Numbered from the stretch's first letter, positions 1-64,000 are shown. The stretch: 64,000 nucleotides of DNA from Pyrococcus horikoshii OT3 (GCF_000011105.1 NC_000961.1:1288662-1352661), one strand, 5' to 3'. The notes: a model not told the origin generated them from the letters alone. Numbers and translations are program-made.

Positions 1-633
1 GTTGGGCCAACAGGTAGGGGATCCGGGATAAAGGATGATGCAAGATGGAGCGAAAAACTTGGAGTGTATCCAGATTTAGGGATCAAACCAGTAATGCCAG
101 AAGACGTCACAGGAGAGAAGGCTAGGGGGGATGTCTATGATAGAACAGCAGTCAGAATCGGTGAAATATATCAAAGCCTTGAGCTGATTGAGCATGCGTT
201 AGATCAGATGCCAGAAGGGAAGATAAAGGCATTTCCTAAAGATAACATTCTAGTTGCAAAGCTCAAGCTACTTGGAGATGGAGAAGGAATAGGTAGGTAC
301 GAAGCTCCAAGGGGAGAACTCATACATTATGTAAAAGGGAAGAAGGGTAGGGATGGTCCCGTCAGATGGAAGATGAGGGAACCAACTTTTCCCAACTTGT
401 TCACAATAGCGAAGGGATTGGAAGGAAATCAACTAGCCGATGTCGTCGTTGCAATAGCCTCTATAGATCCATGCCTAAGCTGTACCGATAGGGTAGCCGT
501 AGTGAAAGAAGGCAAGAAGATTATCCTAACCGAAAAAGATCTGCTAAAACTTTCAATTCAGAAAACTCGGGAAATAAATCCAGAAGTAAAAGGGGATCCC
601 ACTCCCGCGGGAGTAGGATGCATTAGGGGGTGA
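1..633 (+). CDS. mbhL: MbhL, large [NiFe] subunit of membrane-bound hydrogenase (3' part)
   Basis: C-terminal 210 residues of the catalytic large subunit of the ferredoxin-dependent, H2-evolving Mbh complex (group 4 [NiFe] hydrogenase). The frame is open to base 1, so the gene begins outside the window. The second nickel-binding motif DPCLSC is present about 50 residues before the stop; its two cysteines would bind Ni-Fe. The tail after the motif is unusually long for a maturation peptide. The N-terminal CxxC motif lies off-window. mbhM follows after 4 bp, so the genes form one operon. The contrast with MbxL further on, which lacks DPCxxC, makes this assignment firm. Confidence 0.95.
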   Translation, partial: VGPTGRGSGIKDDARWSEKLGVYPDLGIKPVMPEDVTGEKARGDVYDRTAVRIGEIYQSLELIEHALDQMPEGKIKAFPKDNILVAKLKLLGDGEGIGRYEAPRGELIHYVKGKKGRDGPVRWKMREPTFPNLFTIAKGLEGNQLADVVVAIASIDPCLSCTDRVAVVKEGKKIILTEKDLLKLSIQKTREINPEVKGDPTPAGVGCIRG

Positions 634-637
634 GGAT

Positions 638-1603
638 ATGAGCATTATCTACGAACTTATCGGCCTAATTCTCCTTTATATTTACGTCTCAATAACATCT
701 CTATTATTCAGTGGTATAGATAGGAAACTTGTTGCTAGGATGCAGAGGAGAATTGGACCCCCAATATTGCAGCCATTTTACGACTTCCTAAAATTAATGA
801 GCAAGGAAACAATAATTCCAAATACCGCAAACTTCATGTTCAGGGCGGCCCCAATTCTAATGCTTGCCACTGTAATAGCACTTCTAGCTTATACCCCACT
901 TGGATTCCCACCACTCTTCGCAACTAAGGGAGATATAATAGTCTTTATATACCTTCTAACGCTAGCTGATTTCTTCTTAATCCTAGGTGTTATAAGTTCA
1001 GGGAGTCCATATGGAAAAATAGGAGCTGCTAGAGAAGTTGCAATGTTAATTTCCAGAGAACCTGCAATGATGCTCGGAGTATTCTCGGTAATGTGGGGGA
1101 TCTCAAAGCTTGGGGTTAAAAGGCCTTTCAGCTTAGGTAGCCTATATGAGCACAACATCTGGGAGCTTGGACCAATGGTGTGGGTAGCTGGGATAATATT
1201 AATCTACGTATTCATGGCATGGTTAGCCAGCGAAATTGAAGTAGGATTCTTCAATATACCGGAAGCTGAGGAGGAGATTGCAGAAGGTACTCTTGTGGAG
1301 TATAGCGGTAGGTACCTAGGAATAATAAAGCTCGCAGAGTCCATTAAGGAGTTCATAGCGACATCGCTTGTTGTCGCAGTTCTCTTTCCATGGCAGGTAA
1401 GGATCCCAGGAATTGAAGGTTACATCACCAACTTGATGATCCATACACTCAAGGTATTCATAGTGCTATTTATTGCAAAAACGGTGTTTAGAACGGTAAC
1501 TGGAAGACTAAGGATAACACAAGCAGTAAACCTGTTATGGACTAGGGTATTTGCCGCAAGTGTTGTAGGGGCCCTCTTATTGGTCCTGGGGGTGAGGATA
1601 TGA
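638..1603 (+). CDS. mbhM: MbhM, membrane anchor subunit of membrane-bound hydrogenase (NuoH-like)
   Basis: 321-residue, strongly hydrophobic protein of the NuoH/HyfC/EchB family with about eight membrane segments. It anchors the peripheral hydrogenase arm and links the catalytic site to the ion-translocating module. The family signature appears near residues 28-43 (RKLVARMQRRIGPP), followed by an acidic loop around residue 205 (FNIPEAEEEIAEG), which matches the conserved quinone-chamber loop of NuoH. The start has a strong Shine-Dalgarno (GGGGGTGAGG) that overlaps the mbhL stop. The stop overlaps the mbhN start (ATGA), which suggests translational coupling. Confidence 0.94.
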   Translation: MSIIYELIGLILLYIYVSITSLLFSGIDRKLVARMQRRIGPPILQPFYDFLKLMSKETIIPNTANFMFRAAPILMLATVIALLAYTPLGFPPLFATKGDIIVFIYLLTLADFFLILGVISSGSPYGKIGAAREVAMLISREPAMMLGVFSVMWGISKLGVKRPFSLGSLYEHNIWELGPMVWVAGIILIYVFMAWLASEIEVGFFNIPEAEEEIAEGTLVEYSGRYLGIIKLAESIKEFIATSLVVAVLFPWQVRIPGIEGYITNLMIHTLKVFIVLFIAKTVFRTVTGRLRITQAVNLLWTRVFAASVVGALLLVLGVRI

Positions 1604-2010
1604 TAAGGCTACCCTTATTGCCGACCGTGATTAAGAACCTATTCAAATCACCGGCAACGAACCCATTTCCTAAAACCGAACCAATTCCAGTTCCAGATAA
1701 CTTCAGAGGAAGAATAGTATATAACGTTGATAAATGCGTTGGTTGCAGAATGTGCGTAACCGTGTGCCCAGCTGGGGTCTTCGTATACATCCCAGAGATA
1801 AGAAAAGTTGCCCTATGGACTGGAAGATGCGTATTCTGCAAGCAATGTGTTGATGTTTGTCCAACGGGTGCATTGCAGATGAGCGATGAGTTCCTACTTG
1901 CAAGCTACGATAAATACGATGAGAAGTTCATTTATGTAACCCCACAAGATGTGGAAGAGATAAAGAAGAAGCAGGAGGAAATTAAGAAAGCTAAGCAGAA
2001 ATCTCAGTGA
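1600..2010 (+). CDS. mbhN: MbhN, 2x[4Fe-4S] ferredoxin-like subunit of membrane-bound hydrogenase (NuoI-like)
   Basis: 136-residue polyferredoxin subunit that passes electrons from ferredoxin to the proximal cluster of Mbh. Two classical cluster motifs are visible: CVGCRMCVTVCP and CVFCKQCVDVCP. The C-terminus is a Lys/Glu/Gln-rich charged tail. The start overlaps the mbhM stop, and this is the last gene of the operon. Its final codons and stop overlap the 3' end (box D) of a C/D box sRNA encoded on the opposite strand. Confidence 0.94.
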   Translation: MIRLPLLPTVIKNLFKSPATNPFPKTEPIPVPDNFRGRIVYNVDKCVGCRMCVTVCPAGVFVYIPEIRKVALWTGRCVFCKQCVDVCPTGALQMSDEFLLASYDKYDEKFIYVTPQDVEEIKKKQEEIKKAKQKSQ

Positions 2011-2058
2011 ACCGGTCTTCATCATTTATTTTTCAGATCAGGGAGTTTTCATCATTGA
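2001..2058 (-). ncRNA. C/D box sRNA (2'-O-methylation guide), antisense to the mbhN end
   Basis: Reading the minus strand from 2058 down, all four boxes are present in the correct order. They are C (ATGATGA, 2049-2055), a 12-nt guide (AAACTCCCTGAT), D' (CTGA), a spacer AAAATAA, C' (ATGATGA), an 11-nt guide (AGACCGGTTCA) and D (CTGA, 2004-2007). Box sequences, guide lengths and total length of about 55 nt are typical of Pyrococcus sRNAs, which bind L7Ae, Nop5 and fibrillarin. By the D+5 rule the predicted methylated bases are G in AUCAGGGAG and C in UGAACCGG. The targets were not searched. Box D overlaps the last codons of mbhN. Confidence 0.85.
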
Positions 2059-2098
2059 ACCTTCAACGTTATAAACTCCTCCCTCTTTTTAATCCTTG

Positions 2099-3385
2099 AT
2101 GTTTAATATAATAGTTAGAGCAAGGAAAGACGCTAAGGCAATCCAGTATATAAACGAAAGAAACTATGGGGGATATCTTAAGGTTTCAAGCCTAGGAGGG
2201 GGAAGAAGGTTCAGCGAAGTTAGGGATAACCTAAGCAAAGCATTAGAACACCCTTATGTGCCAATTTTACTTTTTGGGGAAAAAGAAAAGGAGCTAGCCC
2301 AGGATATAAGCAGCGAGCTTCCTCACCCTTCGTTCGTTAAGATACTCAGAACGAAAAAGGTTAGGAACATGAGGGTTGATGAACTCTACAATAACATCGA
2401 GGATATAAAGGCTAAATTTAGACTTGGGATAAGTTGGAAGGATAAAGCTTACATCCTAACTCCGGAAAACGAACTTGGACTAGAGATAAACCCTGATTAT
2501 GATATATACTTTGCTATCGGAGAGGGATTTAGAAAGAACATGAAAGAACTACTTGATGTGGATCCAGGAGAGGTTGCACTAGTCCTAAGAAAGACAATGA
2601 ATATAGAGGAGTACTATTCAGGTCCTCATAAAATAGCTGAGATTAGTAAAATCATCGGAAGGCCAACCGAGGTTAAATGGAGAATTCCCCTCTTGAGTGA
2701 TGTTTCACTCGAAGAAACGATAAAGAGAAATACCGAATACATCAGGGCATTTGAGAGAGCTAGCATTGCATTCCTTGAACAGTTTAAGGATAAAACAGCG
2801 GTAGTTCCATGGAGCGGGGGAAAAGATTCTACAGCGACCCTAATACTAGCTAGCAAGGTATTCGATGAAGTAACAGCTGTCTACGTAAAGATGGAGTACG
2901 AGATGCCATTGACGGATGAATACATAGAGAAAGTTGCTCATAAGCTAGGGATCGATGTTATAAAAGTAGAGGTTCCAATGCCCGTTCACAAGTATGGATT
3001 ACCAACCCATTCAAATAGATGGTGCACCAAAATGAAAGTCGATGCATTGTACAACTCAATAAAAGACCTAAGAGATCCGGTTTTAATAGTGGGGGATAGA
3101 GACTCCGAAAGTGCGAAAAGAAGGCTAAAGCCTCCAGTAGTCGAAAGAAAAACTACGTTTGGAAAGGTTTTAGAGATTATGCCCATAAAATTCTGGAGTG
3201 GTGCGATGGTTCAACTTTACATCCTCATGAATGGAATAGAACTTCATCCCCTATATTATCAGGGGTTTTATAGACTTGGATGTACCATTTGTCCAAGTTT
3301 AGCCCAGTGGGAAATAGATCTACTCGATAAATTGAACTATTTACCGGAAATTATGAAAAAGAAAAAGTCAACGCCTTCTAATTAA
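2099..3385 (+). CDS. PAPS reductase/sulfotransferase-like PP-loop ATPase
   Basis: 428-residue protein with an N-terminal region of about 200 residues that I do not recognise, followed by a PP-loop (N-type ATP pyrophosphatase) domain. The P-loop SGGKDST lies near residue 240. Cysteines in RWCTKMK and GCTICPS form a C...CxxC pattern seen in adenylylsulfate/PAPS-reductase-like enzymes, perhaps for an Fe-S cluster or thiol transfer. The family covers PAPS reductase and tRNA thiolation-type enzymes, and the substrate cannot be read from sequence. ATG 2099 is preferred to TTG 2096. A TATA-like GTTATAAAC at 2068-2077 sits about 26 bp upstream, so the mRNA is probably leaderless. Confidence 0.75.
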   Translation: MFNIIVRARKDAKAIQYINERNYGGYLKVSSLGGGRRFSEVRDNLSKALEHPYVPILLFGEKEKELAQDISSELPHPSFVKILRTKKVRNMRVDELYNNIEDIKAKFRLGISWKDKAYILTPENELGLEINPDYDIYFAIGEGFRKNMKELLDVDPGEVALVLRKTMNIEEYYSGPHKIAEISKIIGRPTEVKWRIPLLSDVSLEETIKRNTEYIRAFERASIAFLEQFKDKTAVVPWSGGKDSTATLILASKVFDEVTAVYVKMEYEMPLTDEYIEKVAHKLGIDVIKVEVPMPVHKYGLPTHSNRWCTKMKVDALYNSIKDLRDPVLIVGDRDSESAKRRLKPPVVERKTTFGKVLEIMPIKFWSGAMVQLYILMNGIELHPLYYQGFYRLGCTICPSLAQWEIDLLDKLNYLPEIMKKKKSTPSN

Positions 3386-5275
3386 AGCCAATAAAGGTAA
3401 AAGGAGCAATATTCCTGGGCCGCAAATAGACGTTGAAGGGAGCTGAGTTGTAGTCGTAGTAGTGGTAGAGGTCGTGGTTGAAGATGTCGTTGTGGTGGTA
3501 GTGACTATTGGGGAGGATATTACCTCACTAGTATTCCCGACTTTTACTTTCCATTCCTGGAAAACTAAAGCAGTTTCCTTAGCGTACTGATAGAAAACCA
3601 TAGCAGTAATTATATCCTGAAGATCCCCCTTAGCTTCATAGCTCTCAGCGAATTCATAGTAAGCTATTGAAAGCAGAGGTAAAGTTCCACCCTCCTGGGC
3701 TAATCCTATGGCATTCTTCGCATCTTCCTTCATCATCGAAAGTTTATCTTTTAAAACTGACACGTTCTCTATTCCTATTGTATCCAAGATTACCTCCCCT
3801 CTAATTCTGGCTTCCATTGCAGAAAATAGAGCTGCAGAATACTTACCATCCTCATAGTATTCCTCTCCCTTATTTAACAGATCAACTAAATCTTTCAAAT
3901 TCTGCTCGCCGAACATCGATGTTATATACATAACTATGAGCTTGGCATTATCTAATTGATCTCTAGCAGCTTTCTTTATGGCATCCCTAGAAATTACAGT
4001 CTTTCCAGCAAACTTCTCTCCAAGTTTTGCCCAAAGTTCAGCTGTTTTTGCCCTCTCGTAGGCATATGCCGCATTCCCAACTGCATTCCAATAATCTTGA
4101 TTATAATACGAAGCCTCGGCCTCTTTGAGATATTCCTTTGCTTCCTCGATTCTAGTTTCACTAGCGGCTACAGTTTGTAACATCGTCACACCTTTTATCG
4201 TTAAATTGGAGACGTAATTTTCCACAGACTTGATTTCATCCTTGACTTCCGAGAATATGTCATCAATATCCTTTCCTTCGTACACGTCAATGTACCAGTC
4301 AACGTGCCTTATTATTATTCTAGCCTGAAAGTCCAGACTCATAGCGGTGTAATATTTCTCTTGATTCAATGAATCCTCGGCCATCTTGAGGGTTCTCGAG
4401 GCATCATCGAGAGCTGCTTTTAGGTAACTATACGTTGAATAGCCTACGTCACTTTCCGCAAGCTTTCTTTTTATCTCGTTGTAATAATCCTCGGTCTCCT
4501 TGTAATCCTTCTTAGCTTCTGATTCCAGGAAGGAGGTGTTTATTATTACGTTAGTCCTTGGCTTTGGTCTTTCAAGCTTATGTCCCGTGAAATAGTAAAC
4601 GGCATCGTAAATATCCTTTACCTCGATGACCTTTAACCCCCACCTCTCCTGGGCATACTTCACTACATCGACCTTTCTTTGCGTTGTCGTTATTTGAGTT
4701 ATTGGACCTATTTGCCTTGATTTAGATTCCGTGACAACTTGAATTCTTTGCCCCTCAGGGATTAGAAATATCTTTGCACCCGCCTGATGAGCAGCAGAAG
4801 CTTTTTCCAGTATCCCTCCCACTGGTCCAATACTACCATCGGGATTGATCATTCCCGTCATCATCACATCTTTCCTTATATCCCAGCCCATTATCGCAGC
4901 TATTATCCCGACGGTCATGGTTCCGCCGGCTGACGGCCCACCGATTATTGGGGAATCTGCTTTTACCTGGATGAACACGTCATATTTACTCATGTCAACA
5001 CCAAGAACCCTACCTGCAACTTCTGCAGCAAGCCTAGCGGAGGCTTGCATGTCTACCTGAGTTAAAGGCCATGTTTCAACGTAAACGTGACCACTTCCTG
5101 GAGCTACCGTTATTATGAAATCCGTTGGAACACCAACTAGTTCTCCGGTAGATGTTACTGAAACCGCTGGAGCTTTAAGGGTGACGGTTCTCCCTTCATA
5201 AGGGCATTGAGCATATGCAGGAATTGCTAAGAGCATGAGAATTAAAAATAAAGGCATTAAAACTTTCTTCCTCAT
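3368..5275 (-). CDS. Secreted Lon-type (S16) serine protease with CGP-CTERM anchor
   Basis: 635-residue exported protein. It has a signal peptide (MRKKVLMPLFLILMLLAIPAYA) and then a Lon-C-like protease domain with the catalytic serine in GGPSAGG and the lysine in GGILEKA. A helical region of about 350 residues follows, apparently TPR-like. It ends in a Thr/Ser-rich linker, Cys-Gly-Pro, a hydrophobic stretch and RRR. That ending is the CGP-CTERM surface-anchoring signal of Thermococcaceae. No AAA+ domain is present, so it is an ATP-independent ectoprotease. ATG 5275 is chosen because GGTGGT lies 5 nt upstream; the longer TTG start would cover it. The 3' end overlaps the convergent PP-loop gene by 18 bp. 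Confidence 0.85.
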   Translation of the reverse strand: MRKKVLMPLFLILMLLAIPAYAQCPYEGRTVTLKAPAVSVTSTGELVGVPTDFIITVAPGSGHVYVETWPLTQVDMQASARLAAEVAGRVLGVDMSKYDVFIQVKADSPIIGGPSAGGTMTVGIIAAIMGWDIRKDVMMTGMINPDGSIGPVGGILEKASAAHQAGAKIFLIPEGQRIQVVTESKSRQIGPITQITTTQRKVDVVKYAQERWGLKVIEVKDIYDAVYYFTGHKLERPKPRTNVIINTSFLESEAKKDYKETEDYYNEIKRKLAESDVGYSTYSYLKAALDDASRTLKMAEDSLNQEKYYTAMSLDFQARIIIRHVDWYIDVYEGKDIDDIFSEVKDEIKSVENYVSNLTIKGVTMLQTVAASETRIEEAKEYLKEAEASYYNQDYWNAVGNAAYAYERAKTAELWAKLGEKFAGKTVISRDAIKKAARDQLDNAKLIVMYITSMFGEQNLKDLVDLLNKGEEYYEDGKYSAALFSAMEARIRGEVILDTIGIENVSVLKDKLSMMKEDAKNAIGLAQEGGTLPLLSIAYYEFAESYEAKGDLQDIITAMVFYQYAKETALVFQEWKVKVGNTSEVISSPIVTTTTTTSSTTTSTTTTTTTQLPSTSICGPGILLLLPLLALIRRR

Positions 5276-5303
5276 TCTAACCACCGACAAGAGAGAGATG
5301 AAC

Positions 5304-5326
5304 TCTAAACTTATATATTTTAGCCC
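5304..5326. promoter_or_regulatory. Shared TATA region between the Lon-type protease gene and coaBC
   Basis: The sequence AACTTATATATTTTAG reads as a TATA element on both strands and lies in the only space between two divergent genes. It is about 30 bp upstream of the protease start on the minus strand and about 35 bp upstream of coaBC on the plus strand, spacing that suits both promoters. Confidence 0.6.
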
Positions 5327-5351
5327 ATTTAAGAGGTTTTGGTGATATGCA

Positions 5352-6557
5352 ATGCTTAACCATGTTAAGCGGATCTATGCCAAAAAGAGTAGAAAACTTG
5401 TTGGTAAAAAGATAGTCCTTGCAATTCCAGGAAGTATAGCAGCTGTAGAATGCGTAAAGTTGGCAAGAGAACTGATACGGCATGGAGCTGAGGTTCACGC
5501 TGTCATGACGCCTAGTGCGACTAAGATAATTCATCCTTATGCAATGGAGTTTGCAACTGGTAATCCCGTTATAACGGAAATTACTGGGTTTATAGAACAC
5601 GTCGAACTTGCGGGGGAGCATGAAAACAAGGCCGATCTTATACTAGTTTGCCCGGCAACCGCAAACACGATATCAAAGATAGCTTGCGGAATAGATGATA
5701 CCCCAGTAACAACGGTTGTTACTACGGCTTTTCCACACATTCCAATAATGATAGCTCCTGCAATGCACGAGAGTATGTACAAGCATCCCATAGTAAGGGA
5801 GAACATAGAGAAATTGAAGAAGCTGGGAGTTGAGTTTATAGGGCCTAGAATTGAAGAAGGAAAAGCCAAGGTTGCAAGCATAGATGAGATAGTTTACAGG
5901 GTTATAAGGAAACTTCATCCTAAAACTCTAAAGGGAAAAAGAGTTCTCGTAACGGCCGGAGCTACTAGGGAATACATAGATCCAATAAGGTTCATAACGA
6001 ATGCAAGCAGTGGAAAGATGGGGGTAGCATTAGCTGAAGAAGCCGAGTTTAGAGGAGCTGAAGTTACTTTAATAAAAACTAAAGGAAGCGTGAATAGCTT
6101 TGTTGAAAATCAAATTCAAGTTGAAACCGTTGAGGAAATGCTCGCGGCAATAGAGAAGGAGTTAACCGAAAAGAAGTATGATGTAGTTATAATGGCAGCT
6201 GCAGTAAGTGACTTTAAGCCCAAAATAAAGGCAGAGGATAAGATAAAGAGTAATAAGTCGATAACTATAGAACTCGTTCCTAATCCTAAGATAATAGATA
6301 GGATTAAAGAGCTACAGCCCGATGTGTTCCTAGTAGGTTTTAAGGCTGAAACCACAATGGAAAAACTTATTCAGGAGGCCAAGAAGCAAATAGAGAGAGC
6401 TAAAAGTGATATAGTCATTGGAAATACGTTGGAAGCCTTTGGAAGTGACGAGAGTAAGGTTATCATCATTGGAAGAAACTTTGAGAAAGAACTTCCAAAA
6501 ATGAATAAGAGGGAGTTAGCTGAGAGAATATGGGATGAAATAGAAAAAAGACTTTAA
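5352..6557 (+). CDS. coaBC: CoaBC, phosphopantothenoylcysteine synthetase/decarboxylase
   Basis: 401-residue bifunctional coenzyme A biosynthesis enzyme (Dfp). The N-terminal half is an FMN-dependent 4'-phosphopantothenoylcysteine decarboxylase (residues about 20-190). It shows the flavin-binding PGSIAA and CPATANTISKIACGIDDT and the substrate-loop PAMHESMYKHP. The C-terminal half is the CTP-dependent ligase, with AGATREYIDPIRFITNASSGKMG near residue 205 and a VGFKAET motif. The length is normal for the fused enzyme. The 3' end overlaps mbxN by 4 bp in convergent orientation. A second CoA-pathway gene, for phosphopantothenate synthetase, lies at 27884. Confidence 0.95.
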   Translation: MLNHVKRIYAKKSRKLVGKKIVLAIPGSIAAVECVKLARELIRHGAEVHAVMTPSATKIIHPYAMEFATGNPVITEITGFIEHVELAGEHENKADLILVCPATANTISKIACGIDDTPVTTVVTTAFPHIPIMIAPAMHESMYKHPIVRENIEKLKKLGVEFIGPRIEEGKAKVASIDEIVYRVIRKLHPKTLKGKRVLVTAGATREYIDPIRFITNASSGKMGVALAEEAEFRGAEVTLIKTKGSVNSFVENQIQVETVEEMLAAIEKELTEKKYDVVIMAAAVSDFKPKIKAEDKIKSNKSITIELVPNPKIIDRIKELQPDVFLVGFKAETTMEKLIQEAKKQIERAKSDIVIGNTLEAFGSDESKVIIIGRNFEKELPKMNKRELAERIWDEIEKRL

Positions 6558-7165
6558 CCCTCTTTTTTCTCCTGCTGAGGCTTTGAGGGCGGTTTTGGAG
6601 GTTTTAGTCCATACCCAACTATCTTGAATTTAAACGTTTCACCATTTCTAAGGTAGTATGTAACTTCCTTAGTTTCCTTATTGAATTCTATTCTCTCTAT
6701 TGGAAACCTCCAGTCCCCATACTCATCCTGTAACTCTTTAAACTTGTCTGGCGGTAAGGGAACCCAATCAAAAAGCTGTAATTCCTCTTCTTTACCAGTG
6801 GTTGTTAAGATGTAGCTCTCTATAAACCCAAGGGCCCCTGTGGGACAGACGTCAACACAGAATTGACAGAAGGTACATCTTCCATAGTCGATCTTTGGAT
6901 GAGGCCTCTTCTCCAACTTACCGTTAACCTCTATCCAAGTCATCTCTATAGCCCTAGCGGGGCATATCTGACCGCAGAAGTTACATCCTATACACTTTTT
7001 CCAATCTAAAGTGTGGAAGCCCCTGTACTTAGGGGCAGGCTCTATTTTTTCATCTGGTATCTTTATCGTTACTGGCTTCTTAAATAGATATTTTAAACCA
7101 AGCCATGGCTTTACGAACGAAGGTTGCTTCTTAACCTTATCCTCCCCAACTACCTTTGCCGGCAT
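6554..7165 (-). CDS. mbxN: MbxN (MbsN), ferredoxin-like 2x[4Fe-4S] subunit
   Basis: 203-residue NuoI-like subunit of the membrane-bound sulfane sulfur reductase (MBX/MBS). Two cluster motifs are visible: CIGCNFCGQICPAR and CTFCQFCVDVCPTG. A C-terminal extension of about 100 residues ends in a Pro/Lys-rich tail and is absent from MbhN. The start at 7165 is chosen because AGGTGA precedes it at 5-nt spacing; the upstream GTG and ATG lie inside this Shine-Dalgarno. It is the last gene of the 13-gene mbx operon and ends convergently, overlapping coaBC. Confidence 0.93.
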   Translation of the reverse strand: MPAKVVGEDKVKKQPSFVKPWLGLKYLFKKPVTIKIPDEKIEPAPKYRGFHTLDWKKCIGCNFCGQICPARAIEMTWIEVNGKLEKRPHPKIDYGRCTFCQFCVDVCPTGALGFIESYILTTTGKEEELQLFDWVPLPPDKFKELQDEYGDWRFPIERIEFNKETKEVTYYLRNGETFKFKIVGYGLKPPKPPSKPQQEKKEG

Positions 7166-7170
7166 GAGCA

Positions 7171-8346
7171 TCACCTATCAATATCCGGTGGACAATTATC
7201 AAGGCTCATCAATATTATAGGAACATCGGCTATTCTCGCTCCAACCAACAATTTCTCAAGAACCCTAATTCCATGTGCAATGCTTGGCCCTCTCACGTGA
7301 ACCCTGTATGGTTTGTTCCCCCCATCGCTAACCACATAAGCTCCAAAGTCACCCTTAGTCGATTCAACGTGAGCGAAGGCATCACCTGCTGGGACTTTGA
7401 ACCTTGGAAGGTTCTTAAGCCTCGGATCCTCGACTTTATATGGGCCGCTCGGTGGGCCCATCTCTAAGAGTTGCTCGATAATGTATAGATCTTGCTCCAG
7501 TTCATACCTCCTAACTAAAGCTCTAGCTAACGCATCTCCTTCCTTTAAGGTTGGAACTTCGAATTCAACCTCTGAATAAAATAGGTAGGGATCATCCTTT
7601 CTGACATCGTATGCAACTCCAGTAGCCCTTAGGTTTGGACCCGTAACACCTTCGGCTAGAGCGAATTTCTTATCCATGACACCGATCCCTTCCATTCTCC
7701 TGTATGTTATATAATTCTCAAAGAGGATGTTGTCAAAGTCAGGTAGCTTTGATCTTATGTACTCCACCGTATCCCTAACCTGTCTGAGCCACTTATCTCC
7801 AGGAATATCTCTCCTAACTCCTCCTGGTATAGTGAAAATATGATAAACCCTGGCCCCTGTCAATTCCTCGAATATCCTCATTATCCTCTCTCTATAGGCG
7901 GCCGCCCATTGACCTGCTGTGTAAACACCAAGCTTGAAGCTTAATCCCATTATCCAGAAGAGATATGCTGAAACCCTAGCCAGCTCTAGAACAAGAGTCC
8001 TTATCCATTGGGCCCTCTCGGGAACTTCCCACCCAATTATTTCATCGACGGCCATTGAGTATATAGCCTCGGGAACATCTGATTCGGGAACGCATATTCT
8101 CAAGAGCAATGCAATGTTCGTGTACCAAGGTCTAAACTCTGCTAGCTTTTCAAAACCTCTGTGAAGGAATCCTGGATTAGCTATTGCTTTTACAACTCTA
8201 TTACCATCCATCTTTAGGATTATACTGAAGTTTTCAGTAGCCATGTGCTGGGGGCCAAAGAACAGCTCATAGGTATCTCTATTTATGGGATAAAGCTCCA
8301 TTCCATTTTGTCTCGCTTCCCTAATTAACTCTTCCTGGGTTACCAT
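7171..8346 (-). CDS. mbxL: MbxL (MbsL), hydrogenase-large-subunit-like catalytic subunit without NiFe ligands
   Basis: 391-residue homologue of MbhL/NuoD. The nickel motifs are degenerate: near the N-terminus only RICVPESD is seen, and the C-terminus ends DNCPPDIDR rather than DPCxxC plus a maturation tail. The enzyme therefore cannot hold a normal NiFe centre, which is the hallmark of MBX/MBS, where sulfane sulfur is reduced at the Fe-S cluster region instead. The start at 8346 is supported by GAGGTGATAATC before ATG. The stop lies just before the mbxN Shine-Dalgarno. Confidence 0.94.
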   Translation of the reverse strand: MVTQEELIREARQNGMELYPINRDTYELFFGPQHMATENFSIILKMDGNRVVKAIANPGFLHRGFEKLAEFRPWYTNIALLLRICVPESDVPEAIYSMAVDEIIGWEVPERAQWIRTLVLELARVSAYLFWIMGLSFKLGVYTAGQWAAAYRERIMRIFEELTGARVYHIFTIPGGVRRDIPGDKWLRQVRDTVEYIRSKLPDFDNILFENYITYRRMEGIGVMDKKFALAEGVTGPNLRATGVAYDVRKDDPYLFYSEVEFEVPTLKEGDALARALVRRYELEQDLYIIEQLLEMGPPSGPYKVEDPRLKNLPRFKVPAGDAFAHVESTKGDFGAYVVSDGGNKPYRVHVRGPSIAHGIRVLEKLLVGARIADVPIILMSLDNCPPDIDR

Positions 8347-8356
8347 GATTATCACC

Positions 8357-8881
8357 TCAGATCACGTATCTGCTCTTATTTTCATCAAATCTATCGAGGA
8401 TCTTATACTTCTTTTTCACGTACTCAAGCATTTTGAAATCCTTTCTATGAGGATATAATCCTCTCTCAGGGTCATCAAGGATCCAAGGCATCTCCATCCT
8501 CTCATTACCTTCAAAGTAAACGCCAAAGAAGTCATGAACATCCCTTTCATAAGTTTCAGCTGCCGGATAGATATCGCTTACAGTAGAAATCTTAGCTTTA
8601 TCTAATTCTCTTGGAATTCTAGTTTTTACCATTGCATGGGTACCGAGCTCTGGATTAATTAAGTGGTAAACAAGCTCTATCTCACCATCCTTGGGCCAGT
8701 CAACCGCTGATATTTGTAGCATCAATGGAAAATTGCTCTCCTTCATTAGCATTAGAAAATCCCTTAACCTCTCAGCTGGTACTTTAAACTCTAATCTCCT
8801 CTCCCTTCTAACTTTTCCTTCAGCATATGGAGCTTTTTCTAAGATCTTTTTTACGAGTTCTTCACCAACTTGCCAACTCAT
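8357..8881 (-). CDS. mbxK: MbxK (MbsK), NuoC-like 30-kDa subunit
   Basis: 174-residue homologue of the NuoC/HycE N-terminal domain. The conserved family block is visible near residues 105-135 (YPAAETYERDVHDFFGVYF followed by the WILDD region). It is a structural subunit of the peripheral arm, next to MbxL. ATG 8881 follows GGAGGTTAAAAA and overlaps the mbxJ stop (ATGA), which indicates coupled translation. Confidence 0.92.
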   Translation of the reverse strand: MSWQVGEELVKKILEKAPYAEGKVRRERRLEFKVPAERLRDFLMLMKESNFPLMLQISAVDWPKDGEIELVYHLINPELGTHAMVKTRIPRELDKAKISTVSDIYPAAETYERDVHDFFGVYFEGNERMEMPWILDDPERGLYPHRKDFKMLEYVKKKYKILDRFDENKSRYVI

Positions 8882-9456
8882 TTTTTAACCTCCCTGGTCT
8901 TATCTACAAGCCAGGGTATCCACTTTCTGGCTTCCTTCTCCCTCCAACCTTCCCCTAAGAGTTCATCCTGATTCTTTTTGTACCATTCGTAATTTTCCTT
9001 GTACCTCCTCCACCCATCAGCTTCACCGCTCTCTATCATATCCATAAGCTTGTAAATTCCATCCATTACAGCTTCAGGCCTTGGCATGCATCCAGCTATG
9101 AAAACATCCACTGGTATATACTTGTCAAGATGTTTTACGGTGTTGTAAGAGTCCCAGTATACCCCCCCGTTAATGGGACATGAACCATGAGCTAAAACGT
9201 ATTTAGGATCCGGGGAAAGTTCATAGGTTATTATTATCCTCTTCAATGTCTTTGGGGTTACATAGCCAGTTATCAGGAAGAGATCGTACTGCCTAGGACT
9301 TGGATCAGATAGCATACCGAATCTTTCTATATCGTATCTAGCCGTCATTAAGGGAGGCATCTCTATTCCACCGCATCCGGTACAGAATGCCACAATCCAC
9401 AGGCTCTTCTTTCTCGCCCAGTTAAATAATGGTTCAAACAATCTCCAGTCAACCAT
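8878..9456 (-). CDS. mbxJ: MbxJ (MbsJ), NuoB-like small subunit with proximal [4Fe-4S]
   Basis: 192-residue homologue of NuoB and the small hydrogenase subunit. Four cysteines suit a single proximal [4Fe-4S] cluster: CTGC near residues 25-28, one in AHGSCPINGG and one in AGCMPRPEA. Together with MbxL it forms the catalytic core. ATG 9456 is preferred to the upstream GTG because GAGGTGGTGGGG immediately precedes it. Neighbours are mbxM upstream and mbxK downstream. Confidence 0.94.
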   Translation of the reverse strand: MVDWRLFEPLFNWARKKSLWIVAFCTGCGGIEMPPLMTARYDIERFGMLSDPSPRQYDLFLITGYVTPKTLKRIIITYELSPDPKYVLAHGSCPINGGVYWDSYNTVKHLDKYIPVDVFIAGCMPRPEAVMDGIYKLMDMIESGEADGWRRYKENYEWYKKNQDELLGEGWREKEARKWIPWLVDKTREVKK

Positions 9457-9466
9457 CCCCACCACC

Positions 9467-10396
9467 TCACAAGCTTGCTAAGATCGCACCTAGTGCAGCT
9501 ATTATCGTTGGCCACTTCCAGTAAAATTCGGCCGCTTGATCAATTGTGAATCTCGGGAATATCGTGCTTATGAATATCGCTATGAACAGTACCACTAACT
9601 GCTTTATTAGTAGAATGGTTATGGTAGCTAACGTATTGAGGATTGAACTTGAGAAAGCCGTTACCGCGGCCCCTCCCAGGAAGATGTTCGAGAAGAATAA
9701 TGTCTCTGCGAATAGTCCTATAGCGTGCTGAACCTGTAGGATACCAAGGTGCTTACCTCCAAATTCTACCATCGGTCCCAAAGATATTTCTCCCGGGGCT
9801 ATCATAATGTCAAATGGCTCCTTCCCAAACATGGCCTGGAGGACTATATCATAAGCTATAGCGGCCAAGAGCAGTGGAAGATGGAAGATGCTCCACCCAT
9901 GGAGTTGCTGGGCCATTACTATTTCATAGGTGCTGAAAGTCCCATAGTATTCGCCCAGTGTAACTATTGCAAATCCTAATGGGACTTGAACGGCTAGCAA
10001 TGTCAATAGAGCTCTCTGGGCACCTATTCCAGCATATGGATTCCCAGAGCTCATCGCTGCGAACATTATTCCCAACATTGGGATTTCCAATAGGAATGTT
10101 ATCAATATGAGGTCTCCATAAGCCCTCAACACGCTAACGTTTCCTAAAGGAATGAACATTAAAGCTAAGATGGTAGCACCTAGGGCAAAGACTACTCCAA
10201 AGTCGTAGATCACACCATGGGTTATGTTCTCCTTCTTTGCAAAGAGCTTGATGGTATCAATTATGGGCTGATAAATTGGGGGCCCAATTCTCCTGTGTAT
10301 CCTAGCTACAGTTTTTCTTATAATTCCCATGAACATGAAGCCAACAAAGGTTGCATAGATTAATATTAATAAGGCGTCAATCACAACCCTAAGCAT
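9467..10396 (-). CDS. mbxM: MbxM (MbsM), NuoH-like membrane anchor
   Basis: 309-residue polytopic protein of the NuoH family with about eight hydrophobic segments. The family signature near residues 26-42 (RKTVARIHRRIGPP) matches the one in MbhM. Unlike MbhM, the acidic loop is replaced by FDIMIAPGEISLGPMVEFGG. It couples the peripheral arm to the antiporter-like subunits. The start ATG lies 4 bp after the mbxH stop. Confidence 0.94.
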   Translation of the reverse strand: MLRVVIDALLILIYATFVGFMFMGIIRKTVARIHRRIGPPIYQPIIDTIKLFAKKENITHGVIYDFGVVFALGATILALMFIPLGNVSVLRAYGDLILITFLLEIPMLGIMFAAMSSGNPYAGIGAQRALLTLLAVQVPLGFAIVTLGEYYGTFSTYEIVMAQQLHGWSIFHLPLLLAAIAYDIVLQAMFGKEPFDIMIAPGEISLGPMVEFGGKHLGILQVQHAIGLFAETLFFSNIFLGGAAVTAFSSSILNTLATITILLIKQLVVLFIAIFISTIFPRFTIDQAAEFYWKWPTIIAALGAILASL

Positions 10397-10399
10397 CCT

Positions 10400-12253
10400 T
10401 CACACCCCCATCGCAGCTAGTATTAGTAATATTATTGCCAGGTACCAAGCATAAGCCTGAACATTTCCATTGTATATGTAGTTTCTAGCGGTTTCAGCAA
10501 AGTCTTCAATCGCCTTCCAGGTATCCTTGTACAACTTATCGAAGCTTATCCTAAGCCAAAAGGCCATTGTCTCTTTTAAGGGTAGGAAGAAGTTCCTCCT
10601 AATAGTTAGGTTATACTCCATAGTAACTGGATTTCCAGATTGGTACGTATCTGTAACTGGAACCTTTCTGGTGCTAGCTCCTAGGAAGTATAGAATTGCA
10701 GCTATTAATACGCCGATCACTAACCATATTGCAACTAACAAGGCATTGTACCTTCCAAAGCCAAGATCAAGCTCCCAGATATTTCCTCCGATTACCGGGT
10801 TACCGAAAATGGCATTTAATTCCTTAGCCACCAGCCCAGGAGCAACTCCAAAGACTACGTTCAGCGTTCCTAAGATTCCCATTCCAATTGCTAATGGAAG
10901 AGGAGCATCTTTGGTATCTTCTATATCGCTTGGCCTCTGACCAAACCATACCGCGTAAGTGAACCTTATCAAGTAAACAAAACCTATCGCGCTTCCAAAG
11001 AATAACATTCCTCCGAGAATTGGAAGTTTCTGACTAATGACAGCTTCAAATATTAACCATTTACTTGCAAACCCGACCAAAGGCGGAATCCCAGCAAGGC
11101 TCAGTATGGCTATGAATGCCATTGCGAATGTAAAGGGCATTTTCTCGGCTAAGCCTCCAAAGTCTTTGAACTCAGTTTTTCCAGTTCTATATATTATGGT
11201 AGCCACAACTAAAAAGAACAATCCCTTGAAGAGGGCATGGCTTATTGCATGGTAGATCGCTGCTTCTATTCCAAGGGAAGTTCCGATTCCTAAGCCGACT
11301 AAGATATAGCCGACCTGACTTATACTTGAGTATGCAAACAATTTCCTGATATCCTCCTGTAATGCGGCTAAAACACCGCCAATAATTATCGTTAAACCAC
11401 CTAAAAACGCTATGATATAGCCGAAGAGAGGTGTTCCCTTGAACTGACCTAGGTCAATTAATAGCTTTCCGTACATCAGGACGTAGAGGAGTATGAATCC
11501 ATAAACCCCTGTTTTGCTCAAGACTCCACTGAAAATTGCGGTATAACTTTGGTCAGTCTCGCTATAAGCATCCGGGGCCCAGACGTGAAGTGGGAACATC
11601 CCAGCTTTGACTCCAAAGGCCATTAAGAACAGTAGGTATATCAATGCCATGTCAAACCTACTGAAAGTAGACTTTCCACCAAGCATGGCGAGCATTGCTT
11701 CCTTTCTGAAAAACGCTGATATATCAGCAAAGGTAAACGTTCCTGTCTTTGCGTAGATTATTCCAATAGCAACAAGCATTGAATAAGCTCCTATGATGCT
11801 AAGTATCAAGTACTTTAATGATGCGGCCCTATTAAATTTAAGCACCATCATGAAGCTTGAAAACGTCATTACCTCCCAGAATATGAAGAAAGTAACGAGA
11901 TCCTGGGCCATGAATATCCCTAAAGCTCCAGTTAGGCTCATAAGTGAAAATAGCCACTCGTAACTATCTTTAGCCGTTGATGCCATCCCAAAGACAGCAG
12001 ACAAACCTACTACCGCTGCTATCATTGAGAATACCCAGTTTAAGTGGGACATTGAAAAGCCCAGCTCAAAGCCTCCTAAGCTTATAGTCGCCCTTATAGG
12101 ATGATCAAGGCTTGGATAAAGTTTTATTAGGAATGCTAATGGGACTATTGCTCCTAATATACCTAGGCTTTCTCTAACTCCCCTAATTCTGACTAACCAT
12201 GCCAATACTCCAGCCACGAGGGGTGAAAAAGTTATTAGGAGGAGCTCATTCAT
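10400..12253 (-). CDS. mbxH: MbxH (MbsH), large MrpD/NuoL-like ion-translocating subunit
   Basis: 617-residue membrane protein with roughly 14-16 hydrophobic segments of the proton-antiporter (Nqo12-14/MrpA-D) family. Conserved features include MFPLHVWAPDAYSETDQSY and the half-channel region AALQEDIRKLFAYSSISQVGYILVG, with the Lys in its DIRKLFAYSS segment. About 120 C-terminal residues extend past the conserved core, perhaps including a lateral helix as in NuoL. ATG overlaps the mbxH' stop by ATGA. It should drive Na+ or H+ translocation coupled to electron flow. Confidence 0.92.
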   Translation of the reverse strand: MNELLLITFSPLVAGVLAWLVRIRGVRESLGILGAIVPLAFLIKLYPSLDHPIRATISLGGFELGFSMSHLNWVFSMIAAVVGLSAVFGMASTAKDSYEWLFSLMSLTGALGIFMAQDLVTFFIFWEVMTFSSFMMVLKFNRAASLKYLILSIIGAYSMLVAIGIIYAKTGTFTFADISAFFRKEAMLAMLGGKSTFSRFDMALIYLLFLMAFGVKAGMFPLHVWAPDAYSETDQSYTAIFSGVLSKTGVYGFILLYVLMYGKLLIDLGQFKGTPLFGYIIAFLGGLTIIIGGVLAALQEDIRKLFAYSSISQVGYILVGLGIGTSLGIEAAIYHAISHALFKGLFFLVVATIIYRTGKTEFKDFGGLAEKMPFTFAMAFIAILSLAGIPPLVGFASKWLIFEAVISQKLPILGGMLFFGSAIGFVYLIRFTYAVWFGQRPSDIEDTKDAPLPLAIGMGILGTLNVVFGVAPGLVAKELNAIFGNPVIGGNIWELDLGFGRYNALLVAIWLVIGVLIAAILYFLGASTRKVPVTDTYQSGNPVTMEYNLTIRRNFFLPLKETMAFWLRISFDKLYKDTWKAIEDFAETARNYIYNGNVQAYAWYLAIILLILAAMGV

Positions 12254-13737
12254 TGTACCACCCCCAGTAAAGGAACATTATTAATGTAAACCTTAACAGC
12301 AAAGATATCGCTTCCAGCCCTCTTCACGATCTCCCATACCGGAGTTGGATAAATTCCTATTCCTACGATTATCAGAGCTAGGAGTAGTAGGAACACAACT
12401 ATCCAGCCTTCTTTTATTCTTTCTCCTTCTCCTGCAAACCACATGACGTGAAGGAGTCTAAAGTAATAAACGGCCTCTACAACACTTGCAAATAGGACTA
12501 AAACTGCTGGCCAGACAAACCCTGCTTGAATTGTCGCCACTATTATCCTGAACTTACTCCAGAATACGTTGAATAATGGAACACCTACAGTCGATATAGC
12601 TCCAACGCTTAAGGATAAGGCCGTTAGAGGCATCCTCTTCCCTAGACCTCTAAAGTCTTCTATTCTCGTTCCACCAACCATCACGCCAACGTAACCAACG
12701 CCAAGGAACATCATGGTCTTGACTATTGCATGATTCAACATATGGAAGACACCGGCATCAACTCCTGCTTGAGTTCCCAGGGAAAATGCCAGTGCTATCA
12801 GGCCAACTTGACCTATGCTTGAGTAAGCTATCATTCTTTTCACGTCTTTTTGCCTTAAAGCCGAAAGCTCAGCAAATATAACGGTTAGCGTGGCCATTAT
12901 TAACAATAGCTTTAATACGGAGTCCCAACCATTTACCTTCTGCAATAGGTAAAGGATCCTCGCCATGGCATAAAGGCCGGCTTTAACGACGAAGGCCGAA
13001 AACATGACTGTTATTGGATGAGGGGCCGCCTGATAAGCGTCAGGGGCCCATGCATTGAGTGGGAACAACTCAGCTTCAACGGCCAGGCCGAAGATTATTA
13101 AGCTTAATCCCACCTGAGCAACTACTGGCATTATTTTACCTGCTGAAGCAAATTCAGCTAGTTGGGCCATGTTTAATGTTCCCGTCACTCCGTAAATTAG
13201 GGCAACCCCAATTAGGAAAAAGCTTGAACCGATTCCTCCCAGGATCATGTATTTCATGGATGCTTCAGCTGCCTCTCCCGTCTTGTTATAAGCCGTTAAA
13301 GCATACGCTGTTATTGCAGTTATCTCCATGAATACGAAGAGATTGAAGATATCTCCGGTGGCTATCATTCCAGTTGCTCCAAGCATGAGGAGGAGGAAAA
13401 GCATCGCATACTTGTCTATTGGTTCAACCTTAACCATCCTCATGCTGAATAATGAAGTCAGGAAGCTCACAATTGCTATTATTAGTATGAACAACGCAGC
13501 GAAGGGACCTATGTACAAGTTTATACCCACAGGAGGCCTCCATCCACCAGCGTATATTAGGATGGGCTTACCCGTCGTGTAAACCTCATAAAATACCCAC
13601 CCAGCTATTCCGGTTTGAAGCAAGGTTATTAAAGTCAAGTATGGAAATATCAGTGATTTCTTAATCTGCTTCAATACTGGAACGAAGAATGCACTAATGA
13701 GAGGAAGAGCTATTAAAAGTGATGCCACCTGGCTCAT
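12250..13737 (-). CDS. mbxH': MbxH' (MbsH'), second MrpD-like ion-translocating subunit
   Basis: 495-residue, about 14-helix protein of the MrpD/NuoN class, a second antiporter-like subunit that Mbh does not have. Conserved motifs are FPLNAWAPDAYQAAPHPITVMFSAFVVK and LRQKDVKRMIAYSSIGQVGLIA. The duplicated H subunit distinguishes MBX/MBS from Mbh and could add a second ion path. The start follows GAGG and overlaps the mbxG stop. Confidence 0.93.
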   Translation of the reverse strand: MSQVASLLIALPLISAFFVPVLKQIKKSLIFPYLTLITLLQTGIAGWVFYEVYTTGKPILIYAGGWRPPVGINLYIGPFAALFILIIAIVSFLTSLFSMRMVKVEPIDKYAMLFLLLMLGATGMIATGDIFNLFVFMEITAITAYALTAYNKTGEAAEASMKYMILGGIGSSFFLIGVALIYGVTGTLNMAQLAEFASAGKIMPVVAQVGLSLIIFGLAVEAELFPLNAWAPDAYQAAPHPITVMFSAFVVKAGLYAMARILYLLQKVNGWDSVLKLLLIMATLTVIFAELSALRQKDVKRMIAYSSIGQVGLIALAFSLGTQAGVDAGVFHMLNHAIVKTMMFLGVGYVGVMVGGTRIEDFRGLGKRMPLTALSLSVGAISTVGVPLFNVFWSKFRIIVATIQAGFVWPAVLVLFASVVEAVYYFRLLHVMWFAGEGERIKEGWIVVFLLLLALIIVGIGIYPTPVWEIVKRAGSDIFAVKVYINNVPLLGVVQ

Positions 13738-14078
13738 CCTCTCAACCTCCTTATCTCTTCTATGTTTAATGTCCTATACTTTTCATACAGAATAATAGCA
13801 ACGCTAAGGGCCATTGCGGTAGTTGCCACACCTATAACTATGGCCGTAAGAACCAGAGCTTGGGGAATGGGATCTACAGCTTGGGAGGGGGTTATTCCTT
13901 CACTTAAAATTGGAGCACTCCTTCCAGAGACATACCCTATACTTATCAAGAGTAAATTTACCCCAGTTTCCATTATACTTAATCCAATGAGGATTTTAAG
14001 TAGGTTCTTCTTAACTAGAACAGCGTAAAGCCCAATTAGGACCAAGCTTATTGCACCGAAATAGTAGGCAGATATCAT
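13734..14078 (-). CDS. mbxG: MbxG (MbsG), MrpC/NuoK-like subunit
   Basis: 114-residue protein with three membrane segments, homologous to MrpC and NuoK. The motif KNLLKILIGLSIMETGVNLLLISIGY, including the membrane glutamate, is conserved in this family, as is DPIPQALVLTAIVIGVATTA. ATG 14078 is preceded by GGAGGAGGTGAAAGA, and the genes on both sides overlap it by ATGA. Confidence 0.93.
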   Translation of the reverse strand: MISAYYFGAISLVLIGLYAVLVKKNLLKILIGLSIMETGVNLLLISIGYVSGRSAPILSEGITPSQAVDPIPQALVLTAIVIGVATTAMALSVAIILYEKYRTLNIEEIRRLRG

Positions 14079-14782
14079 TCTTTCACCTCCTCCTTAAGCA
14101 TGTTGTCGATGATTCCGCTGAGCTCTGTACCTACCTTGATCCCAATTAATGTGTATATCACGGGAATGAATCCACCACTGAATAGTCTACCCAAGTTACT
14201 AGTTCCAAAGTGCCATGTTTGCCATATCCAGTCAAACAGGAAATATCCTCCAATTGCTAAGCCTATGAGGCCCACTAGAACGTAACTCATTCCAGCTAAT
14301 CCTTCTGTAACTTCAAACCCCCTATGGGGGATCTCGTAAACTATGAACGCTAGGTACATTAGCAAGAACCCTGTAGCTATTGTGGCCCCGCCTGGGAAGC
14401 CTCCTCCTGGGGTTAAGTGACCATGAATGAAAATGTACATTCCAAACAGCATTATGAAGGGGAACAACAGTTTTGAACCCGTTGTTAAAACTAAAGAACC
14501 TTCAGTTTTTGCAGTCCTTTCCCTTCTCTTCCTCCATAATAATGCTGCTACACCCGTGGATGCTATGAAAAGAACAGTAACTTCACCTAGGGTATCGAAA
14601 CCTCTGTAGTTTACAACAACGGCCGTAACCGCATTAACGGCCCCGGTCTGCTCCTTTACATGCTGAAGGTAGTATTTTCCTACAAGCATTCTATCCTCTC
14701 CAAAGGGCACGTTTGCTAACCCTTGAGCGATCCAATATCCAATTATGAGAATTAGGATTATTGAGAGCAACCTCTTTAGCAT
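14075..14782 (-). CDS. mbxF: MbxF (MbsF), MrpB-like subunit
   Basis: 235-residue membrane protein related to MrpB. The N-terminus holds one segment and the FDTLGEVTVLFIASTGVAALL block typical of the MrpA C-terminal domain/MbhE. The rest carries the MrpB domain (LFPFIMLFGMYIFIHGHLTPGGGFPGGATIATGFLL). It therefore looks like a fusion of regions that are separate (E and F) in Mbh, which explains why mbx has no separate E gene. Start 14782 is chosen because GAGGTGGTGAGC precedes it; the longer GTG start overlaps mbxD. Confidence 0.88.
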   Translation of the reverse strand: MLKRLLSIILILIIGYWIAQGLANVPFGEDRMLVGKYYLQHVKEQTGAVNAVTAVVVNYRGFDTLGEVTVLFIASTGVAALLWRKRRERTAKTEGSLVLTTGSKLLFPFIMLFGMYIFIHGHLTPGGGFPGGATIATGFLLMYLAFIVYEIPHRGFEVTEGLAGMSYVLVGLIGLAIGGYFLFDWIWQTWHFGTSNLGRLFSGGFIPVIYTLIGIKVGTELSGIIDNMLKEEVKE

Positions 14783-14784
14783 GC

Positions 14785-15069
14785 TCACCACCTCACCCAC
14801 CAACCAGGTTTCTCTTCCTCCTCGCTTTCATACCTGTACGTCCTTTTAATGGCGAAGATGAAGACAGCACCGCTCAGGGCCGCTCCTATGGCCGCTTCCG
14901 TCATTGCAACGTCGGGGGCCTGAAGCAGGAAAAACAGTATCGATGCAAATAGGCTGACCGCGGCCATTCCCACGGTAGCAGCTAGCAAATCCCTCCATTC
15001 AACGGAAAGTATTGCGGATATAATCATTAGGAGAACAATTATATCTTCAACACATGCTATACAATTCAT
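14785..15069 (-). CDS. mbxD: MbxD (MbsD), MrpB-type DUF4040 subunit
   Basis: 94-residue protein with three membrane segments of the DUF4040/MbhD class. LLAATVGMAAVSLFASILFFLLQAPDVAMTEAAIGAAL is the conserved core, and the glutamate in MTEAAIG is probably part of the ion path. A charged C-terminal tail follows. The start overlaps the mbxC stop (ATGA), with GGAGGGAG upstream. Confidence 0.92.
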   Translation of the reverse strand: MNCIACVEDIIVLLMIISAILSVEWRDLLAATVGMAAVSLFASILFFLLQAPDVAMTEAAIGAALSGAVFIFAIKRTYRYESEEEEKPGWWVRW

Positions 15070-15428
15070 TCTGCTCCCTCCTTCTCCTTTAAATGCTCTT
15101 TATACTTATCAACAACGCTACCCTCCCAAAGAGGTATTCCAGATTTGTAGGCACCCCTTATCAAGGTGTGAGCACTTATTGGATTAGTTAACAGTAGAAA
15201 GACAGCAATAACTATCGTTTTAGTTAACCATGCTAGACTTAATCCCTCTCCCAGGGCCCACAGTCCAACGCCAATTATCGTTGATAGTGAGCCTAGAGTA
15301 ACGCTCTTGGTCGCAGTCTGCATTCTATTGTAAACATCGGGCATTCTTATCAGACCCAATGTTGATAGAAAGTAAAATACTGTTCCAAACAGTACCAGGA
15401 ATTCCCCAATCCCACTTAAAACGTTCAT
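15066..15428 (-). CDS. mbxC: MbxC (MbsC), MrpG-like subunit
   Basis: 120-residue protein with three membrane segments of the MrpG/MnhG family. The signature GLIRMPDVYNRMQTATKSVTLG lies near residues 24-46. It is part of the Mrp-like antiporter module. Both ends overlap neighbours by 4 bp, so translation is likely coupled. Confidence 0.93.
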   Translation of the reverse strand: MNVLSGIGEFLVLFGTVFYFLSTLGLIRMPDVYNRMQTATKSVTLGSLSTIIGVGLWALGEGLSLAWLTKTIVIAVFLLLTNPISAHTLIRGAYKSGIPLWEGSVVDKYKEHLKEKEGAE

Positions 15429-15679
15429 AGGCCTCCCTCCAAGTACCTTGCAAATGCTATAACCCCGGCGAAGGATAGTACTGCATATACCAATGCAACG
15501 TCAAGGAAGATCATCCTCTTGTAGTATAGGGCTAAAAGAACCATTAATCCCACTGTGATAGTCGTCATTATATCCACGGCAACTAGTCTATCTACGGTAG
15601 TGGGTCCCCTGAAGACCCTGTACATGCTAAGTAGCGTTGCTATCGCTATTAAGACTAAATAAACATTAACGCTCATCAT
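15425..15679 (-). CDS. mbxB: MbxB (MbsB), MrpF-like subunit
   Basis: 84-residue protein with three membrane segments of the MrpF/PhaF family. The motif RVFRGPTTVDRLVAVDIMTT near residues 21-41 is diagnostic and includes the conserved acidic residue of the ion path. It begins with two ATG codons that overlap the mbxA stop; either could be used. Confidence 0.92.
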   Translation of the reverse strand: MMSVNVYLVLIAIATLLSMYRVFRGPTTVDRLVAVDIMTTITVGLMVLLALYYKRMIFLDVALVYAVLSFAGVIAFARYLEGGL

Positions 15680-16182
15680 TCAAAGATCACCTTCAAAAAT
15701 TTTTCAAAGGGCTTAGTTATGTGCTCGGAGGCCCCTTCAATGCTTGAATCCTTAACATCGATCCAATGAATGAAATATCTATCTCCATCTATATCCAATG
15801 TTATAGTTCCAGGGGTTAAGGTTATTGAATTTGCTAAAGCAAGCTTTCCAACCTCATTTTTGAGTTCTGTCTTACATTCAACTATCCCTGGGTTAATCGG
15901 CCTCTTTGGATGCAGAACTCTGTACGCTACATCTAGATTAGCCTTTATCATTGCCCACAAAAAGTAAGGGATGTAGATTATTGCATACGCAATTCTCCTC
16001 GGATGAAGATTTGAGAGCCCTCTCGTGGTAAATATGTCATAGGTAAACCCTGCAACGATTGCAGAGAATATTATTCCAACAATCAGCTCCTGTGGATCTA
16101 AACTTGCCGTTAGAAAGAGCCAAATTATGAGCACGACAATGAACGTGTAAAGATATCTGCTGACACGGCTTGCTTCGGTCAT
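15676..16182 (-). CDS. mbxA: MbxA (MbsA), MrpE-like subunit, first gene of the mbx operon
   Basis: 168-residue protein of the MrpE/MnhE family. Two N-terminal membrane segments are followed by a soluble C-terminal half with the family block ALANSITLTPGTITLDIDGDRYFIHWID. ATG 16182 is chosen over ATG 16198-16200 because GGAGGGG lies 5 nt upstream of it and would be inside the coding region of the longer version. It opens the 13-gene operon, whose control region is shared with the divergent radical SAM gene. Confidence 0.92.
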   Translation of the reverse strand: MTEASRVSRYLYTFIVVLIIWLFLTASLDPQELIVGIIFSAIVAGFTYDIFTTRGLSNLHPRRIAYAIIYIPYFLWAMIKANLDVAYRVLHPKRPINPGIVECKTELKNEVGKLALANSITLTPGTITLDIDGDRYFIHWIDVKDSSIEGASEHITKPFEKFLKVIFE

Positions 16183-16382
16183 TTTTACCCCTCCCCGCAT
16201 GGATTTTTCCTTTTAATAAATTTCACCCATGGTTAAGGACTTATTCTTATAAATGTTTACCTTTGTCACAAAAGTTTGAAACCTATAGATATGAATAAAA
16301 ATATTCATATATATGTAGAAAACTCTTCACATATAGGAAAACCTTTTTATAAGCAAGATTAGGAAGATTTGTTGGTGGTGAC
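16183..16382. promoter_or_regulatory. Divergent mbx / tetraether-synthase control region with SurR-type half-site and inverted repeat
   Basis: On the minus strand a TATA element (ATTTATAAG, about 16246-16254) serves mbxA. On the plus strand TTTTTATAAG (about 16344-16353) serves the radical SAM gene, with GGTGGTG just before its ATG. Between them lies GTTTGAAAC (16274-16282), which matches the GTTn3AAC core of the Thermococcales redox regulator SurR. A perfect 9-bp inverted repeat, ATATGAATA-AAAA-TATTCATAT, lies at 16289-16310. SurR is known to regulate mbh and mbx in P. furiosus; its binding here is inferred. Confidence 0.6.
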
Positions 16383-18146
16383 ATGGCCGAAACTCTCGGT
16401 GAAGTTCCAAGTGGGGAAAAGGAGTTTGAAGCTTCAACTAAACATGTTCGCGAGATCATCGAATTTCCTGAGATGACTGAGGAGGAATTTAATAAACTCT
16501 TAAAGAGTGCAAGTAAGGGATATGGCTCACCCCTCCCCCATAGAACGTATTCACTCTGTCCTGAAAGTAGAAGGGTAGTGCCAGCGGTAGTTTGGGAGAA
16601 GGATGGTAAGGTATGGATAACTAAGAAGTGCCCAGAAGGCATGATAACAGATCTCTATTATGAGGATGTTGAGCTATACTACAGATTCTCTAAATGGAGA
16701 TTTGAGGAGAAGAAGCTATTCTCGGCAAACGTTTCCAATACAGGAATTAACTGTCCCTTTGACTGTGGACTGTGCCCAAGGCATCGCTCTCATACGAGTT
16801 TGATTAACATAGTTTTAACGAATAGGTGCAACCTCAGTTGCTGGTACTGCTTCTTCTATGCCCGTGAAGGTGAACCGATATACGAGCCAACACTAGAGCA
16901 AATAAGAATGATGCTAAGGAATGCAAAGAAAGAACATCCAATAGGAGCGAATGCAGTTCAATTCACTGGGGGAGAGCCAACGCTTAGGGATGATCTCATA
17001 GAGATTATTAAGATAGCAAAGGAGGAAGGATATGACCATATACAGCTGAATACAGATGGAATAAAACTAGCCTTTGATCCAGAATTAGTGAAAAAACTTA
17101 GAGAAGCTGGAGTTAACACTCTATACTTAAGTTACGATGGAATGACTCCTCAAACAAACTGGAAGAACCACTGGGAGATTCCTTTAATCTTTGAGAATGT
17201 TAGAAAAGCTGGAGGCCCAGGAATAGTTCTCGTCCCAACCCTCATAAGAAACATCAATGATCATGAAGCAGGTGCCATAATTAACTTCGGACTAAATCAT
17301 CTTGACATAGTAAGGGGAGTAAACTTCCAACCGATCTCTTTAGTAGGAAGGGTTCCAAGGAAGGAGAGACAAAGGTTTAGAATTACAATAGCTGGAGCAA
17401 TAAAGAAGATAGAAGAGCAAACTAACGGAGTAATAGCCAAAGAAGATTGGTATCCAATTCCAATAGCCGGTCACATAGCTAGATTCTTTGAGGCATTCAC
17501 GGGGAGGAAGTATTATATGACGAGTCACTTTGCCTGTGGTGCAGCAACTTACGTCTTCCTGGATAGAGAAGAAAAGAAAGTCATCCCAATTCCAAGGTTC
17601 ATAGATGTTGATGGCTTCGTTGAGTTCTTAGTTGAAAAAGCTGAAGAAATTGAAAAGGCAAGATTCAAAAGCTTGGCAAAGCTTAAAGCCATAGGAGAGA
17701 CGATATTCGTAAAATTCAAGCAATTCTATGATGAGAAAAATGCTCCCAAAGGATTGGATGTCCTAGGATTAATAAAGAATGCATTCGTTCACGGAACCTA
17801 CGATGCTCTCGGTAAGTTCCACATGAATACCCTCTTCATTGGAATGATGCACTTTATGGATGAGTACAACTACGATGTTGAAAGGGTTGAAAGGTGCGTC
17901 ATTCATTACGCAATGCCCGACGGAAGGATAGTACCCTTCTGTACCTTTAATGTAATTCCGGAAATATACAGGGATAAGGTACAGAGACAATTCAGTTACT
18001 CCTGGGAAGAGTGGAAGAAATTACATCCAGATTGGGATTACAAGAAGGATAAGTACATAAGAACGAAAGAATTCGTCGAGAAAATGAAGAAGAGCGAAGT
18101 TTACAAGAAGACATACATCGACATAGTTAATTACTTTGAGAGGTGA
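16383..18146 (+). CDS. tes: Radical SAM protein, tetraether lipid synthase (Tes) homologue
   Basis: 587-residue radical SAM enzyme of the MJ0619/Tes family. Tes joins the phytanyl ends of archaeol-type lipids to make membrane-spanning tetraethers (GDGT). The radical SAM motif CNLSCWYC is at residues 149-156, preceded by an extra cluster motif CPFDCGLC (124-131) and cysteines 59 and 83. The VQFTGGEPTLRDD motif follows. A further cysteine-bearing region near the C-terminus (ERCVIHY...VPFCTF) suits additional clusters. The length matches the family. Identity rests on recognised motifs and size. The stop overlaps the next gene's Shine-Dalgarno. Confidence 0.85.
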   Translation: MAETLGEVPSGEKEFEASTKHVREIIEFPEMTEEEFNKLLKSASKGYGSPLPHRTYSLCPESRRVVPAVVWEKDGKVWITKKCPEGMITDLYYEDVELYYRFSKWRFEEKKLFSANVSNTGINCPFDCGLCPRHRSHTSLINIVLTNRCNLSCWYCFFYAREGEPIYEPTLEQIRMMLRNAKKEHPIGANAVQFTGGEPTLRDDLIEIIKIAKEEGYDHIQLNTDGIKLAFDPELVKKLREAGVNTLYLSYDGMTPQTNWKNHWEIPLIFENVRKAGGPGIVLVPTLIRNINDHEAGAIINFGLNHLDIVRGVNFQPISLVGRVPRKERQRFRITIAGAIKKIEEQTNGVIAKEDWYPIPIAGHIARFFEAFTGRKYYMTSHFACGAATYVFLDREEKKVIPIPRFIDVDGFVEFLVEKAEEIEKARFKSLAKLKAIGETIFVKFKQFYDEKNAPKGLDVLGLIKNAFVHGTYDALGKFHMNTLFIGMMHFMDEYNYDVERVERCVIHYAMPDGRIVPFCTFNVIPEIYRDKVQRQFSYSWEEWKKLHPDWDYKKDKYIRTKEFVEKMKKSEVYKKTYIDIVNYFER

Positions 18147-18151
18147 AGGAG

Positions 18152-18430
18152 ATGAAGGAAGTAACAATAAGACTAGATGGAATAACTCACGAAGATGCAA
18201 TGGCCCTCCAATATGAGCTTGCAAAAAATGACTCAGTATACAGGACGTTCATAAACCCCTACCAAAAAATAGCTAAAATAGTATTTGATGAAAAGGGGAT
18301 AAAGCTAGAGGAGATAATGAAGCTCCTCGAGAAGTTTAATCCTAGAATAAGTGAAGAAAAGGAGATCACAGTTGAGGAAGTTATAGAAAATAGCATGAGT
18401 TGGAAGAATATAATAAAGTCAAGGAGCTAG
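18152..18430 (+). CDS. DUF3213-like small protein coupled to the tetraether synthase homologue
   Basis: 92-residue soluble, charged protein with an alpha/beta pattern; no cysteines, membrane segment or catalytic motif. I believe it corresponds to DUF3213, a Thermococcales family known from an NMR structure (P. furiosus PF1455) and without a function. Its Shine-Dalgarno (GAGGTGAAGGAG) overlaps the preceding stop, so it is made together with the Tes homologue. ATG 18152 is preferred to GTG 18143, which lies within that site. The 3' end overlaps the convergent kinase gene by 12 bp. Confidence 0.75.
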   Translation: MKEVTIRLDGITHEDAMALQYELAKNDSVYRTFINPYQKIAKIVFDEKGIKLEEIMKLLEKFNPRISEEKEITVEEVIENSMSWKNIIKSRS

Positions 18431-19333
18431 AACTTCCCTCGCCTCTTTATATTTTAATAGTTCATCTTTTCTTGGAGTGCTCCACGCCCCCCGTTTTTGA
18501 GTTGACAAAGCAGCAACAAGGTTTGCAAATTTACCGAGTTTTAATAGATCAAGCCCTTTCAACTTTAGAATTCCGACAAGTAAAGCGGCCATGAATGCAT
18601 CTCCCGCTCCAGTCGTGTCGAGGGGATTAACATTATAGGAAGGAACATCAACGACTGTTTCATTCTTTATTAACCTACATCCCTTAGGACCCAGGGTTAT
18701 GGCCGTCAGCATACTTCCCTTGACCTCAACCCCTTGGTTCTCTAGGTATAAGACTTCCTCTTCACTGGCCTTTACAATGTCTGCTAGCTTTATTGATTCC
18801 TCAAGCACTTTTATCATTTCCTCTTCTTGTCCTCTCCATAAATCCAGCCTTAAATTTACATCAAAAGCTATGAGAGAAGACCCTTTTATCTTCTTAATGA
18901 CCTTCATTACTGTCTCCCTGCTTGGATTCCTAGCTAGAATTACAGATCCAAAATTTACGATCTTAGCTTCCTCCACAATATCCCAGTTGATATCATTCAG
19001 GGTCATGTTGAAATAGGCGACATCATCATACAATAAAAAGCTAGGAGACGCACCCTTTAGCTGGACGAACACTATTCCAGTATGTTTTTTCTCATCTTTT
19101 ACTATTCCCCTTGTATCCACGTTTTCTTTAGATAATTCTTCAATTAAGTACTCGCCGAAAGGATCATTACCAACTTTACTTATAAGGGAAGACTTAACCC
19201 CAAGTCTAGAAACACCAACGGCAACGTTGGCTGGGGCCCCTCCAGGATGTTTTTCAAAGAGCCTAACATCCTTCAAGTCACCCTCTTCAACAGATATCAA
19301 GTCAATTAGGAGCTCTCCAATTGAAGCTATCAT
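18419..19333 (-). CDS. PfkB-family carbohydrate kinase (fructokinase/ribokinase type)
   Basis: 304-residue sugar kinase. The PfkB signatures are visible: GGAPANVAVGVSRLG near residue 30 and the ATP/catalytic motif DTTGAGDAFMAALL near residue 240, with the catalytic Asp in GAGD. A fructose- or other hexose-type substrate is likely but cannot be fixed. Start ATG 19333 (MIASIGELL) is chosen over 19351 because a TATA (CTTATAAAC, about 19366-19374) lies only about 20 bp upstream of 19351. The transcript would then begin near 19333-19343, essentially leaderless. The gene is divergent from a sugar-isomerase-like gene. Confidence 0.88.
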   Translation of the reverse strand: MIASIGELLIDLISVEEGDLKDVRLFEKHPGGAPANVAVGVSRLGVKSSLISKVGNDPFGEYLIEELSKENVDTRGIVKDEKKHTGIVFVQLKGASPSFLLYDDVAYFNMTLNDINWDIVEEAKIVNFGSVILARNPSRETVMKVIKKIKGSSLIAFDVNLRLDLWRGQEEEMIKVLEESIKLADIVKASEEEVLYLENQGVEVKGSMLTAITLGPKGCRLIKNETVVDVPSYNVNPLDTTGAGDAFMAALLVGILKLKGLDLLKLGKFANLVAALSTQKRGAWSTPRKDELLKYKEAREVLAP

Positions 19334-19387
19334 CCCAAACACCAAATTCATTAAAAGCTTTCAAGTTTATAAGTCAAGGGGGTACCT

Positions 19388-20839
19388 ATGATTGGAGTTG
19401 CTTCTTTTACGGATCCTAGGGAAACTGCATTATCTAGCGAAAGAGAGGAAGCCATTAAGGAAAAGCATGAAAAATTAGTTAAAGAATTAAGTAAAGAGTT
19501 TGAAGTCCTGGACATAAACGCCAGGTTGGGAAAATATTCTAAGGATGTATTCGGGATTAACAGTGTAGATGAGGCGATTAAAGCAGGAAGAATAGCGAAA
19601 TCAGAGGGATTGAGCGGAGTGATCCTAGGTCTCTGGCACTGGACTGAAAGCAACTTAGTTACATACTTCATAAGGGAAGCAGAGGTTCCAATACTTCTTT
19701 ACACGGATGGCGATCCTAACTGGGCGGGGGCAACATGTGTGACTTCTGTCGGCGCTTCACTCTGGGAGACATCTGTAAATGAATATGCAAAGAGACACTG
19801 TAGGGTAATAGACGATATAGAATTAGTAAAATCGTGGATAAGAGCTAGTGAAGCCGTAAAAGTGCTTTCCGAAGGGAGTTTGCTACTCTTTGGGGGAACT
19901 TACACTCTTGGAATGGAGCATTTGATGGATGACTTACCAGGATTGAAGAGTTTCGTTGGAGATTTCATAATGCTCGACCAATATACAATAATAAAGGAAG
20001 GGGAAAGCGTAAACGAGGAACAGGTTAATGAGTTTTACGAATGGTTGATCAAAAATACGAATGTAAAATTTGACGGAAAGATGCTAACACCTGAGGTTCT
20101 AAGAAAACAGATAAGATTATACTTGGGAGCTAAAAAGATCTTAGAAAGCAGAAAAGAGAATATCATTGGAGTTTCTATAAAGTGCCAACCTGAGCTAAGC
20201 GAGGTATATGGTGTAACTGCATGCACAATTCCAGCTCTATTCCCCTTCGACCAAGATGCATTCGGTAAAAAGCCGGTAATTCCCACAACCTGTGAAGGGG
20301 ATATAAAGGGAACAATAACATCAGCTCTCCTCTATTATCTAAGCGGTAAACCACCACTTTTCGGTGACATAAAGTATATCGATGATGACATAGTAATAAT
20401 AGCTAATTGTGGTGCCTCATCACTCTACTATGCCAAATTGAGCGAAGATCCATACGAAAATCTAAGATCGGTAACTATTCAAGGTCAATGCCAAGGTAAA
20501 AGCGGAGGAGCTTTCACTTACAGAACGCCACCAGGAGAGTTTACGGTTGCTAGGTTGATAAGGAGGGATGGAAAGTACTACCTTCTCTATTTCTTTGCAG
20601 AAGGTGTGGAAATTAGTGAAGAGATAGAGAACAAGCTTAAGTGGGGTAAGCAGTGGCCCCACACAGCGATAAGAAATCCATTGGATAAGCAGGAATTCAT
20701 AAACGTCATGGGAGCAAATCACCTCTCCCTTATTCCAGGAGATTACACCCAGGAACTTGAATTTGTTGCAAAGATATGGGGAATTGAAGGGGTAAATCTA
20801 AATGACCTCTTAGATGTGAAAAAGTTCCTTGGTAGTTAA
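19388..20839 (+). CDS. L-fucose/L-arabinose isomerase-family protein
   Basis: 483-residue protein of the FucI/AraA-related fold. Characteristic traits are an N-terminal alpha/beta region (GVILGLWHWTESNLVTYF), a middle domain with the acidic metal-binding candidates (CTIPALFPFDQDAFGKKPVIPTTCEGDIKGT), and a C-terminal part with a histidine near the end (NVMGANHLSL). A Shine-Dalgarno GGGGGT lies 5 nt upstream. It is divergent from the PfkB kinase, so the two may act on one sugar: isomerisation, then phosphorylation. The substrate is unknown. Confidence 0.78.
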   Translation: MIGVASFTDPRETALSSEREEAIKEKHEKLVKELSKEFEVLDINARLGKYSKDVFGINSVDEAIKAGRIAKSEGLSGVILGLWHWTESNLVTYFIREAEVPILLYTDGDPNWAGATCVTSVGASLWETSVNEYAKRHCRVIDDIELVKSWIRASEAVKVLSEGSLLLFGGTYTLGMEHLMDDLPGLKSFVGDFIMLDQYTIIKEGESVNEEQVNEFYEWLIKNTNVKFDGKMLTPEVLRKQIRLYLGAKKILESRKENIIGVSIKCQPELSEVYGVTACTIPALFPFDQDAFGKKPVIPTTCEGDIKGTITSALLYYLSGKPPLFGDIKYIDDDIVIIANCGASSLYYAKLSEDPYENLRSVTIQGQCQGKSGGAFTYRTPPGEFTVARLIRRDGKYYLLYFFAEGVEISEEIENKLKWGKQWPHTAIRNPLDKQEFINVMGANHLSLIPGDYTQELEFVAKIWGIEGVNLNDLLDVKKFLGS

Positions 20840-20879
20840 GGTTTATATCCCCTCTCTTAACATTTTTCTGGGGGTATTC

Positions 20880-22196
20880 ATGAGAGTGGAGGAATTCTTG
20901 AAAGAAAAGAACATCAACATTGGCGACTTCATAAGGGTGATAAAGGAAGAAGACGGAGAAGAGGTAATTTATGAAGGTTATGTAATGCCTCCATACGAGT
21001 TATCCCCAGGAGATACCCTCGTTTTAAAACTCGAAAATGGATACAACATTGGAATAGCCCTCAGCAAGATCAGGAGGGTAGAGGTAATTGAGAGAGCGAA
21101 AGTTAAACCTGAAATACACTTTGAAGCATTTATAGAGGGAAAACCTCACCTTCCCGACGTAACGATAATAGGAACGGGGGGAACGATAGCCAGTAGAATT
21201 GATTACGAAACGGGAGCGGTTTATCCAGCCTTTACCGCTGAGGAGCTTGCAAAAGCTGTTCCAGAAATCTTTGAAATAGCAAATATTAAGCCTAAGCTAC
21301 TCTTTAACATCTTCAGCGAGGATATGAAGCCAAAACATTGGATTAAAATAGCCCATGAAGTCGCTAAATCCTTAAATTCTGGGGATTCAGGAGTCGTAGT
21401 TGCCCACGGGACTGATACAATGGGATATACCGCAGCGGCTTTAAGCTTCATGCTAAGGGATTTAGGAAAGCCCGTCATCTTAGTTGGAGCTCAGAGAAGT
21501 TCCGATAGACCCAGTAGTGATGCTGCAATGAATTTGATATGCTCAGTGAGGATGTCCACAAGCGACGTTGCGGAAGTGATGGTGGTTATGCATGGGGAAA
21601 CCGGGGATACCTACTGTCTAGCTCACAGGGGAACTAAAGTTAGAAAGATGCATACGAGCAGAAGAGATGCTTTTAGAAGTATAAACGATGTCCCGATAGC
21701 AAAGGTTTGGCCAAATGGTAAGATAGAGTTCCTCAGGGATGATTACAGAAGAAGATCAGACAGTGAGGTATGGGTGGATGATAAGCTTGAAGAAAAGGTA
21801 GCACTTGTCAAGGTATATCCTGGGATTTCATCCGAGATAATAGAGTTCTTCATAGATAAAGGATACAGGGGGATAGTTATCGAGGGAACTGGATTGGGCC
21901 ATACACCAAATGACATCATCCCATCAATTCAAAGGGCTACTGAAGAAGGAATCGCCGTATGTATGACGAGCCAATGCATCTACGGTAGGGTGAACTTAAA
22001 TGTTTACGCAACGGGAAGAAGATTGCTAAAGGCTGGAGTTATTCCCTGCGAGGATATGCTACCAGAGACGGCATACGTAAAGCTCATGTGGGTCCTCGGG
22101 CACACGCAGGATCTTGAGGAAGTTAGGAGGATGATGTTAACTAACTATGCTGGAGAAATTACTCCCTATACTAGGTTTGACACTTACCTGAGGTGA
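20880..22196 (+). CDS. gatD: GatD, Glu-tRNA(Gln) amidotransferase subunit D
   Basis: 438-residue asparaginase-like subunit of the archaeal GatDE amidotransferase. It releases ammonia from Asn/Gln so that GatE can convert Glu-tRNA(Gln) to Gln-tRNA(Gln). The catalytic threonines lie in [12 protein letters not shown] and [13 protein letters not shown], and an N-terminal beta domain of about 80 residues is typical of GatD. ATG 20880 is chosen because TATA (GGTTTATATC, about 20840) and GGGGGT lie between it and the upstream in-frame GTG. gatE follows directly. No GlnRS is needed if this pathway supplies Gln-tRNA. Confidence 0.96.
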
Positions 22197-22201
22197 TGCA
22201 A

Positions 22202-24100
22202 ATGAGTGATAAATTCAACTATGAGGAGCTCGGACTTAAAGTTGGGCTTGAAATTCACAGACAACTTGACACCAAAAAGTTATTCTCCCCTGTTCCCACT
22301 AAATTTAGCGACGAAGTTGATTTTACCTTTCAAAGAAGGTTAAGACCTACGATGAGCGAGCTCGGTGAGGTAGATCCAGCAGCCTTGGAAGAATTCAAGA
22401 AGGGAAGAGTTTTCATATATGAAGGAAATTATCAGCTAACTGATCTAGTCTACATGGATGAAGAACCCCCAAGAGGGCCGGATAAAGAAGCCTTAGAGGT
22501 TGCCCTTCAGATAGCTTACCTGCTTAATGCGAAGCCAGTAGATGAAGTGTACTACATGAGGAAGATAGTCATAGATGGTTCTAACGTTTCAGGCTTTCAA
22601 AGGACGGCCATAATTGCTACAGATGGTAAAGTTGAAACTCCCTGGGGAACCGTTGGTATACCTACGATCTGCCTTGAAGAAGATGCGGCAAGGATTATAG
22701 AGAGAAAGGAAAAGGAAGTTATTTACCGCTTAGACAGGCTTGGAGTTCCTTTAGTGGAGATAAGCACAACCCCAGATATACATCATCCTGAACAAGCTAA
22801 AGTTGTTGCTAAGTTCATAGGAGATGCACTGAGGGCAACAAGAAAAGTCAAACGTGGGCTTGGGACGATAAGACAAGATTTGAACGTTTCAATAAAAGGT
22901 GGTGCAAGGATAGAGATAAAAGGCGTCCAGGAGTTAGACATGATACCGTTGATAATCGAGAGGGAAGTCGAGAGACAGCTTAATCTCCTCAAGATAAGGG
23001 ATGAACTCCAGAGGAGAGGCGTTAGACCAGAGGATATAAAAGAGGAGTTCTACGACGTGACGGATGTGTTCACAAACACTAAATCTAAGATCATAGCAAG
23101 GGCCATTAAGAAGGGAGGAAAAGTCCTGGCAATAAAACTTCCAAAGTTTAGAGGATTAATTGGGAGAGAGATCCAGCCAGGAAGGAGGTTAGGGACTGAG
23201 TTTGCTGATAGGGCAAGGAAGTACGTCCCAGGAATATTCCATATCGATGAGTTGCCCAACTATGGAATTACCCAAGAAGAAGTTAACGAAGTCATTAAAA
23301 GATTAGGACTAGGGGAAGAGGATGCATTCGTTTTAGTTGCGGCCGAGGAAGAAAGGGCCAAAAATGCATTGAGGGAGGTAATTAAGAGGGCAAAGGAAGC
23401 CATAATTGGAGTTCCTGAAGAAACGAGGAGAGCTCTTCCAGATGGAAATACAGAGTACATGAGGCCACTCCCAGGAAAAGCCAGAATGTACCCAGAAACC
23501 GATATACCACCAATTAGAATTCCCGATGAGCTGAAGAGGAAGATAAAGGAGAACTTACCTGAGCTTCCCCAGGTAAAGGTTGAAAAGTACGTAAGGGAGT
23601 ATAAACTTGATAGAAGTCTCGCTCAAACGTTGGTTGACGATGAAAGGGATGAACTATTTGAAGAGCTTGTACAAATGGGAGTTAAGCCCTCACTAGCAGC
23701 CTCGATACTAGTCGTCGTGCTCAAGGGGCTTAGAAAGGAGGTACCAATAGAGAATATCAGTGATGAGCATATAAAGGAAGCGTTTTCCCTTTACTTAGAG
23801 GGTAAAATAGCCAAGGAAGCTTTTGAAGAGATATTTAAAGAGATCGCAAGGAATCCAAACAAGACTGCGAGGCAAATAGCAGAAGAAAAAGGACTAACGC
23901 TTCTCAGTGAAGATGAAGTAAGGAAGATAATAGATGAAGTTATAGAGCAAAACATTGAAGTTGTTAAGAACAAGGGAATGGGAGCTATGGGATTGATTAT
24001 GGGAAGGGTAATGGCCAAGGTAAGAGGAAAAGCAGATGGAAAGCTAGTTAGTCAAATAGTCAAGAAGAGGCTCCAGGAAATAGTGGGAGGGGGAGTATGA
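22202..24100 (+). CDS. gatE: GatE, Glu-tRNA(Gln) amidotransferase subunit E
   Basis: 632-residue GatB-like kinase/transamidase subunit of archaeal Gat[21 protein letters not shown] at the N-terminus is the GatB/E signature. The middle contains the archaea-specific AspRS-like insertion (about residues 270-400), and the C-terminus is a YqeY-like tail ending [17 protein letters not shown] 22202 follows GAGGTGA at 5-nt spacing; the earlier GTG and ATG are within that site. It forms an operon with gatD and overlaps rqcH by 4 bp. Confidence 0.96.
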
Positions 24101-26049
24101 AGGAAGAAATGAGTAGCGTGGATATAAGGTACATAGTAGAAGAACTAAAATCAGAAATCATCGGTGCTAGAGTTGATAAAGTCTACCACGAAGGTGACGA
24201 AGTTAGGATAAAGTTACACAAAACGGGAGAAGGGAGGAAAGACCTAATAATAGAGGCCGGAAAGAGGATACACCTGACAAGTTACATCAAGGAATCCTCC
24301 TCTCAACCCTCTTCTTTTGCCATGCTCTTAAGAAAACACATTAGTGGAAACTTTGTGGAAGATATAGAGCAGCATGACTTCGACAGGATAGTTAAGATAA
24401 AAATAGGAAAATTCAAGATAATAGCTGAACTGTTTAAGAAGGGGAACGTAGTTTTCGTCACCGAAGATAACATTATCCTCGGTGCTATAAGATATGAAGA
24501 GTTCAAGGATAGGGTCATAAAACCAAAACATGAGTACAAATATCCGCCCGCAAGGGAAAATCCCCTAGAAGTTTCCTGGGATAGGTTCGTTGAGCTAATT
24601 ATGGGAGAGGATACAGAAATAGTCAGAGCCCTTGCAAGAAGACTCAACATGGGAGGACTATACGCTGAAGAGATACTTCTCAGGGCCGGAATCGATAAGA
24701 GGAAGAATACCAGGGAGCTCACAAAGGAGGAGCTCAGAACAATCTATGATAAGATGAAAGAAGTCTTCACAGCACCAAAAAAGCCCAATATAGTATATAA
24801 GGACGGTAAAATGGTAGATGTAGTCCCAATAGATTTGAAGTGGTATGAAGGCTATGAAAAGGTCTACTTTGAAACCTTTAGTCAAGCACTCGATGAGTAC
24901 TTTGGAAAGTTAACTATTGAAAAGGCGAAAGCTGAAAAAACAAAAAAGCTCGAAGAAAAAAGAAAACAGTTACTTGCAACACTAAAGAGACAGGAAGAGA
25001 TGATAAAAGGATTTGAAAAGGAACTTAAGAAAAATCAGGAAATAGGAAACCTGATCTATGCTAACTACACATTAATAGATGGGCTACTAAGAGAATTTTC
25101 GAAGGCCGTGAAGAATCTAGGATGGGATGAATTTAAGAAAAGGATAGAAGAAGGAAAGAAAAAGGGAAACAAAATAGCTCTAATGGTGAAGGGAATAGAA
25201 CCTGAAAGTAACTCGATAACGGTTGAAATAGAGGGAAAGAGAGTTAAGCTTTACCTTGATAAGGATCTAAATGAGAATGCCGAGATTTATTATGAGAAAG
25301 CTAAGAAGGCCAAGCATAAGCTTGAAGGAGCTAGAAAAGCTTACGAAGATCTTAAGAGAAAATTAGAGAGTATAGAAAGGGAAATTGAAGAAGAGGAGAA
25401 AAAAATTCAGGTAAAGAAAATTGAGAAAAGGAAGAAAAAGTGGTTTGAGAAGTTTAGGTGGTTCATAAGCAGTGAGGGCTTCCTGGTTATAGGTGGAAAA
25501 GATGCAACCACGAACGAAATCGTTGTTAGGAAATACCTCGAAGAAAATGACCTCTATTGTCATGCAGATATCTGGGGGGCTCCCCATGTTGTCATAAAGG
25601 ATGGGCAAAAAGCCGGTGAAAAGACTATATTTGAGGCATGTCAATTTGCAGTTTCAATGAGTAGGGCCTGGAGTGAAGGTTTGTACTCGGCCGATGCGTA
25701 CTGGGTCTATCCGAATCAAGTAAAAAAGCAAGCCCCAAGCGGTGAATTTCTTCCAAAAGGTGCATTTATGGTTTATGGAAAAAGGAACTGGATGTACGGG
25801 ATACCTTTGAAGCTAGCGGTTGGAATAATAAATTACGAGGGAGAGGATCTCGTAATGTGTGGGCCGGTTGATGCACTAAAAACCCATGCTAAAAGGTACA
25901 TAGTCATAAGGCCGGGGGATACAAAGAAGAGCGAGTTAGTCAAGAAAATCAAGAAGATATTTGAGAAGTGGGGGTATAAGGTTCCAGAAGAAGACATAAT
26001 GTCAGTTCTACCTCCCGGAGAGGGGGATATAGCGGAGGTGGTTGAATGA
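24097..26049 (+). CDS. rqcH: RqcH/Rqc2/NEMF-family ribosome quality-control protein
   Basis: 650-residue protein with an N-terminal NFACT-N domain ([24 protein letters not shown]), a central coiled coil of about 150 residues rich in Lys/Glu (roughly 280-440), and a C-terminal NFACT-R/DUF814 domain ([35 protein letters not shown]). Homologues bind split large ribosomal subunits carrying stalled peptidyl-tRNA and add C-terminal tails. The archaeal protein probably adds alanine, which I infer from the family. It sits in the gatDE transcript and is coupled to the next gene by ATGA. Confidence 0.9.
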
Positions 26050-26492
26050 AAGATATGCTACCCCTCTACTCCCTAGCTCGAGAACTGGCTAGAGATCTAG
26101 TGTTTGAAGTAGATGATGAAGTTGTCACCCTCTCAATAAGGGGTGTTCTAATAGCGAAGATAAACTCTAACTCATATAACTTCTCATTTTTCGAGGTCTC
26201 TGAGGACGAGTTTATACTTGCACTTCAAACATCCGGTTACATCGTCTACCTCGGAATAGAGAGTGACAATGAGATTTCGGAAGATGCCTACTCATCGATC
26301 GGGAGAATCCTAATATCAGAGCTAATGCCGTATGTAAACTTGCTAGTAGAGAAAGCAAAGAGCATTGGATACTCAGGGGTAGATATACTGCTTGACGATG
26401 ATATGTCACCAACGCTAAAAGAGGCCATGTATGAAATATTGATAAAACATAGGAGAGGAAAAACACCTTACGAGCAGTTCGAAATAGCCTAA
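26046..26492 (+). CDS. Uncharacterised archaeal protein coupled to rqcH
   Basis: 148-residue soluble acidic protein that I do not recognise. No cysteines, membrane segments or nucleotide motifs are visible; the C-terminus is helical and ends KHRRGKTPYEQFEIA. Its start overlaps the rqcH stop, so a role linked to translation or RqcH is possible but unsupported by sequence. Its stop overlaps the convergent radical SAM gene by 4 bp. Confidence 0.7.
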   Translation: MKDMLPLYSLARELARDLVFEVDDEVVTLSIRGVLIAKINSNSYNFSFFEVSEDEFILALQTSGYIVYLGIESDNEISEDAYSSIGRILISELMPYVNLLVEKAKSIGYSGVDILLDDDMSPTLKEAMYEILIKHRRGKTPYEQFEIA

Positions 26493-27322
26493 GGAACTAA
26501 ATGAGAGCCATCACAAGTTGGATATGAGTAATAACCTTCCCTACATGAGCCAAAAGTAATACCCTTCCCTTCGATAATTTTCCTTGCCTCATTAAGAATT
26601 CTAAATCTCATATCCTTCCTAAGGTATGCGTACCCCTCATATCTTTCCGTATACAAAGGTTCTAGCTTTTTCATTAACTCAGGAAACTTTGCCCTCATCC
26701 TAGCTTTGATATCAGGTCTTAACTTTAGCGTTGAAACGGTTATATGACTTACGAAACTTAAAGCATCGACGGTCTTCCTAAAATCCTCCCAAGTATAGAA
26801 AGGTATTATAGGATCTACCCTTGCGTAAACGGGAATACCTTCTTTCTTGGCTTTTTTTAAAGCCCTTATTCTATCCTTTGGCAGAGGTGCATTTGGCTCT
26901 AAGAGCTTTGCCTTACGCTCATCAATGGTAGTTACCGTAACCCCAACGGCACACCTTAACTCTTTAAGGATGTCAATATCCCTCTCGAATATGTCAGATT
27001 TCGTTAAGATAAGGCACCTTACATCGTATCTCCTAAAAAGCTCCAAAACTTTTCTGGTAATTCCGAGTTCCTTTTCTATCGTTGGATACGGATCGGAAGA
27101 ATACGACATCGCAATTATATACCTCTTATCAAATTTCCTCAATTCCCTTTCAACTTGAATTAACAGGTTTTTCTTTGGTCTAACCTTAAATGCATTAGGA
27201 ATATAACTTGTTATATAGCAATAGACGCAGGCGTGGTCACAACCAGTATATGGATTTAATGTATACTTGAAGGGACACGTGCAGAGTTTTGACTTCCAGG
27301 GATCAAATGGCCGTATGTACAT
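26489..27322 (-). CDS. Radical SAM protein of the spore-photoproduct-lyase-like (SplB/Rv2578c) family
   Basis: 277-residue radical SAM protein with the cluster motif CDHACVYC near residues 29-36, preceded by CPFKYTLNPYTG, a signature of the COG1533 group. A C-terminal cysteine-containing region (GSCREGYYSYPTCDG) might bind a second cluster. The function of archaeal members is not established, and DNA photoproduct repair should not be assumed. The gene stands alone on the minus strand. Confidence 0.85.
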   Translation of the reverse strand: MYIRPFDPWKSKLCTCPFKYTLNPYTGCDHACVYCYITSYIPNAFKVRPKKNLLIQVERELRKFDKRYIIAMSYSSDPYPTIEKELGITRKVLELFRRYDVRCLILTKSDIFERDIDILKELRCAVGVTVTTIDERKAKLLEPNAPLPKDRIRALKKAKKEGIPVYARVDPIIPFYTWEDFRKTVDALSFVSHITVSTLKLRPDIKARMRAKFPELMKKLEPLYTERYEGYAYLRKDMRFRILNEARKIIEGKGITFGSCREGYYSYPTCDGSHLVP

Positions 27323-27385
27323 TTCAGTATTACCTAATTAAGAAGGTATATAAGGATTAATAAGACCCTCGTGACGGGTGAAATC

Positions 27386-27817
27386 GTGACGGTTGTAAAA
27401 GGGAAGGTAAGGTGGGTTGAAGGAGAGCAATTTATCGGAAGAATAGAAGGGGATAAATGTTCAGTAATACTCGGAGAGGGCGGTATAAGCCCAATGAAGC
27501 TCTTACTTTTAAGTGTTGCAGGGTGTACAAGCTATGACGTAGTTATGATATTAAAGAAGATGAGGGAACCAATTAAAGGCTTAGAAGTCGAGATTGAAGG
27601 AGTAAGAAGGGAGGAGCACCCAAGAATCTATAAGGAGGTCACGATCCATTACAAGATATATGGAAACGTAAACGAGAAAAAGGCAAGAAGGGCGATAGAA
27701 CTAAGCCAAGAAAAATATTGCTCAGCATCCGCTCACTTGAAGTTAAGTGGAACAGATGTTAAATATACCCTCGAGGTAATCCGGGATGATGAACCTCCAT
27801 CCCAACTGAATAAATGA
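27386..27817 (+). CDS. OsmC-family peroxiredoxin-like protein
   Basis: 143-residue OsmC/Ohr-type protein. The two family cysteines are visible: one in VAGCTSYDVVMILKK (about residue 53) and one in KYCSASAHLKLSG (about residue 112). Such proteins reduce organic peroxides or handle thiols. GTG 27386 has GGGTGA 4-5 nt upstream and gives a normal OsmC N-terminus; GTG 27371 would add five residues. It is divergent from the radical SAM gene. Confidence 0.88.
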   Translation: MTVVKGKVRWVEGEQFIGRIEGDKCSVILGEGGISPMKLLLLSVAGCTSYDVVMILKKMREPIKGLEVEIEGVRREEHPRIYKEVTIHYKIYGNVNEKKARRAIELSQEKYCSASAHLKLSGTDVKYTLEVIRDDEPPSQLNK

Positions 27818-27883
27818 TGAATGCACATCAGGCTGACATTACCTTTTTACATCTATCCTTTCCATTTCTTTAGGGGATCGAAG

Positions 27884-28663
27884 ATGGTGAAAATTCCAAA
27901 GAGTCACCCTAGGTATTGGAGTTTACTATACAGGGAGAAGATAATTAGAGGAATGGAAGAAGGAATAACGGCCAAAGCAGGATTAATAGCCCATGGTAGA
28001 GGGGAAGCCTTTGATTATTTGATAGGAGAAAGGACTATTCCTCCCGCAGAGGAAGCTATGAAAGTTGCCGTTGCCAAGTTATTACTAGCTAACCACCCTG
28101 TAATCTCCGTAAATGGGAACGTTGCAGCACTAGTGCCTCGTGAAACCGTGGAGCTTGCGAAAGTTACTAGAGCAAAACTGGAGGTTAATCTATTTTATAG
28201 AACCGAAGAAAGGGTAAAAAAAATAGCAGAAGTGTTAAAAAAAACTGGCGCTAAGGAAGTTCTAGGACTTAATCCTACCAAGAGAATTCCTGGGCTGGAG
28301 AGTGAGAGGGGAAAAGTTGAAGAAGATGGGATATGGAAAGCAGATGTTGTTCTCGTTCCACTTGAAGATGGAGATAGAACTGAAGCTCTTGTCAGAATGG
28401 GAAAATTCGTTATAACCGTTGACCTTAATCCCCTCTCAAGATCCGCAAGGATGGCTAATGTAACGATAGTGGATAACATAATAAGGGCGTACCCTAGGAT
28501 GATCGAGCTCGCCAAAGAGATGAGGGATTACTCTAGAGAAGAGCTGGAAGAAATAGTCAATAACTATGATAATAATAAAATTCTAAGTGAGGTTTTACTT
28601 CATATTAGAAGAAGATTGGAAGAGTTGGCTAAAGAGGGGATTTGGAGGAAAGAAAAAATCTAG
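27884..28663 (+). CDS. 4-phosphopantoate--beta-alanine ligase (archaeal phosphopantothenate synthetase)
   Basis: 259-residue protein of the archaeal COG1701 family, which makes 4'-phosphopantothenate from phosphopantoate and beta-alanine with ATP, replacing bacterial PanC plus CoaA. Recognisable blocks are PKSHPRYWSLLYREKI at the N-terminus, AGLIAHGRGEAFDYLIGE, SVNGNVAAL and the late LNPLSRSARMA/VDNIIRA. ATG 27884 follows GGGGATC and removes 21 non-conserved residues. The product feeds the CoaBC encoded at 5352. The 3' end overlaps the convergent regulator gene by 4 bp. Confidence 0.9.
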   Translation: MVKIPKSHPRYWSLLYREKIIRGMEEGITAKAGLIAHGRGEAFDYLIGERTIPPAEEAMKVAVAKLLLANHPVISVNGNVAALVPRETVELAKVTRAKLEVNLFYRTEERVKKIAEVLKKTGAKEVLGLNPTKRIPGLESERGKVEEDGIWKADVVLVPLEDGDRTEALVRMGKFVITVDLNPLSRSARMANVTIVDNIIRAYPRMIELAKEMRDYSREELEEIVNNYDNNKILSEVLLHIRRRLEELAKEGIWRKEKI

Positions 28664-29379
28664 ATACTGGTAACTAACCTTCTAAGCCCGGTTATCAATT
28701 CAGTTTCATTTTCGGCCTTTGAAACAACCAAAGGTACCCTCTCCTTTTCTGCAATTTTTACCGCTAATTCATCAAGCCTTTTAACGCCATGTAATACCAC
28801 CATGGCCGGCTTTAAACCCTGTACCCTTACAGCTATCATTGGACTCCTACCGGTAGTGACCTTAGTAAAAACAAGGGCCCTTTCGGTTGTCCAACCGTAG
28901 AGTTTTAAGAATTCCTCGGCAGACATTTCCAGTATCGCCTGAATACTGTCGACGACTGTATATCCGTATATTTTTCTATCGATTAGATCCGGATTTGCAA
29001 CTATTTCTCCCTTAACAGCATCTACTATATCTTTAACAGTAACTGGGATATCAAATTCCCTTATGTCAAGTATGGCACTTGTTGGAATCTCACTACTAAA
29101 CGTCCTACTGAATGCTTTGATTACGTTCCCACCCCTTTTCTCATCGATTTCTATTAAAGCTTCAACAAATTTCCTTATTGTGGAAGCTCCTGGACTCTTT
29201 CTTCTTCCCCCTTCATAATCACTAATTACCGAGGAGGAAACACCAAGATAGTCAGCTAATTCAGTCTGACTAATTCCAAATATTTCCCTCCATTTTCTCA
29301 TTGTCTTCCCAGGGTCTGGAGAGAGGACTATTTCACCAGCTATCCTTTTAGCTAAAATCTCCTTTTCTTTTTCAAACAT
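28660..29379 (-). CDS. XRE-type helix-turn-helix transcriptional regulator
   Basis: 239-residue protein. The HTH_3 domain occupies residues about 25-80, with recognition helix region ISQTELADYLGVSSSVISDYEGGRRKSPG. The C-terminal half is an alpha/beta domain (LKPAMVVLHGVKRLDELAVKIAEKERVPLVVS) characteristic of archaeal regulators of this class and possibly a ligand-binding module. ATG 29379 is supported by a TATA (CATTTATATTC) at about 29401-29412. The regulated genes are unknown; autoregulation is common. Confidence 0.85.
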   Translation of the reverse strand: MFEKEKEILAKRIAGEIVLSPDPGKTMRKWREIFGISQTELADYLGVSSSVISDYEGGRRKSPGASTIRKFVEALIEIDEKRGGNVIKAFSRTFSSEIPTSAILDIREFDIPVTVKDIVDAVKGEIVANPDLIDRKIYGYTVVDSIQAILEMSAEEFLKLYGWTTERALVFTKVTTGRSPMIAVRVQGLKPAMVVLHGVKRLDELAVKIAEKERVPLVVSKAENETELITGLRRLVTSI

Positions 29380-29430
29380 GTTTATATTTACCACCAAAAG
29401 AGAATATAAATGTTTCGGCAATTGCCTAAA

Positions 29431-30015
29431 TCATGAACTTAAGAGGGATTTGAGTTTCTTAAAGTCCTCCTCAAGTTCTCTCCTCAATTGTGGCCTATAA
29501 AGGGCCACTGCAGGATGATACATTGGAACGATGTAGATCTTCCCAAACAGAGTTCTTGCTTCAAAAACCCTTCCATGGATCTTACTTATCGGCTCAACGT
29601 TGAATCCATACTTCTTCATTATGTATGCTGTGGAGAATCTTCCCAGGGTTACTATTACCTTGGGCTTTATTATATCTATCTGGGCATCTAAATAAGGAGC
29701 ACAGGCTTTAATTTCTTCCTCAGTTGGATCCCTATTGTTGGGAGGTCTGCACTTTACGATGTTCGTTATATAGACTTCAGATCTCTTTAGGCCAATGAGC
29801 TTTAACAGTTCATCCAGAACCTTTCCAGCTTTTCCAACGAATGGTAAACCCATTTGATCTTCCCAATACCCTGGGGCTTCTCCTACGAACATTATTTTAG
29901 TATCATAACTTCCATCCCCAGGAACTGGATTAGTCCTAACTTCCCAAAGAGGGCACTTCTTGCATTTCCTTATCTTCTCTTCAAGCTTTTTCATTAATTC
30001 CTCCTTTGAAGGCAC
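29431..30015 (-). CDS. udg: Type-4 uracil-DNA glycosylase
   Basis: 194-residue family-4 UDG that removes uracil arising by cytosine deamination, an important repair task at high temperature. Four Fe-S cysteines are visible: CKKC near residues 15-18 and C-x15-C at KCRPPNNRDPTEEEIKACAP. The active-site motif GEAPGYWEDQMGLPFVGKAG and the MYHPAVALYRP motif are intact. GTG 30015 is chosen because GGTGATCTCT lies directly upstream. It is linked to the gene before it at 5-bp spacing. Confidence 0.94.
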   Translation of the reverse strand: MPSKEELMKKLEEKIRKCKKCPLWEVRTNPVPGDGSYDTKIMFVGEAPGYWEDQMGLPFVGKAGKVLDELLKLIGLKRSEVYITNIVKCRPPNNRDPTEEEIKACAPYLDAQIDIIKPKVIVTLGRFSTAYIMKKYGFNVEPISKIHGRVFEARTLFGKIYIVPMYHPAVALYRPQLRRELEEDFKKLKSLLSS

Positions 30016-30020
30016 AGAGA

Positions 30021-30380
30021 TCACCTTTTCACTGGAAGTCTAGCTTGGGATAGGTATGCCTGAAGAAGTTCAACCCAAGCTGTATAGTAACCCCTCTCAT
30101 AGTCATCCCTAAACTCCTGCTCCTTAACCTCCTCAAACCTATTTAGCAATTCTTCGATCTCCTTGGGATCGGGATCGTTCAGGAGTCTAAATATCAGCGA
30201 ATCGTTGTCATTATCTTTTATGGCACTCATAAACCCATTTATTGCTTTTAAGTATCCCCTCCCCCACTCATCATCTTTCACGAGTTTAGATAGCTTTTCT
30301 AAATGTGACTTTGCTTTATCGAAATCTCTCCTGAGTAAAGCCCTCAGAAACATCTCCATCCTCATCTCGCGTGCTGGCAT
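30021..30380 (-). CDS. Uncharacterised helical protein
   Basis: 119-residue, highly charged, apparently all-helical protein that I do not recognise beyond being Thermococcales-like. No motif, cysteine or membrane segment is visible; the helix pattern could be a degenerate TPR. The start has a strong GGAGGTGAACTC. It lies between the TIM-barrel gene and udg in one likely operon, so a DNA-repair link can be proposed but not shown. Confidence 0.72.
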   Translation of the reverse strand: MPAREMRMEMFLRALLRRDFDKAKSHLEKLSKLVKDDEWGRGYLKAINGFMSAIKDNDNDSLIFRLLNDPDPKEIEELLNRFEEVKEQEFRDDYERGYYTAWVELLQAYLSQARLPVKR

Positions 30381-30384
30381 GAGT

Positions 30385-31188
30385 TCACCTCCTTAATCTT
30401 TCTATTAACTCGCTTTTGGGAGGTAAATTCGCAAATACCTTGGGATCCTTAACTTTCAGTAATATCGGAACATCATCAAATAACTTCAATATCTTCCCAA
30501 ATGGGATCTTTCCCTCCCCTGGCAATAAGTGCAGATCTCCTACCCCATAAGCTAAAGCATCTTCAGGTTCAACTTGAGGAAACATCTTCCCAAAGTTATC
30601 ATGCACCAACAACAATATTGTCTTCTCTATTCCAAGCTTCACATCCTCTAGAAGCTTGTTTTCATCACCCTGGGCGCTTAAGAAGGCATGAGCAACATCT
30701 AGTGCAAACCCAACATTATCCCTATTAACGTTGTCTATTACATATAGCGTATCTTTCACGCTGAACGTATTCTCAAGAGCTATTTTTATATCAAATTTAT
30801 TCGCTGTATCCGCTAAGCTCCTTATTGCATCTATCTCTAAATCAAGCCTTCCAGTCTTTCCACTTTGCATGACTATTATCTTTGCCCCAAGTTTTATTGC
30901 GACGTCAAGTATGGCCTTTGCAACCTTAAAATGTCTTGAGTAGTATATACTATCCCTCAGATTCAGAGAGACGGGCATTCTAATTATATAATCTATCCCA
31001 ACCCCCTTAAGCACAATCTCAACTTCCTTAAGGGCTGATTCTATTACCGTACCATTCCTAATTAAGCCTAGAGCGTGGGGAAATATCTGAACAAAGTCAT
31101 AATCCTTAATCTTTACATTTGCAAGTATCGAAGGTAATGTTTTTCCCTCCTTAATAAAATGGGGGTAGATGCTAACCCCAACCTTCAT
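30385..31188 (-). CDS. Xylose-isomerase-like TIM-barrel protein (AP endonuclease 2 superfamily)
   Basis: 267-residue TIM-barrel protein of the sugar phosphate isomerase/endonuclease IV-like superfamily. Metal-ligand candidates are ALENTF, ALDVAHAF (Asp, His) and LVHDNFG, with GDLHLLPGEGKIPF near the end, a pattern shared by endonuclease IV and xylose-isomerase-like enzymes. Being next to udg makes an AP-endonuclease-like role possible, but isomerase or epimerase activity is equally compatible. Confidence 0.75.
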   Translation of the reverse strand: MKVGVSIYPHFIKEGKTLPSILANVKIKDYDFVQIFPHALGLIRNGTVIESALKEVEIVLKGVGIDYIIRMPVSLNLRDSIYYSRHFKVAKAILDVAIKLGAKIIVMQSGKTGRLDLEIDAIRSLADTANKFDIKIALENTFSVKDTLYVIDNVNRDNVGFALDVAHAFLSAQGDENKLLEDVKLGIEKTILLLVHDNFGKMFPQVEPEDALAYGVGDLHLLPGEGKIPFGKILKLFDDVPILLKVKDPKVFANLPPKSELIERLRR

Positions 31189-31220
31189 TCTTGATACCTC
31201 CTTAAAACTCCCTTAAGCGA

Positions 31221-31236
31221 AAGACTTAAAAGTCTT
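31221..31236 (+). promoter_or_regulatory. TATA element of the tRNA-Met gene within a perfect palindrome
   Basis: AAGACTT-AA-AAGTCTT is a perfect 7-bp inverted repeat around TTAAAA, 26-41 bp upstream of the tRNA 5' end, where the TATA box is expected. The symmetry also places a TATA on the minus strand, 33 bp before the TIM-barrel gene start. Confidence 0.55.
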
Positions 31237-31261
31237 CCGTGAATGACTAATTCCAGGCAGT

Positions 31262-31370
31262 GCCGGGGTAGCTTAGCCTGGTCAAAGCGCCCGGCTCATA
31301 GGGCTGCTCCCCGTGAGGGGGAGCCTGAGAAACCGGGAGATCCGGGGTTCGAAGCCCCGCCCCGGCACCA
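31262..31370 (+). tRNA. tRNA-Met (CAT), elongator, with intron
   Basis: The acceptor stem GCCGGGG pairs with CCCCGGC; the discriminator A is followed by an encoded CCA. D arm, T arm (CGGGG-TTCGAAG-CCCCG) and the anticodon stem CCCGG/CCGGG all fold. The anticodon loop CTCATA is interrupted after position 37 by an intron of about 31 nt (31301-31331) that forms its own hairpin (CTCCCC-GTGA-GGGGAG), the arrangement cut by the archaeal splicing endonuclease. Removing it leaves a 78-nt tRNA. Confidence 0.93.
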
Positions 31371-31427
31371 TACTATTCTAAGCATAAGAGATTTTAAGGT
31401 GTTTAACGTAAGATGAGGCGAGGTAAG

Positions 31428-32468
31428 ATGCACCTAATGGAATTTCCACGAGAAGTCATTCTTGGAAAAAATCTAATCCAGGAAATTAATAATGTAATTA
31501 AGAGACTCAAACTCGGTTCTCCTGGATTAGTAGTTTATGGTCCAATAACGAAAAAGATAGCAGGTTCAAATGTTGAGAAGATAGTAAAAGAGGAATTTGA
31601 AGTTTATTCCATTACCGTTAAAGAAGCTCACATAAATGAGGTTGAGAGGGTAATCAGTAAAATAAGAGATAAAGGCATTAAATGGGCAATTGCAGTTGGA
31701 GGGGGAAGTATAATAGATGTTACAAAGCTGGCAAGTTTTAAGATGGGAATTCCATTCATAAGTTTTCCAACCACCGCATCACACGATGGTATAGCAAGCG
31801 CTAATGCATCCATTAAAGGCTTAAACGTTAAAACATCAATAAAGGCTAAACCTCCAATAGCCGTCATTGCAGATATAGATGTAATAAAAACGGCCCCAAA
31901 AAGATACCTAGCCGCTGGAGTTGGAGATATCGTAAGTAATATAACCGCAGTAAGGGATTGGAAACTTGCACATAAGCTTAAAGGGGAATACTTCAGTGAA
32001 TATGCCGCTTCACTAAGCTTGATGAGTGCAAAGATGGTTATCCGGGATGCCGAGATAATTAGACTTGGACAGGATGAGGGAATTAGAAAGGTTGTCAAGG
32101 CTCTAATATCAAGTGGAGTTGCCATGAGCATAGCTGGCTCCTCAAGACCCGCAAGCGGTGCTGAGCATTTATTCAGCCATGCCCTAGATATGCTGTTAGA
32201 TAAACCGGCCCTCCATGGAGAGCAAACAGGCATTGGAACCATAATTATGGCATATCTTCATGGGATCAACTGGAAGAAAATAAGGGATACATTGAAGATA
32301 GTTGGGGCTCCAACGACAGCTTACGAACTAGGTATAGATCCCGAGATTATAATAGAAGCTCTAACGATAGCCCATACAATTAGGCCAGAGAGATATACAA
32401 TCCTGGGTAAGGAAGGCATAACTAGAGAGGCCGCTGAAAAGGCTGCTAAAATAACGGGTGTAATTTGA
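31428..32468 (+). CDS. egsA: sn-Glycerol-1-phosphate dehydrogenase
   Basis: 346-residue NAD(P)-dependent enzyme that reduces dihydroxyacetone phosphate to G1P, the stereospecific backbone of archaeal membrane lipids. The nucleotide-binding [13 protein letters not shown], the metal/substrate [12 protein letters not shown] and the zinc histidines in LFSHALDML and [10 protein letters not shown] are intact. ATG 31428 follows GAGGTAAG; ATG 31413 and 31437 are alternatives. Upstream is the tRNA-Met gene; a UPF0179 gene follows at 13 bp. Confidence 0.95.
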
Positions 32469-32481
32469 AGGAGGTGTTATT

Positions 32482-32910
32482 ATGGTGATTACGTTAGTTG
32501 GAGAAAAACTTGCAAAGCCCGGGCTTGAATTCATATATTATGGCCCTGGAGAACCCTGCAAAACATGTAGACTCGCTAGAGTATGCATAGGAAATCTGGA
32601 ACCTGGGAGAAGGTATAAAATTGTGAGAGTTAGAAATATAGAGCATCCATGTCCACTACACGAAGGTAAAGTCCGAGTAGTTGAAGTAGTTGAACCCGCA
32701 ATAGAGGTTCTCATGGAACCAAGATATGCGATAGTTGGGAGTAAGATTAAGCTTAGCTTCGTCGAATGCAACGACGATGACAAGGCTGAGTTAGTGAGGC
32801 CAGAGGGGCTCTTTGAAGGAGATCTAGTGAAGATACTTGAAATAGTTGATGATGTTGAGTGCGGAGGAAGGAAATATAAATTAGTTAAGGTGATGAGGGA
32901 AAAGGGCTGA
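32482..32910 (+). CDS. UPF0179 family protein
   Basis: 142-residue archaeal conserved protein. A cysteine cluster ([10 protein letters not shown] followed by HPCPLHEG) near residues 28-58 suggests a zinc or Fe-S site; two later cysteines lie at VECNDD and VECGGR. The rest is beta-rich. No function is known for the family. It sits 13 bp after egsA with a good Shine-Dalgarno (GGAGGTG), so the two are probably co-transcribed. Confidence 0.82.
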
Positions 32911-32911
32911 A

Positions 32912-34804
<1,893 letters not shown>

Positions 34805-34812
34805 AAACCCCC

Positions 34813-35883
34813 CTACTTTATTTTAAATCTCAAAATTCCAGCTATCCCACCGAGTGCCTTAAGCTTCTCTCCTCCTTCATGTTCAGAGCTAACTACAACT
34901 ACCTTTGACCTTAGGCTTCTAGCTAACTCCATAAGTTCCTCGACCTTTTCTCTATTATCCCCCTTTAATAGTTCGTCCAAAACGAGCAATATTTCTACGG
35001 CCCCATAATTCACCGCTTCCTCAACCTCCTTCATTCCATAGGCAACGGGCTCATCCTTAGCTATTCTTTCAATAACCTTTTCAACAAGTTTTATCTCATT
35101 AGCTATCCTACTCTCAGAGTAGACTTTATCTACGGTTCCCCTTTTAATAACCTCATAGATCCCTACCCTTCCTCCCATGCTAGTATCATCTAAAACTATT
35201 TTAGAGGCAAGATCTGGATAATTCTCTTTTAAAAACTTGTAGAAATCCTCTTTATAGAACCCAGGGCCTGCTACTATTGCTCTTTGAATGTTTTCTCTGC
35301 TCATAACATCTTTCATTGTCTTTGCGACATCATGGAAAAACTTCCTCTCTTCATCCTCCCTTTTAATATTGTACCTTTTTCCCCCAAGGTTATGTCTTAT
35401 TGTAGCTATAAAGTCCAACCCATATTCTCTAACGATAGCCATTTCGGCCTCTCCATCTTCGATTGTAACTATCATTACTTTGGCCCTCTTCGAGGCTTCA
35501 ACTGCTTCTTTTAGTCTCTCAATATAATAGGGTTTCCATCTTTCTTTTTGAAGCGTTATAATTGTCCCAGGTTCAACAGCTATGGTGTGATACTTACCTA
35601 GAGGAACATCTTCCCTGCTTGCATAAATTATAGGGCCTGTAACCCTAAGTTGATTTGCAAATTTATGGAAATTTATCTTCTCTACCTTAACACCTAAAAA
35701 AACCGGGATCACTTCAACCTTTTCGGGCCTCAAAGAGTCACTTCTTTGAGATTGCTTTCTCAAAGTTTTTGCGTATACTACGTCACCAGGAGTTATAATA
35801 TGATAAAGATGCCAAAGATCATCCAGTGTTTCAACCTTAATTTTTACCTTCCCCTCCTTAGGTTTTTCTTCTAGTATTTCCAT
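34813..35883 (-). CDS. pelA: Pelota (aPelota), ribosome rescue factor
   Basis: 356-residue archaeal Pelota/Dom34. The N-terminal Sm-like domain is followed by the eRF1-like central domain (VAGPGFYKEDFYKFLKENYP) and a C-terminal L7Ae-like domain (AVNYGAVEILLVLDELLKG). No GGQ motif is present, as expected. It acts with aEF-1alpha (encoded at 37823) to split stalled ribosomes. ATG follows GAGGTGATAAC. It lies in an operon with rnp2 and argS. Confidence 0.95.
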   Translation of the reverse strand: MEILEEKPKEGKVKIKVETLDDLWHLYHIITPGDVVYAKTLRKQSQRSDSLRPEKVEVIPVFLGVKVEKINFHKFANQLRVTGPIIYASREDVPLGKYHTIAVEPGTIITLQKERWKPYYIERLKEAVEASKRAKVMIVTIEDGEAEMAIVREYGLDFIATIRHNLGGKRYNIKREDEERKFFHDVAKTMKDVMSRENIQRAIVAGPGFYKEDFYKFLKENYPDLASKIVLDDTSMGGRVGIYEVIKRGTVDKVYSESRIANEIKLVEKVIERIAKDEPVAYGMKEVEEAVNYGAVEILLVLDELLKGDNREKVEELMELARSLRSKVVVVSSEHEGGEKLKALGGIAGILRFKIK

Positions 35884-35892
35884 GTTATCACC

Positions 35893-36255
35893 TCATTTCC
35901 ACCCATACTTTGCTAAGAATTTTCTTTTTAGTCTTTTTATTGTCCCAGAGACTCCAAGCGTCCTTATAATTAGTCTTTTACCATTGAACTCGGAAACTAG
36001 CATCAACGCAAATCTAAGGTACTCAACGTACTCTCGATCACATCTAACTATACCAGTCTTCGTGTTAGGATCAAATTTTATAAGCCAAGGTTTAACGATA
36101 GCAGTACCTGTTTCACCAAGTACCTCTAAAGAGCTTTTCCATATGAGCTCTTTAACTTCATCTTTTGTAAAATCACCATCACTAATTATTTCAAATGCAA
36201 TGTATCTATTCTTATCTCTAAGGGTTGGAGGAAGAGTTTTTAGCTTTCTCATCAC
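35893..36255 (-). CDS. rnp2: RNase P protein component 2 (Pop5 homologue)
   Basis: 120-residue Pop5/Rpp14-type protein of archaeal RNase P. The sequence [11 protein letters not shown] at the N-terminus and [19 protein letters not shown]-like block near residues 68-87 are typical. It binds the catalytic domain of the RNase P RNA with Rpp30. It is the first gene of the rnp2-pelA-argS operon, divergent from tfb. Confidence 0.93.
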
Positions 36256-36340
36256 ACCAAGAGTTAGAGGCTAATCTATTAACTTTTCTCCCAGGAAGTC
36301 ATCAAAAACCTCATTAATTCTAACTCTAGATAGTAACACA

Positions 36341-36358
36341 AAAGGTTTATATACCTTT
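36341..36358. promoter_or_regulatory. Palindromic TATA region between rnp2 and tfb
   Basis: AAAGGT-TTATAT-ACCTTT gives a TATA box with a purine-rich BRE on both strands (CAAAAGG before TTTATATA on plus; CGAAAGG before TATATAAA on minus). It lies 55 bp upstream of the tfb start and 86 bp upstream of rnp2, and it could drive either or both. Confidence 0.6.
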
Positions 36359-36412
36359 CGGTATTCGTAGTTATATTGAGGGGGTTCTTAGACCGCCGGC
36401 GGGGGTGTGTAG

Positions 36413-37315
36413 GTGACTAAGCAAAAAGTTTGTCCCGTTTGTGGATCAACGGAATTTATTTATGACCCTGAAAGGGGTGAAATAGTCTGCGCACGCTGTG
36501 GTTACGTTATTGAGGAAAATATAATAGACATGGGACCAGAATGGCGTGCTTTTGACGCTTCTCAGAGGGAAAAGAGATCCAGGACTGGGGCTCCTGAGAG
36601 CATACTATTACACGATAAGGGACTTTCAACCGACATAGGAATAGACAGGAGCCTAACCGGATTGATGAGGGAGAAAATGTATAGGCTCAGGAAGTGGCAA
36701 TCGAGGCTTAGGGTTAGTGATGCAGCTGAGAGAAATTTAGCGTTTGCATTGAGTGAGTTGGACAGAATAACTGCTCAATTAAAATTGCCAAAGCACGTTG
36801 AGGAAGAAGCTGCTAGATTGTATAGGGAGGCCGTGAGAAAGGGATTAATTAGAGGAAGATCAATTGAAAGCGTGATTGCAGCTTGTGTTTACGCCGCATG
36901 TAGATTATTAAAGGTTCCTAGAACATTAGATGAAATTTCAGATATAGCTAGAGTTGAAAAGAAGGAAATTGGAAGGAGTTATCGTTTCATTGCTAGGAAT
37001 CTAAATCTAACTCCCAAAAAACTATTTGTCAAACCAACGGATTATGTAAATAAATTTGCGGATGAACTTGGACTCAGTGAGAAAGTCAGAAGGAGGGCCA
37101 TAGAAATTTTGGAAGAGGCCTATCGGAGAGGACTAACTAGTGGAAAAAGTCCGGCAGGATTAGTAGCTGCAGCCCTATACATAGCATCTCTTCTTGAAGG
37201 AGAAAAGAGAACTCAGAGAGAGGTCGCAGAAGTTGCTAGGGTTACCGAGGTAACTGTAAGAAACAGATACAAGGAACTCGTAGAAAAGTTAGGGATAAAG
37301 GTGCCTATTACCTAA
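36413..37315 (+). CDS. tfb: Transcription initiation factor B (TFB)
   Basis: 300-residue archaeal TFIIB homologue. The N-terminal zinc ribbon has CPVCG and CARCG near residues 7-30, followed by a B-finger/linker (GPEWRAFDASQREKRSRTG) and two cyclin repeats (about 110-200 and 205-300) that bind the TBP-TATA-BRE complex. The start is GTG, preceded by GGGGGTGTGTAG. The 40-nt leader contains the palindrome CCGCCGGCGG (36393-36402). It faces the rnp2 operon across a shared TATA region. Confidence 0.97.
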   Translation: MTKQKVCPVCGSTEFIYDPERGEIVCARCGYVIEENIIDMGPEWRAFDASQREKRSRTGAPESILLHDKGLSTDIGIDRSLTGLMREKMYRLRKWQSRLRVSDAAERNLAFALSELDRITAQLKLPKHVEEEAARLYREAVRKGLIRGRSIESVIAACVYAACRLLKVPRTLDEISDIARVEKKEIGRSYRFIARNLNLTPKKLFVKPTDYVNKFADELGLSEKVRRRAIEILEEAYRRGLTSGKSPAGLVAAALYIASLLEGEKRTQREVAEVARVTEVTVRNRYKELVEKLGIKVPIT

Positions 37316-37348
37316 GTTTCCTTTTTATTTTATTTAATTTAAAGGGAT

Positions 37349-37435
37349 TGGCGCCGGGGCGGGGATTTGAACCCCGGTGGGCAAACGCCCACGGGCTCTC
37401 CAGGCCCGCGCCTTCCCAGGCTAGGCTACCCCGGC
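37349..37435 (-). tRNA. tRNA-Ser (GGA)
   Basis: On the minus strand GCCGGGG pairs with CCCCGGC; CCA is encoded after discriminator G. The anticodon loop CTGGAGA gives GGA. The long variable arm (TGGGC-GTTT-GCCCA) is the class II feature of serine tRNA. A TATA-like CTTATATTG lies about 30 bp upstream (37463-37469). Confidence 0.95.
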
Positions 37436-37477
37436 ATCCAATATATAAATTGAGAACAAGCAATATAAGGGTTTAGG

Positions 37478-37786
37478 TCATGATATTAATTCAATTTCAA
37501 TTGTAACATCTTCTGGAACACGAATCCTCATGATTTGCCTCATAGCTCTCTCATCGGCCTCAATATCAATTAACCTCTTATGAATCCTAAGTTCCCATCT
37601 GTCAAATGTTGCAGAGCCTTCTCCATCCGGACTCTTCCTCGTGACTATCCTAATTCTCTTGGTGGGGAGGGGTATTGGACCACTCATTCTAACGCCCGTT
37701 CTCTCAGCAATCTGCCTAATTTGATTTGCAACCTCCTCAAGAGACCTAACATTTGTACTTGCAAGTTTAATTCTTGCTTTTTGCAT
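37478..37786 (-). CDS. rps10: Ribosomal protein S10 (uS10)
   Basis: 102-residue S10 of the archaeal/eukaryotic S20e type. The sequence [42 protein letters not shown] spans the S10 signature. It lies 36 bp after the EF-1alpha gene with GGGGTGATT before ATG. Pairing with EF-1alpha is the usual archaeal arrangement. Confidence 0.97.
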
Positions 37787-37822
37787 TTAAATCACCCCAA
37801 GAATTAAAGAAAAGGGAAGAAA

Positions 37823-39109
37823 TCACTCACCCTTCTGAATAGATATTACCATACCAGCAGCTATTGTCATACCCATATCTCTAATGGCAAATCTACCGAG
37901 CTGTGGAATCTCCTTGACGGGCTCAAGGACTACTGGCTTCATTGGTCTGAGGACAACGATAGCTGAATCACCGGTCTTAATGAACTGCGGGTTCTCCTCG
38001 ACGATGTTACCAGTTCTTGGGTCGACCTTGGCTAAGATCTGCTCGAATCTAACTGGAATCTGAGCGGTGTGTGCGTGCAAGACTGGGCTGTAACCAACTG
38101 TAATTGCGGTTGGGTGGTTAAGGACTATGATCTGGGCCTTGAATGTATCCTTGGTTCTGACTACTGTTGGTGGCTTGTCGGTGTGTCCAGCAACGTCACC
38201 TCTCTTGATATCGTTCTTGCTTACACCTCTAACGTTGAATCCTATGTTGTCGCCAGGAAGAGCCTCCTGGAGGGGCTCGTGGTGCATCTCAATGCTCTTA
38301 ACTTCACCCTGTATTGGCTTGTGGAAGATCGTTGATGCTGGCTCAAAGATTACAACGTCTCCAACCTTGAGCTTACCAGTCTCAACTCTTCCAACTGGGA
38401 CGGTACCGACACCCTTAATTGAGTACACATCCTGGATGGGTATTCTGAGCGGCTTGTCGATGGGCTTCTCGGGTTCCGGAATCTGGTCAAGAGCTTCAAT
38501 TAGAGTTGGACCATTGTACCAAGGCATCTTGTCGCTCTTCTTGACGACGTTGTCACCGTTCCAAGCACTCGTTGGAATAACTGGGAAGTCCTTGTAACCA
38601 AGGGTCTTGAGAAGCTTCTCAACCTGAGCTTTTACTTTCTCGAAGACCTTCTGGTCATAGTTAACCATATCCATCTTGTTTATTGTAACAATTATGTGCT
38701 TGATACCGAGCGTTCTTGCAAGGAAGGCATGCTCCTTAGTCTGTGGCATGACCCCATCAGTAGCTGCAACGACTAGAACTGCAGCATCTGCCTGTGAAGC
38801 ACCGGTGATCATGTTCTTAACGAAGTCCCTGTGACCAGGAGCATCGATGATGGTAATGTACCTGTGTGGAGTTTCAAACTTGGTGTGAGCAACATCGATC
38901 GTAATACCTCTTTCTCTCTCTTCCTTAAGCCTATCCATGACCCAAGCGAACTTGAAGGACTTACCCTTTTCGCCCATCTCCTCGAACTTCTTGATGATTG
39001 TCTCTGGAATGTTCCCAGTATCATAAAGGAGCCTTCCGATTGTCGTGCTCTTTCCGTGGTCTACGTGCCCGATAAACACGATGTTAACGTGGGGCTTCTC
39101 CTTTGGCAT
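37823..39109 (-). CDS. tuf: Elongation factor 1-alpha (aEF-1A)
   Basis: 428-residue GTPase that delivers aminoacyl-tRNA to the ribosome and serves aPelota in archaeal rescue. G motifs are [17 protein letters not shown] and NKMD; domains II and III follow. A TATA element (GTTTTAAAAG, 39158-39167) lies about 50 bp upstream of ATG, and GGAGGTGATT sits just before it. The codon choice in this gene is visibly richer in C-ending codons than that of its neighbours, as expected for a very highly expressed gene. Confidence 0.98.
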
Positions 39110-39176
39110 CTTGAATCACCTCCAAATTTTTGCCTAACCCTACTTTTGAGGAGATCTTTTAAAACTTTCGGATCTC

Positions 39177-39216
39177 GGCTTCCTTCGGCGGGAAACCCGC
39201 CAAACTGAAGGAAGCC
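39177..39216. ncRNA. Strong GC-rich hairpin, candidate structured RNA
   Basis: GGCTTCCTTC (39177-39186) pairs with GAAGGAAGCC (39207-39216). Inside, GGCGGG pairs with CCCGCC around an AAA loop, leaving a single 5-nt bulge. The result is a 16-bp stem in a 40-bp stretch with no coding potential, set in AT-rich intergenic DNA just upstream of the EF-1alpha TATA. Short GC-rich islands in AT-rich hyperthermophile genomes often mark structured RNA. On the minus strand a TATA-like TTTTTAAAC lies about 40 bp upstream (39249-39258). No family is recognised. Confidence 0.5.
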
Positions 39217-39271
39217 TCATTTTCCCTGTTTGAAGTTAAGGGAGGAGTTTAAAAATTTAACTAATTCTTAA

Positions 39272-39329
39272 GGCTCAGCGGTGACCACTTTCATCATTCT
39301 TCAGACAAGACCGATCTCCTCATCGCCTT
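39272..39329 (-). ncRNA. C/D box sRNA between tuf and lplA
   Basis: On the minus strand the order is C (GCGATGA, 39320-39326), guide GGAGATCGGTCTTGT, D' (CTGA, 39301-39304), a 3-nt spacer, C' (ATGATGA, 39291-39297), guide AAGTGGTCACCG and D (CTGA, 39275-39278). A TATA (ATATTTTAAAATTG, about 39347-39360) lies about 25 bp upstream of the expected 5' end, so this sRNA probably has its own promoter, back to back with lplA. D+5 would direct methylation at G in ACAAGACCG and G in CGGTGACC; the targets were not searched. Confidence 0.88.
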
Positions 39330-39390
39330 GACGAATTCTCCTAAATCAATTTTAAAATATACCTCCTCTTAAACTCTTAGGGGGTTGAAC

Positions 39391-40140
39391 ATGAGATTTA
39401 TTCCTTTAATAGTGGCCAGACCAGAGGTTCAGATGGCTATAGATGAAGCGATACTTATAGCTAGGAGCGAAGGTAGAGTCCCAGATACGGTGAGACTATA
39501 TGTATTTAAGCCAAGTTCAGTAACCATTGGAAGATTTCAAAGCGTCAGATACGATGTGAACTTAGAGAAAGCTAAAGAACTGGGAATTCCAGTTGTTAGG
39601 AGGATTACAGGAGGAGGAAGCGTATTCCATGATGAATATGGAGAAATAACCTATTCAGTTGTGATAAGTGAAGATTACCATCCAATGCTGAAGAACATTC
39701 AGGATAGTTATAGATTCTTAGCCGGTCCACTTGTAGATGCTCTTAAAGACCTTGGGATTGAAGCAGAATTTTCCGGGCTCAATGATATAGTTGTTAGGGG
39801 GAAGAAGATTAGCGGATCAGCACAGACAAGGAGAAGAGGGATAATTCTTCAGCATGGAACGCTTATGTATGCCACGAGGCTTGAAATCCTTGGAAGTGTA
39901 CTTAAGGTTTCTAAGGAAAAGCTCAAAGATAAAGGAGTTAAAAGCATATTCGAAAGGGTAACTACGCTTGAGAGGGAAGGTATTAAAGTGGGCAGGAATG
40001 AAATGTATGAAGTTTTAAGGAATTCATTCTTCAGGGCATTTCCGCTAGATGAAGGCGAACTGACGGAGTATGAGCTTGAATTAGTAGAAAAGCTAATAGA
40101 AGAAAGATACGGAAATGACAAGTGGAACTTCCAAAAATGA
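39391..40140 (+). CDS. lplA: Lipoate-protein ligase A, catalytic domain
   Basis: 249-residue LplA/LipB-fold protein. The conserved active-site block is RRITGGGSVFHDEYGEITYSVV near residue 68, and later GLNDIVVRGKKISGSAQTRRRGIILQHGTLM holds the lysine that contacts lipoyl-AMP. The C-terminal accessory domain of bacterial LplA is absent, so a separate LplB-type partner would be expected elsewhere, as in Thermoplasma. ATG 39391 follows GGGGG; TTG 39385 is the alternative. Confidence 0.9.
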   Translation: MRFIPLIVARPEVQMAIDEAILIARSEGRVPDTVRLYVFKPSSVTIGRFQSVRYDVNLEKAKELGIPVVRRITGGGSVFHDEYGEITYSVVISEDYHPMLKNIQDSYRFLAGPLVDALKDLGIEAEFSGLNDIVVRGKKISGSAQTRRRGIILQHGTLMYATRLEILGSVLKVSKEKLKDKGVKSIFERVTTLEREGIKVGRNEMYEVLRNSFFRAFPLDEGELTEYELELVEKLIEERYGNDKWNFQK

Positions 40141-40164
40141 GTTTTCCTTGATTCTTTAGCCAAC

Positions 40165-40220
40165 GGTCAGTCCGTCACTCCCTCATCATGTCTCAGCTTA
40201 GGCTGAACTCCTCATCCCGA
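40165..40220 (-). ncRNA. C/D box sRNA, downstream member of a tandem pair
   Basis: On the minus strand: box C variant (GGGATGA, 40212-40218), guide GGAGTTCAGCCTAAG, D' (CTGA, 40193-40196), spacer GAC, C' (ATGATGA, 40183-40189), guide GGGAGTGACGGA and D (CTGA, 40167-40170). C differs from RUGAUGA at one position. It follows another C/D gene on the same strand by about 10 bp, so the pair may be cut from one transcript. Targets unknown. Confidence 0.82.
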
Positions 40221-40225
40221 TGATA

Positions 40226-40282
40226 GCTCAGAGATCACCTACCTTCATCATGTTTTCAGTTCGCCCATCACTCATCATCGCC
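40226..40282 (-). ncRNA. C/D box sRNA, upstream member of a tandem pair
   Basis: On the minus strand: C (ATGATGA, 40272-40278), guide GTGATGGGCGAA, D' (CTGA, 40256-40259), spacer AAAC, C' (ATGATGA, 40245-40251), guide AGGTAGGTGATCT and D (CTGA, 40228-40231). All boxes are perfect. It ends where the plus-strand TATA (TTTTTAAAACC, 40283-40293) of the JAMM gene begins, so the sRNA promoter must lie further into that gene or the pair is processed from a longer RNA. Confidence 0.88.
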
Positions 40283-40312
40283 TTTTTAAAACCTTACCCT
40301 CAACAGACAAAT

Positions 40313-40732
40313 ATGATTTTAGTACTTCCTAAAAACATTATTGAGGAAATAATCACAAGATCCAGGGAAAGTAAGATAGAAATTTGCGGTTTTATATTCG
40401 GAACAAAAAATGGAGAGAGGTTCATAGGAAAAGAGGTGGAATTCATTAGAAACAGGTTAAACTCGAGTGTCGAATTTGAGATGGATCCAGAGGAAATGAT
40501 AAATGCTCTAGAAAGGGCCGAAAGGAAAGGCCTTGAGGTCGTTACAATATTTCACTCTCACTTAAACTGTCCCCCCTATCCGAGTAAGAAGGATATAAAA
40601 GGAATGGAAAACTGGAGAATTCCATGGTTAATAGTTAGTTTAAAAGGTGACATGAAAGCCTTTATTTTAAGGAGTAATAATGAGGTAGAAGAGGTCAAAA
40701 TAATTACACATCCCACCCAAACTCTTCCCTAG
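40313..40732 (+). CDS. JAMM/MPN-domain metalloprotease
   Basis: 139-residue stand-alone JAB1/MPN+ protein. The full zinc motif is present: a catalytic Glu in the KIEICGFIFG strand and H-x-H-x7-S-x2-D in HSHLNCPPYPSKKD near residue 83. Archaeal members cleave isopeptide or linear fusions of ubiquitin-like SAMP proteins and act in sulfur-carrier metabolism. ATG 40313 is chosen because the TATA at 40283-40293 is 25 bp upstream (leaderless) and the longer frame runs antisense through two sRNA genes. The 3' end overlaps the convergent small gene by 29 bp. Confidence 0.88.
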   Translation: MILVLPKNIIEEIITRSRESKIEICGFIFGTKNGERFIGKEVEFIRNRLNSSVEFEMDPEEMINALERAERKGLEVVTIFHSHLNCPPYPSKKDIKGMENWRIPWLIVSLKGDMKAFILRSNNEVEEVKIITHPTQTLP

Positions 40733-40937
40733 CTAACCTAACAAGTTCTTTGAATTCCTCTTTCTTTATATTAACACTACTTGTCGCTCCGACGAGAGCT
40801 ATTATTCCATGGACTTCTTCTTGAATCTGAATTACGTCATCACTAACTTTTGCAACCCTTAATTCTCTCCTAGCTACCTCATCTTCGCTTATCCTGAACT
40901 TATCTTCTCCTATCTTGTAGTACCTTATCTCAGTCAT
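40704..40937 (-). CDS. Small uncharacterised protein
   Basis: 77-residue soluble protein with an alternating beta pattern (RYYKIGEDKFRISEDEVARRELRVAKVSDDVIQIQEE) and a C-terminal helix ending FGWDV. No motif is recognised. ATG 40937 has GGAGGTGGTAGGG upstream, a very strong initiation site that supports it as a real gene. It is convergent with, and overlaps, the JAMM protease gene. Confidence 0.72.
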   Translation of the reverse strand: MTEIRYYKIGEDKFRISEDEVARRELRVAKVSDDVIQIQEEVHGIIALVGATSSVNIKKEEFKELVRLAREEFGWDV

Positions 40938-41016
40938 CCCTACCACCTCCATCTAACTTTCTCAAATTTTAGTTACGAAACGGAAAAATATAAAAGTTTG
41001 GGAAAAATCAACCGTA

Positions 41017-41026
41017 ATATTTATAA
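41017..41026 (+). promoter_or_regulatory. TATA element of the tRNA-Asn/tRNA-CAU transcript
   Basis: ATTTATAAAC lies 30-39 bp before the tRNA-Asn 5' end, the standard distance for a short leader. No other promoter fits in the 9-bp gap between the two tRNA genes, so they are probably co-transcribed. Confidence 0.6.
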
Positions 41027-41055
41027 ACTTGATACAGTGCTTATCTTTTGGGCGC

Positions 41056-41131
41056 GCCGCCGTAGCTTAGCTGGTGGAGCGCCGGACTGTTAATCCGGCG
41101 GTCCCCGGTTCGAATCCGGGCGGCGGCGCCA
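41056..41131 (+). tRNA. tRNA-Asn (GTT)
   Basis: The acceptor stem GCCGCCG pairs with CGGCGGC, followed by G and an encoded CCA. The anticodon stem CCGGA/TCCGG encloses the loop CTGTTAA with GTT. The T arm CCCGG-TTCGAAT-CCGGG is perfect. No intron. Confidence 0.96.
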
Positions 41132-41140
41132 AAGAGGAAT

Positions 41141-41218
41141 GGGCCCGTAGCTCAGCCTGGTCAGAGCGCGCGGCTCATAACCGCGTGGTCCGGGGTTCAA
41201 ATCCCCGCGGGCCCACCA
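41141..41218 (+). tRNA. tRNA with CAT anticodon, probably tRNA-Ile2 (agmatidine-modified)
   Basis: GGGCCCG pairs with CGGGCCC; A and CCA are encoded. The anticodon stem CGCGG/CCGCG encloses CTCATAA. It lacks the A1-U72 pair and GGG/CCC anticodon stem of archaeal initiators. The elongator tRNA-Met is the intron-containing gene at 31262. It resembles the known Archaeoglobus tRNA-Ile2 (same acceptor stem, same loop). I infer that C34 is converted to agmatidine by TiaS, so that it reads AUA. Confidence 0.9.
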
Positions 41219-41221
41219 GAA

Positions 41222-42049
41222 TCATCTTCTCGAAAGTGCTATTCCCAGAAGAATTAAGGCTAAGCCCACAATTGTTGAACCTAGTATCTTCTCTCCCACT
41301 ACTATAGAAATGAAGAGCAGAGATAACACAGGAGTAAGATATATGAGAGATGCAACTTTCCCAGCTTCTTCGCTTTCTAGGGCCTTCAGCCATAAAAGAA
41401 AAGTTAACCCCATCTCAAAAGTTCCTACATATATAGCTCCAAGAACTCCATAGGGATCAAATTTTATTCCCTCAATAACTCCAAGGATGGAGATATAAAG
41501 AAAGCCAAAGATGAAGTTCCACATCATTTTAACTTCAGCTTTCCTGGGATCCCTAAGGTTAAGTATCCAATATATAGCCCATATTATTGCACTACACAAA
41601 GCTAATAGATCCCCCATGGGATTTGCGAAATGCAGAGAAGATAGGTTTCCCCTAGTCCCAACAACCAAAGCTCCTAAAAACCCGATAATAACTCCGAGAA
41701 AATCTCTCTCGCTTAACCTCTGTCCAAGGAAAGCTGATGAGAAAATAACGAGGATTATGGGCCATGTATAATTTAGAGCTTGAGCTTCTTGAGCTGGTAA
41801 AATGGAATAAGCGCTAAAAAGGACTAAATAGTAAAGGAAGGGATTTATGAAACCAAAGAAAACCGAGTTCAGATTCGCTTTAATCGAGAAGGTTTTAATG
41901 TCTTTTAAGTTTGCCAATAGAAATATAACCGTCGATGTAAGGGATGAGTAGAACAGCATACTTATTGTGTCAAGTCTTGAGAGGGTCAACTTAAATGCCG
42001 AAGCAACTGTTGACCATAGAAGCACCGCGAGAATAGCATATTTATTCAT
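41222..42049 (-). CDS. EamA/DMT-superfamily transporter
   Basis: 275-residue membrane protein with about ten hydrophobic segments in two EamA repeats. Repeat 1 begins with WSTVASAFKLTLSRLD and repeat 2 begins near PMGDLLALCSAIIWAIYWI. The substrate is unknown; family members export amino acids, nucleotides or metabolites. ATG 42049 is preferred because the 23 extra N-terminal residues of the longest frame are charged and non-conserved in type and would overlap the ABC ATPase gene. It follows the exporter cluster by 34 bp. Confidence 0.85.
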   Translation of the reverse strand: MNKYAILAVLLWSTVASAFKLTLSRLDTISMLFYSSLTSTVIFLLANLKDIKTFSIKANLNSVFFGFINPFLYYLVLFSAYSILPAQEAQALNYTWPIILVIFSSAFLGQRLSERDFLGVIIGFLGALVVGTRGNLSSLHFANPMGDLLALCSAIIWAIYWILNLRDPRKAEVKMMWNFIFGFLYISILGVIEGIKFDPYGVLGAIYVGTFEMGLTFLLWLKALESEEAGKVASLIYLTPVLSLLFISIVVGEKILGSTIVGLALILLGIALSRR

Positions 42050-42083
42050 GGGTTTAACTTTAACCCTCTCCTTAAGAATTTTA

Positions 42084-42752
42084 CTAAATCCCAAGCTCTC
42101 TGAGGAACTCAATTCCATCTTCTTTTTTCCCTGCGAAAGTCACTTCACCCCCAACGAGAACAATAATGTTCTCTACTAAATCGTATATCGGTTTCCACAT
42201 ATGAGATACTATTATCATATTAACTCCAACTTCAGCTCTCTCCCTGATAACCTTAGAGACCTCAGAAATTCCAAACATATCGAGACCTGAGAAAGGCTCG
42301 TCCAGAATTAGGACCTCATTTTCTCCCAATAAGGCCAGAAGTATGCTTAAGCGTTTCCTCATTCCAGCTGAGTATTCTACTATCGGTCTTTTTAACGCCG
42401 ATACGTCCGGAAATAGCCTTTTTATAAGTTCATCCTTAACTTTAACCCCTTTAATGTCTGAAAGTATTTTAATTAAGTCCATCCCTCTCCTATACTTCGG
42501 CAAGGATGGAGGATCTATACTAACCCCTATAACACGCTTAACTTTTGGATTATCCCAGGGATCTTCCCCAAGAAGAATTACCCTCCCCCTACTTGGTCTC
42601 CAGAAACCTACAAGCAGTTTTATCAGACTCGATTTTCCACTACCGTTGGGGCCTACTATGAGGGTTACTCCTTCCCTTATTTTCAGTGAAACATTTCTTA
42701 ATACCTCTACCTTTCCTATTTTCTTATGCACATCATCAAATTGGCCAATCAT
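42084..42752 (-). CDS. ABC transporter ATP-binding protein of the secreted-protein cluster
   Basis: 222-residue ABC ATPase with Walker A (VGPNGSGKSS), signature (YSAGMRKRLS), Walker B (EVLILDEPFSG) and the H-loop (MIIVSHM). It resembles the NatA/CcmA-type partners of ABC-2 permeases. ATG 42752 follows GGAGGGAG and overlaps the stop of the gene before it by 4 bp. It is the last gene of a five-gene overlapping cluster. Confidence 0.9.
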   Translation of the reverse strand: MIGQFDDVHKKIGKVEVLRNVSLKIREGVTLIVGPNGSGKSSLIKLLVGFWRPSRGRVILLGEDPWDNPKVKRVIGVSIDPPSLPKYRRGMDLIKILSDIKGVKVKDELIKRLFPDVSALKRPIVEYSAGMRKRLSILLALLGENEVLILDEPFSGLDMFGISEVSKVIRERAEVGVNMIIVSHMWKPIYDLVENIIVLVGGEVTFAGKKEDGIEFLRELGI

Positions 42753-43186
42753 TCTCCCTCCCTCCAAAGACTAAGTGAAAGTAAGAGGATGACAAAGGAT
42801 AACGTCAGAAAATGAATCCTCCAGTTGCTCCTTGGGAATCCAACGTCAATGACTCTTATAGTCGCGCTTCCAGAGTAAGAGCCGTTAACTATTATCCCAT
42901 AATGACCAGGGTGAGGAAGCTCTACCCTAATGACCTCATTCTTAAGCTTGCCTTCTTGAAGAACTTCAAAGTTTTCCAGGTCGACTATGGCATAGCTCCC
43001 ATTACCGTAACCAACGAACGAGATATCAACTAAGGCCGAAGTTGGAGAATAGAACCCAGCAACCTTCATGCTCCCAAGGGGTATGAGAGGATACTTCACA
43101 TCATCACTATTAACCGTTAACTGAAGAAAGAAAGACTCTGCAATGACCAATGTAACTACCATTAAAATTAATCTAAAGACCTTCAC
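42749..43186 (-). CDS. Uncharacterised protein with signal anchor and C-terminal membrane helix
   Basis: 145 residues: an N-terminal hydrophobic segment (ILMVVTLVIAESFFLQL), an extracellular beta-rich stretch of about 90 residues (SMKVAGFYSPTSALVDISFVGYGNGSYAIVDLENF...) and a C-terminal helix (FLTLSFVILLLSLSLW). Not recognised. It lies between the permease and the ATPase and overlaps each by 4 bp, so it is probably an accessory part of the exporter on the outer face of the membrane. Confidence 0.75.
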   Translation of the reverse strand: MKVFRLILMVVTLVIAESFFLQLTVNSDDVKYPLIPLGSMKVAGFYSPTSALVDISFVGYGNGSYAIVDLENFEVLQEGKLKNEVIRVELPHPGHYGIIVNGSYSGSATIRVIDVGFPRSNWRIHFLTLSFVILLLSLSLWREGE

Positions 43187-43881
43187 CTTACATCCCTCCT
43201 GACAAAGAGCCAGATTGAAGTTGGTAAAACAACTATCGAGATCATCAAGTACGGTAGTAGAGCTTTTACATAGTTACCCACTAAGACTTCTTGCACAGTT
43301 ATCGTGGGGTTTAAGAATTTTAGGTTTGAAAGCAAGAAAATCAGGAAAAATGAAAGGATACCCACAGTTGGGGCATTGGGAATTAGAAGAGAAGACAGCG
43401 TTGATATGCTTACAATGTATAATAGCAAAGATGCGTAAAATGCTAAGATTATTGGGAGGAACTTAAGGACGACTTTAATGCTATAAGATGAGGAGAAGTG
43501 TAGGAGAAATATTAAAACATGCGTAACTGAAATGACGAGAAGGGAAGAAAGGTAAACACTCATAATTTTAGCGAGGATTATACCCCTCATTGAAATTGGA
43601 AGGGAATATATAAAGTATGCACTTCCTTCATCCCTTTCTCCCCTTAAAGTTAGGGCAATGAGAAAAGAAGCTCCAAGGATTATCACTACGTAAGCGTTAT
43701 AAGAGAACATCGTGAAGAGGGGATAATTTAGCATTTGCCTTGGTGCACTCATCAACATGAAGAAGGTCATCCTTATAAGGCTCATCTTCATTATGAACGC
43801 CAGAATTGCCGAAGTCAAAATAAGCATGTAACCCTTTATTGGATCTTCACTTTCCCATACGACGAGCTTTAATCCTTTCAT
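43183..43881 (-). CDS. ABC-2-type permease
   Basis: 232-residue protein with six membrane segments arranged as in ABC-2 exporters; an N-terminal cytoplasmic start (VVWESEDPIKGYMLILTSAIL) and the DEGSAYFIYSLPISMRGIILAKIM block typical of the family (cf. NosY/CcmB-like). Pairing with the ATPase at 42084 gives a minimal exporter or membrane-maintenance complex. It overlaps the upstream gene by 35 bp. Confidence 0.85.
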   Translation of the reverse strand: MKGLKLVVWESEDPIKGYMLILTSAILAFIMKMSLIRMTFFMLMSAPRQMLNYPLFTMFSYNAYVVIILGASFLIALTLRGERDEGSAYFIYSLPISMRGIILAKIMSVYLSSLLVISVTHVLIFLLHFSSSYSIKVVLKFLPIILAFYASLLLYIVSISTLSSLLIPNAPTVGILSFFLIFLLSNLKFLNPTITVQEVLVGNYVKALLPYLMISIVVLPTSIWLFVRRDVR

Positions 43882-44944
43882 AAGCCACCACCAGAAAAAC
43901 GCTTAAGGATAAGATAAGTATGAGAAGCGAATCGATTGGTATTCCAACATTTTCAAGTTTATCCTTCTTGAAATAGAAGGCATTTGTATCTTCGAGAACC
44001 ATGCCAAAGCCATAGATATCCTTGCTTTTTGTTACCGGTTCCTTAGTCTTTTTAAAGTGTTCTTTGTCTGAAAATGCTACCTTTTCAAATCCAAATAATT
44101 TCCATACTGGGGACACTATCATGTATCCCTCTATTAGGATTCCAGTAGCTGGATCATAGAGGGCAAAGTTAGAAGCATTCTTGTAAAAGTTCGTTGTTAC
44201 CAGGATTATAGGAGGTTTAAATTCTCTAAATCTCGCATGAACCGTTGCATTTAGTTCCCTGACATCTTTTATATGCCATTCTTCCATGACTACTTTCCCT
44301 TTTACGTTCAAGTCAAGCAAAAATAGGGTATTCATCCCAATTCTCTTCCCCTTGTAGAGCACGGAGTTGTCTTTAAGGGAGACGTTGAAAGTGATAGATT
44401 TAGTCATTTTTGGGATTTTCCTTAATAGTAAAAAGTTTTCTACTGCCTCCTTTTCCTTCTTGACGTATATCCCGTACATATAGTCTTTACTTCTGATACT
44501 TACTACTACAGCTTTTTCATCCTCGCATATCCTAATCATCTCATTTTTAGAAGTTCCAATACTACAGGAGCCACTTTTTGTGAGATTTAATCTTGAATAT
44601 TTCTTGATTAACTCCATGGCCTTCTTAAGACCCTCTTTGGGAGATAGAATCCTTTGATAGCTCATTGTAAGGTTATAGGCTTCTAATGATGCATTTACCG
44701 TTATATACTCTCTAGAAACCTCTATTATCCTCCAAGTAAACACTCCATATTCTCCAGTATATATAGTTCCATTGGGAAGCTCAAGAACTACTGAGTGTTC
44801 TCCTTTGGCGGTATATTTAAAGTAAACACCTTGCCTGATCCAGTAGGGCTTTGATGCTCCCACGTTACCAAATGCTGATGTGAGAATAATGAAAATAAAG
44901 AGGAATTCAATGACTCCTACCTTCAATCCAATATATCTCGGCAT
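43847..44944 (-). CDS. Uncharacterised membrane-anchored surface protein
   Basis: 365 residues: N-terminal signal segment (GVIEFLFIFIILTSAFGNVGA), an extracellular domain of about 300 residues rich in beta strands, and a C-terminal helix (SLLILILSLSVFLVVAYERIKARR) with a positive cytoplasmic end. No family recognised. Two cysteines (SGSCSIG...RICEDE) may form a disulfide. ATG 44944 is chosen because the longer GTG frame adds only four residues inside the upstream gene. It overlaps that gene by 38 bp and the permease gene by 35 bp. Confidence 0.75.
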   Translation of the reverse strand: MPRYIGLKVGVIEFLFIFIILTSAFGNVGASKPYWIRQGVYFKYTAKGEHSVVLELPNGTIYTGEYGVFTWRIIEVSREYITVNASLEAYNLTMSYQRILSPKEGLKKAMELIKKYSRLNLTKSGSCSIGTSKNEMIRICEDEKAVVVSIRSKDYMYGIYVKKEKEAVENFLLLRKIPKMTKSITFNVSLKDNSVLYKGKRIGMNTLFLLDLNVKGKVVMEEWHIKDVRELNATVHARFREFKPPIILVTTNFYKNASNFALYDPATGILIEGYMIVSPVWKLFGFEKVAFSDKEHFKKTKEPVTKSKDIYGFGMVLEDTNAFYFKKDKLENVGIPIDSLLILILSLSVFLVVAYERIKARRMGK

Positions 44945-45299
44945 ACAGTTCACCACACGTCGTTTCAGCTTGAATCCAGGCTCTTAGATAAGCAGTAGTT
45001 CCCGGGGTTCCAGTCGTGTAAACGAGGTAACAATTAGGATAAGCTATCGCCCATTTCTCGATATCGTAGAGGAGAGGAGGATATAATTGACTTGCTTTTC
45101 CACTGATATATGCATAAGCTGAATCGACCCATGGATTAAAATCTCCGCCAATCTTATCAGTGTCTGTTACCACAGGATCTCTTGGAATATTTACGGTGTC
45201 TATTTTTTCTTTATTTTGTTGAGATTCATTGGCCAAGGCAATGTTTGCTACTGCTAAAATCAAAATGCTAAGAGCAATTAACAAGTGCTTTTTATTCAT
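44907..45299 (-). CDS. Small secreted protein heading the exporter cluster
   Basis: 130-residue precursor with a clear signal peptide (MNKKHLLIALSILILAVANIALA) and a mature part of about 107 residues with two cysteines (PNCYLVY and ETTCGEL), many aromatic residues and no recognised domain. ATG 45299 follows GGGGGGGGCTA; the longer frame would start inside that site. A TATA (GTTATATAC, about 45344-45352) fits a short leader. The first gene of five overlapping genes, it may be the exported product or an extracellular component of the system. Confidence 0.75.
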   Translation of the reverse strand: MNKKHLLIALSILILAVANIALANESQQNKEKIDTVNIPRDPVVTDTDKIGGDFNPWVDSAYAYISGKASQLYPPLLYDIEKWAIAYPNCYLVYTTGTPGTTAYLRAWIQAETTCGELYAEIYWIEGRSH

Positions 45300-45538
45300 T
45301 AGCCCCCCCCAACAAATTGTCAATACTATATTTAGTTGAATTAGTATATAACATTTTTGATTTTATCATGAATTAGAAAATTTTAAAAACTTTATTAATT
45401 ATTTTAGTAATGATTACTAAGACCTTGAAAACATAAAACATACTTTACAATCAATATACAAAAACTGAACCATTACATGTTTATAAAAAGCTAAAACTAA
45501 CGAGGGATTACATCCAAAAGGAGTATAAAATTAGATGG
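45300..45538. other. AT-rich intergenic region upstream of the exporter cluster
   Basis: 239 bp without an ORF of note and much richer in A+T than its surroundings. It holds the minus-strand TATA of the secreted-protein gene near 45348 and the 8-C run (45303-45310) that forms its Shine-Dalgarno. No repeat or RNA structure was seen in the rest. Confidence 0.5.
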
Positions 45539-45739
45539 CTACCTCTTGCCTCTCTGTAACCTAGCCTCTTGGTAAGCTTTAGTCCACTTAAGCTTCCTGG
45601 GATTCCTTCCCATAAAGTAATATCTCTCACATTTCCTCGAGCAGAAAAATAAAACTCTACCATCGTTCCTTACGTACATCTTTCCAGTTCCGGGCTCAAA
45701 TGGCTTTCCACAGTAGGAACAAATGTTCCACCTTGCCAA
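45539..45739 (-). CDS. rpl24e: Ribosomal protein L24e (eL24)
   Basis: 66-residue archaeal/eukaryotic L24e. The zinc finger CSYCG...[11 protein letters not shown] is complete, followed by the [13 protein letters not shown] signature. Third gene of the rpl7ae-rps28e-rpl24e operon, with 5 bp to S28e. Confidence 0.97.
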
Positions 45740-45744
45740 CTAAT

Positions 45745-45960
45745 TCACCTCCTGCTCTTGATCTCTCTAGCCTCTCTTTCAGTCTCCCTTAGGATCAATA
45801 TATCTCCAACCCTAACAGGACCCCTAACGTTTCTCCTAATGACCCTTCCCTTATCTCTCCCCTCGAGTATTCTAACCTTTACTTGAGTTACATCACCAGT
45901 TGTACCAGTTCTCCCAATTATCTCGATAACTTCAGCTGGATATCCCTCATCCTCGGCCAT
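45745..45960 (-). CDS. rps28e: Ribosomal protein S28e (eS28)
   Basis: 71-residue S28e; the whole length matches the family, including the C-terminal signature region [18 protein letters not shown]. Start ATG 45960 with GGAGGTGTAAGAT upstream. It lies between L7Ae and L24e in a conserved archaeal arrangement. Confidence 0.97.
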
Positions 45961-46007
45961 ATCTTACACCTCCAAATGATCGTGATATAATGGAAAGGAA
46001 AGGGAGC

Positions 46008-46379
46008 TCACTTCATGAGCTCCCTAACCTTCATGGCGATCTCTTCAACTAAATCTCTCGCCTTGCCAGGCTCGATTATAGCCACACTAGCAGCAGCGAC
46101 TTCAATACCGGCCGCAGCTCCAAGCTCCTTCTTGCTTGGAACGTAGATGTAAGGTATCTCCTTCTCCTCACAGAGTGGTGGTAAGTGGGCTACAATTTCC
46201 TCAGGGTCGACATCCTCTGCAATTATTACAAGCTTAGCTTGACCCCTCTCTACGGCCTTTGTAGTTTCGTTTGTTCCCTTCCTTATCTTTCCTGTATCCC
46301 TAGCTATCTCAACTGCTTGAAGAGCCTTCTCAGCGAGTTCCTTTGGAACTTCAAACTTAACGTAGCTTGGCTTCGCCAT
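46008..46379 (-). CDS. rpl7ae: Ribosomal protein L7Ae (K-turn RNA-binding protein)
   Basis: 123-residue L7Ae. The RNA-binding core [29 protein letters not shown] is intact. Besides the 50S subunit it nucleates C/D and H/ACA RNPs and is a subunit of archaeal RNase P, so it serves both the sRNA genes and the Pop5 protein found in this window. ATG 46379 is preferred to 46382. A TATA (TCTTTTAAATC, about 46430-46440) gives a leader of about 30 nt. First gene of its operon. Confidence 0.98.
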
Positions 46380-46491
46380 CATCCATCCCTCCCTTTAGTC
46401 ATCGTTCATCTGTCGAGCTTGGTTAATTGAGAAGATTTAAAAGACTTATGGTGAAGAAAAGTATTTTAAATCGCCTGAAAATTTAGGAAAG

Positions 46492-47085
46492 GTGAAAGAT
46501 TTGAGGCTACATAAGTACTTCCCAGGGACATTTTCACTTATAATTCTAACAACCCTCGTCTTTATTTACGAACTTGTGGTTGGCTTCGATAGAGCAATTC
46601 AAGAGTTAGCCCAAATTAATGGTCTAGTCACCCTTGGTCAGTGGTGGAGACTTATAACGGCTATATTCCTTCACATGGGCTTCATTCACTTCGGGCTCAA
46701 TATATTCTGGCTCTTCTATTTGGGAATTGATCTGGAGGGGATCGTTGGAACTAGGAGATTCCTAACGGTGTTCTTTGCTTCCGCCTTAGTAGGAAACTTG
46801 CTATCTTTAATAACCCTTCCTCCCTATGTTGCATCTGGAGGAGCGAGTGGAGGGCTCTTTGGGGTTGTAGGGGCCCTCTTAGGAATAGAGGGAGTACTTA
46901 GGAGGAACATTCAAAAGGCACTGATAAATGCCCTATTACTTTTCCTGATAAACAGCATATTCCCAGGTGTTAACGCGGTTGCGCACTTCGGAGGCCTAGT
47001 TACGGGATTGATCTTCGGTTATTATTACGGGAAATGGCTTAGGAGAAAGATGCTAGATATGAGTTATTGGCTAGAGGTATCCTGA
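46492..47085 (+). CDS. Rhomboid-family intramembrane serine protease
   Basis: 197-residue protein with six membrane segments. The catalytic serine lies in GGASGGLFG (about residue 120) and the histidine in NAVAHFGGLVTGLIFG; the HMGFIHFGLN segment supplies the HxxxN oxyanion residues. GTG 46492 is used here; TTG 46501 has a better-spaced GGTGA and is an alternative. A TATA (GTATTTTAAATC, about 46460-46470) makes the message nearly leaderless. The 3' end overlaps the convergent nth gene by 22 bp. Confidence 0.92.
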   Translation: MKDLRLHKYFPGTFSLIILTTLVFIYELVVGFDRAIQELAQINGLVTLGQWWRLITAIFLHMGFIHFGLNIFWLFYLGIDLEGIVGTRRFLTVFFASALVGNLLSLITLPPYVASGGASGGLFGVVGALLGIEGVLRRNIQKALINALLLFLINSIFPGVNAVAHFGGLVTGLIFGYYYGKWLRRKMLDMSYWLEVS

Positions 47086-47732
47086 ACGCCAATTTTTGGA
47101 CAGAGTCCCCTTAAGGGGCATTCCCAACATCTAGGCTTTATCGGCTTGCACACGCTTTTCCCATGATCAACCATGGCATGGTTAACGTATATCCACTCTT
47201 CCCTGGGGATAAGACTCTTGAGTCTCTCCTCAACTTCCTCAGGGGAGGCATCCCAGGGAGCTAAACCAAGCCTCCTCGAAATTCTATAAACGTGGGTATC
47301 AACTGGAATTGCTGGAATTCCAAATCCATAGGCTAGAACTATGTTTGCGCACTTCCTTCCTATTCCAGGAAGCTTAATTAGTTCTTCAAACTTGTCTGGA
47401 ACTCTTCCGTTGTACTTCTTCAGAATTATCCTGGAGGTCTCAACTATCCACTTCCCCTTACTCCTCCATAGGCCAACTTTCAAGCTCTTTAGGAAGTTCT
47501 GCATCTCCTCAACGCTTGCACTGGCTATGCTCTCGATGGTTGGATATCTCTTGAAGAGTTCTTCAGAGACCCTATCGGTAACCTCATCCCTATTCCTTTG
47601 GGAGATTATACACCTTATCAGGGTTTTGTATGGATCCCCTGAAACGTGATTCTTCCTGGGATAAGTTGATTTGAGAATCTTTATTATCTTAAGGGCCCTT
47701 TCACGTTCTGATAAGGGTAAGTTTTTGTTCAT
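47064..47732 (-). CDS. nth: Endonuclease III (DNA glycosylase/AP lyase)
   Basis: 222-residue HhH-GPD enzyme that removes oxidised pyrimidines. The helix-hairpin-helix LPGIGRKCANIVLAYGF contains the catalytic lysine; the Asp is in IPVDTHVYR. The C-terminal [4Fe-4S] loop C-x6-C-x2-C-x5-C (CKPIKPRCWECPLRGLC) is complete. ATG 47732 follows GGTGATAATTG. It overlaps the end of the gene before it by 32 bp. Confidence 0.96.
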   Translation of the reverse strand: MNKNLPLSERERALKIIKILKSTYPRKNHVSGDPYKTLIRCIISQRNRDEVTDRVSEELFKRYPTIESIASASVEEMQNFLKSLKVGLWRSKGKWIVETSRIILKKYNGRVPDKFEELIKLPGIGRKCANIVLAYGFGIPAIPVDTHVYRISRRLGLAPWDASPEEVEERLKSLIPREEWIYVNHAMVDHGKSVCKPIKPRCWECPLRGLCPKIGVQDTSSQ

Positions 47733-48132
47733 CAATTATCACCACTAAGTCATTTCTCACTAAAACCTTATTTAAATTTTCGAACTTTCCTCTGTATAAT
47801 TCCTCAAGATTTTGGTTAAATATTAGAACTTCATTTTCCTCAGTTATTACCACTATCAGGTTTTCATCCAGGATCACATCCTTAATTCCCTTAATTTTAG
47901 CCTCTAGTACATCAACAGGATGGGTAACAAGCGTTATTTTCGTCCTATCTTCTACCCTCAAAGGGGAAGGATAAGCCTGAACTACCTTAAACTTCACTTC
48001 TTTTCCAAGTATGCTAATTCCAATGACATCTCCAGTCCTTACCGTTTTTCCTTGGAGCTTTATCCTAATAACATCAACAAAGTCGGGAGGCAACTCAACC
48101 TTGGGTAACGGCTTTAACTTCAGCTCCGACAT
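47701..48132 (-). CDS. Uncharacterised protein with a Cdc48-N-like beta segment
   Basis: 143-residue, all-beta soluble protein. The region VRTGDVIGISILGKEVKFKVVQAYPSPLRVEDRTKITLVT resembles the double-psi/Cdc48-N barrel region of archaeal VAT ATPases, which suggests an adaptor or substrate-binding fold; this is a weak resemblance. The C-terminal half looks like repeated short beta strands. ATG 48132 follows GGAGGGTG, and a TATA (CTTATATAG, about 48187-48195) fits. Co-transcribed with nth. Confidence 0.7.
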   Translation of the reverse strand: MSELKLKPLPKVELPPDFVDVIRIKLQGKTVRTGDVIGISILGKEVKFKVVQAYPSPLRVEDRTKITLVTHPVDVLEAKIKGIKDVILDENLIVVITEENEVLIFNQNLEELYRGKFENLNKVLVRNDLVVIIDEQKLTLIRT

Positions 48133-48243
48133 TATGACACCCTCCACTTTCTCTTCCTTTAAGGATAAAAGGAAATCGGTCAAAAGCTATATAAGCTATT
48201 TTGACATTTAGCAAAATTATACTGGAAAGATTATTGAAAGCGC

Positions 48244-49560
48244 ATGCTGATATTAAATAACATGAAGGCCAATGACATAATTAAGAGGTATTCCAAGGTT
48301 ATAGCTCAAGCAAACAAAATGCACTACTTTCCACTCGTTCCCGTAAAGGCCGAGAATGCTAAGGTGTGGGATATCAACGGAAAGGAATACATCGACTTCC
48401 TTAGCGATGCCGCAGTTCAAAATGTTGGGCATAACAATCCAAGGGTTGTAAAGGCCGTGAAAGAGCAGGTGGATAAGTTAATGCATGCAAGCTACATATA
48501 TGCCTACCCCATTGAACCGCTACTCCTCGCTGAAAAGCTAGCCGAGATAGCTCCAATAGATAACCCCAAAGTATCATTTGGCCTAACTGGGGGAGATGCC
48601 AACGATGCTGCAATAAAGTTTGCAAGAGCTTATACCAAGAGACAAACGATACTTAGCTACATGAAGAGTTTTTACGGCTCAACTTATGGAGCAATGAGCT
48701 TAACTGGTCTTGATTTTCGGGTAAGGGCAATAGTGGGAGAGCTAAGCGGAGTCCACTACCTTCCCTACCCCTACTGTTACAGGTGTCCTTTTGGGAAGGA
48801 ACCAGGAAGTTGCAAAATGGAATGCGTCGAATACATAAAGGAGAAGTTTGAAGGAGAAGTATATGCTGAAGGAGTTGCAGCACTATTCGCCGAACCAATA
48901 CAGGGAGATTCTGGAATAGTAGTCCCACCAAAGAATTACTTCAAAAAAGTTACCAAAATCTTGAGAGAACATGGAATATTGTTAGTTGTCGACGAGATAC
49001 AGAGTGGAATGGGAAGGACTGGAAAGTGGTTTGCGATAGAGCACTTTGGAGTAAAACCTGATATAATCACCGTAGGAAAAGCCTTAGGTGGAGGTTTACC
49101 TATAAGCGCTACAATAGGAAAAGCAGAGATTATGGATTCTCTACCTCCACTTAGTCATGCATTCACTCTCTCTGGAAATCCCACTACCTCAAGAGCGGCT
49201 TTAGCTGTTATAGAGGAAATTGAGGAAAAGAATCTACTAAGGAGGGCCGAAAAATTAGGAAATTACGCAATGAAGAGGCTAAGGGAAATGATGGATAAAC
49301 ATGAATTAATAGGGGATGTCAGGGGAATAGGTTTAATGATTGGAGTTGAGCTCGTTAAGGATAGAGAAACCAAGGAGAGAGCTATAGAAGAGACTAGTAA
49401 GGTAATTGAGAGAGCTTTTGATCTTGGATTAATAGTCACTCACTTTAGTGGCAACGTCCTTAGGATAGAGCCACCCCTAACAATAGAGAGGGAAACCCTA
49501 GATGAGGGTTTAGATGTCCTCGAGAAGGCCATAGAGGATGTTGAAGAAGGCCGAGTATGA
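48244..49560 (+). CDS. Class III PLP-dependent aminotransferase or amino-acid racemase
   Basis: 438-residue fold-type I enzyme of the 4-aminobutyrate/acetylornithine aminotransferase group. The PLP lysine is in [17 protein letters not shown], preceded by [17 protein letters not shown]. An insertion with five cysteines ([17 protein letters not shown], about residues 179-195) is a mark of Thermococcales members. Several such enzymes are ornithine aminotransferases or racemases of Leu/Met and other amino acids, so activity cannot be named from sequence. ATG 48262 (MKANDII) is an alternative start. Confidence 0.85.
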
Positions 49561-49679
49561 CCTCAAAGTCAGAAAAATTCCCTAAAATTTAAGCTTTAGC
49601 TATTTAGAATATTTCCAGGGTACTTTAAAAAAGACAGTAATGCCTTAAATTTTTAAACTTGAGACCTAATGGGGGAACC

Positions 49680-50488
<809 letters not shown>

Positions 50489-50493
50489 GCCGT

Positions 50494-50850
50494 ATGAAAA
50501 TCGAAGAAGTAAGGTTTGGTCTTGTTAAAATTGATGGAAAAGAGTTTGACCACGACATCGTAATTTACCCTTCAGGAAGGATTGAGAGAAGAATGAAGGA
50601 GATAAGCAAGAAGAAACATGGAACAAGCCATAAGCTCGATCCTGAGGAATTAGAGAAATACCTAGTTGAGGATTTTGATGTACTATTAGTTGGAACTGGA
50701 ATTTATGGTATGCTCTCGCTCCTTCCAGAGAGTAAAAAGCTAGTTGAAGATAAAGAGGTCATAGAAAAACCTACCAAGGAAGCCCTTAAGCTTCTCGAGG
50801 AGTTATGGGGCAAAAAGAGGATACTTGCGATAATCCACGTAACATGTTAA
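50494..50850 (+). CDS. Mth938/NDUFAF3-like conserved protein
   Basis: 118-residue protein of the MTH938 domain family (same size and sequence style as P. horikoshii PH1505, whose structure is known). The family region FGLVKIDGKEFDHDIVIYPSGRIERR and DVLLVGTGIYGMLSLLPE is clear. The eukaryotic relative NDUFAF3 assists complex I assembly. The archaeal function is unknown, but a link to the complex-I-related Mbh/Mbx is worth considering. It is followed by a DUF364 gene at about 10 bp. Confidence 0.88.
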   Translation: MKIEEVRFGLVKIDGKEFDHDIVIYPSGRIERRMKEISKKKHGTSHKLDPEELEKYLVEDFDVLLVGTGIYGMLSLLPESKKLVEDKEVIEKPTKEALKLLEELWGKKRILAIIHVTC

Positions 50851-50860
50851 GGTGAATGGA

Positions 50861-51598
50861 ATGTTATTATCGAGGATAAAGAAGAAAGCCATGGAACTTG
50901 CCGAAGACTTAAAGCTTGTAGATTTCAGCTTTGGATTGCCTTACACTTGGGTTCTCGTTGAAGGAATTGAAGGAAGAGCTCTAGGAGTTGCGATGACGCT
51001 ACCGGAGGAAGTACAAAGGTATACAAATTCTATAGAGGAGCCTTCCCTACTAGAGTTCATAGATAAGGCGGATAGTTTAAATATTATAGAGAGAACCTTA
51101 GGAGTTGCCGCAATAAACGCGGTATCTCAGTACTACATAGACTTGAGGGAAGCCAAGTGGATCGACGTTACGGAACTAATCCAACAAGATGAGATTAAGA
51201 GGATAGCGATAATAGGGAACATGCCCCCAGTAGTTAGAACCCTCAAGGAAAAGTATGAGGTTTATGTCTTCGAGAGGAATATGAAGCTATGGGATAGGGA
51301 CACCTACAGCGATACCCTGGAGTACCATATCCTACCGGAGGTTGACGGTATAATAGCAAGCGCTTCCTGCATAGTTAATGGAACCCTTGACATGATATTG
51401 GATAGGGCAAAGAAAGCAAAGCTTATCGTTATTACGGGACCTACGGGGCAATTACTTCCTGAATTCCTCAAGGGAACAAAAGTAACCCATTTAGCAAGCA
51501 TGAAAGTTACAAATATTGAAAAAGCCTTAGTCAAATTAAAGTTAGGTTCCTTTAAGGGGTTTGAATCGGAGAGCATTAAGTACGTTATTGAAGTTTGA
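50861..51598 (+). CDS. DUF364 (putative metal-chelation) family protein
   Basis: 245-residue protein of the DUF364/DUF4213 (COG2014) family. It has an N-terminal enolase-like region, then a Rossmann-like part (IAIIGNMPPVVRTLKEKYEVYVFERN) and LIVITGPTGQLLPEFL. Family members have been suggested to bind heavy metals or act near cofactor metabolism. ATG 50861 follows AAGGTGA; GTG 50852 lies inside that site. It is co-transcribed with the Mth938-like gene. Confidence 0.85.
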   Translation: MLLSRIKKKAMELAEDLKLVDFSFGLPYTWVLVEGIEGRALGVAMTLPEEVQRYTNSIEEPSLLEFIDKADSLNIIERTLGVAAINAVSQYYIDLREAKWIDVTELIQQDEIKRIAIIGNMPPVVRTLKEKYEVYVFERNMKLWDRDTYSDTLEYHILPEVDGIIASASCIVNGTLDMILDRAKKAKLIVITGPTGQLLPEFLKGTKVTHLASMKVTNIEKALVKLKLGSFKGFESESIKYVIEV

Positions 51599-51646
51599 TT
51601 GAGCAAGAATTAAGTAAGATACCAATGAGAATTCTTTGGTGAGTCC

Positions 51647-53548
51647 ATGATTATTAAGGGGAAGGTTAAGGAAAGTAAAATCCCAAAGTTCAAGCACCGA
51701 TGGTTTGGAGTTCTAGAGGTGGAGACAAGCGAAGGAGAAGTATACAGGCTTTATATGAGCGGTGTAGCACAGTGGTTCATCGAGGGAGATGAGGTTGAGA
51801 TTAGGGTAATAAACGAACCGAAGGAAAAGGATGGAGTCAAGATCCTAGAATTCAACGACTATGAGCTTTATAAATTCTATAATGGGGAGAAGATAAAGGT
51901 CTGGCCACTGTGGGAGAAGATTTACAGGGCAAAAAGGTACTCCCCCCTTACAGGTGAAGTGCTCTACGAGTATGAGATAAGGGCAAGGGAGGCAACATAC
52001 GAAAGCGATTTTGAGTTCATAGCTGAGTTAGAGCAGTACCATTATGCCTCTCAAAAGGAGAAGGTAGCCTTATGGAGGTGTGAAAAATGTGGTACAATAA
52101 TCGAGGCCAACACCAAGCCTATATGCCCCAAGTGCAAGACAGATAAGCACGTTCACATACTTGAGATAAAGGGTTCAACGCCAGCATCCCGTTTCTTAAT
52201 ATTGGAACTCGTAAAAAGGGAGGAGTATGAGCCAAGAATACTAGCATACGTTAGGGTTGATCCTCCAATTCCCCTTATGCACAGGAAGTTACCTAACGGG
52301 GAAGTTGAGAGGAATATAAGGGAGAAAGTATTCCCGGAGGATTGGCTTAAGCCCAGTTTTTGGCCTGAAAAGATAATGCATGAACTCTTCATGGAGCTCA
52401 GGAAAAAGTATCCAAAGAAAATAGCAAGATCCCTTCTCTGGGAGGAAGCTAAGGAGAGAGCATTAAGAGAGAGCAACACCGCTGGGGCCAGGATAGCTAG
52501 AGTCGTCGTTCACCCTGATTATCGCTCAGACGGTATAGGGCAGTTAAGCGTAAAGGCAGCCCTCGAGTGGATAGCAGAGAGAAGAATTCCAGAGATGAGA
52601 AAGAGAAAACACTTCGTTGAAACTATAGCTCAGATGGCCCGCTACAATCCCTTCTTCGAAAAGGTTGGATTTAAATTTGTATGGGAAACGGCTAGTGGAA
52701 GACCCGTGCTAATGTATCCCCTAACCCAGGAAGCAAAGGAGTACCTAGACAGGTACTTCAGGGAAGACCCATACGCTCCAAAAGAACCTCTATGGAAACC
52801 TAGCTATGGGAAGGTTGAGAAGCTCGAAGGTCCAATAGTGTTTAAGAACGTTACAAAGGTATTTGAAAGTGAACTCGATATAAAAGGTCTCCCCGAGGAA
52901 ATTCAAGATCTACTAAAAGCCTTTGGAGTAAGACACAGGGTAATTCAGAGACCCGTCCTCAGGAATCTCAACTTTCAAATTAATCCAGGAGAAATAGTTG
53001 CCGTCGTTGGAGCTAGCGGGGCTGGAAAAACAACTCTATTAAGGCTAATTCTGGGTGCTATTAGAGGTTACTGGGAGGAAAAGTATAGACCTACCTCCGG
53101 GAAAATTGAAGTTCCCAAAAATGCGAAGGTTTCTGCTTTAATACCTGGTGAGATGGAGCCGGAATTTGGCTCAGAAACAATCCTAGAACATGTTTACAGG
53201 AAGGTAAGGGATCTAAATGCAGCAGTCGAAATTCTGAACAGATCGGGGTTAAGTGACGCCGTATTATATAGGGCCAAGTTTTCGGAGCTTTCAACAGGAC
53301 AGAAGGAGAGGGCAAAGATAGCTTCACTTCTCGCTGAAAGGCCAAACGTTCTACTTATAGATGAATTTGCTGCCCACTTAGATACTCTAACAGCAATGAG
53401 GGTAGCCAGGAAAGTTAGCGAGATAGCTAGGGAAGCGGGAATAACAGCTATTATAATTACTCACAGGCCTGAGGTCGTTAAAGCTTTAGATCCCGATAAG
53501 GTTCTCTTCGTCGGTTACGGGACAGTAATCGTGAGGGATTCCCTCTAA
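51647..53548 (+). CDS. Fusion of zinc ribbon, GNAT acetyltransferase and ABC ATPase (COG2401)
   Basis: 633-residue multidomain protein. A beta-rich N-terminus (about 1-135) is followed by a zinc ribbon (CEKCGT...CPKCK, about 144-165) and a GNAT-like segment (ARVVVHPDYRSDGIGQLSVKAALEW, about 285-345). An ABC ATPase completes it, with Walker A GASGAGKTTLL near 453, signature LSTGQKERAKIAS, Walker B VLLIDEF and H-loop IITHRP. No membrane segments are present, so it is not a transporter. Archaea-specific COG2401; the acetyl acceptor is unknown, and a nucleic-acid or ribosome target is plausible. Confidence 0.88.
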   Translation: MIIKGKVKESKIPKFKHRWFGVLEVETSEGEVYRLYMSGVAQWFIEGDEVEIRVINEPKEKDGVKILEFNDYELYKFYNGEKIKVWPLWEKIYRAKRYSPLTGEVLYEYEIRAREATYESDFEFIAELEQYHYASQKEKVALWRCEKCGTIIEANTKPICPKCKTDKHVHILEIKGSTPASRFLILELVKREEYEPRILAYVRVDPPIPLMHRKLPNGEVERNIREKVFPEDWLKPSFWPEKIMHELFMELRKKYPKKIARSLLWEEAKERALRESNTAGARIARVVVHPDYRSDGIGQLSVKAALEWIAERRIPEMRKRKHFVETIAQMARYNPFFEKVGFKFVWETASGRPVLMYPLTQEAKEYLDRYFREDPYAPKEPLWKPSYGKVEKLEGPIVFKNVTKVFESELDIKGLPEEIQDLLKAFGVRHRVIQRPVLRNLNFQINPGEIVAVVGASGAGKTTLLRLILGAIRGYWEEKYRPTSGKIEVPKNAKVSALIPGEMEPEFGSETILEHVYRKVRDLNAAVEILNRSGLSDAVLYRAKFSELSTGQKERAKIASLLAERPNVLLIDEFAAHLDTLTAMRVARKVSEIAREAGITAIIITHRPEVVKALDPDKVLFVGYGTVIVRDSL

Positions 53549-53855
53549 TGCTAAAATCTTTTTGACTAAAGAGGATTGACTCCCGAAAAGCTGAGAAGCT
53601 CGCTATGAGGGATGATAATGGATAAAGCAGTATGAGCTAGCATTCGATAAGGAGAGGTTTATCGAAATAAGGAAGGAAAGGCCAACAAAATGTCAACATT
53701 TGGAGATCTTTGCGCGATAAAGATAATCGGAGAGATGCTCCTGAACTCTAGACAAAAAACTCACTGAAATATGAAGGAAAAATTTGAACGAATGCCCTCA
53801 TTTTCTCCCCAACATTTTAATATCTCTTAACCCTTTCTCTCTTGGGTGGAGATGC
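53549..53855. other. 307-bp gene-free stretch with decayed coding signal
   Basis: No intact gene. A plus-strand frame near 53629-53718 encodes about 30 residues (YELAFDKERFIEIRKERP...) of archaeal composition, stops, and has no proper start, and the following sequence up to 53790 is interrupted in all frames. This looks like the remnant of a small gene. At its right end are TATTTTAATATC-like TATA sequence (about 53813-53824) and GGTGGAG for the flavoprotein gene at 53856. Confidence 0.45.
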
Positions 53856-55178
53856 ATGAAGATAGTAGTTATAGGATCTGGAACTGCTGGAAGCAATTTT
53901 GCTCTCTTCATGAGGAAGCTCGATAGGAAGGCCGAGATAATAGTTATAGGAAAGGAACCTACAATGCAGTACTCCCCCTGTGCCCTTCCACACGTTATTA
54001 GCGGAACCATAGAGAAGCCTGAAGACGTTATAGTGTTTCCGAATGAGTTCTATGAGAAGCAGAGAATAAAGATGATGCTTGGAGTCGAAGCTAAAAAGAT
54101 AGATAGGGAGAGAAAGGTTATAATTACCGATAAGGGGGAGGTTCCCTACGATAAGCTGGTTCTTGCTACTGGATCAAGGGCTTTTATTCCCCCGATAAAG
54201 GGTGTCGAAAACGAGGGAGTGTTCACGCTAAAGAGCCTCGATGACGTAAGGAGGATAAAGGAATACATAAGCAAGAGGAAACCTAAAAAGGTTGTCGTTA
54301 TTGGCGCAGGTTTAATAGGTCTAGAAGGAGCAGAAGCCTTTGCAAAGATTGGAATGGATGTTCTAGTTGTTGAATTACTGGAGCATCTATTACCGACTAT
54401 GCTCGACAAAGACATGGCCAAGATCGTTCAAGAGGAGATGGAGAAACATGGAGTTAAGTTCAAGTTTGGAGTTGGAGTCAGCGAGATAATAGGAAATCCT
54501 GTCAAGGAAGTTAAAATTGGAGAAGAGAGTGTAGAAGCAGATCTAGTCCTAGTGGCAACGGGAGTTAGGGCTAATGTTGACCTAGCGAAAGATGCTGGGC
54601 TGGAAGTGAGTAGGGGGATAGTTGTTAACGAGTATCTTCAGACCAGTGATCCTGATATATATGCTATAGGAGACTGTGCAGAGGTATTCGATGCCGTAAC
54701 TGGAAAGAGAACCCTAAGCCAATTGGGAACTTCTGCTGTCAGAATGGCCAAAGTTGCCGCTGAGAACATAGCTGGAAAGAAGGTGAAATTTAGGCCAGTC
54801 TTCAACACAGCTATAACTGAATTATTCGACCTGGAAATAGGAACATTTGGAATAACAGAAGAGAGGGCTAAAAAGGAGGGAATTGAAGTCGTAATTGGAA
54901 AGTTTAAAGGTTCAACTAAGCCAGAGTATTATCCTGGAGGAAAACCAATTACGGTTAAGTTAATATTTAGAAAGGAAGATAAGAGACTAATAGGGGCCCA
55001 AATAGTTGGAGGAGAGAGAGTTTGGGGGAGGATAATGACTTTATCGGCACTCGCCCAGAAAGGAGCTACCGTTGAAGATGTTGCCTATCTAGAAACGAGT
55101 TATGCACCACCCATAAGCCCAACGATAGACCCAATCACGGTAGCCGCTGAAATGGCCATGAGAAAATTTAAGTCATGA
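53856..55178 (+). CDS. CoA-disulfide reductase / NADH oxidase family flavoprotein
   Basis: 440-residue pyridine nucleotide-disulfide oxidoreductase. The FAD motif GSGTAGSNFA is at residues 7-16, the redox cysteine in YSPCALPHVISG near residue 44 (single-cysteine CoADR/NOX type), the NAD(P)H motif GAGLIGLEGAEAFAKIG near residue 150 and the FAD-binding YAIGDCAEV near residue 270. Thermococcal relatives reduce CoA disulfide, polysulfide or sulfur with CoA (NSR-like) and reduce O2. ATG 53856 follows GGTGGAG; the longer frame adds 24 non-conserved residues across the TATA. Confidence 0.9.
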   Translation: MKIVVIGSGTAGSNFALFMRKLDRKAEIIVIGKEPTMQYSPCALPHVISGTIEKPEDVIVFPNEFYEKQRIKMMLGVEAKKIDRERKVIITDKGEVPYDKLVLATGSRAFIPPIKGVENEGVFTLKSLDDVRRIKEYISKRKPKKVVVIGAGLIGLEGAEAFAKIGMDVLVVELLEHLLPTMLDKDMAKIVQEEMEKHGVKFKFGVGVSEIIGNPVKEVKIGEESVEADLVLVATGVRANVDLAKDAGLEVSRGIVVNEYLQTSDPDIYAIGDCAEVFDAVTGKRTLSQLGTSAVRMAKVAAENIAGKKVKFRPVFNTAITELFDLEIGTFGITEERAKKEGIEVVIGKFKGSTKPEYYPGGKPITVKLIFRKEDKRLIGAQIVGGERVWGRIMTLSALAQKGATVEDVAYLETSYAPPISPTIDPITVAAEMAMRKFKS

Positions 55179-55269
55179 TCTAATCCCTTCCCTTCTCTTA
55201 CTATTCCAATTTAAATTAGAAAAATTTTAAGTATTAGTTACGAACAATAATTCAAGAGGCGAGATAACT

Positions 55270-56595
55270 ATGAGAAGGATCCTTCTATCTATGATAGTCC
55301 TCATATTTTTAGCATCCCCAATTCTAGCAAAAAATATCGTTTATGTTGCTCAAATCAAGGGGCAGATAACCTCCTATACCTACGATCAATTTGATAGATA
55401 CATAACGATAGCTGAACAAGATAACGCCGAAGCAATAATAATAGAACTCGACACCCCCGGAGGAAGGGCCGATGCAATGATGAACATAGTCCAGAGGATA
55501 CAGCAATCTAAAATTCCAGTTATAATATACGTCTATCCTCCCGGGGCATCAGCTGCCTCTGCAGGGACTTATATAGCCTTGGGTTCTCATTTAATAGCGA
55601 TGGCCCCAGGGACTAGTATAGGAGCATGCAGACCGATCCTGGGTTACTCCCAAAATGGCTCAATAATAGAAGCTCCGCCAAAGATTACCAACTACTTCAT
55701 AGCTTACATAAAAAGCTTAGCCCAGGAAAGTGGAAGGAATGCTACGATAGCTGAAGAATTCATAACGAAAGACCTAAGCCTAACTCCAGAAGAAGCTCTC
55801 AAATATGGAGTAATTGAGGTAGTTGCCAGGGATATTAATGAGCTCCTTAAGAAAAGTAATGGAATGAAAACTAAGATACCTGTGAATGGAAGGTATGTAA
55901 CGCTAAACTTCACCAACGTTGAAGTTAGGTATTTAGCTCCCTCCTTTAAGGATAAACTAATAAGTTACATCACGGATCCGAACGTTGCTTATTTACTCCT
56001 AACCCTTGGAATCTGGGCCCTGATAATAGGATTCCTAACCCCCGGATGGCATGTTCCCGAAACAGTTGGGGCCATAATGATAATTTTAGCGATAATAGGA
56101 TTCGGGTACTTTGGCTATAATTCAGCGGGAATATTGCTAATAATAGTAGCTATGCTATTCTTCATCGCGGAAGCCCTAACCCCAACGTTTGGGCTGTTTA
56201 CGGTGGCCGGCTTGATAACTTTCATCATAGGTGGGATATTACTATTTGGTGGAGGAGAGGAATATTTAGTAAGAAAGGAGGTGTTTTCTCAATTGAGGAT
56301 ATTAATAATAACCGTAGGGGCCATCTTAGCAGCATTCTTTGCCTTTGGAATGGCCGCGGTAATTAGGGCCCACAAGAAAAAGGCAAGGACTGGAAAAGAG
56401 GAGATGATAGGGTTAATTGGGACGGTTGTTGAAGAATTAAATCCCGAAGGAATGATAAAGGTTAGGGGGGAGCTATGGAAGGCAAGAAGCAAATTTAATG
56501 GAAAGATTGAAAAGGGGGAAAAGGTTAGGGTAGTTGATATGGATGGTTTGACACTTATAGTTGTTAGGGAAAGAAAGGAAGGTGGAGAAAAATGA
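55270..56595 (+). CDS. NfeD-family membrane serine protease, stomatin operon partner
   Basis: 441-residue protein: signal peptide, ClpP-like serine protease domain (residues about 20-220) with the Ser97-Lys138 pair (SAASAGT and IEAPPKIT), four to five membrane helices (about 235-375) and a C-terminal OB-fold NfeD domain (TVVEELNPEGMIKVRGELWKA). It agrees with P. horikoshii 1510, which cleaves the C-terminal hydrophobic region of its stomatin partner. The stomatin gene follows with a 4-bp overlap. Confidence 0.97.
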   Translation: MRRILLSMIVLIFLASPILAKNIVYVAQIKGQITSYTYDQFDRYITIAEQDNAEAIIIELDTPGGRADAMMNIVQRIQQSKIPVIIYVYPPGASAASAGTYIALGSHLIAMAPGTSIGACRPILGYSQNGSIIEAPPKITNYFIAYIKSLAQESGRNATIAEEFITKDLSLTPEEALKYGVIEVVARDINELLKKSNGMKTKIPVNGRYVTLNFTNVEVRYLAPSFKDKLISYITDPNVAYLLLTLGIWALIIGFLTPGWHVPETVGAIMIILAIIGFGYFGYNSAGILLIIVAMLFFIAEALTPTFGLFTVAGLITFIIGGILLFGGGEEYLVRKEVFSQLRILIITVGAILAAFFAFGMAAVIRAHKKKARTGKEEMIGLIGTVVEELNPEGMIKVRGELWKARSKFNGKIEKGEKVRVVDMDGLTLIVVRERKEGGEK

Positions 56596-57392
56596 TGTTT
56601 GCAACAAACTTTTTTGTGACATCAATTATCTTGCTGTTTATTTTGATATTCCTAGCAAGCGCAATTAAGATAGTTAAGGAATATGAAAGGGCCGTTATAT
56701 TTAGGCTTGGAAGGGTTGTCGGTGCTAGGGGTCCCGGGCTCTTCTTCATAATACCAATCTTCGAAAAGGCCGTTATCGTAGATTTGAGAACTCAAGTTTT
56801 AGACGTCCCAGTACAGGAAACGATAACAAAAGATAACGTTCCCGTTAGGGTAAATGCGGTAGTTTACTTTAGAGTCGTTGATCCCGTTAAAGCCGTGACT
56901 CAGGTTAAGAACTACATAATGGCTACCTCGCAGATATCGCAAACAACCCTAAGGAGCGTAATAGGTCAAGCCCACTTGGATGAACTATTAAGCGAGAGGG
57001 ATAAACTGAATATGCAACTTCAGAGGATCATCGATGAAGCAACCGATCCCTGGGGAATAAAAGTTACCGCTGTAGAGATTAAGGATGTAGAGTTACCGGC
57101 TGGAATGCAAAAAGCCATGGCAAGACAGGCAGAAGCTGAAAGGGAGAGGAGAGCAAGGATAACGCTAGCTGAGGCCGAGAGACAGGCCGCTGAAAAGCTT
57201 AGGGAAGCTGCAGAGATAATAAGTGAACATCCAATGGCCTTACAACTAAGAACCCTTCAAACGATAAGCGATGTCGCCGGCGATAAGAGCAATGTAATTG
57301 TACTAATGCTCCCGATGGAGATGTTAAAGTTATTCAAGAGTTTATCGGATGCAGCGGAAGCTTACATGAAGAAGAAGGAAGAAGAAAAGTAA
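56592..57392 (+). CDS. Stomatin (SPFH/prohibitin-domain protein)
   Basis: 266-residue protein with an N-terminal membrane segment (IILLFILIFLASAI) and SPFH domain (EYERAVIFRLGRVVGARGPGLFFIIP). A coiled coil rich in Glu/Ala/Arg (about 165-215) and the hydrophobic C-terminal segment NVIVLMLPME at 234-243 follow; the last is the known cut site of the partner protease. Oligomeric membrane scaffold. The start overlaps the protease gene stop, so the two are coupled. Confidence 0.97.
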   Translation: MMFATNFFVTSIILLFILIFLASAIKIVKEYERAVIFRLGRVVGARGPGLFFIIPIFEKAVIVDLRTQVLDVPVQETITKDNVPVRVNAVVYFRVVDPVKAVTQVKNYIMATSQISQTTLRSVIGQAHLDELLSERDKLNMQLQRIIDEATDPWGIKVTAVEIKDVELPAGMQKAMARQAEAERERRARITLAEAERQAAEKLREAAEIISEHPMALQLRTLQTISDVAGDKSNVIVLMLPMEMLKLFKSLSDAAEAYMKKKEEEK

Positions 57393-57413
57393 TCTTTTCC
57401 TTTTCTTTTTTTA
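57388..57413 (+). terminator. Pyrimidine-rich terminator after the stomatin gene
   Basis: The T-rich run CTTTTCCTTTTCTTTTTTTA directly follows the stomatin stop, as expected for intrinsic archaeal termination. It ends within the last codons of the convergent phosphorylase gene. Confidence 0.6.
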
Positions 57414-59918
57414 CTTAAGGTCCCTCCATTTTATGTAGCCTCCAAGTAAGAATTTTCCTGGAATCATTGGATGATACGCATAAACCCTTATAGAATAGTG
57501 CCAGCATTCGTGATTGAAGTTCTTTAAGGCCTTCCCTGAATACGTGTACAGATATTTTCCGGTTCCTAACTCCTTAGTCTTCCTCAGCTCGACGGTATAG
57601 GGTTCCATGATCTTTCCATCTCCCCTGACTCCATAGTATAGCTCAACCCTTACGTCTTCCGGCCTTATGGTACCTAACCTTATTATTGCCTCTATACGGT
57701 TTTCATTAACCTTTACGTCTTCTATTTCAACATCATTCCATCCCAACATTATCTTCTCTTTCCAGCTTGCAAGCTCCTTTGCCCACCTAAAGTTATCCCT
57801 GCTTAAGTATATTCCCGTCTCCATGGCCCTTGAATAGAACTTCGTCATGTATTCCTTAAGCATTCTATAAGTACTGAACCTTGGTGCTATGCTCTTTATG
57901 CTCTCTTTCATGATCCTTATCCATCCTTCTCTATTCTCATAGTACATTGGAATTACAACGTTCTCTAAGAGGTCATAGAGGCTCATAGCATCTAGGTAGT
58001 CATCCTCTTCAGTCTCAGGTTCTAAGGTAGCATCTCCTATAACCCATCCGTTCCTTCCGTTGTATCCCTCGACCCACCACCCATCAAAGGTGCTTAAATT
58101 AAGCACTCCATTCAATCCAGCTTTCATTCCGCTAGTTCCGCTGGCCTCAAGGGGCCTCTTTGGAGTATTAAGCCATACATCAACCCCGGAGATAAGGATC
58201 CTTGCGGAACCGAGATCATAGTTTTCAATTAGAATTATCTTTCCCTTGAACTCTGGCATTTGCGACACTTCATAGACCCTTCTTAAGTACTCTTTTCCTG
58301 CCTCATCCATTGGATGGGCCTTCCCTCCAAAAATTATGTATACGGGTCTATCCCTGTTGTTAACTATCCTCTTTAGCCTTTCAAGATCTGTAAACAGTAA
58401 AATTGCCCTCTTATATGTGGCAAACCTTCTTGCGAATCCGATTATTAAGGCGTTCTCATCTACATCTGGTATAGGCTCGTCTATCCCTAACCTCTCATTT
58501 CTTTTCATTATCTTCCTTCTTATTAGTTCTATTAATTCCCGCTTAGCCTTTAAATGAGCTTCCCAAAGCTCATGATCTGGAATCCTTTCAATCGCATACC
58601 AGATGCCCTCTAAGTTAACGTGTTCCCTCCATATCTTTCCAATGTATATTTCATAGAGCTTTGCCAAGTTTTCATTAACCCATGTTGGGGTATGGATCCC
58701 ATTTGTTATGGGCTCTATCGGGATTTCATCAGGTGGTACTCCTGGCCAAAGGTTCGCCCACATTTCCCTAGTAACTTTAGCATGAAGCTTACTTACCGCG
58801 TTTACGAATTCTGATGTTCTTATTGCCAACACAGTCATGTTAAAATTAGGATCGCTATCGTTAACTTTCCCAAGTCCCAGGAGCTTATCCTCGGGCAGAC
58901 CATCGAAGAATGCCCTCAGCTTCTCCCTTACGAATTCAACCGGAAATACATCATGACCCGCGGGGACTGGGGTATGCGTAGTAAATACGCTAGTTCCCCT
59001 AACTATTTCTAAGGCCTCTTCAAAACTGAGGCCCTTTTCAATGAACCATCTGATCCTTTCAAAGTTGGCAAACGCTGCATGCCCCTCATTTAGATGTACA
59101 ACCCCAGGATCTATTTCTAAAGCCTTTAATAATCTCATCCCACCGATTCCTATCAAGATTTCTTGCTTTATTCTCTTATCAGGTTCAGCATTATACAGGT
59201 AATCGCATATCTTTCTGTCTGCCTCGGAGTTCTCTGGAACGTCAGTATCTAGAAGATACAGCTTTACCCTTCCTACTTCAACGAGAAACACCCTAGCCTT
59301 GATCATTCTATCCTCTATTGGAACGTCGATTAAAAGAGGAGATCCATCGTTATCGAGAACTTGCCTTATGGGCATTTCCTTTACATTGTACTCGGGGAAC
59401 CTCTCAATTTGCCTACCATTAATATCTATTTCTTGCTTAAAGTAGCCATGCTTGTATAATAATCCTATTGCAACCATTGGAAGCCCAAGATCGCTAGCGG
59501 TTTTTAGATGATCTCCAGCTAGTATTCCGAGGCCTCCTGAATATATTGGAAGGCTCTTCCCTATCCCATATTCCATACAAAGATAGATTATCGGTTTATC
59601 CCACCGAGGATAGTTAGTTGAAAACCATGTAGCAGTTTCCTTCATGTAATCGTCGAATCTTTCAATAACGAGCTCGTATAAGTCCAAAAAGTTATCATCC
59701 CTTGATAGTTCCCTTAGCCTTGACTCGGGGGCTTCAAGCAATAACTTAACTGGGTTCTTGTACTCTCTCCAGTGTTCCTCATCGATTTTTTGCCAAAGTT
59801 TCATGGCTTTATGATCCCAGCTCCACCAGTAGTTATATGCTAAATCGGCAAGCCTCGATAAATTTTCAGGAAGTTTTTCTAATATCCTCTCTTTCGTTGA
59901 ATTATCTACTTTCATCAT
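57411..59918 (-). CDS. malP: Alpha-glucan (maltodextrin/glycogen) phosphorylase
   Basis: About 835-residue GT35 phosphorylase that releases glucose-1-phosphate from alpha-1,4-glucans. The PLP lysine lies in EASGTSGMKAGLNGVLNLS (about residue 615), and the HLNEGHAAFANFERIRW block, typical of the short archaeal/thermophilic type, lies near residue 300. An N-terminal DUF3417-like region (LPENLSRLADLAYNYWWSWDHKAMKLWQ) is characteristic. Two ATGs (59918, 59915) follow GGGTGATA. The start overlaps the end of the macrodomain gene by 17 bp. Confidence 0.95.
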   Translation of the reverse strand: MMKVDNSTKERILEKLPENLSRLADLAYNYWWSWDHKAMKLWQKIDEEHWREYKNPVKLLLEAPESRLRELSRDDNFLDLYELVIERFDDYMKETATWFSTNYPRWDKPIIYLCMEYGIGKSLPIYSGGLGILAGDHLKTASDLGLPMVAIGLLYKHGYFKQEIDINGRQIERFPEYNVKEMPIRQVLDNDGSPLLIDVPIEDRMIKARVFLVEVGRVKLYLLDTDVPENSEADRKICDYLYNAEPDKRIKQEILIGIGGMRLLKALEIDPGVVHLNEGHAAFANFERIRWFIEKGLSFEEALEIVRGTSVFTTHTPVPAGHDVFPVEFVREKLRAFFDGLPEDKLLGLGKVNDSDPNFNMTVLAIRTSEFVNAVSKLHAKVTREMWANLWPGVPPDEIPIEPITNGIHTPTWVNENLAKLYEIYIGKIWREHVNLEGIWYAIERIPDHELWEAHLKAKRELIELIRRKIMKRNERLGIDEPIPDVDENALIIGFARRFATYKRAILLFTDLERLKRIVNNRDRPVYIIFGGKAHPMDEAGKEYLRRVYEVSQMPEFKGKIILIENYDLGSARILISGVDVWLNTPKRPLEASGTSGMKAGLNGVLNLSTFDGWWVEGYNGRNGWVIGDATLEPETEEDDYLDAMSLYDLLENVVIPMYYENREGWIRIMKESIKSIAPRFSTYRMLKEYMTKFYSRAMETGIYLSRDNFRWAKELASWKEKIMLGWNDVEIEDVKVNENRIEAIIRLGTIRPEDVRVELYYGVRGDGKIMEPYTVELRKTKELGTGKYLYTYSGKALKNFNHECWHYSIRVYAYHPMIPGKFLLGGYIKWRDLK

Positions 59919-60465
59919 TATCACCCAAACCTATTGTTTCAAGGGCTAGCTTGTAATCTCTCTCCGAATATAAAACTAAGTAAACCTCTTTGACGTGGTT
60001 AGCTACCTTCAAAAACTCTTTAACAACTTCCTTAAATGTCCTTACAACCTCTTTAAGTGGACAACCATAGATTCCCGCGCTTATTGCCGGAAATGCTATA
60101 CTTTTGACTCCAAGCTCATCTGCTTTTTTTAATGCCCCCAGAATTGCAAGCTTCAATTTTTCTTCCTTATCCTTAGACCATACACCGCCGCAGTATGGAC
60201 CAACCGTGTGGATGACATATTTTACCCCATTCTCTTTAAGCTTCATAGGAGGCGTTACCACGACTTCTCCATGCTCTATCCAATCCTTTCCCAATTGCCT
60301 TCTCATTTCTTCCTTACTAATTCTAGTGTATTCTGAAACATCTCCAGAAGCGGCCTTAGCTATAGCGTAAGCGACTCCCCCTCCATGCTCTAAGTATTTA
60401 TTTGCTGCATTAACTATAGCCTCGGCCCTAAACTTCGTAATATCCCCCCTTACAATCTTAAACAT
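59902..60465 (-). CDS. Macrodomain (ADP-ribose-binding) protein
   Basis: 187-residue macro domain. The signatures [39 protein letters not shown]-like at the N-terminus and [13 protein letters not shown] near residue 130 are those of Af1521/MacroD-type enzymes. These bind ADP-ribose and remove mono-ADP-ribose or acetyl groups of O-acetyl-ADP-ribose. ATG 60465 follows AGGTGATAACA. It overlaps both the upstream DUF835 gene (8 bp) and the phosphorylase gene. Confidence 0.94.
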   Translation of the reverse strand: [187 protein letters not shown]

Positions 60466-61390
60466 TGTTATCACCTAGCGAACTTCTCAACATTGCCCTC
60501 TCCCTTTCAGATAATTTATCAAGGCTCCCAAGTATTATAACTGTTGAGTTGTACATTATTGCATAATCCCTTAACTGTGCAAGAAATTTTAAAACCCTTT
60601 CAAACCCATTCTCAAGTATTAGGTATTCAAGGCAATCAATTATAACGATGCCTCCTTTTTTAATGTGCTTCACTGCGAGGTCAAGAATCTTGTGAAGATC
60701 AGTTGGCCCTATATTGTTCTTTCCCTCAAGCTTTGTAATCCAGAACCACTTGCCATCATTTTTTTCTGGAGGCCTTCGTGAAAATACAAGGGCGACTTTA
60801 AGCAAATCCCTAGGAACACTCTCTAAAAACATTATCCCTGGTTTTATTTCAAATTCTTCGCTGAGCTTTATCTTAACAAGATCGACTTCAGAGATACCAG
60901 CTACAATAACGTATCCAATTGATATTCCAATGACAGCACTTAAGTACCTAAAAAAGGACTTATATTCTCCTAAGGCGCTAACTAATGCCAAAATCAATGT
61001 AAGAGCCCCCAGAATCTTGATGTTTTTCTCTTTCTTCATCAACATCATAAACCCAGTCAGGGAAAGTGCAACAAAGATTATTATAACGGCCAGCAACCTT
61101 GGAAAGAAAATGTATGCAGCCAATGGAACTGGGGATGCGTAGAGAAGCTCTTGTTTTTCCTCAAATTCTAAATGTTCGAGAAGCCTAATGGTAGCTAACC
61201 AATAGAAAAATGACAGGAAGGATATACTCGCCAGGTAAGTAGATTCTATTGCAAGTCCTACTCCCAATGACAAGAAGGCCAGAGCATAATAGATAGCATA
61301 GTTGGATCTACTTTTATGATAATGGTAAAACAGGAGAACGTACACAACGAGGAGGGGGACCATCAGGATTAACTGCTCCACTAACTGCAT
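60458..61390 (-). CDS. Membrane protein with C-terminal DUF835 domain
   Basis: 310 residues: about six N-terminal hydrophobic segments (residues about 5-160) and a cytoplasmic C-terminal DUF835 domain (about 175-305). The latter has IKKGGIVIIDCLEYLILENGFERVLKFLAQLRDYAIMYNSTVIILG resembling a RecA-like fold without a P-loop. DUF835 is archaeal and often coupled to membrane or sensor regions; function unknown. The operon with mtaD on one side and the macrodomain on the other is tight. Confidence 0.87.
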   Translation of the reverse strand: MQLVEQLILMVPLLVVYVLLFYHYHKSRSNYAIYYALAFLSLGVGLAIESTYLASISFLSFFYWLATIRLLEHLEFEEKQELLYASPVPLAAYIFFPRLLAVIIIFVALSLTGFMMLMKKEKNIKILGALTLILALVSALGEYKSFFRYLSAVIGISIGYVIVAGISEVDLVKIKLSEEFEIKPGIMFLESVPRDLLKVALVFSRRPPEKNDGKWFWITKLEGKNNIGPTDLHKILDLAVKHIKKGGIVIIDCLEYLILENGFERVLKFLAQLRDYAIMYNSTVIILGSLDKLSERERAMLRSSLGDNNV

Positions 61391-62655
61391 TAGATACCTA
61401 CCCCCAAGAATTTATCAATTACCTTTTCCTCATCAATAGTAAGTACTTCCCCATCGAGCATTATCACTCTTCCGCTGACGATTAGAGTATCGATATCCCC
61501 TGCTTTGGCACTAAAAATTAGGGTAGCAAGGGGATTGTGTAACGGGAGGAGATGAGATCTTTTTAAATTTATTACTGCAATATCTGCAATATACCCTTCC
61601 TTTATTATCCCAGCTTTAAGCTTCAGAGCCTTTGCACCATTGATCGTGGCCATTCTAAATATTTCCTCGGACTTAACGATCGCTGGATTTAGCGTATTTA
61701 CTTTCTGAAGAAGGGAAGCAAGTCTCATCTCTCTAATTATGTCAAGGGTGTTATTACTCGCAGCTCCATCCGTACCTAATGCTACATTTATATCTTCGTC
61801 AATGGCATCCCTCATTGGAAAGATTCCACTACCAAGCTTCATATTACTTGCAGGGCAATGAGCTATTGTTACATTTGAAGATGCTAGCATCTCAAGGTCT
61901 TTCTTACTTAGCCAAATACCATGGGCCGCTATAAGTTTATCGTTTAATAAATTTGCCTCTTTTAATACTTCTACTGGAGATCTCCCGTATTTTTCTTCCA
62001 TTATTTTTATTTCATCTCTCGTCTCTGCAAGGTGTATCGTAACTAAGGAGTCCCACTCTCTTGACTTTTCGGCAACCCATTTAAGGCAGTCTAAAGAACA
62101 GGTATAAGGGGCGTGGGGCGCTAGGATAAATTTAACTAACTTAGAATTAAGTTTAGTTATGAACTCATGTAATTTTTCTGTTTCTTTAATTTCCTTTCTT
62201 CTCTTCTCTTCATCCTCTAGATCTACCATTCCATACCCTAAAAATCCCCTTAATCCAACTTCTAATGTTGCCCTCGCGACTTCCTCCATGTAAAAGTACA
62301 TGTCGACAAATGTTGATATTCCGGAATGCACCATCTCAAGAAGTGCGAGTTTTGCTCCCCAATAAACCTCTTTCCTCTTTAGTTTCCTCTCAGCTGGCCA
62401 GATATAGTTCTGAAGCCAATCCATTAAAGGAACATCCTCCGCTAAACCTCTGAAAATTACCATTGGGGAATGTGTATGGGCATTTATAAATGCCGGGATG
62501 ATTAAAGAGTGGGAAGCATCTATAACCTCGTCAGCAGCTTTATTTATGTTCCTCTTGACCTCCACTATTTTATCTCCCTCTATCAGGATATCAGCCCTAG
62601 TTGGATGATAGCTGGTATCATATAAGATAAGGCCTCCCTTTAATAGAATTGACAA
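61390..62655 (-). CDS. mtaD: 5-Methylthioadenosine/S-adenosylhomocysteine deaminase
   Basis: 421-residue amidohydrolase. Metal ligands are visible: FINAHTHSPM (His, His), LAPHAPYTC, LAAHGIWL, CPASNMKLGSGI and LGTDGAASNNTLD. The set and length fit MtaD, which clears MTA and SAH in the methionine salvage and SAM cycle. The start is TTG 62655, preceded by AGGTGATC. It is the first gene of the mtaD-DUF835-macrodomain-malP series, reading away from pyrD. Confidence 0.92.
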   Translation of the reverse strand: MSILLKGGLILYDTSYHPTRADILIEGDKIVEVKRNINKAADEVIDASHSLIIPAFINAHTHSPMVIFRGLAEDVPLMDWLQNYIWPAERKLKRKEVYWGAKLALLEMVHSGISTFVDMYFYMEEVARATLEVGLRGFLGYGMVDLEDEEKRRKEIKETEKLHEFITKLNSKLVKFILAPHAPYTCSLDCLKWVAEKSREWDSLVTIHLAETRDEIKIMEEKYGRSPVEVLKEANLLNDKLIAAHGIWLSKKDLEMLASSNVTIAHCPASNMKLGSGIFPMRDAIDEDINVALGTDGAASNNTLDIIREMRLASLLQKVNTLNPAIVKSEEIFRMATINGAKALKLKAGIIKEGYIADIAVINLKRSHLLPLHNPLATLIFSAKAGDIDTLIVSGRVIMLDGEVLTIDEEKVIDKFLGVGI

Positions 62656-62726
62656 GTCAGATCACCTAATTTTAGAATTACAGTTTAATATAAAAACCTT
62701 ATTTGAAACTTTGAATGGTGAAAAGG

Positions 62727-63626
62727 ATGCTAGAGGTAAAACTCTTTGGCATTAGATTTGAAAATCCCCTAATATTAGCCTCTGGAGTAGTTGACATGAC
62801 ACCGGAACTACTCAGGAGAGCCCACAATGAAGGAGCAGGAGGAGTCGTTACAAAATCCATAGGTAAGGAACCTAGAAAGGGTTACGATAATCCAACTATC
62901 GTTGAACTACCCTACGGGTTAATAAATGCTATGGGTCTCCCAAACCCTGGATGGGAGGCATTTTTAAATGAATTTATTGATGAAAGGTTTGACTTTCCAG
63001 TGATAGTTTCAATATTTGGAGGCACACCGGAAGAGTTTGCATTTCTTGCAGAGAAGTTAGAACCAGTTGCAGATGCCTTTGAATTAAATTTGAGCTGTCC
63101 CCATGCGAAAGGCTATGGTATGGAAATTGGGCAAGACCCTAAAAATGTGTATGAAGTTGTAAAAGCTGTCAAGGATGTAACAGATAAGCCAGTTATAGCC
63201 AAACTAACTCCAAATGTTAATGACATAACAAAGCTCGGATTAGCAGCGGAAAGAGGAGGAGCCGATGGGGTTTCAGCAATTAATACTGTGAAAGCAATAG
63301 CCATTGATATCTACGCTAAGAGACCGATACTTAGCAATAAAGTTGGAGGATATTCAGGGCCGGGGATAAAACCAATAGCGCTTAGGGCTGTTTACGATTT
63401 AGCGAAGGTTTTAGATATTCCAGTAATTGGAATTGGAGGAATAACTAGCTGGCGGGATGCTGTAGAATTTTTACTAGCAGGAGCATCTGCCCTTCAGATA
63501 GGAACTGCCGTATACCTTAGAGGATTTAAAGTGTTTAAGGAAATTTCGAATGGGATAATTGAGTACCTCAAGGAGGAGGGATTCTCAAGTATTAGGGATA
63601 TCATCGGGCTAGCCCTCAAGGTTTAA
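62727..63626 (+). CDS. pyrD: Dihydroorotate dehydrogenase (class 1B catalytic subunit)
   Basis: 299-residue FMN-containing TIM barrel of pyrimidine synthesis. Motifs: NPLILASGVVD, YGLINAMGLPNPG, ELNLSCPHAKGYG with the catalytic cysteine, AKLTPNVNDI and the phosphate-binding GIGGI and AGASALQIGTAV. Class 1B enzymes need a PyrK electron-transfer subunit, which is not adjacent here. ATG 62727 follows GGTGAAAAGG; ATG 62715 is in-frame but lies upstream of that site. Confidence 0.94.
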   Translation: MLEVKLFGIRFENPLILASGVVDMTPELLRRAHNEGAGGVVTKSIGKEPRKGYDNPTIVELPYGLINAMGLPNPGWEAFLNEFIDERFDFPVIVSIFGGTPEEFAFLAEKLEPVADAFELNLSCPHAKGYGMEIGQDPKNVYEVVKAVKDVTDKPVIAKLTPNVNDITKLGLAAERGGADGVSAINTVKAIAIDIYAKRPILSNKVGGYSGPGIKPIALRAVYDLAKVLDIPVIGIGGITSWRDAVEFLLAGASALQIGTAVYLRGFKVFKEISNGIIEYLKEEGFSSIRDIIGLALKV

Positions 63627-63629
63627 CGA

Positions 63630-63683
63630 ATGTCGAAGTTATTATCGACATAATGAGACGGGAAAAGTTATAACATTTGTCGA
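63630..63683. promoter_or_regulatory. Inverted-repeat operator and TATA upstream of acdA
   Basis: ATGTCGA (63630-63636) and TCGACAT (63645-63651) form a perfect 7-bp inverted repeat with 8-nt spacer. A third copy TGTCGA lies at 63678-63683, just after the TATA (AAGTTATAACA, about 63665-63675). The placement on both sides of the TATA suggests a regulator site controlling acdA; the regulator is not known to me. Confidence 0.5.
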
Positions 63684-63719
63684 AAAATCAAAAATGGAAA
63701 GATCCTGGGAGGGATAAAA

Positions 63720-64000
63720 ATGAGCTTAGAAGCTCTTTTTAATCCAAAAAGTATTGCTGTTATAGGAGCTTCTTCAAAGCCAGGAAAGATAGGATATGCA
63801 ATTATGAAGAATTTGATTGAGTATGGCTACGAAGGAAAGATATACCCTGTGAACATCAAGGGTGGAGAAATGGAGATAAGTGGTAGGAAATTCAAAGTCT
63901 ATAAGAGCATTTTAGAGGTTCCAGACGAAGTCGATATGGCAGTTATAGTTGTTCCAGCAAAATCTGTACCAGAGGTCGTTGAGGAGTGTGGAAAGAAAGG
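63720..64000 (+). CDS. acdA: ADP-forming acetate--CoA ligase, alpha subunit (5' part)
   Basis: The first 93 codons of an ADP-forming acyl-CoA synthetase alpha subunit. The beginning [44 protein letters not shown] is the CoA-binding Rossmann domain of this family. The enzyme makes ATP from acetyl-CoA or branched acyl-CoA in Pyrococcus fermentation. GGGAGGG lies 7 nt before ATG. The gene runs off the window, so isoform and full length cannot be judged. Confidence 0.9.

Follow-up and report, generated by a model that had tools for sequence, protein, structure and literature searches.

Lactococcin 972 acts on lipid II, a target that is to our knowledge absent from archaea. Operons of the lactococcin 972 type, such as pneumococcal scbABC, encode a small, beta-rich product secreted by the Sec route, followed by membrane-protein and ABC genes, and natural strains without a functional bacteriocin gene are found (PMC11796350). 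In protection against lantibiotics, the LanFEG transporter is encoded together with an extra outer-surface protein, LanI (for example, NisFEG with NisI), and a small secreted product is encoded beside them. Polymorphic toxin-immunity systems join a constant N-terminal part of a secreted protein to exchangeable C-terminal parts that are co-inherited with a neighbouring partner gene, and partner genes are also found alone (PMC3482391). In archaeal dark-matter islands, operons in which an arCOG00194 ATPase is accompanied by a permease that has diverged and by a putative binding protein were read as drug resistance (PMC4158269), and Thermococcales carry the VARTIG loci, hypervariable recombining surface proteins for which conflict or self/non-self hypotheses have been put forward (PMC8416519). 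Here, we describe a Thermococcales operon that shares these features with the lactococcin 972, lantibiotic, polymorphic-toxin and VARTIG systems; that its product is beta-rich is a model prediction, and the exchangeable, co-inherited C-terminal part is shown for subtype II of its module only.

We analysed a stretch of 64,000 nucleotides from Pyrococcus horikoshii OT3 (the window), whose genome is a single contig of 1,738,505 bp. Five ORFs, here called S, B, P, T and A, lie on the minus strand at 42084-45299 and overlap by 38 bp (S/B), 35 bp (B/P), 4 bp (P/T) and 4 bp (T/A) (Table 1). This agrees with a sequence-only reading of the same DNA, which had proposed five overlapping genes in one direction starting with a secreted protein of about 107 mature residues, the S ORF with its signal peptide. 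Because the gene order and each of the five genes are also kept in other genomes, the arrangement is not a product of chance. Two descriptions were amended: B does have the proposed C-terminal anchor, but its N-terminal signal had been left out, and the outer domain noted in T is present but sits between two transmembrane segments. The 239 bp preceding the cluster are as AT-rich as had been remarked, with an AT content equalled by just 84 of 63,761 same-size windows in the 64 kb.

Table 1 Features of the operon and its upstream region in the window (TM, transmembrane segment).
Feature	Position	Strand	Description
S	44907..45299	-	130 aa, signal peptide and ~107 mature residues, two Cys; putative effector/ligand, family S1
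B	43847..44944	-	365 aa; N-terminal signal peptide, beta-rich ectodomain and C-terminal TM anchor; putative immunity protein or receptor for the cognate S
P	43183..43881	-	232-aa ABC-2 type permease
T	42749..43186	-	145 aa, GTG start; N- and C-terminal TM around outer domain; putative exporter accessory subunit
A	42084..42752	-	222-aa ABC ATPase
AT-rich upstream region	45300..45538	-	239 bp, 75.7% AT; presumed promoter region, putative function
G8 tract	45303..45310	-	Shine-Dalgarno position of S; candidate slipped-strand phase-variation site
17-bp perfect palindrome	45404..45420		TTAGTAATGATTACTAA; in AT-rich upstream region; possible operator

Only P and A match known families, and their nearest relatives are lantibiotic-immunity (LanFE) subunits. 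A matches Pfam ABC_tran (3.1e-19), and its top NCBIfam model is the lantibiotic-protection ATPase galliderm_ABC (5.9e-35), where its 121 bits do not reach the cut-off of 309.75. The matches of P are weak, one to the MutE/EpiE lantibiotic-immunity permeases (1.4e-4; 21.3 bits versus a cut-off of 145.2) and one, below cut-off, to Pfam ABC2_membrane. S, B and T gave no usable match in Pfam, NCBIfam, PHROGs or PADLOC, in line with the earlier remark that no family was recognised for three of the proteins. No toxin domain was recognisable in S in these four collections, no Pfam family matched S1 at E≤1, and S, B and T showed no Ig match. PDB sequence searches with the three proteins returned nothing usable; short matches of the S and T profiles to designed proteins were judged to be chance. 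AlphaFold2 modelled S as a six-strand beta protein (pLDDT 82, from a shallow alignment and with two of five models poor) and B, with confidence, as a beta-rich ectodomain with a C-terminal helix (pLDDT 90.6, pTM 0.79). Fold searches against the PDB gave no significant match for S among the matches listed and none for B, for which weak fatty-acid-binding-like matches (E about 0.03) were set aside. The earlier suggestion of an undescribed system stands up well, given three proteins that have no usable family match; operons of this general type had been partly noticed before (PMC4158269).

The operon belongs to a Thermococcales module that is widespread, patchily distributed and quick to change. 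The B profile matched 62 of 115 genomes of the phylum, and 61 of these were among the 94 Thermococcales genomes searched; such a comparison of presence had been proposed as a check. B has many paralogues in Thermococcus-like genomes and no match among 72,556 plasmids. A scan of genome contigs gave only three Thermococcales loci. The profile of the window's S family, S1, matched 16 genomes, with S1 intact in 12. The recurrent plan starts with a small secreted protein, followed by one to five B genes, in some cases by D, a C-anchored PEGA-domain protein, and then by P, T and A. T is a conserved family whose divergence tracks that of P and A (r 0.96-0.99), and P is conserved beside T and A. D, of 530-580 residues, is found in many subtype II modules (L110 4258-5871, L105 2642-4366 and similar), some of them with multiple copies that alternate with B genes. 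Close to the G022 module of subtype I lies a series of repeated short ORFs in which the motif SVVTELCGK recurs (L116 92-2438); they look like a CRISPR array read in frame.

Several S families occupy the same place: S1, S2 (pattern SCW..WDHDxD..W..EWVWAGV.G...C.G) with its relatives, and further unrelated-looking small secreted proteins. S2 and S3 representatives matched no Pfam family at E≤0.5, one chance DUF match aside. A profile comparison of S1 with S2 reached a probability of 52% in an alignment consisting mostly of signal peptide and N-terminal part, and homology of the two is not claimed. A further small secreted family (MKKLVAVLFGLLVV...GWPYI; L151 6355-8446 and L108 5373-5732) occurs in the order S-B, S-B, P, T, A, with a conserved first and a variable second half, as in S2. 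Across two S families, S lies immediately before B in 44 of 45 full-length cases; the sole exception is G023, where B is split in two pieces. Extra B genes without an S of their own also occur. This near-constant adjacency, and the presence of other S families at the same place, argue against ordinary multidrug or stress efflux with a binding protein and an incidental S, which is how such operons were read in 2014 (PMC4158269). An ABC-2 pair next to a surface protein would suit efflux, and among the models that A matches is that of the DrrA drug-resistance ATPase, but the co-variation of S with B described below is unexpected for the efflux of small molecules. We consider this explanation very unlikely.

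We next considered the fate of S in subtype I, to which the window belongs. Besides the window's own, 25 subtype I modules were compared, and B, P, T and A were intact in all of them except one that is cut by a contig end. S1 was intact in 11, broken in three (G017, G035 and G026), absent from ten and not scoreable in G058. G023 is among the genomes in which B-P-T-A of this subtype stands without an S. With the window added and G058 left out, this amounts to 12 intact and 13 broken or deleted genes in 25 scoreable modules. The ten absences show at least three different deletion scars, and the ribosome-binding site and start codon of S are left before B. Since B-P-T-A persists where S is gone, S is dispensable for the ABC part, a point in favour of resistance or immunity and against a dedicated exporter. 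The sequence-only reading had offered both peptide export and immunity. That S and the ABC genes share one operon would be natural for an exporter of S. However, S bears its own Sec-type signal peptide and the remaining genes outlive it; the export explanation was rejected on these grounds, and we hold it to be highly improbable. The immunity cluster fared better, with A and P nearest to lantibiotic-protection subunits and S lost repeatedly while B-P-T-A is kept.

Gain and loss of the entire module can be followed at one site in Pyrococcus. In the window, the operon lies between an EamA gene (41222-42118) and an L24e gene (45539 on). The gap between these two genes is 54-118 bp in six Pyrococcus genomes, about 3.4-3.5 kb, with the module, in the window's genome and G006, and 2.8 kb in G007, where all that is kept of the module is a fragment of A (67% identical to the window's A over 72 residues). 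These empty, occupied and decayed states of one site indicate that the module was gained and lost at a fixed position. At the G007 site, a 711-aa unannotated protein is encoded beside the decayed ATPase fragment (L178 1435-3570). Genes for tRNA-Asn and tRNA-Met lie at 41056-41218, just past the EamA gene, and there was no integrase among the ORFs listed around the island.

The upstream region of S contains the sole run of eight or more G in the genome, which has 15 other runs of exactly seven. In many relatives, including some that have lost S by deletion, this position holds 7-10 G, and at least seven G occur within 25 nt upstream of 9 of 15 S1 starts, compared to 1 of 460 background ORFs. 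The variation in tract length among relatives, with one genome per species compared, suggests that S may be subject to slipped-strand phase variation; a simpler reading of the tract is an unusually G-rich ribosome-binding site. The palindrome in the same region has no second perfect copy in the genome. It is not conserved upstream of the S genes of relatives and was rejected as a shared operator.

To assess how S and B vary together, we compared 13 S2-B pairs of subtype II, several of them from one genome (three from G013, two from G080). Mean identity was 0.83 for the mature N-terminal half of S2, 0.49 for its C-terminal half and 0.47 for the adjacent B, with P, T and A at 0.83-0.87. The identity of the C-terminal half closely followed that of the adjacent B (r 0.90, Mantel p 2e-4), also with P held constant (r 0.91), and was not correlated with P (0.07) or A (-0.03). 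The N-terminal half showed the opposite behaviour, with r 0.03 (p 0.36) for the adjacent B and 0.72 for P. Within the same locus, the correlation with the C-terminal half was 0.82 for the adjacent B versus 0.16 for a non-adjacent B. When one pair per near-identical cluster was kept, it was still 0.78 (p 2e-4), and it stayed near 0.8 along almost the entire B and was gone for P, T and A. Part of this co-variation stems from the fact that adjacent cassettes are physically linked.

An exchange can be seen between G013 and G071. Divergence between the two is 8.5% over S2 codons 1-66 and 7-12% for the 3' end of B and for D, P, T and A, and upstream of S2 their sequences are only about 50% alike. 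Between these parts, nucleotides 240-1252 from the S2 start form a 1,012-bp block with a single mismatch, consisting of the C-terminal half of S2 and the B ectodomain. By this comparison, the two have evidently been exchanged between species as one cassette. A constant chassis (N-terminal half of S, P, T, A and D) with an exchangeable cassette (C-terminal half of S plus B) would be expected of polymorphic toxin-immunity or of ligand-receptor pairs. In subtype I, S1 does not evolve faster than B, so hypervariability is established in subtype II only. Because B, P, T and A are homologous and gene order is alike in the two subtypes, the evidence can be carried over, and we infer that the window's subtype works in the same manner.

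Ligand-receptor pairs would account just as well for co-variation and cassette exchange. The module could thus serve kin recognition or signalling, with S as a secreted ligand, B as a polymorphic receptor and P-T-A transducing or resetting the signal, all without killing; the lack of a recognisable toxin domain in S would suit such a role. Yet A and P resemble immunity exporters, the mapped modules showed neither a regulator nor a signalling domain, and retention of B-P-T-A after loss of S is less expected of a private signal, which makes this explanation rather unlikely. Alternatively, S and B might form a variable surface complex that escapes viruses or other surface-binding agents and is assembled or maintained by P-T-A. 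The hypervariability and exchange of surface proteins, together with an S that is perhaps phase-variable, would be in keeping with this idea, but S is lost in half of the subtype I modules with all else intact and the transporter is nearest to immunity exporters, and we regard it as improbable. A surface-maintenance system, also raised by the sequence-only reading, is conceivable but leaves the co-varying and exchanged S-B cassettes unexplained.

Instead, we slightly favour a conflict island with S as a bacteriocin-like effector, B as the matching immunity protein or receptor on the surface and P-T-A as a LanFEG-like exporter. S would leave by the Sec route, fold as a small beta-rich protein and act on related cells at their surface. 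B, on its anchor at the outer face of the producer, would recognise the variable face of its cognate S. P-T-A, as an ABC-2 exporter with an accessory subunit, would use ATP to clear B-bound or membrane-inserted S, on the model of LanFEG with LanI against lantibiotics, and cells without S would keep B-P-T-A as resistance. The toxicity of S, immunity by B and the direction of transport are what we infer from these comparisons. The bacteriocin-immunity reading is supported by the likeness of A and P to lantibiotic-protection ABC subunits, by the position of S before B and its loss from otherwise complete modules, by the co-variation and exchanged block of subtype II, by extra B genes that have no S of their own, and by the states of the Pyrococcus site. 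Counting against it are the lack of likeness of S to any known toxin or fold, the rate of S1 in the window's own subtype, which is no higher than that of B, the share of physical linkage in the co-variation, and the fact that a signalling or surface-complex role would also give co-variation. More tentatively, the module may be an undescribed Thermococcales conflict or recognition system in which different S families are built on a shared B and ABC chassis, C-half/ectodomain cassettes are swapped and the subtype I effector is phase-variable through its poly-G ribosome-binding site. We regard this fuller picture as possible, if on balance doubtful; if true, control of S by a poly-G tract would place simple-repeat phase variation in an archaeon, which is unusual.

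How archaea distinguish kin from competitors is an open question, and we know of few archaeal antagonism systems outside the haloarchaea and Sulfolobales. The module is a specific candidate in an order whose genetics are well developed, and it can be tested in a genetically tractable relative. It names a secreted protein, predicts the cognate partner and predicts resistant strains that have kept B-P-T-A and lost S. It also offers a functional hypothesis for B, a large unannotated surface-protein family present in almost two-thirds of the Thermococcales genomes searched.

Compared with the systems introduced above, the module probably overlaps with the arCOG00194 ABC operons (PMC4158269, Fig. 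4b), which were compared by their text description; in that text, a small secreted gene, S-B pairing and exchange go unmentioned. Identity with the arCOG10027 clusters was rejected, as those loci carry a large peptidase protein (PMC4158269) and none was seen in the module. The VARTIG loci are centred on a large Ig-domain protein and their description mentions no ABC genes (PMC8416519). Identity with them was rejected on the latter ground and on the lack of an Ig match in S, B and T, and the hallmark of these loci, a large upstream protein with multiple Ig domains, was not present in the mapped modules.

With LanFEG and LanI, the module has in common that A is nearest to the LanF model and P weakly resembles LanE (MutE/EpiE). 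It differs in that A falls well below the LanF cut-off, one permease gene takes the place of the LanE/LanG pair, B is a C-anchored protein of 365 aa whereas LanI is a lipoprotein, and there are no lanthionine-modification genes or lantibiotic-type precursor. As in lactococcin 972, a Sec-type signal peptide is combined with an operon containing ABC genes; unlike it, S has no Pfam match at E≤1 and no PDB fold match among those listed, and the four downstream genes share no families except the ATPase. In contrast to polymorphic toxins, S is small (about 100 mature residues) and has no recognisable toxin domain, and its partner B is extracellular, anchored and tied to an ABC transporter. While not a member of these families by sequence, the module appears, on the best-supported comparison, to combine the workings of lantibiotic and lactococcin 972 operons with the logic of polymorphic toxins.
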